Positions 1 through 64,000 of a stretch of 64,000 nt of DNA are shown piece after piece. Below the pieces are notes generated by a model. It worked only from the letters and a program-made list of their open reading frames with translations. It had not been told where the DNA came from and did no database searches. The position numbers and the translations under genes are program-made. The stretch is from Siphonodentalium dalli (lineage: Eukaryota; Mollusca; Scaphopoda; Gadilida; Siphonodentaliidae), in NCBI GenBank assembly GCA_032622095.1, contig CP136063.1, forward strand, positions 73,881,980 through 73,945,979. The letters are read 5' to 3'. The stretch's first letter is position 1; every line of letters begins with the position of its first letter.

Positions 1-735
1 TTTTCTCCTTGTTTTGGTTCTCCAAGTTTGTCATTCTTTGCTAATCTCCCCTTTACACCTCTTCACATCAGTCAATATTTGTTTTATCTCCTTCGTCTCA
101 GAGATGGACTGTGATATCTGGGACGGTTGTGAGCTATTTTGAGTTTTCCCATTAGAACCAGTTTGGGGCTTCAGTTCATCTCTTATCTTTTTGAGTTCTT
201 CAAACTCTATATTTTTGCTTTGTGTTGAGTCTGCTTCATTTACTGCCCTAGCATAGTATTTAGCCCTATGTTTGTCAGACTTGGCAAAAGCCTCTAATTC
301 AACTGCATGTCTTATGCTCTCACCAAGAGAGCACGGTCGTGCTTGTTTTACCCTGAGCGTATATCTGGACCATACACACCACCAATGAATTGGTCCTTTG
401 CCAAGGTGTCTCTCAATTCATGTGTTGCAGTATGATATTACATATTGGTCAGACGTCGGTAACTTTCCCCCTGCCCTTTGTCGTCGTGCACGTAATTGTA
501 CGATCTGGTCAGTCAGGCTTTTGGCAGCAAATCGGCCTTTTATCGCACCAACAAGAACTTTGTAGTCTTCTTCTTGTCCTAGGAGTAGGTCACCGAGTGT
601 TCCGAGTGCCAATCATCTCATCAATTTCCAATCCATTTATATTGGAACAAATTTCAAAGTGTGCTTGGTGGTCTAACCATGATCTTGTGCCATTATAGCT
701 ATCTGGTGTCACAAATTGTTTCCGTTTTTCACCGG
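1..735 (-). pseudogene. Ty3/Gypsy LTR retrotransposon gag remnant
   Basis: Read on the minus strand in several frames, this matches the capsid region of Ty3/Gypsy Gag. An N-terminal block (FVTPDSYNGTRSWLDHQAHF, about 735-675) is followed after a frameshift by GTLGDLLLGQEEDYKVL and LVGAIKGRF (about 600-525), then after more shifts by AKDQFIGGVYGPDIR (about 400-360) and SIRHAVELEAFAKSD (about 320-280). The frame then stays open to a TGA at 31-33. Three or more frameshifts make it non-functional. The nucleocapsid, protease and RT would lie left of the window, so whether the element continues is unknown. The family call rests on the typical order of these Gag blocks. The exact clade cannot be told. 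Confidence 0.72.
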
Positions 736-1794
736 ATTTTCTAGAACAATTTCGGTTCGGGTGGTATTTAGTGCAATGCATTACAATGCATGCCTACCGT
801 AAATTATTATTTGCTGTGTTGACACTTGACAGCTTACGCATAATAACCTATTGCACGCATGAATTACGCATATGGTACTACGGGTACATCACTAGAATAT
901 GTGTTATTTCTATCAGTTGTCGATTTTCAATAGTTTCGAGAAACCCAAGTATATGGGCACGCGAGTTTTGCACGCATTCATCTAGTGTACAACTAACAAT
1001 ATTTATCATAATTAAATACAAACATAACTATATCACAATGCTGCGTGTGGCAAGAGGATTGAATACAACGAACGCCACTATTTTCTCCCAAATGGACTCG
1101 CAATCGTCACTTCTGTAAAAATGTGTTTAGACCGTACCATAAGCTATACTTGTAATTCTTATATGTATAGTACTACTATAATAGTAGTTCGTACCAACAA
1201 CCCATTTGGGAAAAGTAACGGCGTGGTCGCCGCTGCTGAAGAATTTTACAAACGTTCACTAAGCACATGCAGGTTCGTCGATTGATATAAAAAGTGGACA
1301 CCCCTCTGATACACATTTCGCAATGCTGCACATTTGACACAAAACGTCTAACCGGTTGAATGATGGTGTACGTGTAAGCGGAATGGTCATGTGAGTCGTG
1401 TGATTTCGTTGGTAATGGCAACACACGTTACAAGTTACATGTACTGTGGCTGAACCTGGTTATTAACAATAACTAAACCTCACAATACGTATAATTTATA
1501 CAACTGTGAAGCTATATTATGCGAAGTAAACATATACAATGATGTAATTTCTTCAACTCAAGTAACTATCAAACGCCCCAGCTTGATAAGGTATGTGTAT
1601 AATGCATAAATGTGTATAGCAATATTCCGTGTTTGTCTCATCTTGCAATGTATTGTATTGTTGGGGCGATGGGTGCAACAACGTAACCAAACAAATGTGA
1701 CAGAAGATGATACAATCCGAAAACATTCATATCATATCTTGTATGCATTATGTGTCTCCTCAACTCTTGAGAGTTTGTCCTGGATTATTGTTCA
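736..1794. other. No gene recognised
   Basis: AT-rich sequence. Short open frames here have no recognisable domain, no convincing splice borders and no repeat partner that I can see in the window. Confidence 0.5.
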
Positions 1795-2780
1795 AAATAG
1801 AATTGAATTATCACCCATGTAGAGGGGCAAACTAGTTTATATTTCACGATTTTCTGTCTACTTTCATCAGAAAACTCCGAAATGTTTCCATCTGTAAATG
1901 ATACCATGACGTTATCATAATGTATATCTCGAACTGGGTAGACATCAATATAATAGCACAAAATAATCGTAGTTGTGCTTTTGTATTCTGCCATAACGAA
2001 ATTTCTAAAACTGATTTTGTTTCTTCTGAATTTTGGGGTGGGGGTGACACAATCTACCACCACATATCATATATGGCAAAGAATGACATCTTTATCATAC
2101 AAACATATGCAGTATGTATTTCCACAAGTTTCGATATTATATACGGGATCTCCATTAATGCAATACTGAATAATCGCCTATTAAGAGGGGCGAAACAACT
2201 GAAAATGAATGATTTTGTGTCTATTTTCCACGTAAATTTAAGAAATTTTCACATCTGTCACCTCAATCATGCCATTGCATTACTATGTGTTTGTAAGTGT
2301 GTAACCTGCTATATCGTAGCACAAACATATCCCGAATACCTTTGCTTTTGTATTCATTTGTGCCGAATTTCCAGAAAACAGTGACTTTTTGATGAATTTT
2401 GGGGTGAGGGTTGAAATAATCTTACATAACACATCATGTGTTAAATATGATGGCATATTCAGCATATTGTCGTATGTGGTATATATATCCGCTCTTTTCT
2501 AGACTATATACGATATCCTTGGTCAAAACAATATTGATCTATCGCCCATTAAGTGAGGCAAAAAAAATGAAAAATTGCGCTGTTTTGTCTATTTTTACAA
2601 TAAATATAAAAACAATCTTCGTTATATCCGAGAAATCGTACCACTATCATAGTAAATGTCTAGAGGTATATAGACTACAATATTTTAGCGCAAAATGTTC
2701 GCGCTTCTATACTTTTATTTCTCATTTTGCCGAATTTTACAAAAACAGGGATTTTTGCTGAATTTTGGCACTTAATCAGC
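1795..2780 (+). repeat. Diverged tandem repeat, about 365-bp period, 2.7 copies
   Basis: Three copies of one unit start near 1795, 2160 and 2529, each opening with a block like caatattgat..tcgcccatta followed by aggggcaaa. Each later carries a block like gaattttggggtgggg (about 2029, 2393 and 2758). The spacing of both blocks is 364-369 bp. Copies are well diverged and hold no shared open frame. Confidence 0.75.
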
Positions 2781-3312
2781 TAAAAATCATCTTTTGCATC
2801 ATTTGTATATTTCACACCGGGTCCTATCCGATGCGGAATGTCATAACCTTCAAAATGATGTATCACAAGCCCGTGTGTGGTGCCGATGGACTAAACTCCT
2901 ACTTCTAGTGAGCTTTTTGAGTTTGTCCGCTCTACTACAATATGGGATAAACATTTGTTTAGTTCCCCTTAATATTTTGAGAGTATGTTGCATTCTTTAA
3001 GAAGACCGGGGTATATGCATAACATTAAGGGGGCCGATGTATATAATTTCACTGTTGATAAATGCAAGACATGTTTGTTATGAACCTTTTAGCCACACGT
3101 AACAAACACTTGCAGCCAGTATATATTTCAAAAAGTTAAAAAATCTTCATTAAGGGGACCACCAAATTATATTTTGACTGGCGAATATATTTACTGTACC
3201 GAAAAAAATACTTTTAAAAACTATCACTCTACATATATATTGTTCATGCCAGCTGCTCCGAAATCAAAACAATAAGACATCCAATTCAGAAATATATCAC
3301 ATATATATAATA
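2781..3312. other. No gene recognised
   Basis: AT-rich spacer between the 365-bp repeat and the first Helitron-like element. It ends in an AT microsatellite that serves as that element's insertion site. No coding signal seen. Confidence 0.5.
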
Positions 3313-4522
3313 CTAGAATGTGACCCGACTTCGTCCGGGCTTTGACCTTGAATTGTCCATTTTGAAGGTGAAGGTCAGGTGGGGTCACGATTTGACCCGT
3401 CCAAAACACTGCCCGGACAAAAGTACCCGACAAAAGTACCCGTCGAAATCCATCCGGTTTTACCCGATTTGACCTTGAATTGATCATTTTGAAGGTTGAG
3501 GTCAGGTCGGGGTCACGACTCGACCCATCCAAAACACTCAGTGGACAAAAGTAACCCTATGTATCAACTTTCGTGGAAATCCCATCAAAATTCGCGATTT
3601 GACCTTAAATTGACCCGATTTCAAGGTCAAGGTCACGTTGCACGGGCAAATGAATATGCTTATGAGACTCCCCATACGAAAGTACCCCCACATACCAAGT
3701 TTCATCGAAATCCCGTGATATTCGGTCGTTTAACCTTGAAATGACCCGATTTCAAGGTCAATGTCTCGTCGCACGGGCAAATTAATAGGTTTATGCCACT
3801 CCCCGGCCGAAAGTACCCCCACGTACCAAGTACCCGACAAACGTGCCCGTCGAAATCCATCCGGTTTTACCCCCACATACCAAGTTTCATCGAAATCCCG
3901 TGATATTCGGTCGTTTAACCTTGAAATGACCCGATTTCAAGGTCAATGTCTCGTCGCACGGGCAAATTAATAGGTTTATGCCACTCCCCGGCCGAAAGTA
4001 CCCCCTCGTACAAAGTACCCGACAAACGTGCCCGTCGAAATCCATCCGGTTTTACCCGATTTGACCTTGAATTGATCATTTTAAAGGTGAAGGTCAGGTC
4101 GGGGTCACGATTTGACCGTCCAAAACACTCAGTGGACAAAAGTAACCCTATGTGTAAAATTTCGTCGAAATCCCATCAAAATTGGCGATTTGACCTTGAA
4201 TTGACCCGATTTCAAGGTCAAAGTCACGTCGCACGGGCAAATACATATGCTTATGATACTCCCCATACGAAAGTACCCCCACATACCAAGTTTCATCGAA
4301 ATCCCGTGATATTCGGGCGTTTGACCTTGAAATTACCCGATTTCAAGGTCAAGGTCACGTCGCACGGACAAATTAATATGCCTATGCCACCCCCCGGCCG
4401 AAAGTACCCCCCACATACCAAGTTTCATCGAAATCGGCAGGGCCTTTTTCGAGTTCATCGCGAACACACACACACACACACAGACAGACACACAGACAGA
4501 TCTTCCAAAAATATATAATAGA
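3313..4522 (-). mobile_element. Non-autonomous Helitron-like element, family 1
   Basis: On the minus strand the element begins TCTATTATATATTTTTGG, passes a CAGA/CA microsatellite and ends in the hairpin CCCGGACGAAGTCGGG followed eight bases later by CTAG. It is flanked by TATTATATA. A 5' TC, a subterminal 3' hairpin plus CTAG and no terminal inverted repeats are the structural signs of Helitrons. The interior is a diverged minisatellite (about 3330-4420) rich in TGACCTTGA and in the phrase gaaacttggtatgtgg. No Rep/helicase frame is present. The base before TC is T rather than the expected A, perhaps because another repeat end (gaagacctctgtctgtctg, about 4535-4555) abuts it. A copy in opposite orientation lies at 6948-8090. 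Confidence 0.6.
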
Positions 4523-5462
4523 AGATAACAGAAATACAGACAGACAGAGGTCTTCACAATATATAGGAGATAACATAAATAAGCATGGTTTTATGTGGTC
4601 CCCTTAATGAAGATTTGTGTCTCCTTAATCCATTGGTACCCTTAAACCATATATATGTTACAGTCAATATGTCAATTCAGTCATTTGGCCAAATGCCTAA
4701 ATTTTGCAGTCATTTGGTGAAATGACTGTGACCGCCAGTCATTTGGCCAAATACCTCAAATTTTCAATCATTTGGCCAGATGACTGAAATTCACTGCCCT
4801 GAATTTGACAGTTTGCCTAAATGGGAATTTTATTTCTAGTCAATATGTCAAATTGGCCAAATGACTGAATTTTATTTTAGTCAATATGTCAAATTGGCCA
4901 AATGACTGAAAATCACTGACCTGAATTTGAGTTTGCCTTATTGGGAATTTTATTTTTAGTCAATATGTCAAATTATGTATAAACATTATTTTTTTTTTTT
5001 TGTTGATGAAGGAAGTGGCACTGTGAACAGATCACACAAATTGACTACTTGATTATTATTAAATACAGTTCAGTCATTGTTGTGTTGTTAATTTGTTATC
5101 CTTTTGGGTTTGTCAAAACACTTACAGATAACACTGGTTAGTTGTTTGTGAGTTATGTAACTGCATGTTATTACAATACATCAGAACAAACAGAATATCG
5201 TATAAATACCTGTGTCATTTTACTTCCAGTATCAACAACATAAATCATCACAAGGGACACCGATGGCACACCCCTACCCCGGATTAAAGCTCGTGGGCTC
5301 TATCCAATCAAACTTTGCCACGGTCAGACATGTTAGACGGTTGATGAGCTCTTGTTTATGCAAGATATCATCAAAACAAAAACATTGGGGGTGAAGGAGA
5401 AGATCTCTCGATCTTTTCGACCATCCTGGGCGCTTCGTGCCATATCACAATTATATATTCCA

Positions 5463-6731
5463 GTATCACTTGTCAGTATGGAGCTTTCAGTAGAAGATAC
5501 GTTCAAAAATGACTTATATAAGAAATATGATTCTCTGAAAAAGGTATTTATACCAAAACCACAGCTCAAATCATTTCTGATTTGAAGGAGTTGTGGCCAG
5601 AGCTAGTGATAGTACATGGTAAACCACGCCACCCACAAAGTCAAGGATCTGTTGAACGTGCGAATTATGACATCAAAGACATGCTTGTCGCCTGGATGAG
5701 TGAAAACGATACCGCTGATTGGACTATTGGCATTAACTTTGTCCAGTTTCGTAAGAACTCGAGTTTTAATGAGGGCATCAAACAGTCACCATATGCAACC
5801 TTATTCGGTGTAGAAGCCAGAATCGGTTTGACATCTTCGTCATTGCCACATGAAGTCATTCAGAAACTACAAACAGAAGATATGACTTGGTTTCAGTTCT
5901 ATCGAACCGTTCAGCTCAACCAGCAACGACGACACATCAACTAGAATCAACGACCCCTCAACCAGAAACGACGACTCCTCAACTAGAATCAACGACTCCT
6001 CAACCACAAACGACGACTCTTCAACTAGAATTAACGACCCCTCAACCAGAAACGACGACTCCTCAACTAGAATCAACGACTCCTCAACCAGAAACGACGA
6101 CTTCTCAACTAGAAATAACGACTTCTCAACCAGAAACTACGACATCAGAAACTACGAATCAACTAGAACCAACGAGCAACATAGCCAAGAAAAGAAAACT
6201 TGCAATTGCAGCGCAGCAGGAACAAACCGAACGCGTGGTAAAGCGAAGCTGGGTGATTCTGAAGGATGGTTCCGTTGGTGACAACGTGGCAGTTCCCATT
6301 CCATCTGTTGACAGGGGACTTGGTGATCCAAGAAACATTTTAGGTGTTATCACAGCTGTAGACAATGGTGGACAATATACCATAGGTTACCCTATGGGAA
6401 AATACAGTCGACACCGGTTTGTTTTATGTCCCCAGCGGCTTCTGAGTAATCGGACATCAACGGTGATAGCAGTGTGTCCCTTCGACAAGCCAACAAAAAA
6501 GAGTCTCAACACGGTGGTCAGGGTTTCGTGAAGTGCAATTGCAATGGACCTAAGAGATGTAAGAGTAAGCGATGTGCTTGTTTCAAGAATAATGTTTTAT
6601 GCAATAGTAGATGTCACAACAGTTTCAATTGTTCTAATAATGATAATATTATGTGTCACATAAGCATGTTGTGTTATAAGTTTGTGTTGCATGTTTTGAT
6701 TATTCATTTTTGTTATAATAAACATAAATAA
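5463..6731 (+). pseudogene. KRBA2-like integrase/transposase, internally deleted and frameshifted
   Basis: The element's gene reads in pieces. A possible N-terminal piece (about 5476-5570, MELSVEDTFKNDLYKK) runs into the C-terminal part of an integrase core at about 5563. There, IVHGKPRHPQSQGSVERAN and the following block to about 5880 match the last third of the rve fold as seen in KRBA2/SCAND3-type proteins, including the glutamate of SVERAN. The upstream zinc-binding region and the first catalytic aspartates are missing, so an internal deletion is inferred. After a frame change at about 5880-5940 comes a Thr/Pro/Gln tandem repeat (5940-6160), then a basic segment and a conserved GDNVAVPIPSVDRG block. 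A second shift near 6448 leads to a CXC-like tail rich in Cys (KCNCNGPKRCKSKRCACF) ending at 6731. Not functional. Confidence 0.7.
5941..6160 (+). repeat. Coding minisatellite, Thr/Pro-Gln repeats
   Basis: Repeats of 24-48 bp (caaccagaaacgacgactcc alternating with caactagaatcaacgactcc) encode TTPQPETTTPQLES-type units inside the integrase pseudogene. This is a flexible linker expansion and not a separate mucin gene. Confidence 0.7.
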
Positions 6732-6947
6732 ATATGAAATATCGGTCAGTTTTAAAAAAAAACCCATAAATACTCTTCAGTCATTTGGCCAAATGACTGG
6801 TGGTCAATTTCAGTCATCTGGCCAAATGACTGAAAATTTTAGGCATTAAGGCCAAATGACTGGCGGTCACAGGCATTTCACCAAATGACTGAAAATTTTA
6901 GGCTTTTTGGCCAAATGACTGATTTGACATATTGACTGTAACGTATA

Positions 6948-8090
6948 TCTATTATATATTTTTGGAAGATCTGTGTGTGTGTGTGCGTGTGCGTGTGCGG
7001 GTGTGCGTGCGTGCGTGCGTGTGTGTGTGAGATCGCGATGAACTCGAAAACGACCGACCCGATTTCGATGAAACTTGGTATGTGGGGGTACTTTCGGCCG
7101 GGAACTGGCATAGGCATATTAATTTACCCGTGCGACCTTGACCTTCAAAACTCAAATATCCGGATCCGGCGTGATTGTCACCCGATGCAGGGACGATAAC
7201 TATATATTCATACGTCGACGAACGTAAACAATTTGCAGTCAATTACGCATCGTGTATTTATCCCAAAATTATAACATTTACAATATATATTGTCAATTTG
7301 CAGGCTATTAAGAATCGTGTATCTATCCCAAAATATATCATTTACAATTTCTGATATATAAATTTTGTTACAGCTGATATTCTTAGGTCTATTGTCGATA
7401 GATTTATTTTTTGTATATTCACACCACGGCTCAAGTCGTTTACAGTTACCCCGCGGGTAAAAGTTCGCTAAATTATTATCATATTTATGGTCTGGAATCT
7501 CATCCAAGAATCCATTTAGCTGAAATGGCTTCCGTGTACGAATCTACCGGTGGCCCCCAAGCCGTCAATGCCAACAACATCGACATTGTTCAACTTTGGC
7601 GGCGAGAAAATAATTAGTTATAATTAGTTAAAATTTACCACACAATGCTAATTTATCTTTACGTTGAACCTTGATAATTAATGAGCGTGTGTATATGAGG
7701 CGCGTTTATATGCTTGAGTAGAAATCAAATCTGGTAAAACTGGCGGATTTTTACGGACGAAATTTGATACATAGGGTATCTCGGTATCCGCTGGGCCGAT
7801 TTCCCGGTATCCACTGGGCCGATTTCCACCATGTTTGGGGTGTTTGGAGTGTTTTGGACGGTCAAATCGTGACCCCGACCTGACCTTGACCTTCAAAATG
7901 ATCAATTCGAGGTCAAATCTGGTAAAACCGGATGGATTTCGACGGGTACTTTTGTCGAGTACTTTTGTCCTGGCAGTGTTTTGGACGGGTCAAATCATTA
8001 CCTTCAAAATGGACAATTCAAGGTCAAATCGCGCAATTCGCCGAAAAGCAGAGGGGAAACAGCCCGGACGAAGTCTGGTCCACCTGCTAG
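6948..8090 (+). mobile_element. Non-autonomous Helitron-like element, family 1, plus-strand copy
   Basis: Begins TCTATTATATATTTTTGG directly after the TATA flank of the integrase transposon, so the preceding base is A. It ends with the hairpin-like cccggacgaagtctgg and then CTAG (8087-8090) before a TATATA run, so the next base is T. A-to-T insertion with 5' TC and 3' CTAG is the Helitron pattern. Inside are a GT/GC microsatellite (6972-7027), a conserved block near 7040-7110, a middle region (7200-7640) not shared with the first copy, and a 3' block from 7680. No long coding frame. Confidence 0.65.
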
Positions 8091-8324
8091 TATATATATA
8101 TATATATAATCTAGCAGGGTTACCTTTGTTGGAGGGGGTGCAGCCAACTTCTAAACATGAGGATTTATGAGAATTGCCCACGGACTATCGTAATTAGCAA
8201 ATTATGTGCAGCCATAGAAAACATTCAGCTAATTCACGACTTTTTGTTTTAAATGTAATGCGCTGGATAAAATATAATCCCTCAATTATCAATTAGCATC
8301 GCTGTTATCGTTAAAAATGGCATT

Positions 8325-8735
8325 AGTATACATTTGACGTTATTTAAAGGCCTAAAAAGTCATAAAAAAGGCCATATTGAAGGCCTTGTTTGTCAATTAA
8401 CGTCAAATGTAACTGTAAATTACTGTAAAATAGTCCTAGTATTGATGATAGTTACATATGACGTTAACTGACCATTTAGTGAACTTTAAATTAACGTCAA
8501 ATGTAACTCACAATAATATCAAATCAGATGCATCTTACGGTGACCTTATACGTCACTGACCACTGGTCAATAGGCCTATTTAAAGGCATTTAAGTAATTT
8601 GACGTTATATGTAACTAACATCAACCCTAGGACCAGTTTACAGTAAATTTTTAGATACATTTGACGTTAATTGACTTAAATGCCGTTAATTAGGCATTGT
8701 TATGCTTTTTTAACGTCAAATGTAACTAACATCAA
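8325..8735. repeat. Alternating inverted copies of TAACGTCAAATGTAAC
   Basis: About seven copies of a 16-bp core occur in both orientations within 410 bp: forward-type near 8395, 8493 and 8710, reverse-type near 8330, 8452, 8599 and 8659. Spacing is irregular, so this is not a simple satellite. Each copy contains TGACGT or its complement, a CRE-like core. No gene recognised around it. Confidence 0.6.
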
Positions 8736-10789
8736 CATGTATACTAAACAATTGCCACCTCGATGCAAATAAATATACACAACAATTAGTTTTTGCCTGT
8801 ACCTGATGTCTTTTTTAGATATTAATCACTTACCGTTATTTTCACGCCCAATATCGAAATAATATTGCGAGAAGAAACTCTTATAAGCATGCTGCATATG
8901 ATATTATTGCAATATTTTGCGCTTAATATCATAATATTTCAAGCTTAATATTGTGACATCTTGTGATCAAAATTGTGACATTTAAAACAAATTATTGCTT
9001 CTTCTATATTATTTATTGCACAAATAGAGACAATGTTTTAGATTTGTATACAAGTATAGTTGTAAATGCTACATGTACACTATATGCACAGTATTTATCT
9101 AATATAAATATAACAATATTGGGTCTGTATGAAATTTTTCGCGCTTAGTATCGCAATATTTTGCGTTAAATATCGCAATGATAAGCGCGACAGATTTTTG
9201 GTATTACAAATTCGGCACTAAAAAATTGTTTGAATAATCAACAATACAAGAGAACAATGTGTGTTTGTGTGAAATTTCCAACTGATGTCGTGTCAGCGAT
9301 AAAATCTTCAACTACTGAAAAATTTGACTAAAGTTGGGGTGAGACCACCACCACCAACCCAAGCTCCATGCAGCGTTGAGTCCCCAACGCAGGACTCACC
9401 GCTGCCCGCACCTACACGTATTGTGAAGAACTGTCACATTTATTTATTTGAGATTTTTGTTGGTAAAATTCATTCTATATTATTCTGAGAAACTGAACTG
9501 TACATACTCATTTGAATCAAGCCAGAATGAATTATAACTGACAAACACACTGGTACATTTATTTAAGAAAATACACATGCCGATAGCGTTCAAACATAAT
9601 GTAGCGAGGGAACTGAACTGTTTTGCAGCTTGCCACCAAACCCCTCCCACCCCATTGTTGACCAGCAGTGTGAAATTTCAAACTTATGTGTCAGTTATGA
9701 AATTTCAAACTTCAATTGACCCTGTATTATAATCACTAAGACACGGCATGCATGTCTATAAGACGATGATTGTGTTACCAACTGATACCGACGACCGGTC
9801 GGCCAAAGACGCGACATGAGCATACGCCGGTAATGTCTTATCGTTACAAAAGAAAGAGTGATTTCCGTGTGTATATCCCCTACATACAGATTGTGCATAA
9901 TGCACAAGCTTCGTACATCTCGCCGCTGGTGCACATATGTCACAACCATTAGTATCGCATAATTATGTCGCATCTCAGTGTATATTAAATAATTGATAAT
10001 AATCAAGAATTTGTATTTTTCATATTATAAGGACACTGTATGTTTGTGTTAGTTATTTCACATTGAAGTAACTCTAATAAACATGTTTTGTAAGACTTTT
10101 TGCGGCAGTTTACTTCCCAGAAAGAAATGATATGTACGAGAGCTAGTGTTGGTTGTACTAAATGCAGAGACCCGTGACAAGGGTGTGACACGGTGTATCA
10201 CGTACAGTCATACGCTCCTGTTCCATACATGGATATCCCTCAGTTGGAAATTCCGTGCCTGATACAACATCAGTTGGAACATGCAGGCCAATATTAAATT
10301 GAAACCAATCTGGTTGCTAGGTTGAAATTTCTCACAGAGAAGATATGATCTTCAAAATTATTTCAAAACAAAATCGTTTAGAAAATGATTGGAAATTTAG
10401 TTTAAACATATTTTATTTTAACCAATATAATGTACAAAGTTCACGGTATGATGATGAAAGATATTAATGGTTATAATGGGATTTGGCAGTAAGCATAATG
10501 CTTATCCTAAGCCATCTGCTATCCATATGAAACAATGAATGGTGACCGTTTCATACAGACAAAAATAGAATGTACATTTCAATGTATATGAATGTATATA
10601 CAGCTCAAGAAAATTACTGTTGTTATTGTTAATTATAATGTTCCTGATAGCGCCCCCCCCCCCCCTTCAATCGTAGCAGGTTTTGGCAGGGTACTTTTGC
10701 GATTGATATTACACTTAGTTTAAATTTGATTTTAATGCGTTTTTAATTTGTTCCATACATAGCCTAAGATCGTATACATCAGGTCTGTG
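8736..10789. other. No gene recognised
   Basis: AT-rich. Around 8850-9180 the phrase cgcaatatttt with variants (ttgcgcttaatatc) recurs in both orientations. A poly-C tract lies at about 10653-10665. No domain, splice-bordered exon or RNA gene was recognised. Confidence 0.45.
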
Positions 10790-13236
10790 CACAATATGGC
10801 TTGAATCTGTCAGTTAGTTCTATATATTTCTGAATGTTAGCGAATATCTCAATGTTTTTGGACAAGGGAAGTGATTTTGAACCTTCTAAGAGTGTTTTGT
10901 TTCCAAATTATTAAGGTTGCTGAGACATGTATCTCTCTCGGCTTCAAAGACTGGACAATAGTGCAAGAAGTGTGATACTGTTTCGACTTCGCCACATATA
11001 CAATATTGATTGTCTTGCAAATGATTGAGATATAGGTCGTAGTTCAGATTGCTACACCCTAGTCGTAGTCGACACTGAAAAATTTGACTTCGTCTTGTGT
11101 AAGCAAATTCCATGTAAAGGGGGCTAACAACGAGGTCAGTATTAAGAAAAGATTTTAAGTCCGATATGGTTTCACAGTTTTTGGCCTCCGGTGGTAGATC
11201 ATTCCATAGACTCACAGCTGTTGGTAAAAAGGTTTTTTTTATATGATTCAGTATTAAAAAAAACGGTTTCATGTCTTTAGGTCTGAAGTCGTAATATAAA
11301 TTTGTTAGACTCCCTGATATGGGGGGGGGGGGACATATATGTATAGGTAGGCGGGTGTTGAATTTTTCACCATTTTGAAAAATTGGTTTAGCTTGGTTTT
11401 TCGGCGTCGATTCGTAAGTGTCTCCCATCCAGTTTCGTGGAGCAAGCCCTCTTTACTACAACTTCTTGTCGCGCCAGTTACGATTCTTGCGGCTTCGTAT
11501 TGGATTTCTTCTAATTCATTAGCTTCTGCGTTGCTGCAGTTGTCCCAAACTGAGGAGGCATACTCCAGGACAGGACGAATAAATGATAAATATATTATTT
11601 CTAGTGACCTCCTGTCAAGGTTAAATTTATGCCTCCTCAGCAGGGACAGCCTACTATAAGCTCATTTTTCATTATCTGCGATATGGTCTTTCCATTTACC
11701 GTCGGAACTAAAGGTTAGACCTAGGTGTTTATGTGTAGCTACTTCGCATATTGACTGATTTGCCATTTTGAGATGGGGGTGGCTAGGTTTAATTTATTTC
11801 CTGCTAACTAAGAGGGATTCAGTTTGGATGGGTTAAATTTAACGAGCCATTTGTTAGACCAATCGTGTATTTTCTATATATCTTTGTTTAGAACGTCAGC
11901 AGCCATTATGGGATCTTCTACTGCCAGATAAAGGGAGGTATCGTCTGCGAAAAGTCGGATATTACTTGTTATATCGTCTGCTATATCATTGATGTATATC
12001 AAGAATAGTAGGGGACCCAGTATTTTTCCTTGGGGGACACCAGATTCTACAGATTTCCAAAATGACTCTTTGTTGTCGATTTTCCAAATAATTTTTCAAA
12101 ATGTCGTATGTGTTTTCACACACAACTATGTTACTTAGTTTGGACAATAATCCCTTATGCCAAACTTTATCAAAAGATTTGCTGATGTCACAGAAAAGGC
12201 ACCTTATTTCTGTTCCTTCGTCTAAAGCTGTCTGAAGATGAAATAAGATAATTAGTCCAGGAGATATTGGTCGACCTCTGCACCCCCCAGGACTTAACTT
12301 CACCCCACTAATTTTCTTCCTTAAGGTCTCATCTAATTTTTTTCACTTGTTAACAAGAACAAAAAGTGTCCGCAGAGACTCCAGACAAGATGGCGTCCAT
12401 CATGGCGGCCATTTTGTTTTAATGCACCAGGTCTCTTTGATCGCCATTATAGAAAAGATGATAGCACATGCGGTCTTGTTTTCCCCGCTCGATTCGTTAT
12501 GCTAATATACAACCCTTACAAATTAGCCAAAAATCCGACACCAGAATCCAATTTGGCGCCCAAGATGGCCGCCGAAATGTGAAAATAGCTATTTTTCTGA
12601 CATGTTACCACCTTTCGTTTGTCTCTGTGGGAAAATGTTAGAATTTTTGCGTCATGTTATACATTTATCATATAGAGGAGTCATTGGCGAACACATGGGG
12701 ACCATAATATACATTCATTGCGGGATATTTTTGTCCGATATCACGTTTTCCCAAATGCCGGTATCATAGGTCAAATCCGAATCTCCGTTAATAACGCGAT
12801 GTTATGTTTCGAGTCAATGAATGTTATTGCTATTATAACAACACCCATGCATATATATTTGCAGGAGATACTCGAGCTAGGATTTCTCTTATACCTGAGT
12901 TGAGGAATATTTACCCAAATCCAACATGGCGGCCAAAATAGCCACCAGAAATAAATGTCGAAAGATACATTTCTCAAATATTTTTGAGAGGCAACTTAGC
13001 AATGAAATCTGACGATAATTCGATGGCATACTTCGATCTCCTTTTTTAAAGATGGGACAAACGTTTGCTCTCTTCCACACATCGGGGAAATAGGAATGTT
13101 TTAACAATTCGTTAAATATGTAGCACATAGGACTTGCCAGGGCCGTTGCGCAGTTCTTTATAATTTTTGGGCTGATACCGTCATCGCCACTGGAATTGGA
13201 CATTTGACCACATCATGCAATAACTCCCCATTAATT
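10790..13236 (-). mobile_element. 5'-truncated LINE (CR1/L2/Jockey group), split by a later insertion
   Basis: Minus-strand remnants of one ORF2. The start is lost. RT fingers at 13203-12985 include GDDGISPKII and YRQISLLSCLSKIFEKCI. After an interruption, the palm at 12280-12080 includes CLFCDISKSFDKVWHKGLL. A thumb/connection region with frameshifts follows (about 11660-11430). The C-terminal region (11428-10886) has a zinc-finger-like CICGEVETVSHFLHYCP, and the last residues shift frame and stop near 10791. It sits in an intron of the collagen/TSP1 gene, immediately 3' of collagen exon 2 in the gene's sense. Many frameshifts and stops make it inactive. Confidence 0.75.
12290..12985. mobile_element. 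Insertion of about 0.7 kb splitting the LINE RT domain
   Basis: RT similarity stops after KCIFRHLF at about 12985 and resumes at about 12280 (LIILFHLQTALDEG), with unrelated sequence between. The insert has several ATGGCGGCC/CAAGATGGC-type boxes (12387, 12402, 12563 and 12925). Similar boxes occur at 17508-17520, so it may be another repeat family. The exact ends are not clear, and about 20 residues of RT are missing as well. Confidence 0.5.
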
Positions 13237-13246
13237 GTCTATATAC

Positions 13247-13381
13247 CTGGTCCAGTTTCTCCTTGATCGCCAGGTGTTCCAGGCAAACCTGATTCCCCAG
13301 GTTTACCGTCCGATCCAGGGGTTCCGTCCGATCCAGGGATTCCGGCATTCCCAATAGAACCCGGCAAACCACGTTTTCCAT
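13247..13381 (-). CDS. Collagen Gly-X-Y exon 2 of the mosaic gene
   Basis: Acceptor ctaaattcag and donor G|GTATAT bound 135 bp, exactly 15 triplets, phase 1-1. The peptide is an uninterrupted Gly-X-Y run ([18 protein letters not shown] and onward, ending GETGP) with prolines mostly in Y positions, as in triple-helix domains. 135 bp is three times the 45-bp collagen exon unit. The first codon is split with the preceding exon to give Asp, which keeps the Gly register (GSD-GKR). A LINE begins just beyond the donor. Confidence 0.82.
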
Positions 13382-16300
13382 CTGAATTTAGATATATACA
13401 ATGCCTGATGACCACCGTTGATGTGGCAGACCAACATGTAGTGCAGTGTTTAACATCATAAATATCTATCCGCATGCTTTAAATGTCCAACACTAATCTC
13501 ACAGAACAGATCAATGAACCTGCCGTGGGTGTACATTGAGGTATTTGACTCCTGAAGAAAGTTTTACAAGAATTTGACTGTAATGCCCCAGCATTGTCAC
13601 ATGTTACCCTCAAATAACAACAAACGACATAAGAGAGGGTAAGTTTGAATATCGATAGACTTCGTAGTCTAATGTCGCCATGCTGTATTATACCATAAGC
13701 GTGACGGAGTACATACAGTAATGTGACGTATATATCCATTTCCAAAAAAAACTGCCGTACAATTACATGTCGTTGTTGTCAGTTTTTTTAGCGACAACTA
13801 GCTTTAGCTCATCATTAGCTCATTACGCCCTCTATATGATGTATTTTGACAGACTGCTTGTGGCCTGCCAGTGGAGATATGAAGTAAATATGACTGAATA
13901 AGTACTTCGGTGTTTGCGTACTTATTTCTATTTCAGAGTTAGCATCTCGTCGTAATATATATTCCTGTATCGCTTTGCGGTTATCTCGGCGTGCGTCTCG
14001 ATATGATTTATTGTTAGCCGCGATAATATTTTCATGCTCAGAAGTGCTTACTGAGTTATTGGAATGGGAATTCTCGCGTTAACCCTAATTATCGCACTTC
14101 GCGCTGTGTGTTTCTGTTTTGTTTCACCTGTTCCATTGCTACTTGAACATCTTTCATTTATTTTCATGTATCATAAATCGAAATGCTATCTACTAATATA
14201 TTGCATGGGGATTTGAGGATGGTATAAGAAATTTAATTCACGCATGAACCCTTCGAGCTGTTTATTTATATGATGATGATTGTTTATTTGTATAATATTT
14301 ACAAGCTTATGACAATGGTGATAATAAACAAACAAAAATGATATTATACAGGAGCGACATGGCCCAGATGGGCCGTCTTCCTGTCGCCCCTACGTATACA
14401 AACATGAAGTGGCAACTAATGAAGTGAAATGATAATGAAAAGGATAGAATGTAGTTCATAATAGACAAATAAAGTATCCAAACCACTTATGTGATGCATC
14501 TGCATGTATATGTGTTACTACATATGTATTGGTTGTATTCATGGGCTTATATTAAATCTGTCACTAATGATGGGGGTATGGCCGGGGCTGTTTCGAATAT
14601 TTACTGGTTAAGAAAATAATGGCTTCCGATTATCAAATGCATTGAGAGATCGTTGTTGCTGAAGCAAGTATTTGTTTCAGGTTATCGAGGAATTCATATA
14701 TCGATATGTAGGAAGCTATTTCTCGTTTCGTCCCGCCAAAATGTTAAGGTGAACATACCAGACTGCATTACAATGACTACAATGATGGGAGGATTAGGGG
14801 TCAATGCTCTATTAAGCCACTTTACAGTCTTGACAAAATGAGTTGTTGCATTTAACTGTTGTTGCATATTGCGATAAATATTTATTTTTCAATTCTTTTT
14901 TAAATCTATTTCGAAATCTGATATTTTTGAGATTTTTATCCAATGAGTTCCATATGCACGGAAACGCGTGTTTGGGTAATATAGAAGTAAAAGTCGTTCT
15001 CGGGGTTACTGCTTTCAAATTTCCAGCTTGTCGAGTATTAGCCTTTGTATATTCAAACGAATTATCAAATGATTTCGGAAGATTTCCTTTTGTCCAATCA
15101 AATACAATTGTAGCCGATTGTAACCGATACATGTCATAACATTTAAGAATCTTTTCTTTGCGAAATATGGGCTCTGTGTGGCTTCTATACGTTCTGTTTG
15201 CCATGATACGGATGGCTTTTTTCTGTTGTTTGAAAATAATATTTCCAGTGTCAGCATGACCCCAAATTGGCAACCCATATATGAGATGACTGTGGATTAG
15301 AGAAAAGCATAAGGTTTTCAAACAGTTTTTGGGAAGTATACGTTTAACCTTATTGATGCAGTACATTGCATTTGATATCCTTGTTTTTATCATTGATATG
15401 TGACATTTGAAGGTGAGATTTTCATCAATATTAATTCCGAGGAATTTCATATATTGTTCCGGTCTAACGTTTCCAATTCGTGTTAGTGGCTCGTTGTTCA
15501 GTTTTATTTTAAGAATATTCCATTTAAAGTCATTATTAGTTGGGTGTAGTAACATGTACTTACTTTTTAATATATTAATAACCAATTTATTGCTACAACA
15601 CCAATTGTGAACTTTTTTCAATTCTGAATTAACTTGTTTTTCATCGGTGTTTAACATGTTATCTAACATCGTTTAGTGCGACAAATATCGGCATGTTATC
15701 TAAATGAATTAGGATGGTAATTATAAACCAGTTCCACGTTAATTCGTTATGTTTATAAATATTGACGTTTAGTGAACTTTGTTCTTGGTCTTTAAACTTT
15801 TTTTTCTCATTTCTGTGCATGCGGAATGTACCTCAGCTATGACTAGAGATGTTATAAACAATTAAGAAATGTTCCAACACTAACCCTAATTCATATTGGT
15901 TGTTTAACATACAATGTGACCTTATTTCAAACATCATTTTTATTTCTTTGTACGCAGCATATATCATAATGCTATATGATTTGCACACTGTTCAGAAATT
16001 AACCTCCCTGCGACCATGTTTTAGTTGATCCTCATGGGGGCATATTTCAATTAGTCCTCATTTGACCATATTTTAATTTACCCTCATGTGACTATAGTAT
16101 ATTAACCCCATGGGACCGTAGTTTAATCAACACTGATGACACCATATTTTAATTTTAATTAACCCTATAACGGGACCCAATTTTAACTTTAATTAACCCT
16201 CATGTTACCATATTTTAATTGACCATCATGGGACCATATTTCGATTAACCCAAATGGGTCCATACAGTTATTAACCCTCATCAGACCATATTTTAATTTA

Positions 16301-19300
16301 CCCTCATCGGACCATATTTTAATTAACCCTCTCTGGATGTGACCATATTTTAATTAACTCTCATGGGACCATACATCTATTTTAATTAACCCTCACGAGA
16401 GACCATATTTTCAAAGTTGATATCAGGAGTGCATTACCTGAGGCCATTCTGATATCATCATTACGCCCCCTCGGTGTATAGATTGACAAGTATATCTTAT
16501 CATATCGTAGGAGATGATGGACTAAATGTGATTAAAACGTACTCGGTATTTGCGTACTTAAATGGACTAAATTTGATTAGAAACATACTCGGTATTTGCG
16601 TACTTGAACCATGTAGCAAAGATCGACAACGTTGGCCTGATAATTATTCTGCTATTTCATGCACTATTCAGACCTCCATTTCAATCGAAATTAGAACAGG
16701 TATTTGCGTAATTGGATGGTCTATATGTGATTAGAAAGGTATTTGCGTACGTGAACCATGCAATGAAAATCGAGAGCTTTTTGTCTGTTTATTATTTATT
16801 ATGCATGCTATTTCGTGCACTATTCACACCTCTATATCAATAGATATTAGAACAAATACACAAGAAATGATACATGCCAGCCGAAAACAATTCAAATGTC
16901 GTATAAGAGAACCGAGAAACCAACAGTGTAGTGTATTTGCCGCGAGCTGGCAGCGCGTCATCATAATAACGTGTCAACCGTTCAGGCGTTCGTCACTGTT
17001 TTCGCAATGTGTATGTGGTTATTAGTATATCAACGCAATGGCCGTTGAATGTATGGCGATGAATGTTTCAACCAATTGGAACGTATGCACCCTTTGTATG
17101 AACACATGCATATCATACGTGACATAAGGAGAGTAAACATTTCAGATTAAACTTTAATTTGGCACGTCCAATTTTTACAATGTTTTCACATCCTTTCTCA
17201 TCAAGTTAGCGGAATACACACATACAAAAAAAATATCACATAAACATCAGTAGTGGGTAGTGGGTAGGCACCCCCTCTCCAAATTTGGAGTCAATCGGTC
17301 AATAATCTATAGCGGCCTATATAAAATCATCAAAGCTAAATGTTTTTTATGTATGATTTTCCGTTTCTTATGAAATATACACATGAATGTCATTTAAATT
17401 AAAGTTATACAGATGGCAGGAATATGCAATATAAACAAAATAGTATTGTTGTCATGTCAGACGTATATTATTTCGTGTACAATTTGATTGTCAAAATTAA
17501 AAATGGCGGACAACATGGCGACCGAAATTGATAACATTGAACAATTTTCTCTTAATTTCACCAGATCGTTTCCATTTATAAGAAATTTGGTTTAAATGGC
17601 CATTTGTGTCAACATACACCATTTTAAATCAATGTCTGATAATTGTGAGTCATATCACGAGGATTGGGAATTTGGGCTCTTCAAATTCGAAATAGATAAT
17701 ACTAAATTTCGAAGAAAAATCAAATATTATTTTAATGCCCAGAATAACCGCAAATCGAACACAGCAGTGTCTGAATACTCATTATACGTCAGATATGAAC
17801 CACTAGTGCCCATTTTAGCAGAACCGAGGCAACCGTTTCCAAAAATAGGGACACTATGGCTACTGAAAGTAGTATACTTGGGAAGTTCACCAGATTGTTT
17901 CCATTTAGACGAAAAAACATGGCTAGCACAACAGTAAATGATGTCGGGCCCTAATCCAATAATAATGAGCTATATGTCGATAATTTGTCCCAACAGTGTC
18001 CCAAAATGGGGGCGAATATTGCAATCGAAAGTCAAAAATATCTATTTCGTCATTGATTTCAACTAAATCTTCTCATATCCGATATCGAATATCATTTGAT
18101 GAGTGTGCACAGCAACCAAACTGGTAACGAAATATATCCAATGAGTGTAAAAAAAAACAACTTAACGCGTATCACAAACCATCTCATGAGTGTAAAAACA
18201 CACAACAGGTGGTGTCTTAACCGCCTTCTTAATAATATATCAAATTAATCGGTGAGTTTCCCAGTCGATAGAAGGGGCATTCCAAATCAGTCAACGATTG
18301 TCCCAAACCACATTATATGTAACACAGTCCACCCAACTAGTGCCACAACCCATCCAATTATTGCCCAAACCAGTCCAATGTGTGTTCCATGCCATCCAAC
18401 GATTGCCATATGTCACATATCGAGTCCCAATTCATGTACGTGGTGTCCCAAACCAAACAAATGGGTGTCTCAAATCATAAAGTGTGTACCACAAACCACC
18501 CAGTGTGTGTACCAAACCAACATATGAGTGTCCATAATCATCCAATGAGTGTTTCAAGCCACACGATGATTATCAAAACCATCAGGAGTGTCTAAAACGT
18601 CCAACAAGTGTCTCAGACCACCCACTGAATCTCCTAGTCATTTAATAGGTGTCCCAAACTAGTGTACAAAACCATCCATCAAATATATCAAACTATGTTT
18701 TGGTAAACTCATTGGATGGTTTGACAAACTCACTTGATCGTGTGAAATACCCGATGGAGGGTTTTGTCAACTATTGTAGATGTATTGATATGACAGTTGG
18801 TAACACCAGTTCTGTCCAGTTGGATGGTTTATGATGCTAGCTTAATGGTTTGGGTCACCCGCTGGGTGATTTGTGACTTTAATTGGATGCTTTTAGGACA
18901 CGAATTGGGTGGAGTGTTCACATTGAGTGGTTTGGGACAGTCGCTATATATCTTAGATACTGGTTATGTGCATTGGGACACTGCGTGACCGATTGGGTCA
19001 CTGGTTGGGCCGTTTGGGACACTACAGTTGAATGGATTGAGACGAAAGTTGTATGTTGTATGATATATGGCATGGGCTACATATTGGATGCCTGCCTCTC
19101 GATGGATGGTTTGGTAACCAATGTACACACATGGTGTGGTTTGGGGCACTGATTGAGTGGTTTGACACACTCAATTGGTGCTCATTGTATGTTTTACTCA
19201 TCTTATTGTTATGGGCACTCATTGGATGTTTCTGGAACCTACTGGATGCTTGGGATACACCTATTATGTTGTTTCGAACATGGGGTGCAACGTATGGTGC

Positions 19301-22300
19301 ACTACTGGTGTGGTTTGGGAACATTCGTTGAATGGATTGGATCCTTAATCAGGTCGATTGGGACACTCATTTATTTGTTTGGGACACTCATTCTGTGTGA
19401 GTTGGAATACCAGATGCATGGTTTGGGGGAATATATGTGTGGGTAGTGACACCAGTTGAGTATCGTTTGGAGAGCTACCTACCTCAGTCTACATCAGTCT
19501 GGGTGGTTTGTGAAACTCGTTTGGTGGATTGGGACACCCCGTCAATGGATTTGAACAATGTTTGGATTCGGGACGCCGTCGTATGGATTTGGATACTCAC
19601 GTATTGGTTTTATTCTGGATACCAGATGGGTTTTGTAGCTCTGTATATGGTTTGGCGGACTCGTTGTGTGGTTTGGGACACTCACTTGATGTATTATGAA
19701 ACTATTGGTGGCTTTGGAAACTCGTATGGTGGCATATATGACTACATATTGGCTATACGTTTATTTATTCGATATCGTAATATTTATTTAAAAAATCAAC
19801 AACAAAAAAACACTTCAATTGTTCACTTCCTACTGCCATTTTCGCTGTCATTTTGAAAACTGTTTAGACACAGAATTGTCAAATCCTCGGGATATGACTT
19901 ACTATACCGGATTAGGATTCGCCATTTTATAGTTTTGGGGTCAAATTATGCACGAAATGACAGGCATAATTATGTTATGGCAACAGGAATAATGTGTTTT
20001 TTTGTTGCAGGTTTCTGTCATATTAATACATTTAGAGGACACTGTAGTGAATGATAGTACACTCCAGGAAATTGCCGCCATATTGCCCCGTAACACTCAC
20101 GGCCACATGTTAGCGTCAAATTAGTTGGAGCAAACATCCTTACGAAAAAATGGATCAAGTCTAATACTGGGGCCCCAGTCTGGAGTATCATTTTGGCCGA
20201 CCTGGTTCCCAGACAATAATTCCATTTTTCACCATTTTCTTACATATTTTCTTCATTTTTATCAAAAATTAACGACTTTCCCTTCATTAAACGCATGGCC
20301 ATTTTGGATATGTTATTATATGGCCACATTTGGCACTCAGGGAACTCGACTGAGCGTTTATGGTTGGCAGATTTGTTTATTTAAACAATTCCAATTTTCA
20401 CCATTTTTGTTTACATATTCCAGTATTTTGACTCCAAAATTACAACTTTCCCATTCTGGTTCATGGGGATTTAGGATATGTTATTATATGAGTACAGTCA
20501 CACTCAAAAAGACCAAAAGTCATTGCATAGCAAATGTTTTCACGATTGGGCGTTTCCTTCCATCTGTTTGACTGGACTAATAAGGAACTGAGTGCAAACT
20601 TGACACAAAAAAAGCCATAAATAGGACCCTATTTCAAAGATATGTAGAAAATTTCCCCCAAAGGGAATTCTGGATATATTGTTCCCCAGATTCATCCCGA
20701 CAAAATAACACCAACAACAGCTTGTTACCAATTTAATATAGGTTCACCTTAAAATCTGAGCCTCAGCCATATTCCTGTCTTTTGACCCAAACTCACGATT
20801 TTCCCACCCAGAGATTCATGGGGATTTTGATTACGTTATCATATGAATATAGTCACATCAAATACACCAAAAGACATTGCATAGTAATTTGTTCACGGTT
20901 GGGTTTTTATTTCCATCAGATTGACTAGACTAATAAGGAACAGCAAAATTTACACAAAACGCCACAAATAGGACCCCATTTCAACGAGCTGTAGAAAAGG
21001 TGTAAAAAGAACACATTTAGAGCAAAATACCCAAAATCGATTTTTGGGTCGAAATTTTATGTCCAGCGATTGTCTGGAAAATGGGAAAACCGAGGAAACT
21101 TCAGAAAATTCGAACGGGGAGCACGAATTGGGTAAAAAGAACACCTTTCGAGCAAAAAAAAATCAAAATAGACTTTGGGTCGAGGAAACTTCATAAATTC
21201 GACCGGGGGAGCACGAATTGGGTGAAAAGAACACATTTCGCGCAAAACACTCAATACGGCCCAGCGATCGTCTGGAAAAAGGGAAAACTGAGGAAACTTA
21301 AGAAAATTCGAGCGGGGGGAGGACGAACTGGACCAATGGAGCACTTCTCCCGCCAAAACCCGAAATTTTATTTTTATTGAAAATTTTAAAGTCGAATGTT
21401 GAACGTCGAATGTCGAACGCCTAACCAACTTCACGCGAATGTCAAACGAATGTCGAACGCCGAACGCCTAACTAACTTCACATACCTGAAAAAAATCAGC
21501 TTTCGCCGATTTTTTCCCTACTGAAACTTAATGTGCCTGGACTATAATTCTATGTTGGAACAACCTCAAATCAAGAGAATTTAATCAAATGTTCTCTATG
21601 CTGTTGCCCTTACCTTGATATATGTAAACTGCCATGGGCAGACTGCTCTGACACCATAAGTGAAGTTTCCGCTACCGGAGTTCAAGACAGGAGTACATCT
21701 ACTGTAGGATATGTATATTCGTGGACCACTGCCCATATGCAACAATCGTGGTTTATACAAAACAATAACAAATTAAGAGAGAGCACATGGGTATACCTGA
21801 TCCTGTTTCTCCTTTTAGACCTCGCGCCCCGTGTCGGTCTCGACCATCTCGACCTGGAAATCCAGGTAAACCCGGTGGGCCTTGTTCTCCTCGGCACCCT
21901 TTCTGACAGGTTGTAGTCGGTGACGGAGAGACGACATCTAGAAAATACAACAGGGATTACTTAACACTAGATCAGCTTGGTATCTCCAATGCAATCTCGG
22001 GTAACAATATTAACAATCAATCGACCAATGGAGCCACGCGTAGCCAATGCATTCTCTTGTATATGCGAGTCATGCACCCCACTAACAATACCGAGCTTTT
22101 ATCGGAATTTGGATGGGAAACATTATAGCAGGAAGGAGAACTGTTTTTTTTTTAGTTACATCAGTTTTACAAAATATGTTTGTTAGATTGTCACCATCCT
22201 ATTTATATAACACTAGCAGGGTTACCCGGCGTTGCCCATACAGGTTAAAGTGATGTGAAACCCCATGCATGCTGTGTATATTTGTTGGGAATAGAGAACA

Positions 22301-25300
22301 CTCTTTCTCATAAATTGTATATTCAAATAGCATCACAAAACACGATTCCTACAGTCATGGAATATAAGTATTGGCTCACCTTGTCGATTGTCATTTTGTT
22401 TATCGCGATTAATCCGTTCCACCAATAATGAAGTATTTATTTATTTACAACTGCTTATACGTCAGACGTTATAATATGATACATGAACATAATAAACACA
22501 TTAGTTCGCAAAAATAGAAGACGATAATTGAGTTTTACATATAGAGACGTACCAATCAATCTAGTGGGTTGGACTAATATCTTGAGGACACCTGGCTATC
22601 ATATATCCATGAAGATACAGATGTTTTAAAGACATTTCCAGGTGCTCCTCTGTTCATGGTGCTATATATTGGCTAAATATTCTCAGTTTACAAGAAATGT
22701 TGCTGCGCCTGTATATCAGCTACATGTGCAAGACACAGAGCGAGATTTTGAGTTGTGCATGTCAGTCGATGAGTCTGTTCTAAAAAAAATTCGCTGTATC
22801 CAGCAGATATACCATTGTCAGATGTCGGTACTGGAGGATCCTGAAAAGTCATGTGCTACTGACTGCGTTTTCTTTTATATCAGAAGAAAATATATTTGAC
22901 TGCACACTGTGACCACTATTTTTGAACAGGCCTCCGATACATTTCCATATCTCTTGACAAATTGTAACTTTTTTGTGGAAACTGAATTGAATGGAACCGA
23001 CGCAATTGTGTTATAATCTATATGCGATCCTCTGACGGTTCGATGTCTCTCAGTTTGCAAGAATATGTGCATCTCTTCTTCTATTGTATCTCTTTATGCT
23101 AGCTCATTATGTGAATGCCCTGATTGCCATCCCCATATAAATATGACAGTTGAGAAGATATAATTGTTCAAGTAACTTAATTGGGTCACCATTTGAACAC
23201 CCAAAAATCCTTAAAATGATATGGAGATGGTCTGGGTGACTATATATAACTTATAGGTGGATATCGGCGAATACCAATCTTATCAATGATAGTGCATATC
23301 CTCTCGCCACCCGTTACCCAAACGACACCAAATGTGATTTAATTCATCGTATCATTAGAGAAGAATGTGTATGAATTTGGTGGAAATTAGTGCTAAATAT
23401 ATTTGTATCCATTGGACTCATGGATGTATGACATACTGGAGATGATTATATATAGGTTTGTGTTAATCAACAACAAACAAATTCTTAGAATAGTTATGAA
23501 GCCCCCCCCCCCCCCCCCCCCTCCAACACCTCTCATCCAAACGGCAGCAATTTGGCTTCTTTAAATCACACGATTATATTCCTCGTATCATAGAGAAGAA
23601 TAATATATCAATTTGTTGGAATCTGCGCTAAAAATAGTTTATTAAATCAATTGTTGATGCCTCCCTGCAACGCTGACTCGGAGCAGCGCCATATCGCGGA
23701 GGTGCTTATGTATGCGTTTGTTGGAAATCGGCGACAAAACTCCCCCTTTTATTCCCCTGACAACAACAGCGTCACTTTAGAAAATTTTAACCCGCACCAT
23801 TATCTTCCTCGTAAAATGTTACCCCTCTTAGAACGCCTTGGTGCCATCTCAATTGCACACCGTGAAGTTATATACAGAACGCATGCAGACAGACAGAAAG
23901 ACAGACAACACTATTTTATTTCTCGTATCAATGGCACTAAAAATATTTTTTATCAGTTTTGGTTACACTGACGTCCCTATTTTGGACTCAAGCGGTGCCA
24001 CTTTTGTCACCGTTAAAGTTTAACCACACACTTAGACTCATTAGAGATTAGAGATGCATATATATAACATTGGTTAAAATTGGCGAGTATACAATTCGTA
24101 TCAAATTCAAGGTCCCCATATCTCTCACTCAGAGGGCACCACGTTGTAGTATCTGAACCACACGATAAGATTCCTCGTATCACGGAGAAGAATATGTATC
24201 AATCTGGTGGAAATCGGCGCTAAACATATTGTTATAATAATATTGTTTTGTGTCCCTCTCACCTCTATACACCACTTAATCAATGACCCCACTTGTGACA
24301 TCATTAAACCATACAATTACACTTATCATATCATGGAGATAATTATTTATAAGTTTGGTGCTAATCGGCGACTAAACAAATTTTTATCAAATTTGGTGCC
24401 CACCCCTCCCCTCCCCATCTCTCACCCAAACAGCACCAATATGGCGTCTTTAAATCACACGATTAGATTCCTCGTATCATGGATAAGAACGTGTATCAAT
24501 TTGGTGGAAATTGGCGCAAGTGTGGTGACAATCGGCGACTAAACCCATTCTTATCAAATTTAGTGCCCACCACCCCCCAATCTCTCATTCAGACGACAAC
24601 AATTTGGCGTTGTTAAATCGCACAATTAGATTCCTTGTATCGCGAAGAAGAATATGTATCAATTTGGTGGAAATCGGCGCTACAATTAGTTTGATCAATT
24701 TTGGTGCCCCTCTCTCCGTCCGTGCATCCCTGACTCGAACGACGCCACATTTGCCATATTTAAACCACACCATTATTTATATCATGGGGATGATTATATG
24801 TAAGTTTCGTGGCAATCGGCGACAATAATATTCTGCCCCTCCCCATTTTCTGCCCCTGACAACAACGGCGTCACCTTAGAAAATTATAACCCCCACCATT
24901 ATCTTTCTCGTAAAAAGTTACCCCTAATAGACCCCTATGGTATCATCTAGATGGTCCCCTGTGAATTTCTATAGAACAGACAGACAGACAGACAGACATT
25001 CGCAAATATAGATATAGATTATTAACACCGATAGCGCGGGTTCCGAGAGATATTAATTTAGGGGAAATGATTTACTATGCAAGCTGACTACTCCGCATAC
25101 ATACATACTCCCCAAGCTCGTCTATGGAATGGCCTACAACCCAAAACTACCAGTGCAGAGTCTTTAGAGATATACAAGTCACGACTAGATATAGATAAAC
25201 TTAGAAATTCCTTGACAGTCCAGCATTTCGATTACTGTTTTAATCGCGAAACTCAATTATTGCATGCCCGTTTAAGACTCAAATGCAGTAATCTAAATCG

Positions 25301-28300
25301 AGAGCTTTATGAAAACCACCTACGATATTCTGGCAAATGTTTATGCGGGGAAGTAGAAAGTGCAGAACACTCTCTATTATGCTGTCCAAGATTTTCTCAA
25401 CTCACATTTGACTCATTGTCAAATATTGACCGGACTTTCTTAAATACCAAGATCTTATTTGAAGGCATACCATTGCTATCATATGAAATAAATTATGAAA
25501 TATTCGGAGCTACATGTACGAAATATTTTAACTATTATGAAATGAACTTTTTTGAAATGAGTTGAATGTTTATTGCATATTGTTTGAAACGACCGTTTAT
25601 TTGTTTAGTTTAAAAAAATTCAGAACAGCGGTACGGACTTTTCTTTCACAACCCATATCTCTCTCCCTCTCTGATCAACCATACCTTCTTACGCATAGTA
25701 TACACTAATGAAACCGATTTATAATATATATTTTTATTTCCTCCAATTCAGGAGAGTACATCTGAACAAACATATAAAGGGAATAAGCGATAAATATTTA
25801 CAGAATAACATGAAATGAAAAGTTAATTTGTATACACGGTTCTGTGATGCATACTATAATCCTAACATGCACCCCCCCCCCCGGAGTCTTACCCGGAATA
25901 CTAGATGTTTAATGGGCTGTGCAAGCCGCAGGGTTGCTCACAAGTGTGCCCCCATTGCGGTCTACACTGTCCCAAATCATTCGGTGTTCCGATGGACTCG
26001 GGCTGAACTAGCAAACCAGATTCCACTAAAATGTTGATACATTTATATATACATATGGCGGATGGACCTTCAATCATAATAAGAGCGGAGAATGTGGTAA
26101 ATATTGAATGTTACTGTGCGACAAATAAATGCTAACCCGCGTTATCCGACCATTGCACCATAGTGAATAAATAGCGTTAATAAAAAACGCACATATTCAA
26201 GCTTGTCTTCGACGGATGGTTATAATGTGGGAGGAATATTACCCAACAACACATGAATAATTTGCTCCATGTTTGGCACATTGATGATCAGCCTCGTGCT
26301 GGAATTTACAAACTCATTGGTTGGTAAACATAATGAGTGTGCGACGAAGGACTCAAATTATTTTTGTAAGTTGTAGCCTTAAAATCGCCCACTTCAGCAA
26401 GCACAATATCATAAAGGTTTTTCAAAATAGCGATGTAATCTCGATAAAATTGGATATCATAATTTGAGGATGAAAGATACACTTGAAACACATACATGTA
26501 TATTGTATTTGAAAGTTGTATTTGCAACCAATTATCCGGTCGTCATCTATATATATCCTGACTTGATTAACTTTGTAGAGTATTGCACAACCGCTTTTGG
26601 GCCGACCTCGTTGTATTGACAAACGTTGCGAAGCATCACAAACGGCCTGGTACGAATATTTATGATGCATACAATTTAGAACATTCACATCTTTCTGATA
26701 TAAAGTGCTCACTTATGCCCATCAGATCAGCTTCTATCCGATTAAGTGTCGTACTCAACTATAGGTGGCTTGATATCATGCCCGTGCCATTCCAGATAAG
26801 AAATGTTACCATATTAAACAATATCCACACGTTCGGGGCTATTAAATTTTTTTTGCAGATTGTGAAATAGACACATGCACGTTCATAATATGGTTGCCAT
26901 TCGTGACAATTAACGTCGGGACCCCATAATTCCGGTCTAAAACTGTCTCCATGCTTGTGTTTTCCATGTTGATTCTGGCCGATGCAGTCTGCGTACGACG
27001 AATATACATAACTTTCATAAGAGAAAAATGTACTCTGCATGCGATGAGACAGTCACAAAATGACATTTTCGTTACCCAAGAAAAGGCGAACAGATATGAT
27101 AGGGTACGGGTTTCTATGAAGATAAAAGTCAGTGTTTTCATCGCGACAATTTCTGTTTTGACGATATTCATCATGGTACCTCCCTGCTCTAAGTCCGCCG
27201 TCGTGGATAGAGCGTGATTGTCATCTAATGGGGGGACGCTTTGCCGGTGACTCTTTTGGTGTGACTATTTCATTGAGTCAAATTCGGAAAAAATTGTATC
27301 TGACAGGTTAGTTAAAGATTTCTGCAAGACAACCATGTAAGAGTCGTTTACCCCACGGCTAACTTTGTCCACATGTTCAGCCTCTTTAAAACGGCTGGTG
27401 ATGTCAGCAAAAGAATCTGTCAGTGCATAAGATGCATGTCGCCAAAGCGAGCTCCTTGTAAACATCAGAATTGTTTTCGACACAGGCGCGAATTTCAAGG
27501 CGAAGCACATTGAGTTCATCTCTGGTAGAAGCAGTGCCATTAGCACGCAAATCTTGTAAACGTATCAGTGTAGCATCGGATTGGTCAATTCAACTCAATT
27601 AACACAGTTAATGAGATTCTGGAACTGTTTATTTACTATGCACGCTGGCAGAGTTACAAAACAAGTATTTGTATGGAACATCTTGAACTGCGTGTAAGAA
27701 AGATAATTGGGCCGCCCATTTCAAATTAATCACACAGATACTGAACATGAACAACATATTTGACGATAGACGAATGAGTAATCTCGATGAGTGCCACGGA
27801 GGCCTTAAGAGACATTTTCAGAAAACTTGGTCTGCAGATAAAAAACCTGCCTAAATTGAGAACTTATATATTATTTAAACACACATACGAATTAGAAAGA
27901 TATGTAACTCTTAAAACCGAAAGTTTGATTATGGCACAAATTCTCCACCTAAATATTGAGACTGAGAGTATAATAAGGAAGATTCCAACAAAAGATATGT
28001 TATGTGTGTATTTTAGACAAGTCGAAGACGAGACACACTTTCTTCTCAGCTGTCAAGCGTATAAACACCTACGATTAAAACTAATGTCATATATCGCGAC
28101 TTAATCTGGACAGACACAACTTAGTGACGTCGGCTTACTTATTCGGCTAATGAATCGGTTTCCTCTTCCAGAAGCTAATTTTCTTTCAAAGAAGACAACA
28201 TCTTCTCAGCAAAACCTTTTCTATTCCATGAATGTGCACAACAATTGTCTTTATTATTTTGTTTAAAGTGACTTATAGACCGTATTGGCCGGATGTGTTC

Positions 28301-28314
28301 TTATTCTGTTACTT

Positions 28315-28346
<32 letters not shown>

Positions 28347-31300
28347 AATAATATTTAGGGTAATTAATAAGGAAACAGAGAAAGTAAAGAAATATATTGA
28401 CCTCCAAATTGAAGTAAGCAGAATGTGGGACCTGAGAACAAAGATAATTCCGATAGTAATAGGAGCTACAGGTGCGGTCAGTAAAAATCTCTTTAAATGG
28501 CTGAAACACCTGCCAACAAACATTTCCATCCCTCTCATACAAAAACCGCCCTGTTGGGAACATCTAGAATACTACGCAAGGTAACATCTATGAACACTGT
28601 CTAGAGAATGTTGCTACGACTGTGATTCAGTCGCCAACATTTCACTAATATTCCTCGTCATGAGTGATTTCGTAAAGAAAACAACACCAATAATAATAAT
28701 AATTTGTTACTTGACATTGTCTATGATATCTTTTATACACTATACACATGTCACTATAATAAAATATTCGTTCGTTCGTTCGTTCATTCGTATAGCCGAT
28801 ATTGGCAATTCATTCTTTTAAACATATTAATGCGCCATATATGCATATAAATACATGCATTCGGCAACGGGATTGAAGAACAAGTGCGGCCACTTATATG
28901 CTACTTCTCTCCCGATCACCAGACACTCAAGTAAAAAAAAATTAATATGGCATTGAACAATTATACATGGTATTTAAATGTAGAATGGTATAGGTTGTTG
29001 TCGTTGCTAGTCTATCCCAACTTGTTCGAATTCATATAATTCGAAAGTATCTGGTTGCGCTAATATATTACGTGGTCTTCCGTCCTTAACAATGGTATTA
29101 AATTGGACACACCAATTTTCAGCCCAGTCTCTGATTTTAATCATCCCACTATTGACTGTCGATTGAAGGTTATAAGTATCGCTATCACTGTTGATTAAAT
29201 ATGTTGTCTTGTGCTAGATTTAATTCCATCCGCAATGTCATTAATGTAAATTAAAAATACCAGAGGCCCGACTACTGATCCCTGGGGCACACCAGTTGAT
29301 ATTGAGGAGTACTGCGAAAAGCTTGAGTTAACTCTAACTCTTTGCTGTCTATTATGGAGATAGTTTATGATCCATTTCCGAATATTACCTTTCAAACCGT
29401 ATTTCTCTAATTTTAAAACAAGACCTCGGTGCCAAACTTTGTCAAACGCTTTGGAAATATCGAAAAAGACTGCACAACTCGTTTGGCCCTCGTCGATTGC
29501 ACAGTGGATATTGTGGATGATTTCAATTAGTTGAAATTCGGTACTATGACCAGGTATAGATCCAGATTGATGCTTATATAAAAGGTTATGATTTTTCAAA
29601 TGGCTTAGACTTTCATCAAAAACTATTCTCTCTAGTACCTTGCCCACACAACTTATAAGAGATGTCGGACGGTACTTTAAATGATCATGCTTATCACCTT
29701 TTTTAAAGAGGGGCATCACAACAGCTTTTTACAAATAAATTGAAAATTATCTTAAGTGGTTTGCAAACAGCCATGTGTGTCCCTTATCATTTTGCTACTT
29801 ATACCATCGGGGCCCGTGGCTTTATTTGTGTGTCAAATTTTCTAAATTTTTTATATGTCCCACTCGGTAGTTTTGATTTCTTCTATTTTTCCGGTTGTCC
29901 TTTCTGCAAATTTCGGTAATGAGGATATTTCATTTTATAGTGTACAATTTCGCGTGAAAATTTAATTTAAAATCTGTGCTTTCTGATAATCGTCCTCGAA
30001 TATTCTGTTGAAGTTTAATGGGAAAATGTTCTCGTCATTGGAGAAATTATTAAGTAAATGTTTAACGACATGCCAGAATTGTTTCGGTTCATTTACTTTC
30101 AAGTTATCATCGAGGCTTGCTAAATATTTCTCTTTTGCTGACTTTTTCAAATTATTTGATCTATTGCAGGTTGATTTATATTTATCACAGGCACTAAGAA
30201 GATTTGTGCGCAGCGCTTTCTTTCTGAGGTGATCGCGTTTCCGAATATCTTTTCTTATTGGACTGTCAAACCACGGTTTGTCCTTTTCACGTCTAGTAAC
30301 TGATTGGAATGGGATATATTTACGAGCAATTGTTAGAAATTATGAGTAAAATTGTGTACAATCTGATTTATATCGGAGTGACCTGTGCTCATGAGAATGT
30401 CTGACCATTTCGTTGCATTAATTTTAAAGTTCATACCAACAAAATCTGCTCTAGCATAAATGCAAACATTCCGTTGGTATGACTTTTGTTCTAGAATTTG
30501 GAAATGAAATTTCTACAGATGTTGCTCTATGGTCTGATAAACCTAGATCAATGGTGAACGGGTGTAGTAGGTATGTTAGACTATCACTTAATAAAATCGG
30601 ATCTAAGAGTGTTGCTGAGTTCACACCTATTCGAGTTGGTTCTTTAATTACGTTTTCAAGGGTCCATTTGCTCATGATTTTTTTAACCTCACCATCGCGA
30701 TTTAATAAATTACAATTCAGCAATGGAGTTGTCAAGATTCGTCCAGTAAGAGTCTAAGCATTCACGATCAGACTTGTAAGTTACACAGAAAAGAAATAAC
30801 TGCCTGTTTCCAATTTCAAACCACAGAATTTCGTCGTCAAAACCAAATTCAGGTAAATATTTATACACAAGACCCTCTGCAAAATACACAGCCAAACCTC
30901 CTCCATGTTCGTTTCTATCGAGTCTGAACGGACTGAGAAAATTGGAAAATAATATGGAGCCGTTATGCACTTATTTATCTAGGTGCGTCTCGGTAAAGCA
31001 TACGATATCGTAATCTTCTATGTGCTCAGCAGACTTTGATATTTTGTTTCTGAGACTACGGATATTATAGTGAATATAGATATAGTTTCTGGTTTGATCG
31101 GCCCTGGTTGAACTTCCACGTCATTGGATATAATAATCAGTAAACTAAACAAAAATATGAAAGTACCTATATGTTTCTGCGCGGTGTAAGATTCATCAGA
31201 TGAGGTGTTGACTTTTTTGTATTGACTTTGCTCTGCGCCTTCGGAGATTAAAGTATTCGATAACAACACTGTATTGTACAATATCAATATTCATGGATAT

Positions 31301-34300
31301 GGAAAATCCATAGAGGGAATGTAAATAGGGTCGTCATCGGATATAATCAGATAAGAAAGCACAATCAGTTTCAGCAAATGAGTACTTAAGCTTGACGTAA
31401 CGAAGAGACTAGCAACACATTCAGATGAACAAAACAAAAAAATAATATATACATATAGAACAAAAATAATTCAAAAGGAGTTTTCAATCATAAAAGAGCA
31501 TACTGTCGAGTGGTTTCATAAGGATAATGTCATAATAATCAGGTAAGTAATTTCGCAAGCTGCCAAATGTTTATAAAATAGTGTGTAATTCTCAGATTTA
31601 GAAGTTGTGGGAATCTAAAGATATATGCAAAACTCGTTATTTACATCGCTGTCAGCGCGATGATGGTTTCATGTTTTATATGCATAAAAGATGAGCCAGT
31701 AACAAGTTATGATCAATTGATTTAAAAATTCCTATAGAGTTATCTACATGTATCCAGGCTACTCCAAAATGCGCCCACGAGCCGATTCCCGTTGATAATA
31801 AGATTGCTCAAATTCTCCATTTGTATAGCCTCAATTCGGATGTATTTGCCTTCGGCTGTTGCTACTGGATTAATCTTGGTTACATTGAGATGTGATACCT
31901 GTATGTCTCCTTTTAAGCCACTATGCTCCGCCTCGGTGCTCAAATTGGACATCCAGCTACCATATCCACATGTTTCGCCTATATATGTTGCCAAAGATAA
32001 CTTTAGTATACCGTATACGGTTAATACAATTTATATAGCTAAGCACGGGAACACTTGTGTATGGTCGCGGAACGTTTCACGCGAACATTCACATGTACAC
32101 AGGTTGACGATTTGGTCCCGACTATTTTAATTGGTGATCGGAATTTGACATATGTATATATACCTCCACATTCTTCGTCTCTGCAGAAGATTATCGCCTC
32201 TGATTCTCCCTCACATCCCGTCTGTCCGTCTGATCCTTTTGAGTTACAAGTCCTCTTCCCTATCGTGTTTCCTATCCCACATGACACGCTGCACGGTCCA
32301 TTTGTCCAAGACGACCATTGTCCAGTAACTGCTGCAACGATGCGGACAATGTGTACCTGACTAAAATTCGAGGCACAATTAAGCGAAAATAAGGCCCCCC
32401 CCCCTCCCCCCAATATTTTCTCGCCATGTTAACGAGGCAAATTAGTTCGGGATATTCCGGGACAAACTAATTTCTTAATATACATTCGGCATCGATTCTA
32501 GTCATTTTGCTTGCGACAATGGACATGGTATAAGACTCAATATACATGTATTATACATGTGAAAGTCTCTTTTATACGTAGTGTATATTGTATTAATTGC
32601 TGGCATAACACGGCTGCGATCTGGGAACGACGCGTTTTAATGCTTGCTTGATGGAACAACCAAAGAAACATGTACTGACTCGTAGTGGATAACAAGCACT
32701 GGGTATATTTACATGTATCCAGGCTACACCAAAATGCGCCCACAAGCCGATTCCCGTTGATAATAAGATTGCTCAAATTCTCCATTTGTATAGCCTCAAT
32801 TTGGATGTATTTGCCTTCGGTTGTTGCTACTGAATTAATCTTACATTAATGTAAATACATGTACCTACCCAATGGAAAACAAATTATATATATACTTGAG
32901 GTTGTGGGGTAATGCCATGGGGACATCATCGCTATCTTGGGTTACAGTGCGATGTGATACCTGTATGTCTCCTTGTAGGCCACTATGCTCCGCCTCGGTG
33001 CTCAAGTTGGACATCCAGCTACCATATCCACATGTTTCGCTTATATATGTTGCCAAAGATAACTCTAGTATACCGTATACGGTTAATACAATTTATATAG
33101 CTAAGCACGGGAACACCTGTGTATGGTCACGGAACATTTCACGCGAACATTCACATGTACACAGGATGACGATTTGGTCCCGACTATTTTAATAGGTGAT
33201 CGGAATTTGACATATGTATATATACCTCCACATTCTTCGTCTCTGCAGAAGATTATCTCCTCTGATTCTCCCTCACATCCCGTCTGTCCGTTTGATCCTG
33301 TTGAGTTACAAGTCCTCTTTCTTATCGTGTTTCCTATCCCACATGACACGCTGCACGGTCCATTTGTCCAAGACGACCATTGTCCATTATCTTCTGTAAC
33401 GATGCGGACAATGTGTCACAACTGGTCAGAACATGCACTACGTAATTGTTCAAGAATTCCGATAATGTTCATTTCAGAAACATCGAGGTTGGAATACTAC
33501 ACAGTTGGAGAAATATTGCGAGATATGCAGTCACCTGATAATTTACCCAAGCGTGGGCTGTGTCAGTCGTCTAAACAAATTGGTAATAAAGACCGTGACC
33601 AAAATATCAAACTAACAATCACTGAGTATGCGGCGCTGACTCGATAATTGATAATTATCAATATAGTTGACATCAACCCTTCGCGTCTGGAACCGCCGAA
33701 TTCAGCTGAAACCCGGACCAACTAATATTTCAGACTGTATGTGAATCATGGCTTACAGACTCAACGTAATCCACACAAAAACTACTCCGTTAACACCATT
33801 TGAGGCTCAACGCATTCCATGTCTGATTCTTACAGGCGCTAATTGAGTGAATGTATTGGGTTTGTGATTATACCCTAATATATTGTCAATATATGGACAG
33901 AGGCTCAGCACAGTTCATACTGGAATACATGTTCAATATATGCATGGTAGGCTCAATGTGGATCACACCGGGATATATCGTTATCATCCATGTTGAAGGG
34001 GCAGAGCTCAACGCTTTGAATTCCAGAATACACGGTGTGAAATACATGGTCAACATATAGGTGGCTCAACACTGTTTATACCGAATTTCGTAGCAGAATA
34101 TATCGTCGTTCAACGAATTTGATACCGGAATATATCGTCAACATATTGGAGGCTCAATCAATGTATATGCGTAATACATGATCAACATAATGGTGGCTCA
34201 ACGCATTCAGCATATTTGTGGCTCAACTCATTTAATGACGCAATACATGGATCAGCATATTGGTGGCTCAACTCATTTAATAGCGTAATACATGGCCGGC

Positions 34301-37300
34301 ATATTAGTGGCTCTGCTCATTAATAACGTAATACATGGCCAGCATATTGGTGGCTCAACTCATTTAATTACGTAATACATGGCAGCAACTCATTTAATAT
34401 CGTAATACATGGCCAGCATATTGGTGGCTCAACTCATATAATGACGTAATACATGGCCAGGAAATTTGTGGTTTAACTCATTTAATGGCGTAATACATGT
34501 TCAACATAGTGGTGGCTCAACTCATCTAATGGCATAATACATGGTCAGCATATTGGTGGCTCAACTCATTTAATGGCGTAAGACATAGTCAGCACATTGA
34601 TTGGTGGCTCAACTAATACATGGTCAGCATAGTGATGGCTCAACTTATTTAATGGCGTAATACATGATCAGCACATTGGTGGCTCAACTCATTTAATGTC
34701 GAAAGACATGGTCAACATATTGGTGGCTTAACTCATTTAATGGCGTAATACATGGTCAGCATAGTGGTGGCTCATCTCATTTAATGGCGTAAGACATGGT
34801 TAGCATATTGTTGGCTCAACTCATTTGATGTCGTAATACATGGTCAGCAGATTTGTGGCTCAACTCATTTAATGGCGTAATACATGGTCAGCATTGTGGT
34901 GGCTCAACTCATTTAATGGCGTAATACATGGTCAGCATAGTGGTGGCTCAACTCATTTAATGGCGTAATACGTGGTCAGCATAGTGGTGGCTCAACTCAT
35001 TTAATGGCGTAATACGTGGTCAGCATATTGGCGGCTGAATTCATTTAATGGCGTAATACATGGTCAGCATATTGGTGGCTCAACTCATTTAATGGCGTAA
35101 TACATGGTCAGCACATTGGTGGCTCAACTCATTTAATGGCGTAAGACATGGTCAACATATTGGTGGCTCAACTCATTTAATGGCGTAAGACATGGTCAGC
35201 ATATTGGTGGCTCAAATCATTTAATGTCGTAAGACATGGTCAGCATATTGGTGGCTCAACTCATTTGATGACGTAATACATGGTCAGCATATTGGTGGCT
35301 CAACTCATTGAATGGCGTAATACATGGCCAGCATATTGTTGGCTCAACTTATTTAATGTCGTAATGCATGGTCAGCATAGTGGAGGCTCAATGCGGATCG
35401 TATCGGAATTTATTATCCATCCCTTAACTAACAGTATTTATGATTGGGCAAAAACCGCCACGTGATAATCCGGGAAAAAGTCATATTGGACTCCAGAATG
35501 TCATAATGGACTCCCAAGTGTGCAATATGACTTTTTTATCGGGACTCTGTGACGTCACGGATAATTATTGCGAACTGAATCGGTGAAATTGTGATGCGCG
35601 CGCAACACTGGTGGATTTAGCAGACGTTTCACTTCCGCATTGAGTTTTTTTTTCATTTCCGTGTTTACAGTTCCAAATCATGCTTTCTGATGATCAAATA
35701 CAGGCTTTTATAGAGAACTAGCAGGGTTACCCGGCGTTTCCCAGGTTAAAGTCATGTGAAACCCTCTGTGGATATTTGGTGGGAATAGAGAATACTCTTG
35801 CTCTCAAAGTGTTACACGTATTCTCATAAATTGTATATCCAAATGGCATCACAAAACATGATTTTTACACATGGAATATAAGTAGTGACCCACGTTGTCA
35901 GGTTGGAGCGATTATCATTTTGTTTAATCCGTCCCACCAATAAAGAAGTATTTATTTATTTACAACTGCGTATACTTCAGACGTTATATCATGAAACATG
36001 AACATCATAAACACATTATAGTTCGAAAAAATAAAAGACGACAATAATTTTCCACATAAAGATGTATCAATTAATCAATCTAGTTTATGATATATTCATG
36101 AAGATACAGATGTTTTAAAGATATGTCCAGGTGCCCCTCTGTACTGGTGCTATATACTGGCTAATCATTTTATGTTTAAAAGGATTGATGTTATGCATGT
36201 ATATTTACATACTAAGTGTTATCATCACTAAATCCAGCATTCTGATTGGTCGGCGCCCACGTGGCTAGTTGCAGTTATTTCTCGGTGAATGCAATTGCGC
36301 AACGGCTCATAACACCAAGCTCATAACACCATCGATACGTCATTGGGTTTGGAAAGACGAACGCGTAATGTTTTGGGCGCATTTGAACTCGCGCAGGATT
36401 GACTTAATACATCATCGGGTTTCAATATGAAGAGAAAATGTTCTGTAAACTTTTGCCAAGGGTGCTATTGGGTATTTTGGACTGTTTTTGTCACGAAACA
36501 CTTTTCGATTTAAATACATTTACAAAAGTGGCTTTTTCGCTAAATGTATATAAATATAAGGATTAACTGTTATGTGGACTATTTTTATGGAGATGTAACC
36601 GTGAGGTAAGTGGTCATAACTTGTATGTAAAACCCTTCGGGTTTTACACAAGTTATGTCCACTTACATCACGGTTACATCTCCATAAAAACAGTCCACAT
36701 GACAGTTAATCCTTATATAGCAGCTACATGTGCCCGACACAGCGCGATTTTGAGTTGTTTATGTTAGGCGATGAGTCTGTTCAAAAAAATGAAAGAAATC
36801 CTCTGTATCTGGCAGATATACCCTTGTCAGACGTCAATATTGAAAAGTCATGTGGTACGGACTGCGTTTTCCTTTATCTCAGAAGTGACCATAATTGACT
36901 GCACACTGTGACCACTATTTTTGAACAGGCCTGCTCTACATTTCCATATCTCTTGGCAATAATTGTAACATTTTTGTGGAAACTATATTGAATGGGACAG
37001 ACTCAATCGGGTTATAATATATACATGAGCCATTCTAATATGCAATCCTCTGACGATTCAAGGTCCCTCAGTTTGAATGAATATATGTATATCTTAAATA
37101 GATTGATAGAAATATACTTTTAATGCTTTCTTCTATGTATCTGTGTTGCTAGATCATTATAGGAATGCCCTTATTTCCATCCCCATATAAATATGACAGT
37201 TGAGAAGATATAATTGTTCAAGTGACTTAATTCGGTCACCATTTGTCGAGATTGTGAAATTGGAACGCCAAAAACTCATTCGAACGACGTGGGGATGGCC

Positions 37301-40300
37301 TGGGAGATGACTATATATAACTTTCTTGGATATCGGCGAATTGAACAATCTTATAAATGCTAGTGAATCTCCTCTCCTCATCCATGACCCAAATGACACC
37401 AAATGTGATTTAATTCATCATATCATTAGAGAAGAACGTGCATGCATTTGGTGGAATCAGTGCTAAATATATGTGTATCAACTTTGGTGCAACTCCCCTC
37501 ACGCATGGCTTGAACCGCGCCACTTTTGTCATATTTAAACCACGGCTATTAGACTCATGCATGCATTATATAATGGAGATGATTATATATAAGTTTGTTG
37601 GTAATCGGAAACTAAACAAATTCTTATCATAGTTATTACCCCCCCCCCCCCCATCTCTCACCCAAACGGTACCAACTTCGCGTCTTTAGATCGCACGTTT
37701 ATAATATATCAATTTGGTCGAAATCTGTGCTAAAAATAGCCCCTCCCCTGACACTAACAACGTCACTTTAGAACATTTTAACCCGCACCATTATCTTAAT
37801 CGTAAAAAGTTACCCCTTTTAGACCGCCTTGGTGCCATCTCGATTGTACCCTTAAAGTTATATATATATATATATAGAACACAGATAGATATTCGCAAAT
37901 ATTTGATTCATTGTATCATTGAGAAGAACGTGCATGAGTTTGATGGTAATTGGGACTAAACATATTTTTATAGTTTTTGGTGACCCTCCCGTCCCTATTC
38001 GGACTCAAGCGGCGCCACTTTTGACATCATTAAACGACACACTTAGACTCATTATAGAGAAGAATATATATATACAATTTATGAAAATTGGCGAATACAA
38101 ATTCGTATCAAATTTAGGGCCACCATCTCTCACTCAAAAGGCACCAATTTGGCGCATTTAAACCACTCGATTAAATTATTCGTATCACGGAGAAGAATAT
38201 GTATTAATCAGGTGGAAATCGGCGCTAAACATATTGTTTATCAATGTTTGTGTCCCTCCCACCCTCTAGGCACCCCTGTCTCGAATGGCCCCACTTTTGA
38301 CATCTTTAAACTACACAATTAGACTCCTGATATTATGGAGATTATTATTTGTAAGTTTGGTGCTGATCCGCGACTAAACAAATTTTTATCCAATTTAGTG
38401 CCCACCCCACCCCACCCATCTCTCACCAAAGCAGCACCAATGTGACGTCTTTAAAATCACACGATTAGATTCCTCATATCATGGATAAGAATATATATAA
38501 ATTTGGTGGAAATTGGCGCTAAAAATATTGTGTATCAATTTTGGTGCCCCTCTCCCTTTCAGTGCACCCCTGACTCGAATGACGCCACTTTTGGCAGCTT
38601 TAAGCCACGCCATTAGACACCTCATACCATGGGGTTGAATTTGTATAAGTTTCGTGGTAATTGGCGACTAAATCGATTCTTATCAGATCAAGTACCCACC
38701 CACCGCACCCCCCCCCCCCCAATCTCTCATCCAAACGACACCAATTTGGCGTCTTTAAATCACACAATAAGATTCCTTGTATCATGGAGAAGATCTTAGA
38801 AGAATGTGCATAAATTTGGTGGAATTCGGCGCTGAAATTATTCTGATAAATTTTGGTGCCCCTCTCCCCTAAGTCCCCTTCCGGGCATCCCTGGCGCGAA
38901 CGGCGCGACTTTTGACATATTTAAACAACACCATTAGATTTATCATATTATGGGAATTATTATATATAAGTTTGGTGGCAATCGGCGACAATTTTTTTCT
39001 GCCCCTCCCCCTTTTCTGCCCCTGACAACAACGGCGAAAATTCTAACCCTCGCCACTATCTTTCTCGTAAAATGTTATTGCTAGTAGACCCCTTTTGTGC
39101 GATCTAGGTGGTCCCCTGTGAATTTCTATAGAACACAGACAGACATTCGCAAATATAGATATAGATTAAGTGCCAACAAATACCAAAAGTAACCACTAAA
39201 GTTTTCTTCCCAAACTTTGGATAAACATACAGATGGATAATAAAAATGTCGTTGTACAATGTTGTGTACAGTGTGAGTTTTTTTTGTACTCGTCCAGACT
39301 GTGGTGAAGAGTCATATTGGACTCTACACTGCGTGTCCCCGTCCAATATGACTTTTCACCACAATCTGGACTAGTACAAGAAAAACACATTCTGTACACA
39401 ACATTGTATAATAACTTCAACAATCGTCAACATCATTATGTGATGCTCTAATTGGTTCATGCCGGGATAAATCGTATACATGCATATGAGGCTCAACGGC
39501 GTCAAGACAAATCACGGCGCTACTTCTGCGCACCTAGTACAAACGCTATCGCATGCCAAATGGGGTGGGATGCTGAAAAATCGCAAGCCAATTTGCGCGC
39601 GATTTAGTTTGCCGTGTCCCGCGTGACTCAGCATCGCATGCGAATATCGTATACTATGTTTCGATTGTAAAATTCAAAGAAATGTAACTCTAATATACCC
39701 GTTATTTAGTAAAAAATCATACCAAAAGAATGACACCACAAAGAGACACGTTTCAAAAACACTATAGGAAAAATCACTTTTAGCGTGGGTGGGCTTGGGG
39801 GAGGCGGACTATACTGTCTAACCTGTTGCAGGCGCGTTAAGCAACGTCACCCCTTTTTCAAATTGATATCGAGGCAGTCAGGTCGCGCCAGCGACCGCTG
39901 CCGCGGGGGCCTGATGGCTCATAAAAACAACTCTATATATAAGCGCCCGCGGCTACCACTTTATAGCATCAAGGGTAGACTGAGCAAATCGAGACGGGAT
40001 GCTGGTCCCGCCAAACTCTCCAGACGGCATCGACATATCAAAACGCATGCGATTCTCGCCTATCGTATCTGTATTTGGACGGGATTGTGTGCGGATGCGC
40101 TGTTCTGCGATATATAGGTGATTCTCAACTGTGCAATCATATCGGTCTACATGTATTATATATGGACGCTCTGTATGTGACATACCTGCACACTCAACTT
40201 CTCTACACAGCATTGTACCCTCGTCGACACCGTTGCACCTTTCATTGTGACTATTACATGTTCTTGTTATTATTGCCGTGCCAACACCACATGTCACACT

Positions 40301-40347
40301 GCATGCTCCGACCGTCCAAGCAGACCAATCTCCATTGTTTGTCGGAA
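13247..40347 (-). CDS. TSP1/collagen mosaic protein gene (partial; seven exons recognised)
   Basis: Seven exons with the same polarity and uniform 1-1 phase make one gene model. The order is TSP1-A, TSP1-B, Y2, TSP1-C, Y1, collagen 1, collagen 2 at 40347-40186, 33393-33226, 32829-32713, 32331-32164, 31864-31748, 21937-21797 and 13381-13247. Split codons join without stops from TSP1-B onward, and Gly-X-Y register is maintained from collagen 1 to collagen 2. TSP1 modules bind matrix and glycans, and Gly-X-Y stretches form triple helices, so an extracellular matrix or pericellular protein is inferred. Signal peptide, start, stop and most of the chain are not seen. Further exons may sit undetected in the introns, which are filled by LINEs, Helitron-like elements and satellites. 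The grouping of all exons into one gene is an inference. Confidence 0.6.
14272..15642 (-). mobile_element. 5'-truncated LINE inserted in repeat X
   Basis: Minus-strand ORF2 fragment with one open frame of about 275 codons (15642-14812). It covers the end of the RT domain ([36 protein letters not shown]) and the C-terminal region to a stop, ending in a Cys pattern [10 protein letters not shown] 3' UTR follows with a hairpin-prone block (gacggcccatctgggccatgt, near 14360-14385) and a short ATC tail at 14272-14280. Copy B of repeat X is uninterrupted at this point, so the borders 14271/14272 and 15642/15643 are read directly. The first residues of the longer open frame (MLDNMLNT) are repeat X and not LINE. 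The frame is open but lacks endonuclease and the catalytic RT palm. Confidence 0.78.
16000..16420 (+). repeat. AT-rich minisatellite, 28-35 bp unit
   Basis: About a dozen copies of accatattttaattaaccct with catggg spacers. The same array appears in reverse complement at 53998-54185 as part of the inverted copy of repeat X. Confidence 0.75.
16741..18055. other. No gene recognised
   Basis: AT-rich. A block around 17545-17580 (ttcaccagatcgtttccattta) recurs at 17888-17915, so a diverged tandem unit of about 340 bp is likely. The 113-codon plus-strand frame in it has no recognisable domain and overlaps this repeat, so it is not called as a gene. Confidence 0.45.
18056..19750. repeat. Minisatellite array with inverted polarity halves
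   Basis: From about 18060 to 18690 degenerate units of roughly 25 bp read ccaatgagtgtcccaaacca on the plus strand. From about 18695 to 19750 the same unit reads in reverse (tggtttgggacactcattgg). The switch is at 18690-18710 (ccatccatcaaatatatcaaactatg). Open frames through the array (up to 139 codons) follow the repeat period and are not genes. Confidence 0.75.
19751..20280. other. No gene recognised
   Basis: Spacer between two satellite regions. No domain or repeat partner seen. Confidence 0.4.
20281..21020 (+). repeat. Diverged tandem repeat, about 365-bp unit
   Basis: The block atggggattt to tatgttattatatga to gactggactaataaggaac (about 20462-20590) recurs at about 20818-20945, followed by similar ataggacc ends. 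A shorter, more diverged copy precedes it (about 20290-20330). Confidence 0.6.
21040..21470 (+). repeat. Short tandem repeats (gaggaaactt block; gtcgaacg block)
   Basis: Three copies of a 90-110 bp unit carry gaggaaacttcagaaaattcga and gggagcacgaattgggt-like blocks (about 21090, 21182 and 21291), followed by short gtcgaatg/gtcgaacgcc repeats at 21390-21470. Repeated peptides in these frames are by-products of the repeat. Confidence 0.6.
21797..21937 (-). CDS. Collagen Gly-X-Y exon 1 of the mosaic gene
   Basis: Acceptor gtattttctag and donor G|GTATAC bound 141 bp in phase 1-1. The N-terminal third is a non-collagen lead ([12 protein letters not shown]), then Gly-X-Y triplets from [16 protein letters not shown] onward with one interruption (GRDRHGAR). 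It ends GETGS plus a split Asp codon completed by the next collagen exon. The two cysteines near the start of the helix could form inter-chain disulphides, as in FACIT or other short collagens; that is inference. Confidence 0.8.
22213..25018 (-). mobile_element. Non-autonomous Helitron-like element, family 2, copy 1
   Basis: On the minus strand it starts TCTATATCTATATTTGCG, has a CTGT microsatellite, and ends GGGCAACGCCGGGTAACCCTG followed at once by ctag. Flanks are A before TC and T after CTAG. The interior (about 23300-24900) is a diverged tandem array of 110-200 bp units around tttggtggaaatcggcg with conserved caccaatttggcgtctttaa-like parts. A poly-C tract lies at 23503-23521. No helicase frame, so it needs an autonomous partner. 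A longer copy in the same orientation is at 35718-39165. Confidence 0.62.
25040..25570 (+). pseudogene. LINE ORF2 C-terminal fragment
   Basis: A plus-strand frame of 162 codons (25077-25565) covers only the end of a non-LTR retrotransposon polyprotein: a LWNGLQ block, [20 protein letters not shown], and the zinc-finger-like [17 protein letters not shown]. It resembles the 3' part of the LINE at 10790-13236 (RLRLGCSNLNYDLYLNHL), so the two are related families. RT and endonuclease are absent, which is usual 5' truncation. Confidence 0.7.
25600..26300. other. No gene recognised
   Basis: Spacer with a poly-C tract at 25869-25881. No coding or RNA signal seen. Confidence 0.4.
26306..26960 (-). 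pseudogene. LINE endonuclease domain remnant
   Basis: Minus-strand pieces in shifting frames resemble an APE-type LINE endonuclease: [11 protein letters not shown] (about 26800), [16 protein letters not shown] (about 26735-26690), [13 protein letters not shown] (about 26615-26575), [14 protein letters not shown], and [20 protein letters not shown] then GDFKATT (about 26490-26350). The order agrees with the family, with several frameshifts. No RT follows at lower coordinates. Confidence 0.6.
27265..27590 (-). pseudogene. Possible LINE ORF1 fragment upstream of the endonuclease remnant
   Basis: A minus-strand coding-like stretch has two frames: [20 protein letters not shown] (about 27555-27495), then after a shift a second frame to a stop at 27265. 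It lies on the same strand just upstream of the endonuclease remnant. I do not recognise a domain. The link is by position only. Confidence 0.3.
27640..28104 (+). pseudogene. LINE ORF2 C-terminal fragment, plus strand
   Basis: Starts in one frame ([20 protein letters not shown], about 27705-27765), shifts near 27800 and ends with [18 protein letters not shown] before a stop at 28104. This is the typical tail of CR1/L2/Jockey-like ORF2 with a degenerate Cys/His finger. 5' truncated and frameshifted. Confidence 0.6.
28313..28352 (+). repeat. (ATA)n microsatellite
   Basis: A run of aat/ata triplets. It makes a false poly-isoleucine membrane segment in the overlapping frame. Confidence 0.85.
28353..28600 (+). 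pseudogene. C-terminal tail of a second LINE type
   Basis: The frame [17 protein letters not shown] followed by [20 protein letters not shown] matches the conserved tail of a widespread group of animal non-LTR polyproteins. After a frameshift near 28553 it continues [10 protein letters not shown] to a stop. The (ATA)n run directly precedes it, so the fragment is truncated there. The clade is not certain (R2/Dong-like groups carry such tails). Confidence 0.6.
28766..28792 (+). repeat. (TTCG)n microsatellite
   Basis: Five or so units of ttcg, likely the 3' tail of the preceding LINE fragment. Confidence 0.6.
28990..31290 (-). mobile_element. LINE with endonuclease and RT, 3'-truncated (CR1/L2/Jockey group)
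   Basis: Minus strand. The N-terminus (31287-31018) has a hydrophobic run, then [10 protein letters not shown], the conserved start of many CR1/L2-type ORFs. The endonuclease spans about 30970-30460 in two frames ([22 protein letters not shown], then [16 protein letters not shown]). The linker at 30230-29960 contains [17 protein letters not shown] at 29719-29010 includes [32 protein letters not shown] and [20 protein letters not shown]. The YADD box is disrupted (SSTRQHI) and homology resumes as [10 protein letters not shown] before fading near 29010. The C-terminal region is missing. Frameshifts at about 30970, 30730, 30460 and 29960 make it inactive. It lies in the large intron between Y1 and collagen 1. 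Confidence 0.75.
31291..31747. other. Intron sequence, nothing recognised
   Basis: AT-rich sequence between the LINE start and the Y1 donor. It may hold the LINE's 5' UTR. Confidence 0.4.
31748..31864 (-). CDS. Exon Y1, 39-codon module of unknown fold
   Basis: Acceptor gattaatccag and donor T|GTAGAT bound 117 bp, phase 1-1. The peptide is hydrophobic-rich ([19 protein letters not shown], then [10 protein letters not shown]) and has no cysteine. It joins TSP1-C upstream (split Val) and collagen 1 downstream (split Tyr) without stops. The paralogous exon Y2 differs by only a few residues (R/Q, A/T, S/C). I do not recognise the domain; part of a lectin-like or discoidin-like beta fold is possible but unproven. 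Confidence 0.6.
32164..32331 (-). CDS. TSP1-C exon, thrombospondin type-1 repeat
   Basis: Acceptor cgttgcag and donor G|GTATAT bound 168 bp (56 codons), phase 1-1. The WSSW motif, then [11 protein letters not shown] and the terminal CRDEEC give the six cysteines and the W-x-x-W of TSP1 modules, which fold as a three-strand CWR layer and bind glycans or matrix proteins; the W-x-x-W tryptophans can be C-mannosylated. It is the downstream member of the tandem duplication. Confidence 0.88.
32713..32829 (-). CDS. Exon Y2, paralogue of Y1
   Basis: Acceptor gattaattcag and donor T|GTAAAT bound 117 bp, phase 1-1, the same length and borders as Y1. The peptide reads [17 protein letters not shown] and onward, with FWCSLD in place of FWSSLD. 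It joins TSP1-B (split Val) and TSP1-C (split Ser) in frame. Its donor matches the consensus better than that of Y1. Confidence 0.6.
33226..33393 (-). CDS. TSP1-B exon, thrombospondin type-1 repeat
   Basis: Acceptor ggttacag-type (gttacag) and donor G|GTATAT bound 168 bp, phase 1-1. [21 protein letters not shown], the GC of QTGCEGE and CRDEEC show all six cysteines. It differs from TSP1-C at a handful of residues. The upstream exon must end in a base that does not create a stop with the AA that opens this exon; Y ends in T and so could not precede it, which fits its place as first of the duplicated pair. Confidence 0.88.
33750..35395 (+). repeat. 44-bp satellite array
   Basis: From about 34140 to 35395 some 28 units of 44 bp (ggtggctcaactcatttaat, ggcgtaatacatggtcagca, tagt) are nearly uniform. 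From about 33750 to 34140 units are older and more diverged (gaggctcaacgcattc). A stray copy lies near 39470-39500 (gaggctcaacgg). No spacers, so not a CRISPR. Confidence 0.88.
35396..35717. other. Spacer with a short palindromic block
   Basis: Around 35470-35545 aaaagtcatattggactcc and its partial inverse ggactcccaagtgtgcaata form an imperfect hairpin related to the palindrome at 39255-39408. No gene recognised. Confidence 0.5.
35718..39165 (-). mobile_element. Non-autonomous Helitron-like element, family 2, copy 2
   Basis: Same ends as the copy at 22213-25018: on the minus strand, 5' TCTATATCTATATTTGCG and 3' ggaaacgccgggtaaccctg plus CTAG, with A before and T after. Internal tandem units around tttggtggaaatcggcg are more numerous. 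Poly-C tracts lie at 37639-37652 and 38708-38720. It carries an extra segment of about 0.5 kb (36206-36717) that copy 1 lacks. Confidence 0.62.
36206..36717. mobile_element. Insertion with a large palindrome inside Helitron-like copy 2
   Basis: Copy 1 reads gcctgtatatcagctacatg at 22709-22728; copy 2 reads gcatgtata, then 500 bp of extra sequence, then tagcagctacatg. The right part is a near-perfect hairpin: arms 36555-36635 and 36639-36717 with a 3-base loop (ttc) and the centre aaaacccttcgggtttt. No coding capacity, so probably a foldback or MITE-type insertion. Confidence 0.6.
39166..40185. other. Intron sequence with a 68-bp-arm palindrome
   Basis: Arms 39255-39322 and 39341-39408 are inverted and mostly identical (tacaatgttgtgtaca, then gtcatattggac) around an 18-base loop. 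A phase-1 acceptor-like site at 40069 opens a short frame (from [10 protein letters not shown] to a stop) just downstream of TSP1-A, but no good donor follows, so it is not called as an exon. Confidence 0.45.
40186..40347 (-). CDS. TSP1-A exon, thrombospondin type-1 repeat
   Basis: Acceptor atatttttag and donor G|GTATGT bound 162 bp (54 codons), phase 1-1. [23 protein letters not shown] and the terminal VEC give the six-cysteine TSP1 pattern. It is the most 5' exon recognised and is clearly diverged from TSP1-B/C, so it predates the tandem duplication. Confidence 0.88.
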
Positions 40348-41317
40348 CTAAAAATATTGATAATATCACCGGTAATATTATGTCAGGCATGCATAAACGT
40401 GATCATAATCACTAGCTCATGCTATAACAAGAAAACCCTAGTCAGAAATGGTAACGCCCTCAAGATCATAGTATTACCCATATATACAATATAACAATTT
40501 GATTGTGGTGATTGTGAAAAATCTGTATATAGGTAACGCGTATGTAATTGATTATATGTGATATTTTTTTTCCAATTTCTTTGAAATAGTGGTCTGAATA
40601 GCGCATGAAATAGCATGCAGAATAATAATCGGGCAAAATTTGCGATCTTCGTAACATGATTCAAGTACGCAATTACCGAGTACGTTTCTAATCACATTTA
40701 GTATCCAATTACGCAAATACCGAGAATGTTTTACTCACATTTAGTCCACCACATCCTGCAACAGGGTCAGACATACTTGCCAATACACACCCTAGGAGGG
40801 CGTAATGCTGATCTAAGAATGGCCTCAGATAATCCACTGCTGATATTACCTCCCATAAGGATTAATTAAAATACATGTGGGTGATTCTCGCTTATGGGGA
40901 ACAATTGATGAAGCAGACATCTAGCATAAAATGTGTGCATGTTGCCATGAAATAATGCATATAGGAATTTCAGGTACAGTGTGCGACGTCAAAAAAATAA
41001 AATATAATTGCCCGATAGTCAATCCCCCAAAGACCAGAGCAGCTTCAGTATGCAGAATCGATACCTACGTTACTGAAGCCAAGAATACATTCAGGTGTTT
41101 CAACACGATTTGCCATGACTAAATAAGTCAGTGAGCTATTCGCACCGCCTCTGATTACAGCGCTCGGTACAAACTGTCAGAAATCGTTTGAGTTGCAACT
41201 GTCAGAAATCTTACATCAGAATTCAGTCCAGTTTATACCTTGAAGCTAGAATGTGGATACCTACGTTACCACCGAGGACAACGAGGTGTAATTTGTAACA
41301 CAATAAATACATGTCTA
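40348..41317. repeat. Mosaic repeat X-related sequence (copy C) left of the DIRS-group element
   Basis: The reverse complement of 40650-40860 matches 16430-16650 (ggtatttgcgtaatt, gaggccattctt). It is followed by gggtgattctcgcttatggg (40871-40890), found also in reverse complement at 53955-53985, and by GATACCTACGTTAC motifs at 41060 and 41256. No gene recognised. Confidence 0.55.
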
Positions 41318-41365
41318 CGCTAGACTAGATACAACTAAAACATATATAGCAGATAGCGTGCGTCT
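41318..41365 (-). repeat. Split direct repeat B2 (3' terminal)
   Basis: The 48-bp block cgctagactagatacaacta to gatagcgtgcgtct is identical to 42001-42048. It forms the 3' end of the DIRS-group element. Confidence 0.88.
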
Positions 41366-41760
41366 TTATTGGTATTTAGATATGTACAGTCATACACAAA
41401 CCGGAAGCCGTGGAACGATTCAGAGTTTATCGACTAAACCAAATTAATAAATTAAGCAAAAAGACATGCTTCCATGTGGCATACACATTATGTTATAAAC
41501 AATCTAAACTCTGATACAGTGTTACATATAACATACACAAAAATAACCCAGCGGCTCCCGGCTAACAAAATTCTACACTTAACAACTTGCGTTAAACCAG
41601 AGATAAAACCCTTTGGGCAAAACGCTCTGGAAGCATTGTATGTCAAGTGCTATACATCTTAATTTTCGAAAATGTTATATGACGTTTTGACATGTCATCT
41701 TAAATACATCCAATCTTATATTAATTGTTATGCCCAGTTTTCACAAAAACTGTGCTGGAA

Positions 41761-42000
41761 ATTTGGCGAAATACACCTGTTCAGTCTGGAAGACGCTGCT
41801 AAAGTGACTCAGTTTACTGATCTCATTAACTCACTCACTCTACTACGTCACAATAGGCTGTCATTGTGACACCCTTTAATTGAATTATTCTGGCTTATAA
41901 TACAACAGCGTGCTAACGCCCGTTGAGTTGTAATCAGCGTATACCGCTTTAGACAACAGTTTTGTTACTATTCTACGAAACGTCCAAAACATATAGTCTA
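41761..42000 (-). repeat. Split direct repeat A2 (internal)
   Basis: 240 bp matching 46225-46464 throughout by eye. It directly abuts B1, which creates the junction that mirrors the element's joined termini. Confidence 0.9.
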
Positions 42001-42048
42001 CGCTAGACTAGATACAACTAAAACATATATAGCAGATAGCGTGCGTCT
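42001..42048 (-). repeat. Split direct repeat B1 (internal)
   Basis: 48-bp copy of the terminal B2, located downstream of the recombinase gene and directly next to A2. Confidence 0.88.
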
Positions 42049-42309
42049 GCTAAAACAAATTGTTCAAAAGAATGTCCAGGTGTCGTTTGAAATCTGTCAA
42101 ATTCCGTGTGAATGTCTCATAATGAATAATATTATATCATGGATGACATGTGTATATATGATCATAACTACACTAAATGCATATGTAGGCAATGCGTTTG
42201 ATATAAAAATACAATTGTTAGCTAATGCTAATCGTCTTCCTCTTAAATTTTGCTATAATGAATGTTGAACATGCAATTTACGTAATTTACAAATATCATG
42301 TTAAATATT

Positions 42310-43319
42310 TTACAATTTCAAACTTTTTGAAACACTTAATCTGGATTCCACCGAATCCACCACATATCCATCCTTTGCGGATTCAGAACGCCATCTCCCA
42401 TGGCGCTTCCAACAACGCTCGTTGACTCCGGCTTGAGCGGCTTCGGTAGCTCCCCCAGCTCTCATAGAATGGAGCCCGAGCTTAACACTCCCATCACATA
42501 CTTCCTTCAATCGCGCGACAATACATTCTCGGGCTCTTGTATAACTTAAAGGCTTGTTTTTGTAAATTAATTTGCGTGATTCTTTTGATCCAAAAATGGG
42601 TCTGAATAAATACCCGTCTGAATTGACATCCAAATTTGCTAAACTAATATATCTATTGATCATTTTCACTGGGCATGCGACCGTTTCTCCTTTGGCAATA
42701 AGTATTTCATCGCCTTGCCTATACTGATCTGTTTTACTTTTTTCAATTTTGATTGATAAATGATCAGAATCTATTTCTAAATTATTGCATTTCAAATTTT
42801 GTAATTCAGAAAATCTCATAAAACCACTAAAACCGAGAACAATCATAGCCAAATCTCTCACAACAGGTAAATCTACTGAATTCTCATATTTTTGACATAT
42901 TGCAATAACATCTTCAGAATAAACAGGGTCCTTTTTTGTAACTTTTTTGGAGGCGACTCTTTTGGCCGCTTCTACGATGTTGCTAACTAAACCGTTCGAT
43001 GTTGGATCAGAAAATCCATGAAGCTCGTGAACCCATTTGAGAGAATATTTGTGAGCTGACACAACACTATGTGAGCTTCCTTTGTCTATCAAATCAGTCA
43101 GAAACAGTGCCACGTTTATGGAGTCCGCGGGAAGTTCGTTGCATCCAATGTCACGAGCAAAGCCTTTCCATTTTGAAAAATTGTGGTAATACTTTTTCAC
43201 TGTATTGTCCGCTCTCGATTTGAGTAACAAATCGGTCATCTTGCCAGTTAAGTCATTAGCTCTGTTTGAACCCACCAAACTGGACTGGTTTACAGCTGAT
43301 TGTATCTGTCTTGTTAAAC
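42310..43319 (-). CDS. Tyrosine recombinase of the DIRS-group element
   Basis: It would insert the element's circular DNA by site-specific recombination, in place of a DDE integrase. From the SSLVG leucine at 43278 the frame has 322 codons. An N-terminal helical core-binding domain (about 1-110, NTVKKYYHNFSKWKGF) precedes a catalytic domain with all the key residues: R155 in GFMRFSEL, K180, H270 and R273 in LHSMRAGG, H293 in RHGRW and Y305 in DGYV. The frame has no ATG at that start; it runs upstream to an acceptor-like catttatag at 43320, so translation probably depends on splicing from ORF1. It ends at TAA 42310, about 260 bp before B1. No lesion seen. Confidence 0.86.
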
Positions 43320-43458
43320 CTATAAATGAAATTTAACATAATTATATATGTGCTTAATAGCTATGGTAAAATGTCCTTAATATATATATGCATCGCCCCC
43401 ATTGAGAACGGTAATGTTCTCCGGCCAAAAATGCCGTTGTCTCCCCTCCCCGGAGAAA

Positions 43459-46224
43459 CTACGCACAGACCTCCGAGGCCATCACTGGCGATGCAAATTT
43501 CCGCTCATTTATTTCGTTTTCAAAGAGTGGCCAAAATGGTGCTGACTTCCAAATCGGAAATACTAAAGTGGCCTCACAGTTATCTCTGTGAACTTTTCTC
43601 AGAACTTCAGTTACTTTTTTCGGAGGTGGAACAATCCAGTTGTTTTCCCCGCTCCAACTTTGTTTCATTGCGTCCACACCCTCTGTACCCGGACACCACC
43701 ACCTTGAGTTGAACCTATTCAACTGCGCATTATAATCTGTTGAAAATCTGTCTACCGAATGAGGGCCCCAAACATTATCTAGCTTCATGAAAATGTTTTC
43801 TGAAATTTTCCAATCGTCAGAGTCAAATCTGCGACTCAGCGCGTCCGCGCTCTCGTTGAATTCCCTGGGAATCCATTCGGGTACCAACGCGATTCTGTGC
43901 TCGGAGCACGTCGCGTCTATATCGATAGCAACCCTGTGTAAATGCTCTTTATTGCTACCCTTTTTTATCACGCTCACTGTGGCTTTGTTATCTGTGTATA
44001 ATTTGTATGTCCCGCCTGACATTATTTCCACTTTCGATTTGCAAAATCGGTTCACGGCTTCTAACTCTCTCCACGTAGAGCTTCTGTCAGCTTCGGAAGC
44101 TGACCAGGTCCCGAAGACCTCTAGGCCCGGGGCCTCATTTAGAAAAGCATTGTTATGCGATTCGCTAGCACCTGGTGCTATCCTTGGGCGTCCTGAACGC
44201 TCTCCACGACCTTGGGCTACACGATTTAGCGCTTCTTCTGGTCGCTTTGCAATACATGCACTGTGCTGTGTGTATGCGTCCATGTTTTCGGAACAAACTG
44301 ATTCTAAAATAATGAATCCGCCGTAACCGGTTCCCGACGCGTCCGTGTAAACGCTACCCGCGATCAAGTCGCGTTCCGACTTAAGCAAGTCCTGACCATT
44401 CACGCTTTCGATATTTCTCGCCCAATACTCGAGTTCTCGTCGCGCATCTTCGCTTATATGCACCGATGCATTCCAACTCGTTTTATCGGACAGACATATA
44501 TGTAAAAATCTGGTTTTTAAACCAATTTGTGCGTTTATTGCACCGTTCATGGACGACAATTGGCCTAAAATGCCTGCCAAAGCTCTAGCGGAAACTTTGC
44601 CACCATTAGCGCTAATGGCGTTACTCAACTTGTTTATTGCTCCGCAAAAAACCTCAATTCTCTCGTGAGAAACACTGACTGTACCGGTTTTGAAATCCCA
44701 TTCTAAGCCCAGCCATATGATGTTCTGGGTAGGAATCCAATGCGATTTTTCTACCGAAGATACAAAACCGAACTTTCTAATATCGTTTTGTATTCGCTTG
44801 CTTAAAGTTAACGCCGCTTCGAAATTGGACGCGCCCGCTAATCCGTCGTCTAAATACATTACTACTTTGCAACCGTCGCTTCTCCATGATTTCAACATCA
44901 CTCTGGTGATTTTCGTGAATAACTGGGCTGCACTCGAAATTCCGAAAGGCAAAACATTAAAAACAAAATATGTACATATACACTGCCCTTCATATATCCA
45001 GCTGAAACCCAAGTACTTTCTGTACATCGGATCTATACACATATGATGGTATGCAGATTCTAAATCAAAATCAAACACGTAATCATTAATTTCAAATATC
45101 TGCCTTGCAACTGACCCGTCCTCAAGTCGGAATTTATATTTTGCAAGATGCTCGTTTATATGTCTACAGTCCAAGACTAATCTTTTCTTGCCATTTCTGT
45201 TTATGGCAACTGTTAATGGGTTGACAACTGTCAGAATATAATCGACTACAGAAACACAACCTTTATCTACTAATGTTTTGATTGCCTGATTTACAAAATC
45301 AGCGTTATCCCGGGAAGATTTGTTATTATCCAAAACTTTGGCTGTTGGCTCATCAACAAAAGGTAAACGGTACCCGCTATTTATGACAGAAATTATGTAA
45401 TCTGAAGCCCCTGCTTCCTCCCAAATTTTGACACAACCCTTTATATCTCCCACGCCAGTAATTTGCTTGTGGCGAACGTCTTGTTGTATAAGCCCATGGG
45501 ACTCTACGTTAAGCTCTTGCATTGAGCTTCTTTCCCGAACAGCCCCTCCGGCCTGAGACCCTAAAGAATTAAAACTAATACTTATCTTAGGTCTCTGTGG
45601 CCCCATGGGGCCTCTTTTTGGACACTCGAATTTCCAGTGGCCAGCTTCTAGGCAGAGAAAACAGCTCCCTGGTTTCCTCCCTCCTGGTGTGGAACCTGAT
45701 GCCATCCTGGATGACGACACAGAAGATGAAACAGGTACACTATATGGTACATGTCGAACTTTTTTCTTCTTCTCCTTTTCCTTCAGCTTGGCTTGACTCA
45801 TGGCCTTCCTAATCCTTTTCTCGTCATCGGAATCGTCAGCTAGGCTGTGCCTCTGATACTCGTCTACCACTTTCCATCCCAAATCCGAAGAATCAGCTAA
45901 TTTTATCAGCTTCTGTCTATCTTTTATTAAGTCCAAACCTTCTCGCAATGCGCTTAAAGCATCCTCTGTATTCGGCTCGCTCTGTTCCATGTGGTGTTTG
46001 GCTTGTGCCATCCTGTTTTGAACTTCAGAATTTAACTTGAACTGCTCTTCATGTGCACGTTTTTTAAATTTGTATGTTTCTGTGTTCGACGTTTGCATCT
46101 GTCGTTGACTGGAAACAAGCGTGCTAAAGTTCGTAGTTATCACTTTCCCCAATTTCTCTAACATGTCGTCTTGTGATTTTTTAATCGCGTCTTGTATCCT
46201 TCTTTCTATTTGTGTTTCGTCCAT
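43459..46224 (-). CDS. Gag-RT-RNase H polyprotein of the DIRS-group element
   Basis: An open frame of 921 codons with an ATG abutting repeat A1. Residues 1-160 are charged and helical, Gag-like. A CCHC zinc knuckle lies at 188-201 (CFLCLEAGHWKFEC). The RT spans about 300-510 with LVLDCRHIN, FDFDLESAYHHM, LPFGISSA and the active-site YLDD at 457-460. RNase H follows at about 622-800 with D628 (YTDAS), E720 (WRELE), D745 (YTDN) and D794 (ADALS). A stretch of about 60 residues (645-705) appears inserted between the first two RNase H acidic residues. A conserved-looking tail (820-905, PGTEGVDAMKQSW and ENNWIVPPP) follows. The protein would copy the RNA and remove it. It is uninterrupted, so the element may have been recently active. 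Confidence 0.88.
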   Translation of the reverse strand: MDETQIERRIQDAIKKSQDDMLEKLGKVITTNFSTLVSSQRQMQTSNTETYKFKKRAHEEQFKLNSEVQNRMAQAKHHMEQSEPNTEDALSALREGLDLIKDRQKLIKLADSSDLGWKVVDEYQRHSLADDSDDEKRIRKAMSQAKLKEKEKKKKVRHVPYSVPVSSSVSSSRMASGSTPGGRKPGSCFLCLEAGHWKFECPKRGPMGPQRPKISISFNSLGSQAGGAVRERSSMQELNVESHGLIQQDVRHKQITGVGDIKGCVKIWEEAGASDYIISVINSGYRLPFVDEPTAKVLDNNKSSRDNADFVNQAIKTLVDKGCVSVVDYILTVVNPLTVAINRNGKKRLVLDCRHINEHLAKYKFRLEDGSVARQIFEINDYVFDFDLESAYHHMCIDPMYRKYLGFSWIYEGQCICTYFVFNVLPFGISSAAQLFTKITRVMLKSWRSDGCKVVMYLDDGLAGASNFEAALTLSKRIQNDIRKFGFVSSVEKSHWIPTQNIIWLGLEWDFKTGTVSVSHERIEVFCGAINKLSNAISANGGKVSARALAGILGQLSSMNGAINAQIGLKTRFLHICLSDKTSWNASVHISEDARRELEYWARNIESVNGQDLLKSERDLIAGSVYTDASGTGYGGFIILESVCSENMDAYTQHSACIAKRPEEALNRVAQGRGERSGRPRIAPGASESHNNAFLNEAPGLEVFGTWSASEADRSSTWRELEAVNRFCKSKVEIMSGGTYKLYTDNKATVSVIKKGSNKEHLHRVAIDIDATCSEHRIALVPEWIPREFNESADALSRRFDSDDWKISENIFMKLDNVWGPHSVDRFSTDYNAQLNRFNSRWWCPGTEGVDAMKQSWSGENNWIVPPPKKVTEVLRKVHRDNCEATLVFPIWKSAPFWPLFENEINERKFASPVMASEVCA

Positions 46225-46464
46225 ATTTGGCGAAATACACCTGTTCAGTCTGGAAGACGCTGCTAAAGTGACTCAGTTTACTGATCTCATTAACTCACTC
46301 ACTCTACTACGTCACAATAGGCTGTCATTGTGACACCCTTTAATTGAATTATTCTGGCTTATAATACAACAGCGTGCTAACGCCCGTTGAGTTGTAATCA
46401 GCGTATACCGCTTTAGACAACAGTTTTGTTACTATTCTACGAAACGTCCAAAACATATAGTCTA
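46225..46464 (-). repeat. Split direct repeat A1 (5' terminal)
   Basis: 240 bp matching 41761-42000, from atttggcgaaatac to catatagtcta. It is the 5' end of the DIRS-group element, probably with the promoter, and ends at the ORF1 start. Confidence 0.9.
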
Positions 46465-47154
46465 CCACCATACACAAATACCCACATGTAATTGTTTTTC
46501 GGGAGGGCTGATGAAATATAACAATTGATATTCCACATTGTGTGTGTTACAATATATATGTCAGGAAACCAATGGTTGTAAAACAATCGATACCTACGTT
46601 ACCATGGTATTATGACACAACGAACTACATATTTTAATTTTATTTGTGTTACATATGATCTGGTACCTATCAAGGATCATAATGAGTGGTGGCTTGCTTT
46701 TGACATACAATTGTAGTATTTGCTGTACCCAGATGAAGTGTGAAATCGATGCCTACGTTACCGATACCTACGTTACCAAATTTTAAAGTTTTTTTGTTAG
46801 GTCGCCAAAAACGTTCCATTTTTCGCGTACATCAGATTAATTAAAGGCTGCACGTAAATAAATGTGAAATTTAGCACAACATATCAGCAAACAATATATA
46901 CATGAGGTTTGAGATGAATCAATCAAGTTTGATTTAAATAGAACTAGCATATCTGGATAACGGTTCTGTTTTGCCAGTGTAGATCAAGAACTAATAGTCA
47001 GTCCGCTGTTATAGGTCTGTGGGAATCAAACTTACATTTATGTCAAATGAGAAAACATCAGTGCATGCATGTCTTCTTGGTTCAGTTTAATGGTATTGTC
47101 ACTTTAGCACGATTAAAATGTGTTTATATAAACAAAAGTTGTACATTATGCAGG
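46465..47154. other. Repeat X-related flank of the DIRS-group element, no gene
   Basis: Contains three GATACCTACGTTACC-type motifs (46589, 46748 with one change, 46763). Otherwise AT-rich with no coding signal. Confidence 0.5.
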
Positions 47155-47235
47155 TCGAAAATGTACCATGATTCGAACTCACAACCCTTTGATCTGTAGC
47201 ACGGTGCCAACGAAAAATGTGACATTTGACCTACT
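47155..47235 (-). tRNA. tRNA-like or tRNA-derived SINE relic
   Basis: On the minus strand gggttgtgagttcgaatcat matches the T-arm/B-box (GTTCGAAT core) preceded by a ggcaccgtgctacagatcaa stretch like an anticodon arm, with a weak A-box-like gagtaggtc further 5'. A full cloverleaf cannot be drawn with confidence, so this is more likely a SINE head relic than a working tRNA gene. Confidence 0.3.
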
Positions 47236-47368
47236 CGATAGAACGCGCCATAAAATAACACCATAAACGAAATACTATTTTTCAAATGTATATATAACTT
47301 ACATTGATAGTTCAATGCACCGAATATCGTATATATAATTATATATAGTATATATACACTGATATATA

Positions 47369-47878
47369 TCTCATATATATTTTTGAAGACCTCTGTCTGT
47401 CTGCATGTTTGTCTGTCTGTTTGTTTGTCATTAATACAAATCGACGATTCTCGACCGATCGGGACGAAACTTGGTACGTGTGTGTAGTTTGACCAGGCGC
47501 TGGACGTTGTCGTATTGGCGAGCCCGAGCGGCGCCCGCTTCGCGCATGCGCAGACGAGATCTCGAAACGGGTGGAGCTATCGACTTGAAATTTGGTATGT
47601 GAACGTAACTTGCCCCGGATACGAATTTTATCGGGTCGCCGAGCCCGTGCGACGCCAGCTTCGCGCATGCGCAGACGAGATCTCGGAAACGGGTGGAGCT
47701 ATCGACTTGAAATTTGGTATATGAATGTATCTTGCCCCGGATACGAATTTTATCGGGTCGCTGAGCCCGTGCGATGCCAGCTTCGCGCATGCGCAGACCA
47801 GATCTCGGAAACGGGTGGAGCTATCGACTTGAAATTTGGTTTTTGAATAGCCCAGACAACGTCGGGCTCATCGGCTAG
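47369..47878 (+). mobile_element. Non-autonomous Helitron-like element, family 3
   Basis: Begins TCTCATATATATTTTTG after an A and ends agcccagacaacgtcgggct (hairpin) plus catcgg and CTAG before a T. The inside has a CTGT microsatellite and three tandem units of about 122 bp, each with cttcgcgcatgcgcagac and atcgacttgaaatttggt. No coding gene. A second copy starts at the next base. Confidence 0.65.
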
Positions 47879-48258
47879 TCTCATATATATTTTGAAGACC
47901 TCTGTCTGTTTGTCTGTCTGTATGTTTGTCTGTATGTTTGTCATTAATACAAATCTACGATTCTCGACCGATCGGGACGAAACTTGGTGCGTGTGTGTAG
48001 TTTGACCAGGCGGTGGACGTTGTCGTATTGGCGAGTCCGTGCGGCGCCCGCTTCGCGCATGCGCAGACGGGATCTCGGAAACGGGTGGAGCTATCGACTT
48101 GAAATTTGGTATGTGAACGTATCTTGCCCCGGATACGAATTGTATCGGGTCGCCGAGCCCGTGCGACGCCAGCTTCGCGCATGCGCAGACGAGATCTCGG
48201 AAACGGGTGGAGCTATCGACTTGAAATTTGGTATGTGAATGTATCTGGCCCCGGAGGT
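47879..48258 (+). mobile_element. Second family 3 Helitron-like copy, 3'-truncated
   Basis: Starts TCTCATATATATTTTGAAG immediately after the CTAG of the previous copy. It contains the same microsatellite and two 122-bp units, then breaks off at about 48258 where family 1-type sequence begins. Confidence 0.6.
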
Positions 48259-50479
48259 CAAATCTGTTTTTACGCCGTTTTGCGCTAATATATTTCAGTT
48301 CGGTGCTTACAAATCGATTCGAAACAGCGCGAATAATAACATGCCGGTCATAATAATGACACTATGAGAATCTTTCGTGTTTCCTCTTTCCAACGATATA
48401 TAATATCTATGTATCCGTTTTAGTTATCTGCCTCAATTATTAAGAAGAAGTGGTACGATCTTCTATCAGGGTAAAAACAATGCGTAACTTCTATGACGTC
48501 GTTAGAGGTCATAAAGTTAGATCACGTTAACTCTTACCCGGCCGATGCATTTGACTGTTTCAGACGTCTTGGCGATATCTCGGGCACCGATGGTAATTTA
48601 TCTTTACGTTGAAACTTGAGGCGCGTTTATATACTTCAGTGGAAATCAAATCGGGTTAAACTGGCGGATTTTTACGGACGAAATTTGATGCATAGGGTAT
48701 CTCGGTATCCGCTGGGCCGATTTCCCGGTATCCGCTGGGCCGATTTCCACCATTTTTGGGGTGTTGGTGTTTGACCCCACCTGACCTTGACCTTCAAAAT
48801 GGTCAATTCAAGGTCAAATCGGGTAAAACCGGATGGATTTCGACGGGTACTTTTGTCGGGTACTTTTGTTCGGGCACTGTGTTTTGGACGGGTCAAATCG
48901 TGACCCCACTTGACCTTGGCCTTCAAAATAGACAATTCAAGGTCAAAGCCCGGACGAAGTCGGGTCACCTTCTATATTTCAGTTCGGTGCTTACAAATCG
49001 ATTCGAAACAGCGCGAATAATACCATGCCAGTCATAATAATGACACTATGAGAATCTTTCGTGTTTCCTCTTTCCAACGATATATAATATGTATGTATTC
49101 GTTTTAGTTATCTGCCTCAATTATTAAGAAGAAGTGGTACGATCTTCTATCAGGATAAAAACAATGCGTAACTTCTATGACGTCGTTAGAGGTCATACAG
49201 TTCGATCACGTTAACTCTTACCCGGCCGATGCATTTGACTGTTTCAGACGTCTTGGCGATATCTCGGGCACCGATGCTGAAACTTGATAATTAATGAGCG
49301 TGTGTATATGAGGCGCGTTTATATACTTCAGTGGAAATCAAATCGGGTTAAACTGGCGGATTTTTACGGACGAAACTTGATGCATAGGGTATCTCGGTAT
49401 CCGCTGGGCCGATTTCCCGGTATCCGCTGGGCCGATTTCCACCATTTTTTGTCAAATCGGGTAAAACCGGATGGATTTCGACGGGTACTTTTGTCGGGTA
49501 CTTTTGTTCGGGCACTGTGTTTTGGACGGGTCAAATCGTGACCACACTTGACCTTGGCCTTCAAAATAGACAATTCAAGGTCAAAGCCCATATTTTGGAA
49601 GATCTGTTTGTTTGTTTGTTTGTGTGTAATCGATGGACTCAAAAACGGCTGAGCCAATTTCGATGAAACTTGGTATGTGGGGGTATTTTCGGGCCACGAG
49701 TAACATAGGCCTATTAATTTGTCCGTGCGAGGTCAACTTCTCACGTGCCGAGGTCAAATCTGTTTTTACGCTGTGTTACGGGACTTTCATTTGAGTTCGG
49801 TGCTTACAAATCGATTCGATACAGCGCGAATAATAACTAATAATGACACTATGAGAATCTTTCGTGTTTCCTCTTTCCAACGATATATAATATGTATGTA
49901 TCCGTTTTAGTTATCTGCCTCAATTATTAAGAAGAAGTGGTACGATCTTCTATCAGGGTAAAAACAATGCGTAACTTCTATGACGTCGTTAGAGGTCATA
50001 CAGTTAGATCACGTTAACTCTTACCCGGCCGATGCATTTGACTGTTTCAGACGACTTGGCGATATCTCGGGCACCGATGGTAATTTATCTTTACGTTGAA
50101 ACTTGATAATTAATGAGCGTGTGTATATGAGGCGCGTTTATATACTTCAGTGGAAATCAAATCGGGTTAAACTGGCGGATTTTTACGGACGAAATTTGAT
50201 GCATATGGTATCTCGGTATCCGCTGGGCCGATTTCCCGGTATCCGCTGGGCCGATTTCCACCATTTTTGGGGTGTTGGTGTTTGACCCCACCTGACCTTG
50301 ACCTTCAAAATGGTCAATTCAAGGTCAAATCGGGTAAAACCGGATGGATTTCGACGGGTACTTTTGTCGGGTACTTTTGTTCGGGCACTGTGTTTTGGAC
50401 GGGTCAAATCGTGACCCCACTTGACCTTCAAAATAGACAATTCAAGGTCAAAGCCCGGACGAAGTCGGGTCACCTTCTA

Positions 50480-50480
<1 letters not shown>
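48259..50480 (+). mobile_element. Head-to-tail concatemer of Helitron-like family 1 units
   Basis: Three units share the run agttcggtgcttacaaatcg to cccggacgaagtcgggtcac: 48294-48974, 48975-49588 (with an internal deletion near 49447 and a cut 3' end) and 49795-50480. The last is preceded by its own 5' part (atattttggaagatctg from 49588), so 49588-50480 is a near-complete element. It ends CTAG at 50477-50480 followed by a (TA)n run, the same arrangement as at 8087-8090. No coding gene in it. Confidence 0.65.

Positions 50481-50521
<41 letters not shown>
50481..50521. repeat. (TA)n microsatellite
   Basis: About 20 TA units between the Helitron-like CTAG end and the Penelope-like element. Confidence 0.9.
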
Positions 50522-50524
<3 letters not shown>

Positions 50525-53290
50525 CGACCTGTTCTTTCTCTCCGAGTGCAAGAAGAATAAACTCTTACCGAAAGGACTCGTTATAAAGAATCCCTTGCAG
50601 AACACATGTCGCAGTGAGTATTCAGACGTACTCTGCAACTGTACCAGCATTCGAATTCTAAACCATCTTATCGACCTGATATATGCAAAAAAGTCCCACA
50701 TAGAACATCAGATAAAGGACTTCCTTTCCAAAAATGTCAACGCTGATAAAAAATGTCACGAAAAATGTTACAGAGATAACCTGAACGTTTATATGACACG
50801 AAAGAAGAAAACACTCAACAATCTACTCGACATGCATTCTAAGTCTGAGGACAAACGTGATTCATCTCATCGTCAATCCAACATAATTAATTTATCTGAC
50901 TATGAACTTAATGCTTCTGAAGAATCTGTACTAGAACGCGGACTATCGTTTTGCCCGACTGTCAAATTGGACAAGGTCTAAACTTGCGCGGACTTGGAGG
51001 AATATTTCCGAAGACTTCGTTTGAAAGAATACTTCCATGGCCGCGATGAGCCTGAGGTTTGCGGATCTTATAATCAACAGAAACGGTCAAAGTTGACCCC
51101 TCCTACCGGACGTAATGTTAAGTTAGATACTTACATCGATCTTTTTCGGAACAGAGTTAAACGCGACATTCTGTCGAAGAACAAAAAACTACTGTACAAT
51201 TTAAAACCATCAGAGCGGCGTGCTATTTCCACCCTCCGCGGTAATCCAAACATTGTGATAAAACCTGCGGATAAAGGCGGAGCGACAGTAGTGCTAAACA
51301 AAACTGATTATGTCAATGAAGCTCAACGTCAACTTTCCGACACAGAGTATTACGAGCGCCTCCAAACCGACCCGACAACCGCCTTCCAGACCGAGCTCGG
51401 AGAACTTCTTGATGAGATGTCCAAGGCTGATCGAAATCTGATCACTCCTTTAATACCAAGTGATCCTCGACCAGGAATTCTGTATCTCCTCCCGAAGATC
51501 CACAAACATAATGTACCTGGCCGACCTATTGTATCTGGAATAGGAACTCTATCCGAGAACATGGCCAAACTTGTTGACGAAGTATTAAAACCCATCGTTC
51601 AGAACACTCCTAGTTTTGTAAAGGATACAACAGACTTCCTCAGGAAAATCTCCGATATTGGACCGCTCAACGAGGATAATTTTCTGGTTACATTGGACGT
51701 TGTATCCTTATATACGAACATCCCACACGATAGCGGATTGAAAGCAGTGGAACGGAGCTTGATCGATTCGGGTGATAATCTAGTTTCTAACAGAGCTACT
51801 GTTGATCTCTGTTCCTTCATACTAAAACATAATTATTTTACGTTTAACAACGAAATGTGGCTCCAGAAAATGGGAACCAGCATGGGATCGCCCATAGGAC
51901 CTCAGTATAGCAACATATTTATGTCCGACCTGGAGAAGAGATTTCTAGATTCACGTCGTAATAAACCCAAAGCATACTACCGATTCAAAGACGACGTATT
52001 TATGGTATGGGACCATGCATGGAGTTCGAGAGCTGGAGGAGTTTCTGCGTTATTTCAACAAGTGCGTGCCTTCAATTCAACTTAAACTGGAGTACTCTGA
52101 TCATCTGTAAATTTGCTTGATGTCACCGTCAACAGATGCGGAGACACTCTATCTACGACTGTTTACAGAAAACCTACAGACCGATATACATATCTCAACC
52201 CCGAATGTTTCCACCCGGATCATTGTAAACGATCCGTGATATTTAGTCAAAGTTTGCGATATAATCGGATCAATTCAGATAGTGATGTTCGCGACAACCA
52301 AATTTCTCAGCTATCGGCGGCGTTTCGGGGCCTTGGATACGATAAGAAGGTAATCGACAAACAGATCGACAAGGCGCGGTCGAAAGAGCGGAGTGAATTG
52401 ATGGAGAGTTCCTCAAAAGACTGATCGGATCATGTTCCATTGGTAGTAACTTACCATCCGGAATTAAACAAATTGCGTGGAATCGCGGCTGATCTGCAGA
52501 ATGTGCTGGCTGAAGATGACTATCTCAGTGATGTGTTCCCCAAGAGGCCAGTTCTTGCCATGCAACAGCTCCCGAACATCCGAAATAAGCTTGTGTCGAG
52601 CCGACTCACCGATGACACCCTGAATGGACGTGACAGCGGGACATTTCCATGTCATAGGCCTAGGTGTGGCTTGTGCAAACTCATCTCTAATGATGTCATG
52701 TACACTAAGGATGGGAAGCGATTCACACCAAAAGAAAAACATTCGTGTACGTCGGCCGGGGTGATATACTACATGACATGTGTTCGTTGCCCCGACATGC
52801 ATTATATTGGTGCGACTGGCAATTCTCTAAGCATTAGAGTTAATGGCCATCGACAGGATATCAGGAAACATGATGTGGGATTACCATATGCCCGCCACTT
52901 CAACTTACCTGACCATTCAGTTAAAGTCATTCGTCTACAGGTATTGTGTGGTGGTCTGCCCGTGCGTGAGGACCACAGAATCAAAGAGCAACAAATGATA
53001 GACGCATTCGGGAGCCTGCATCTGGGCATCAATAAAGATGCTGACTTTATGGCCAAATGGTTATAACTTACTAGATATTATATTGCGCGCCATTTTTATG
53101 TCAGCAGTGATTACGTCACATTACGCGCCATTGCTATTACGTTGGATCTTGTATAATTATATAACTGTGTAACGTTGTATTATATTCATTGTGAGTGAAC
53201 TTGAGAAAGGCGAAAGCCGAAAGCTTGTTCGTATATAAATTGCAAAGGTCTTAAAGGTGTTATTTCACAATCCATCATCATCTGACTATC
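50522..53290 (+). mobile_element. Penelope-like element with RT and GIY-YIG endonuclease
   Basis: One long ORF is recognisable from about 50525 (SECKKNKLLPKGLVIKN) to 53066, encoding the Penelope RT and a C-terminal GIY-YIG endonuclease that would nick the target for priming. It is followed by a 3' region with the small hairpin aaggcgaaagccgaaagctt (about 53207-53226). No second terminal repeat copy is seen, so it is truncated or solo. The lesions are few: two stops and about two frameshifts. Confidence 0.85.
50525..53066 (+). pseudogene. Penelope-type RT-endonuclease polyprotein, lightly broken
   Basis: The N-terminal region (50525-50979) ends at an in-frame TAA inside LDKV*TCADLEEYF. The RT frame (50994-52085) has KPADKGGATVV, YLLPKIHKH, the first catalytic Asp in TLDVVSLYTNIP, GTSMGSPIGPQYSNIFM and FKDDVFMVW, where YxDD-type reads FKDD. 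Frame changes near 52015 and 52107 lead to LLDVTVN and KPTDRYTYLNPEC. A TGA at 52422 interrupts before LVVTYHPELN. The last part (52440-53066) has a Cys cluster (CHRPRCGLC) and the GIY-YIG nuclease (GVIYYMTC, HYIGATG, with R and H following). Resequencing errors aside, it is inactive. Confidence 0.85.
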
Positions 53291-53919
53291 TGACTATTTA
53301 TTGCAAATGTATAAGCATTTAACTTAAATCGATGTTTCAATGCATTGTATGTCACAAGTGAACATGGGCAGTTGCACAGCGATACCAACGTTACCAAATT
53401 ATTGTCCCATTACGAGGTAAAATATGTCAGCCCATACGCCAGGATCATTAGTAACACCGTGATTTTATTCGAACTTAGTATCTCAGAATAAGATTTTGTC
53501 ATAACCGTGCGACAGAGGTGGTTCTCTGTCAACCAGGAGTCAATTAACTACTTTTAGTTATAAAATTCACAAATGTTTGTCATTTTTAGACGATTTCGTA
53601 CTCTATCAATATGATTCCCTGGGTATACAGGCTACTCATTTTTCACATAATCAGATGAAAATATATATCGATGTTTACCAGCTGTATCTCTTTTGAAATA
53701 AATTAACTTCCCATGTCGAATTTCTTGTTAACTTCAACATAATAACAATTAACAGAAGATCAACCAATTGGTAACGTAGGTATCGGGACGCAAGTTCGGT
53801 ATCGGTGTCACCTTTACTGGAGTAGCCAAATGTTAGAATCCCTTTGAGTGGTGTTGCTGAAAATTATTTTGGTGAATATTTGTATCCAACAAAACAAAAA
53901 ATTGTTATAGCCAATTGCC
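53291..53919. other. No gene recognised; two GATACCTACGTTACC-type motifs
   Basis: Motif variants at 53381 (GATACCAACGTTACC) and, inverted, at 53770-53784. Otherwise AT-rich with no coding signal. Confidence 0.5.
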
Positions 53920-55470
53920 CTAGCGCAGTTTAATTTTTTATCATTTGTTGAACTGCAATTGTTCCCCATAAGCGAGAATCACCCATGTATGGTTCCATGA
54001 GGGTAAATTAAAATATGGTCACACCCAGAGAGGGTTAATTAAAATATGGTGTCATCAGTGTTGATTAAACAACGGTCCCACTGGGGTGAAATACAATATA
54101 GTCACATGAGGGTCAATTAAAATATGGTACAATGAGGACTAATTATAATATGCCCCCGCCCCACGATAATCAATTGAAACATGGTCAAGTGAAGGGGGTG
54201 GGGTAATTTCTGAACATTCAATTCATATAGCATTCTGATATATCCTCGGTACACTTAAATAAGAATTTTTTTTTAGAATTTATAAGCCACATTGTATATT
54301 AAAGGGGTACTGTACGCCAAATGTTGTTGTTGGTTTCTATAGTCTCCGAGTCGGAGAATAAGGTAACAATTTTTCCATTATTTAAAAGTATGTTGAGTAC
54401 GAAGTCATGTTACGGATGACAAATTTACCGGAATGCAAAAATACAAATTGTCGTTGTCGAGTAATTTTTGTAAAGTTTTCAACCAAATGAATCAAATAAA
54501 AGTTATATTATATGCATACTAGTCCCATATAATCATTTAAGTTATTGTATCGTCGCTAGTCAGTGAGTGGCTTGAGTGTTCTCCCCGTATCATCATAATA
54601 TTTAAGCGATCGTGTGTGCGATCGGTTTAACAATGCAGTATCCCTCAATTACTGTTTTTGATTACGGTAATTCGTAATTTAATTGACGCCATTTTATGGC
54701 TCCAGTCATAAATTCAATTTATATCAAATTATTAAATTTTAAATTATTAAATTTTAAGATAGCCTATTAACCTGAGCGTTTACAGAATACATCTTCGACT
54801 CAAATTACTTATGTTTCTATATATTATCGATATTAGATCGTTGTTGTCACCGGAAATTTAATGAAAATGGCGTACAGTACCCCTTTAAACAACCAATGTG
54901 ATCACGCGAAGGGTTAGTGTTGGAACTTTTCTTAATAACATCTCTATTCATAGCTCCAATATATACCACATACAAAGAATTGAAAAGTCAATATTTACAA
55001 ACAGCACGAAGGAGTAACGTGGAAATTTGTTAATAATTACCATCCCAATTCATTTAGAATATAACATGCCGATATTTGTCGCGTATAACTAAATGATAAA
55101 GTTCACTAAACGATATTAAATAACATGTTGAAACACCGATATAAACAAACACCTCGTATGATTCATGTTCGAATTAAATTTCTTATACAATCGTCAAATC
55201 CCCGTGCAGTATAATTGTAGATAGCATTCCGATTTATGTCACGTGAAAATAACCGAAAGATGTTCAAATAACAATGCAACAAAGCAGGATAAAGAACAAT
55301 AGAAACACAAAACGCACAGCGCGCTAATGGTTAACGCGCGAATTCCCGTTAAAATTAATCGGCTCGCACTTCCTGGCATGATAATAACAAACCATAGGTC
55401 AATCAAGTATGTCTCGAGAGACGCCCGCTGCATGATATAATAATGTAATGACAATAAACGAAATGGAAAT
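53920..55470 (-). repeat. Long mosaic repeat X, copy B (inverted relative to copy A)
   Basis: The reverse complement aligns in order with 13960-14271 and 15643-16400, including the minisatellite (53998-54185). It contains a MITE (54303-54884) that copy A lacks, and lacks the LINE that copy A carries. The boundaries are approximate; at its left end gggtgattctcgcttatggg (reverse-complemented, 53955-53985) links it to the sequence at 40871. Confidence 0.62.
54303..54884. mobile_element. MITE with TTAA target-site duplication (piggyBac-like)
   Basis: 582 bp with 17-bp perfect terminal inverted repeats AGGGGTACTGTACGCCA, flanked by TTAA on both sides (54299-54302 and 54885-54888). Copy A of repeat X has the unoccupied site ttggttgtTTAAcatacaatg at about 15897-15917, with a single TTAA. 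No coding capacity. TTAA duplication is the piggyBac signature; the family is inferred from that. Confidence 0.82.
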
Positions 55471-55552
55471 TCCCTACTACACCTTCTACCGGACTCGTCA
55501 TCGGGGCCGCACTACAACTTTTAATGTGTCCCAAATATCCCCATTTCTATAA

Positions 55553-58500
55553 ATGCGTCCTTTGAATACACCAAATAAAGATAATAGGCAAGAAAAATAT
55601 TGTGCTGTAAATCAGTATACAGGTGAATACAATTATGGTATTATGAGCACAAATGTTACTCATGAAAATTATTGTGTTGCAAATGATGCTAACATATGTA
55701 GCACCGATCATTATGTATCTGTTGTTAATGATAATTGTATGCCATATCATGCTTGCACTGATAATTACAATCATTGGATTCCAACACATGGTAAATATCG
55801 GAACATGAACATAGATTATGAAGATAACATAGACAAGATATAATAAACGCACACACAAACTCGTGTACTTCGATCACAGAAAACGACATACAACCGAAAC
55901 TCTCCGAAATTCTTGGTAACGTTAGGGAAACCCTGTATGGCTACATAGATGACCAACTTTTATTAGAACCGAACGAAATAACATCTGTGTCTCAAAAAAC
56001 GCCAACTGGCGATAACCAGTCGACACTTGTGAATGCCCCACAAAGTAACAAAACGGTATCTATTCTGTCTATTAACGTATGCGGTCTACGACAACAATTA
56101 CATTACCCTGAGTTTCAAAACATGTGCCAAAACCATGACATCATATGTTTCATGGAAACCAAGACTGATGACTGCGATGTACTTGAATTGCCTGGTTATA
56201 CATTCTACATGAAAAATAGACAGAAATTATCTAATAGCAGATCTGGAGGAATAGTGGTAGGAGTCCGGAATAATACCCAGATTAACGTCCGGGTTATCCC
56301 TACAAATTGTAAATTCGTTTCGTGGTTTGAGATACAAAGCCAATCATCGGGAAACCTGTTTAGATTGATATTGGGTGCAATATATATTCCACAAGAGAGC
56401 AGTAGATACACCTCAACCGATGAAATGGTACAAATAGAATCAGAATACCTTGATTTCATCGAACGATGGGACGATGTAAAAATCATATTAACTGGTGACT
56501 TTAATTCACGGGTCAGCACAGACATAGATTTTGCGATGATCGATGATGACGATCTACTTCTCCTACCATCGTGTATACTTAATCAAATATGCGAACATTT
56601 GGCACGGATAGATGATGCAGGATTGTCACGTGAGCGCACAAGTAAGGGCGAATCAAAGAATAGTTACGGTAACAAACTACTTGACTTTTGTAAACGTAAT
56701 ATATTCTCTATCCTTAACGGAAGAGTGGGACAAGATATAAATGTTGGAGCCCTGACGTGAAAAGATGCATCAGTGGTTGATTATTCTATATGCTCGTCAT
56801 CGACTATCCCTATCATCAGGGACTTTCACATACTGGATTACAATGCATAATTTTCCGACATACACGCTGGCATTGTCACTATCATATCATGGGACAAACC
56901 TGGTGAAACTTCTTACCCTAGTGTTCTTTCAAACGAGGTCAAAACGAAACGGGTTTGTAAACCTAAATGGAATAATATTAAAAGTGGCGACTTTGTTTGT
57001 AATCTAGACACGAGCTAAATTTCTTTAGTAACGTCGAAACTTGACAATCTAATGTCGTCTGAAACCGAAGTGGATGATAACTCTCGCGCAATAAATGAAA
57101 TTGTACAAGATATTACAAACATAGTGATAGGCTCACAAAACATTCGGTACCAGTGTATACTCATCGAACCGACCAAAAGCAACTCGTAAGCATCACAATA
57201 AACCATGGTTCACAGTTAACTGTAAAACAGCACGCAAAGAATACCGAAAATCTGAAAGAACTTTTAAATCTAAACGTGACGCTTTCTCGAAATGTTCGAT
57301 GAAGAGAGCAGCCAAAATGTACAAACGAGAAATGGACTCGGCTATTAAGAAACACAAAGAGGCAATGGATATGGAAATGTCAAATATGAAATCTCACAAC
57401 CCGCGCGACTTCTGGAAACTTTTAACAAGTAAAGAACCACAAAAGAATCATGTCATCCAAATGGCACCATTGACTGAATTCTTTCGCGATATAAACGCCG
57501 ATCATGTGCAGGATAAGCCCCCCGAAATTCCGAAACTTTCGGATCGTATGCCAACTGTTGAAACTTTAGATAAACCCATTAGTAAGACGGAAATAGAACT
57601 AGCACTAAAGTCCCTAAAGAATAATAAGTCGAGCGGACACGACAACATACTGAACGAGTATCTGAAAACATCATCCCCGCGACTGATGGAGATATATCAC
57701 AAACTTTTTAATAAGATTTTGGACTCGGGTTGTGTGCCAACTGAATGGTTAATTGGAACGATTGTACCTATATATAAAAATAAGGGTAACCCAAATGACC
57801 CCAAGAACTATAGGCCTATCACACTTCTGAGTTGTTTTGGTAAATTGTTCACAAAGATTCTGTCTAATAGACTAAATGAGTTTGTCGAAGATAATGATAT
57901 TCTGCTTCAGAATCAGACGGGCTTCCGCAGAAAATTTTCGACGTTAGACAACATTTTTATACTTCATATTTTGAGTGAATTGTCAAAAACATTGAAGGCA
58001 AGACTCATATGCGCTTTTATCGACTTTGAAAAAGCGTTCGATAAGGTGTGGCGCCCCGGGATATGGTCAAAACTACTGCAATATGGAATAAGTGGGAAAG
58101 TATTCAAAATAGTCACGAATATGTACAGAAATATAAAATCATGTATTCAGGTTAATGGGAATAAATCTGATTATTTCCCATGCCTTTCATGAGTCAGACA
58201 GGGTGATAACTTGTCCCCTTTATTATTCTCTCTTTCCTGAATGATCTTCAAACCTTTATGGATAATCAAAATGGAATAAGTCTTAACAAAATCGGAAGAG
58301 AATTGGAAACTGAACTGGGTATATTACTAGATCTATTCCTAATTTTATACGCAGACGATACAGTTATTTTAGCAGATAGCCCCAGAAAACTCCAGAAACA
58401 CCTTGACAAATTTAGCGAATATTGCGAAAAATGGAAACTGAAAGTTAATGTTGAAAAAACAAAAAATTTAGTCTTTTCAGGACGCAGCGTACCAAAAAAT

Positions 58501-59740
58501 CGTGTTTTCAAATATGATGGTAAAATCATTGGAAGGGTTCAGAACTTCACTTATTTTGAAAATAAACTTCAGACGATCTGGCTCTTTCGCGGCAGCAAAA
58601 ACAACTCTTGTAGAAAAGGCTAAAAAAAGCTATGTACGCATTAATTGGAAAGTCTAGAAAAAATTGCATGTCGATCAGAAATATGTTTTATCTCTTTGAT
58701 TCCTTGGTTTCGCCTATTGCTTTGTATGGATGTGAAATTTGGGGATTTGCTAACAACGATATAGTTGAAAACTTACACCGGAGATTCATTAAACACATCT
58801 TAAGATTAAAACCATCTACCCCGAATTACATGGTATATGGCGAAAGCGGACGGCTACCGCTTAGTATAATGATTAACACACGAATGATCAAGTTTTGGTG
58901 CAAAGTGGTAAACAACGAAGATCGCATATACAGCAAATTACTATATAAGTTAGCTTATAGCTTATCACATGAAAATGATTACTGTTTTCCATGGCTCCGT
59001 AAGATTTGCGACTTTATGCTTGATTCTAGTCAATCCCACTTATTGGCAGCTGATCGAATTCAGAATGTAGACCAGCTAACTGATTATGTAAGATGCTGCC
59101 TTATAGAAAAATTTGTTTCGAGTTGGTCGACAGACATTGATAACTCTAGCAAAGGTATCATTTATAGAATATACAAGCACAATTTCCACTTTGAAGAATA
59201 TCTAGATTGTAGTAATAGAAACGATCGAGAACTTTATGTAAATTCCGAACGTGCAACCACAAACTCCCAGTTGAGGTGGGTAGATGGCAAAACATTGATC
59301 TCGAAGATCGTATTTGCACGCTATGCTCTTCGACAAGAGTTGGCGATGAATTCCACTACTGGTTTAAGTGTGAACACTTTAATTTTCTTAAAAACCGCCT
59401 ACTGCCGAAAGAATTCACTGAAAGACCAAATGCTATAGTCATGAGCGAATTACTAAATACAAAAGACAAACATTTATATCGCCGGCTATGTATATTAATA
59501 CGACACATTATAAAGGAATTTAATTAGATTAGGAAGGTGTATTACCCATTGATTCAATGATATCATAAATGTGTATATTACAGCGATGTTACATGTATAT
59601 CTGATCATATGTCTTTTATATAACACTGCTATGTTCTAGATAAACCATGTTGACCACATGTATATATGTAAATATTGTACACATATAATTATCTCCATAC
59701 CTTTATTAAGGGAGTGAGAAATAAATGAATTGAATACCAA
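55553..59740 (+). mobile_element. Near full-length LINE (APE-type endonuclease, CR1/L2/Jockey-like)
   Basis: In order: a small upstream frame (55553-55843, Asn/Tyr-rich, perhaps an ORF1 remnant), ORF2 with endonuclease from about 55865, RT, and a C-terminal Cys/His region to 59527, then a 3' UTR ending near aataaatgaattgaat (about 59720). Several stops and shifts, mostly at 56758 and 57000-57300. Not active. Confidence 0.8.
55865..59527 (+). pseudogene. LINE ORF2 (endonuclease-RT), frameshifted
   Basis: The frame is open from about 55865, before the GTG at 55987. Endonuclease: SINVCGLRQQLHYPEF, FMETKTDD, LGAIYIPQESS and TGDFNSRV, to a TGA at 56758 and onward in frame (KDASVVDYSIC). A decayed linker (57000-57300) precedes the RT (57299-58192): PKNYRPITLLSCFGKLFTKI and AFIDFEKAFDKVW. 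Then a TGA at 58190, RQGDNLSPLLF, and the active-site ILYADDTVILA at about 58340-58375. After a shift at about 58570-58630 comes the C-terminal region (LYGCEIWGFAN, SGRLPLSIMINTRMIKFWCK), and a last shift near 59280 gives CTLCSSTRVGDEFHYWFKC, a Cys/His finger. At least two stops and four shifts. Confidence 0.82.
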
Positions 59741-59950
59741 GAAACAGTAGCTAAGTATACACCCGGAGGGCGGATTATTCTCTATATATTTTTCAAACAC
59801 CCCTTCCATGTGAATTACAATCATTTCCAATGTAAACGTGTAACACTAAATGGGATAGTCAATTGTGTTTTTACAAGGAGTATAGCATGGAGGGGAAGTT
59901 GCATTTGTTTTACTTTAATAAAGTATAAATAACCCACCAATCAGCATTAG

Positions 59951-60653
59951 TTGAGTCACAGTTAATGGGCATAAAGTCCCAAAAATAAGGTTTTAATCGA
60001 ATTTATATATCAGTATACTAATATAAGGAACTCAAGTTATGAAAGAATTACCAAATGGCCGGAAAAACATAACCCGAATACAAGCACAAAACACAAAATA
60101 CCGGGCATATGTCGCCTGTTTCCTATAAATAACATACTCAGCTACAACTCTGCAGCGATAAAATTGTTCTGAACGCTAAATTAACGGAGTTTAAACAATT
60201 TTCACCATTAGTGACTCATCGCCATCCATATCGCCATTTTATTTTCTATACTTGTTCAATCGGAAGTTGGATAGACCGGTGTTCTGCAACAAATAGTATG
60301 TCGGAACACATGCACTTTTTTCAGAACACCGGTTCCCTTCCCACGATGCTAAGAAACAAAATGGCGATATGGATGGCGACGAGTCACTCGTCGCTAATGG
60401 TGAAAAATGTGTTTAACTCCGTTAATTTGGCGTCCGGAACGATTTTATCGCTGCAGAGTTGTAGCTGAGTATGTTATTTATAGGAAACAGGCGACATATG
60501 TCCGGTATTTTGTGCTGGTATTTGGGATATGTTTGTCCGGCCATTTGGTAATTCTTTCATAACTTCATTAACTTGAGTTACTTATATTAGTATACCGATT
60601 TATAAATTCGATAAAACCTTATTTTTGGGACTGTATGTCCAGTAACTGTGGTT
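59951..60653. mobile_element. Foldback element, arms of about 330 bp
   Basis: The two halves are inverted copies. The left arm (gtcccaaaaataaggtttta at 59977 onward) matches the reverse complement of the right arm ending near 60630, and pairing continues inward through cgacatatg, tcctataaataacatactcagctac and atcgccatccatatcgccatttt to accggtgttctg/cagaacaccggt, around an approximately 40-base centre near 60295-60330. No coding frame. Probably a non-autonomous DNA element. Confidence 0.75.
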
Positions 60654-60769
60654 GAATGCTTGGAAACAGTGAAACACCTGCGCACTTGGTCAGCTTCCGA
60701 AGCTCCATGAATTTTGTTCCCAGTTCTCTGTTTCCTATTCTCAGATGATATTTCATATATCATTTAAGT

Positions 60770-61560
60770 GACCAGAAGCATGGCGGCCACCCGGGAATCC
60801 TTGCATATTCGAGCGGTGCCACCCGGTGGGCGTCCATATAGCAGGGACGCGGCCATATAGCCCCTACCATATTTTTTGAAAATTGGGCTGAAGTCGTGCA
60901 TAGGATGTCAAAATAGCACTTTTTTGTTACTAAATCTGTTGCGGAGTAAGAACCATCGCGGCCACCCGGGAATCCTTGCATTTTCGTGCAGTGCCACCCA
61001 GTGGGCATCTATAGAATAGGGACGCGACCATATAGCCCCATCCAAATTTTCGAAAATTGGTCAGAAGTCGTGCATGGGCTGTCAAAATAGTACTTGTTGT
61101 TACTACATGTAAATCGGCTGCGTATCCAGAACAATGGAGGCCATCGGGAATCCTTGCATTTTCCTGCGGTGCCACCCAGAGGGCGTCCAGTGAGCAGGGA
61201 CTCGGCATCAATAGGACAGGGATGCGACCATATAGGGCTTCCACATTTTCGAAAATTGGGCTGAAGTCGTGAATGGGGTGTCAAAATGCAACTTTTGTTA
61301 CTCAATCTGTTGCCTAGCCTGAATCATGGCTGCCACCCGGGAGTCCTTGCATTTTCGTGTGGTACCACCCAGCAGGCGTCCAAAGAGCAGGGACGTGGCC
61401 ATATATCCCCTTCCATATTTTTGAAAATTGGGCTGAAGTCGTGCATGGGATGTAAAAATAGCACCCTTTTTTATTAAATCTGTTGCGGAGTAAGAACCAT
61501 GGCGGCCACCCGGGAATTCTTGCGTTTTCGTGCCGTGCCGCCCGGTGGTGTTAAGTGTTG
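60770..61560 (+). repeat. Tandem repeat, about 175-bp unit, 4.5 copies
   Basis: Copies start at 60780, 60955, 61133, 61326 and 61498 with catggcggccacccgggaat, and each includes gaaaattgggctgaagtcgt. One unit is longer (193 bp). Open frames in it are repeat-driven. Confidence 0.82.
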
Positions 61561-61879
61561 GTTAAGGTCATAATCTATGTTAGAACACATTTATTAGTGA
61601 AAACAACTTAAAACAATGTCCATAATGTGGGTTGAAAAAAATTTGCACAAACAATTTGTTTCAGGCCTCTGAGATGCACCCACCCCGCCCGGTATAGGTA
61701 TGTTTTTGGAAGATCTCCCCTGTATTACTTATATCGTATACATACCCTGTTCCTAAGTGCCTGTAAATGCCATAACCTGCCTTAGAACACAATTATTAAT
61801 GGATATATTTGAAAACAACTTAAAACAACGGCAAAAATGTGAATAGAAAAAACAAATTCGGGCCTCTTCGGACCCACCC

Positions 61880-62760
61880 ACCCCGGCCTTGTATGATAAA
61901 ACTTTTGTGCGACCCCCCCCCCCCCCCCCCCGTCGTGGTGATAAATAAATACCCCCCCTACTGTTAAAGGTGAGAAATAAATTTTATCCCGATGATAAAC
62001 AATATTAGTGGCACGACCACTTTCATGCCCCCCCCCCCACAAATAATTTTTATCCTGGTGACCTAACAACATTAGTGGAGATGACCTTTTTGACGGCAGG
62101 TCTTAAGATTCGATGAGAATCACCGAATCGATTCTCGTAATGTTTCTCGTGAAACTTTTCAGTGCTTTATGTCCTTTATGACTAATTTGATGCAGCATTT
62201 GATTCTCGCAAAATTAAATGTATTTTGAGCCCTGTGACGGTATCAATGAATTGATTGATATTGACATATATATTTGTTCTGACACCCCCCCCCCCCAATA
62301 ATTTTTTTCTGGTGACCGAACAACCTTAGTGGACATGAGTCACATGACCGCTTTGACGTATCAATAAATTGGTTGATAATGAGACATGAATATTTGTTCT
62401 GACAACCCGCCACTGTTGTGTTGATAAGGAAATGTTATCCTGGAGACCGAATTATTTGACTGTATTAAATGGGTTGATAATGACATAAATATTTGTTCTG
62501 ACAACCCCCCCCCCCCCCCCCCTCCCCCCAAAAAAAAATATCCTGGTGACCGAACAACCTTAGTTGACATGAGTCACATGTCCGCTCTGATGTACCAATA
62601 AATTTGTTGATAATGACATAAATGTGGCGAGAAGTAAATATTATCCTGGAGACCGAACCACATTAATGGACTTGGCCAATTATTTGACGGTATCAATAAA
62701 TTGGTTGGTAATGATAAAAATATTTTTTTTTCCATACAGGTATGAAGTAAATTCAAGTAA
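61880..62760 (+). repeat. Degenerate tandem repeat with poly-C tracts, about 105-130 bp unit
   Basis: Units with atcctggtgaccgaacaac, a tcaataaattggttgataat block and tatttgttctgaca, several followed by long C runs (61914-61932, 62027-62037, 62285-62296, 62506-62522). No gene recognised. Confidence 0.7.
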
Positions 62761-63284
62761 TTGAATATTTTTTGAATAAATATGTATACTATTTTATAAC
62801 AAACATATATATTTATTTAATTAGTTTTAATAAATTACATCTTTGTGAACTATATATGCTTTGAATTATCTAGCTGACTAACCCATGCCCATCATGTCAC
62901 TTTCAGTGTACAAGTGCCTATTCCAAAAACAGTCTTATTTGAGATTTGTCGGCAAGGTGATCGGATTGTGATGCCCATGTCACAGGTCTGACCCTCCTCG
63001 AAACCAAGGTGTAAATTTGATTCAGGGTTTGCACCACATGGACTTGTATCAATGTTCCCAAAACCAGAACAAGTGAAAGAATCTCTTTAAAAAAAAATTC
63101 TATCCCGGTATCAGATATCCTAAACTTAGTATATTTGACACTCATTGTTTTTACAAATTAATTATATTCATCATTTCTGGTTTTGAGACAACTGATACAA
63201 GTGCATGTTTTCAAATCCCTGAACCAAACCGACACATTTGCCACCAAGGCGGGTCATATGACACACTTAGAAAAATACCTGTGT

Positions 63285-63480
63285 CGGCCCAAATGTGTTA
63301 TCTGACACACGCGACACACTTTCTGAGGACAAATTGGCCGACGTGTTTGGATAATTTTTGTGTGACACACCTAGAAAAACGTCTGTGACGGTCCAAATGT
63401 GTTATCTTACACACGCAACAAACATTCTGAGGACAAACTGGCCGACACGTTTGGATAAATTTTTCATAATTATATGTGTC
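63285..63480 (+). repeat. Tandem pair, about 105-bp unit
   Basis: ccaaatgtgttatctgacac at 63289 recurs with changes at 63394, each followed by ttctgaggacaaa and tggccgac. The wider area (63220-63600) is rich in tgtgtcag.. / gacacac repeats. Confidence 0.65.
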
Positions 63481-63759
63481 AGATAACTTTTTGACCGACA
63501 CAGGCTTTTTTGCAGGTGTGTCATTTGACCTGGTGTATTACTATAGATGTGTCAGATGACCTGGATTCTGAGGTAAATTTATGTGTCAGATGACACAGAA
63601 AAAATTAACAGTAAATGCAGCCCAATTTTCGAAAATATGGAAGGGGCTATACATTGGTCAACACATTCAAACATGCATAAATGTCATAATACACGTGTCG
63701 TTAGCAAAACATGTTCTTACTTCATATTATAGTACGTAGTTAGTTATGCATCTGGTTGG

Positions 63760-63925
63760 TCCCTATATATTATATGGACAATGAATGGCTTGGAGTTGAC
63801 TATGCCAAAATAGTGGTCCTCGAGGAGGAAATACACGAGCTGCAGGCGAGTGGACTATTCCTCCTCGAGGACCACTATTTTGGCATAGTCAACGACAAGA
63901 CATTCATTATTTATTATATTATATC
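63760..63925. repeat. Palindrome with 36-bp perfect core arms
   Basis: Left arm 63795-63830 (gttgactatgcc to gaggaggaa) is the exact inverse of 63858-63893, with a 27-base loop. Pairing continues less perfectly outward to about 63760 and 63925. Likely a small foldback or MITE. Confidence 0.75.
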
Positions 63926-64000
63926 GAACATTGGTGCCAATTCTCACACAATGTCTCTGTCTGATTTTGTCACATTTTTAATTACCGTGAATTTTGTAAA

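Follow-up and report, generated by a model that had tools for sequence, protein, structure and literature searches.

A PAT-like tyrosine-recombinase retrotransposon in the scaphopod Siphonodentalium dalli and the one-sided footprint of its integration

The window analysed here is a stretch of 64,000 nucleotides from Siphonodentalium dalli (C3:73881980-73945979 of a 2.23 Gb genome in 9 contigs). It contains an insertion at 41313-46459 with the minus strand as sense strand. These bounds were set by comparison with empty sites and lie about 5 nt away from those of a first-pass annotation made from the sequence alone. Direct repeats within 40800-47000 belong to only two families, a 241-nt pair A (41761-42001 and 46225-46465) and a 53-nt pair B (41313-41365 and 41996-42048). 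Alignment showed 100% identity within each pair, in agreement with the annotation, which had given the lengths as 240 and 48 bp. A and B repeats overlap by a 6-nt core, GTAGAC in element sense. The minus-strand order is A1, a gag-RT-RNase H frame, a tyrosine recombinase (YR) frame, B1, A2, a 395-nt spacer and B2. Since B1 and A2 share GTAGAC, the internal junction reads B-GTAGAC-A and, as annotated, reproduces the outer ends when these are joined. Inverted repeats of at least 30 nt were absent from 40800-47000.

The insertion lies in a high-copy host repeat (40900-41312 and 46466-46780), of which about 11 empty paralogues with 94-97% identity were present among the best 40 scored. The host repeat carries several copies of GATACCTACGTTACC. 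This motif occurs at 7 sites in the window, with none expected by chance, and is also found near 53.4-53.8 kb. Elsewhere in the window, an open frame of 367 aa (50982-52085) resembles by eye a Penelope-like reverse transcriptase, and long open frames at 55828-59438 and 14812-15672 look by eye like parts of a LINE endonuclease and reverse transcriptase.

Table 1. Features of the insertion in minus-strand order, with positions in the window.
Feature	Position	Strand	Remark
Left (5') target core, 6 nt, GTAGAC	46460..46465	minus	Native to host repeat; 6/7 empty paralogous sites carry GTAGAC; varies in other copies
A1 repeat, 235 nt without core, 241 with core	46225..46459	minus	100% identical to A2
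gag-RT-RNase H-(Dam-like) frame, counted from its first ATG, adjoining A1; C-terminus truncated	43459..46224	minus	RVT_1 3e-14; weak zinc knuckle, Dam 9e-4, RNase H
Site of private one-base deletion, shifts frame	43478..43481	minus	Frame kept here in 13 distinct other copies
Rest of Dam-like domain, now out of frame	43362..43478	minus	Conserved in distant subfamilies
Candidate 3' splice site TTTATAG|G, start of YR homology	43319..43326	minus	Pyrimidine-rich AG|G in several subfamilies; putative
Tyrosine recombinase (YR) frame, 340 aa	42310..43332	minus	Phage_integrase above cut-off; Cre-like, phmmer 9e-7
B1 repeat, 47 nt without core	42002..42048	minus	100% identical to B2
Internal junction core GTAGAC between B1 and A2	41996..42001	minus	Constant in nearly all junctions read, this and sister subfamily
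A2 repeat	41761..41995	minus	100% identical to A1
Spacer A2-B2, 395 nt	41366..41760	minus	Retained in solo copies
B2 repeat	41319..41365	minus	100% identical to B1
Right (3') end core GTAGAC, element-derived	41313..41318	minus	GTAGAC in all copies read bar few single-base decays

Two long frames are open on the minus strand, 43459-46272 (937 aa) and 42310-43332 (340 aa). The larger one encodes a Gag part with a CX2CX4HX4C zinc knuckle; its Pfam matches are RVT_1 (3e-14), weak zinc knuckles (zf-CCHC) and a weak RNase H, which is better matched in relatives. A Dam-like region follows the RNase H. It matches Pfam Dam with 9e-4, below the Pfam cut-off, and three relatives have scores of 2e-5 to 3e-3 at the expected place, always below this cut-off. 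The smaller frame matches Phage_integrase above the cut-off and is aligned to Cre by phmmer (9e-7) over R, HxxR, the H/W and the Y region. The catalytic motifs YLDD, D-E-D-D and HSMR...GY are visible. Both genes had been annotated as open with full catalytic sets; the open frames and the motifs are indeed present, but the larger frame is truncated. In several subfamilies, the YR homology starts without an ATG, directly at a pyrimidine-rich AG|G. This site is conserved between the window copy (43319-43326) and the corresponding position in L035, L055, L058 and L059. It points to YR expression from a spliced RNA, with a candidate acceptor at this position.

Reverse transcriptase and RNase H together with a tyrosine recombinase in place of a DDE integrase are the features of the DIRS order, and the two frames and the split repeats confirm the annotated DIRS group. 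The split direct repeats are arranged as A1-ORFs-B1-A2-B2, the PAT-like form. The Gag zinc finger, the same-strand YR and the internal repeats downstream of YR are those of the echinoderm form of Pat1-like elements. On the combination of gag zinc knuckle, weak Dam-like domain and direct split repeats, the element can be classified by structure as PAT-like, of the echinoderm-form Pat1-like type within the DIRS group. It very probably represents, with the integration model developed below as part of the overall explanation, one insertion of a PAT-like tyrosine-recombinase retrotransposon at 41313-46459. The element itself is ordinary, a recent and slightly damaged member of an already known family. 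The footprint of its integration is more interesting than the activity that had been claimed for it.

No differences were counted between the repeats of the window copy (234 A sites and 47 B sites), whereas the A pairs of three older full copies have 3 to 7. Together with the empty paralogues of the site, which are 94-97% identical, this points to a recent insertion and agrees with the annotated young age. Gene conversion could be partly responsible for the identity of the repeats instead of youth. The nearest relatives are about 1-3% different, with a synonymous divergence of about 2-3% and a dN/dS against the closest relatives of mostly 0.3-0.6. In the gag-pol protein search, the window copy was the only one with an uninterrupted 937-aa match. 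Relatives extend ~39 residues past the end of its frame, and subfamilies that are only about 50% identical conserve this stretch. A one-base deletion, private to the window copy and absent from 13 distinct other copies, puts these last ~39 residues of the conserved Dam-like domain out of frame. The missing base could also be an assembly error. As read, the copy appears damaged in the Dam-like domain, and the annotated structural completeness is unsupported. An active element would have all frames intact and recent daughters; here a frame is shifted, and genome searches with A, YR, the spacer end and gag-pol found neither a near-identical full copy nor a near-identical daughter. An intact, currently active source element would agree with the absence of repeat differences, the two open long frames and the empty paralogues, but the loss of the conserved domain end and the lack of near-identical daughters in these searches make it quite improbable. 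The annotated possible activity is weakened and, as stated, unsupported. Of the proposed assembly search, the near-identical copies were not found and the unoccupied paralogous sites were.

The same four queries identified relatives in the genome, and all counts are lower bounds. There are at least dozens, so the window element is not a single decayed copy. They comprise full copies, YR-deleted copies, solo A-spacer-B copies and broken pieces. The YR frame is kept open in many subfamilies. At least four copies share one deletion of ~906 bp which removes most of YR (L003, L004, L005 and L006, with L008, L012, L013 and L015). Four YR-deleted copies have no differences within their own A or B pairs and differ mutually at 10 to 26 of 2189 sites, in a stretch that includes some flank. 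This would indicate recent movement of copies that lack their own YR, presumably by means of YR in trans. A loss of YR by splicing was considered and rejected: the deletion begins after the splice acceptor and has 1 bp shared at the joint. It looks like a single simple deletion. The solo copies are scattered over several places in the A-spacer-B tree. These several origins make repeated formation by A1 x A2 recombination likelier and speak against a single mobile short lineage. The A1 x A2 recombination may be host-made or YR-driven. Two A copies of the sister subfamily, L108 and L114 (G000:C6:76639970-76641390), lie 1.2 kb apart with left flank and core alike and seem to have arisen by tandem duplication from a solo insertion.

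The ends of the copies have a characteristic pattern. In an initial set of 19 copies, the six bases left of A1 vary by copy, and the right end and the internal junction have GTAGAC. In an extended set of 29 left ends of the window subfamily, with segmental duplicates counted once, GTAGAC is present only in the window copy. A sister subfamily with 67% YR identity has GTAGAC at none of 19 left ends and always at the internal junction. Across the window and sister subfamilies, the internal junction has GTAGAC nearly everywhere, with one decayed exception, L034. In a third subfamily (50-54% YR identity), left cores are variable as well, and internal and right ends finish in GGAAGAC.

Empty sites were sought by searching the joined flanks against the genome, and paralogues were fetched for seven insertions. 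In 7/7, the empty site runs from left flank through left core into right flank, and no base is gained or lost at the joint. Individual paralogues are one core base off, one of seven for the window and two of three for L027. The net gain per insertion over these empty sites is the element plus GTAGAC, and neither a duplication nor a loss of target was seen at the seven insertions. The left core belongs to the target; the core at the right end and the core at the internal junction belong to the element. This polarity, target core left and element core right, was found in all 22 informative copies, for which both ends were read and the core differs within positions 4-6. In the window copy, the two matching ends look like a 6-bp target-site duplication. 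They are a coincidence of the target: GTAGAC already belongs to the host repeat, being native in six of seven paralogues, and other copies are without matching ends.

Identity of the target with the element junction is not required, since left cores vary and these variants are kept by the empty sites. The target is not random. Of the 48 distinct left cores of the first two subfamilies, 42 have A at position 5 and 28 have GA at positions 4-5 (p = 1e-22), with no preference at position 1. The target bases beside the crossover favour (G/T)A(A/C), and sites resemble NNN(G/T)A(A/C). Preferences in the right flank are weak.

The following route is consistent with these footprints. The element RNA would be copied by its own reverse transcriptase and RNase H, and the internal B1-GTAGAC-A2 junction would serve as template for joining the cDNA ends into a circle with B-GTAGAC-A. 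The constant core of the internal junction and the target-derived left core indicate that the circle junction is a copy of B1-A2 and not of the old left end, which would carry the bases of the old target along. The footprints show that the six bases of the target stay on the A1 side during integration and the GTAGAC of the element lands on the B2 side. The point of resolution of the crossover is therefore always where core position 6 meets A1. In tyrosine recombinases, the first bases of the cleaved strand swap and pair with the partner. Homology may be tested only over the 2-3 bases beside the crossover point, and the (G/T)A(A/C) preference left of the joint is the expected trace of a pairing test at that edge. 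One strand exchange would fix the outcome, by replicative or strongly biased resolution and not by a random two-strand exchange. Later A1 x A2 recombination may give rise to the solo A-spacer-B copies.

The single exchange point follows from the polarity: random resolution would give both orientations, whereas 22/22 copies have the same one. From the sequences we infer a single strand exchange with replicative resolution or a strictly biased resolution. This rests on the polarity, and repair always favouring one strand would give the same pattern. We tentatively propose, as a possibility short of an even chance, that the YR retrotransposons in general integrate by a single strand exchange at one core edge, with a Holliday junction resolved by replication or in a strictly biased way, perhaps because the cDNA circle is single-stranded at that moment, and that the core asymmetry is general in the order. 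A folded single-stranded junction as in attC was considered for the B1-A2 site. This site can form a weak 7-bp hairpin (z -1.8 and -2.7) that is almost missing from the sister subfamily and could not be seen in the third. Because of this lack of conservation, attC-like folding is unsupported.

An ordinary two-strand tyrosine recombination with a 6- or 3-bp core, after which replication or mismatch repair would resolve the heteroduplex cores at both ends, as expected for Tn916-like elements, is unlikely, though it fares best among the other explanations of the footprint. The integrases of Tn1549 and Tn916 need only 1-2 matching bases beside the cut and no core homology (PMC5871717), and a matching test of this kind agrees with the preference seen at core positions 4-6. 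Random resolution predicts the reverse polarity in about half of the insertions; it was found in 0/22 informative copies, with a chance of about 2e-7. The same footprint without duplication would also arise if host end-joining inserted a linear DNA TATATG...GTAGAC at a blunt break and YR worked on circles alone or had no part in the process. End-joining would produce variable joints, and the exact joints in 7/7 empty-site comparisons, the strong target motif adjoining the joint and the YR frame kept open in many subfamilies render it very unlikely. Recombination only with an identical short target, the model stated for DIRS1-like elements with a 3-bp junction and no duplication (PMC3266345), is suggested by GTAGAC at both ends of the window copy and is hardly credible for this family, in which 1/48 distinct left cores of two subfamilies is GTAGAC, the last three bases, too, are different in most, non-matching cores are present in the empty sites and the GTAGAC of the window is native to the host repeat.

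The value of the family lies in its many copies with empty paralogous sites. Integration in the DIRS order has until now been mostly inferred from element ends. Here footprints are read directly, with no junction identity, a short match on one side and a one-sided outcome, and they bear on whether a second strand exchange occurs. The core asymmetry leaves a simple signature in the sequence, and any genome that contains such elements can be examined for it. The recent YR-deleted insertions suggest in addition that YR works in trans.

Echinoderm-form Pat1-like elements are known from sea urchin, Lottia, Nematostella, Romanomermis and Volvox (PMC4157794). The window element shares with them the Gag zinc knuckle, the RT-RNase H followed by a putative Dam-like region, the same-strand YR and the split direct repeats A1-ORFs-B1A2-B2, of which the internal ones lie downstream of YR. 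It differs in that its Dam-like match is weak and, in this copy, truncated, and its placement with PAT is by structure and not by tree. An asymmetric target and element core is not described for PAT-like elements in the part of PMC4157794 compared here.

With DIRS1-like elements, which have RT-RH-MT plus YR, the element has in common RT-RH with a putative MT region, YR, an internal junction that would template the circle and the absence of target duplication (PMC3266345). DIRS1-like elements differ by inverted terminal repeats and internal complementary regions (PMC3266345), and a DIRS1-like identity was rejected by the absence of such inverted repeats from the locus. Their integration was described as needing an identical 3-bp sequence (PMC3266345). 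Table 3 of that study was re-read: where the ends differ, the junction matches the start in 7/8 clear cases. This hints at a pattern compatible with the one-sided rule. Ngaro elements share the split direct repeats in the same order (PMC8547959, PMC9210276), and isolated A-B repeats like solo LTRs were reported for them (PMC8547959). A methyltransferase-like region is absent in Ngaro (PMC8547959, PMC9210276). The Dam-like region of the window copy and its relatives, weak and below the Pfam cut-off, would argue against Ngaro.

Outside the retrotransposons, Tn916 and Tn1549 also use a YR to integrate a circle with almost no core homology and a short match beside the crossover (PMC5871717). They are bacterial, DNA-only and process their cores via heteroduplex, whereas the window family is strictly one-sided (PMC5871717 for the transposons). 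Integron attC x attI recombination shares a short matching triplet at one crossover and a one-sided resolution after a single exchange (PMC4792948). It acts on folded single-stranded sites (PMC4792948), unlike the junction here with its hairpin unconserved in sister subfamilies. If a single exchange at one core edge is true, the integration of these retrotransposons would be the parallel, in eukaryotes, to that of integron cassettes.
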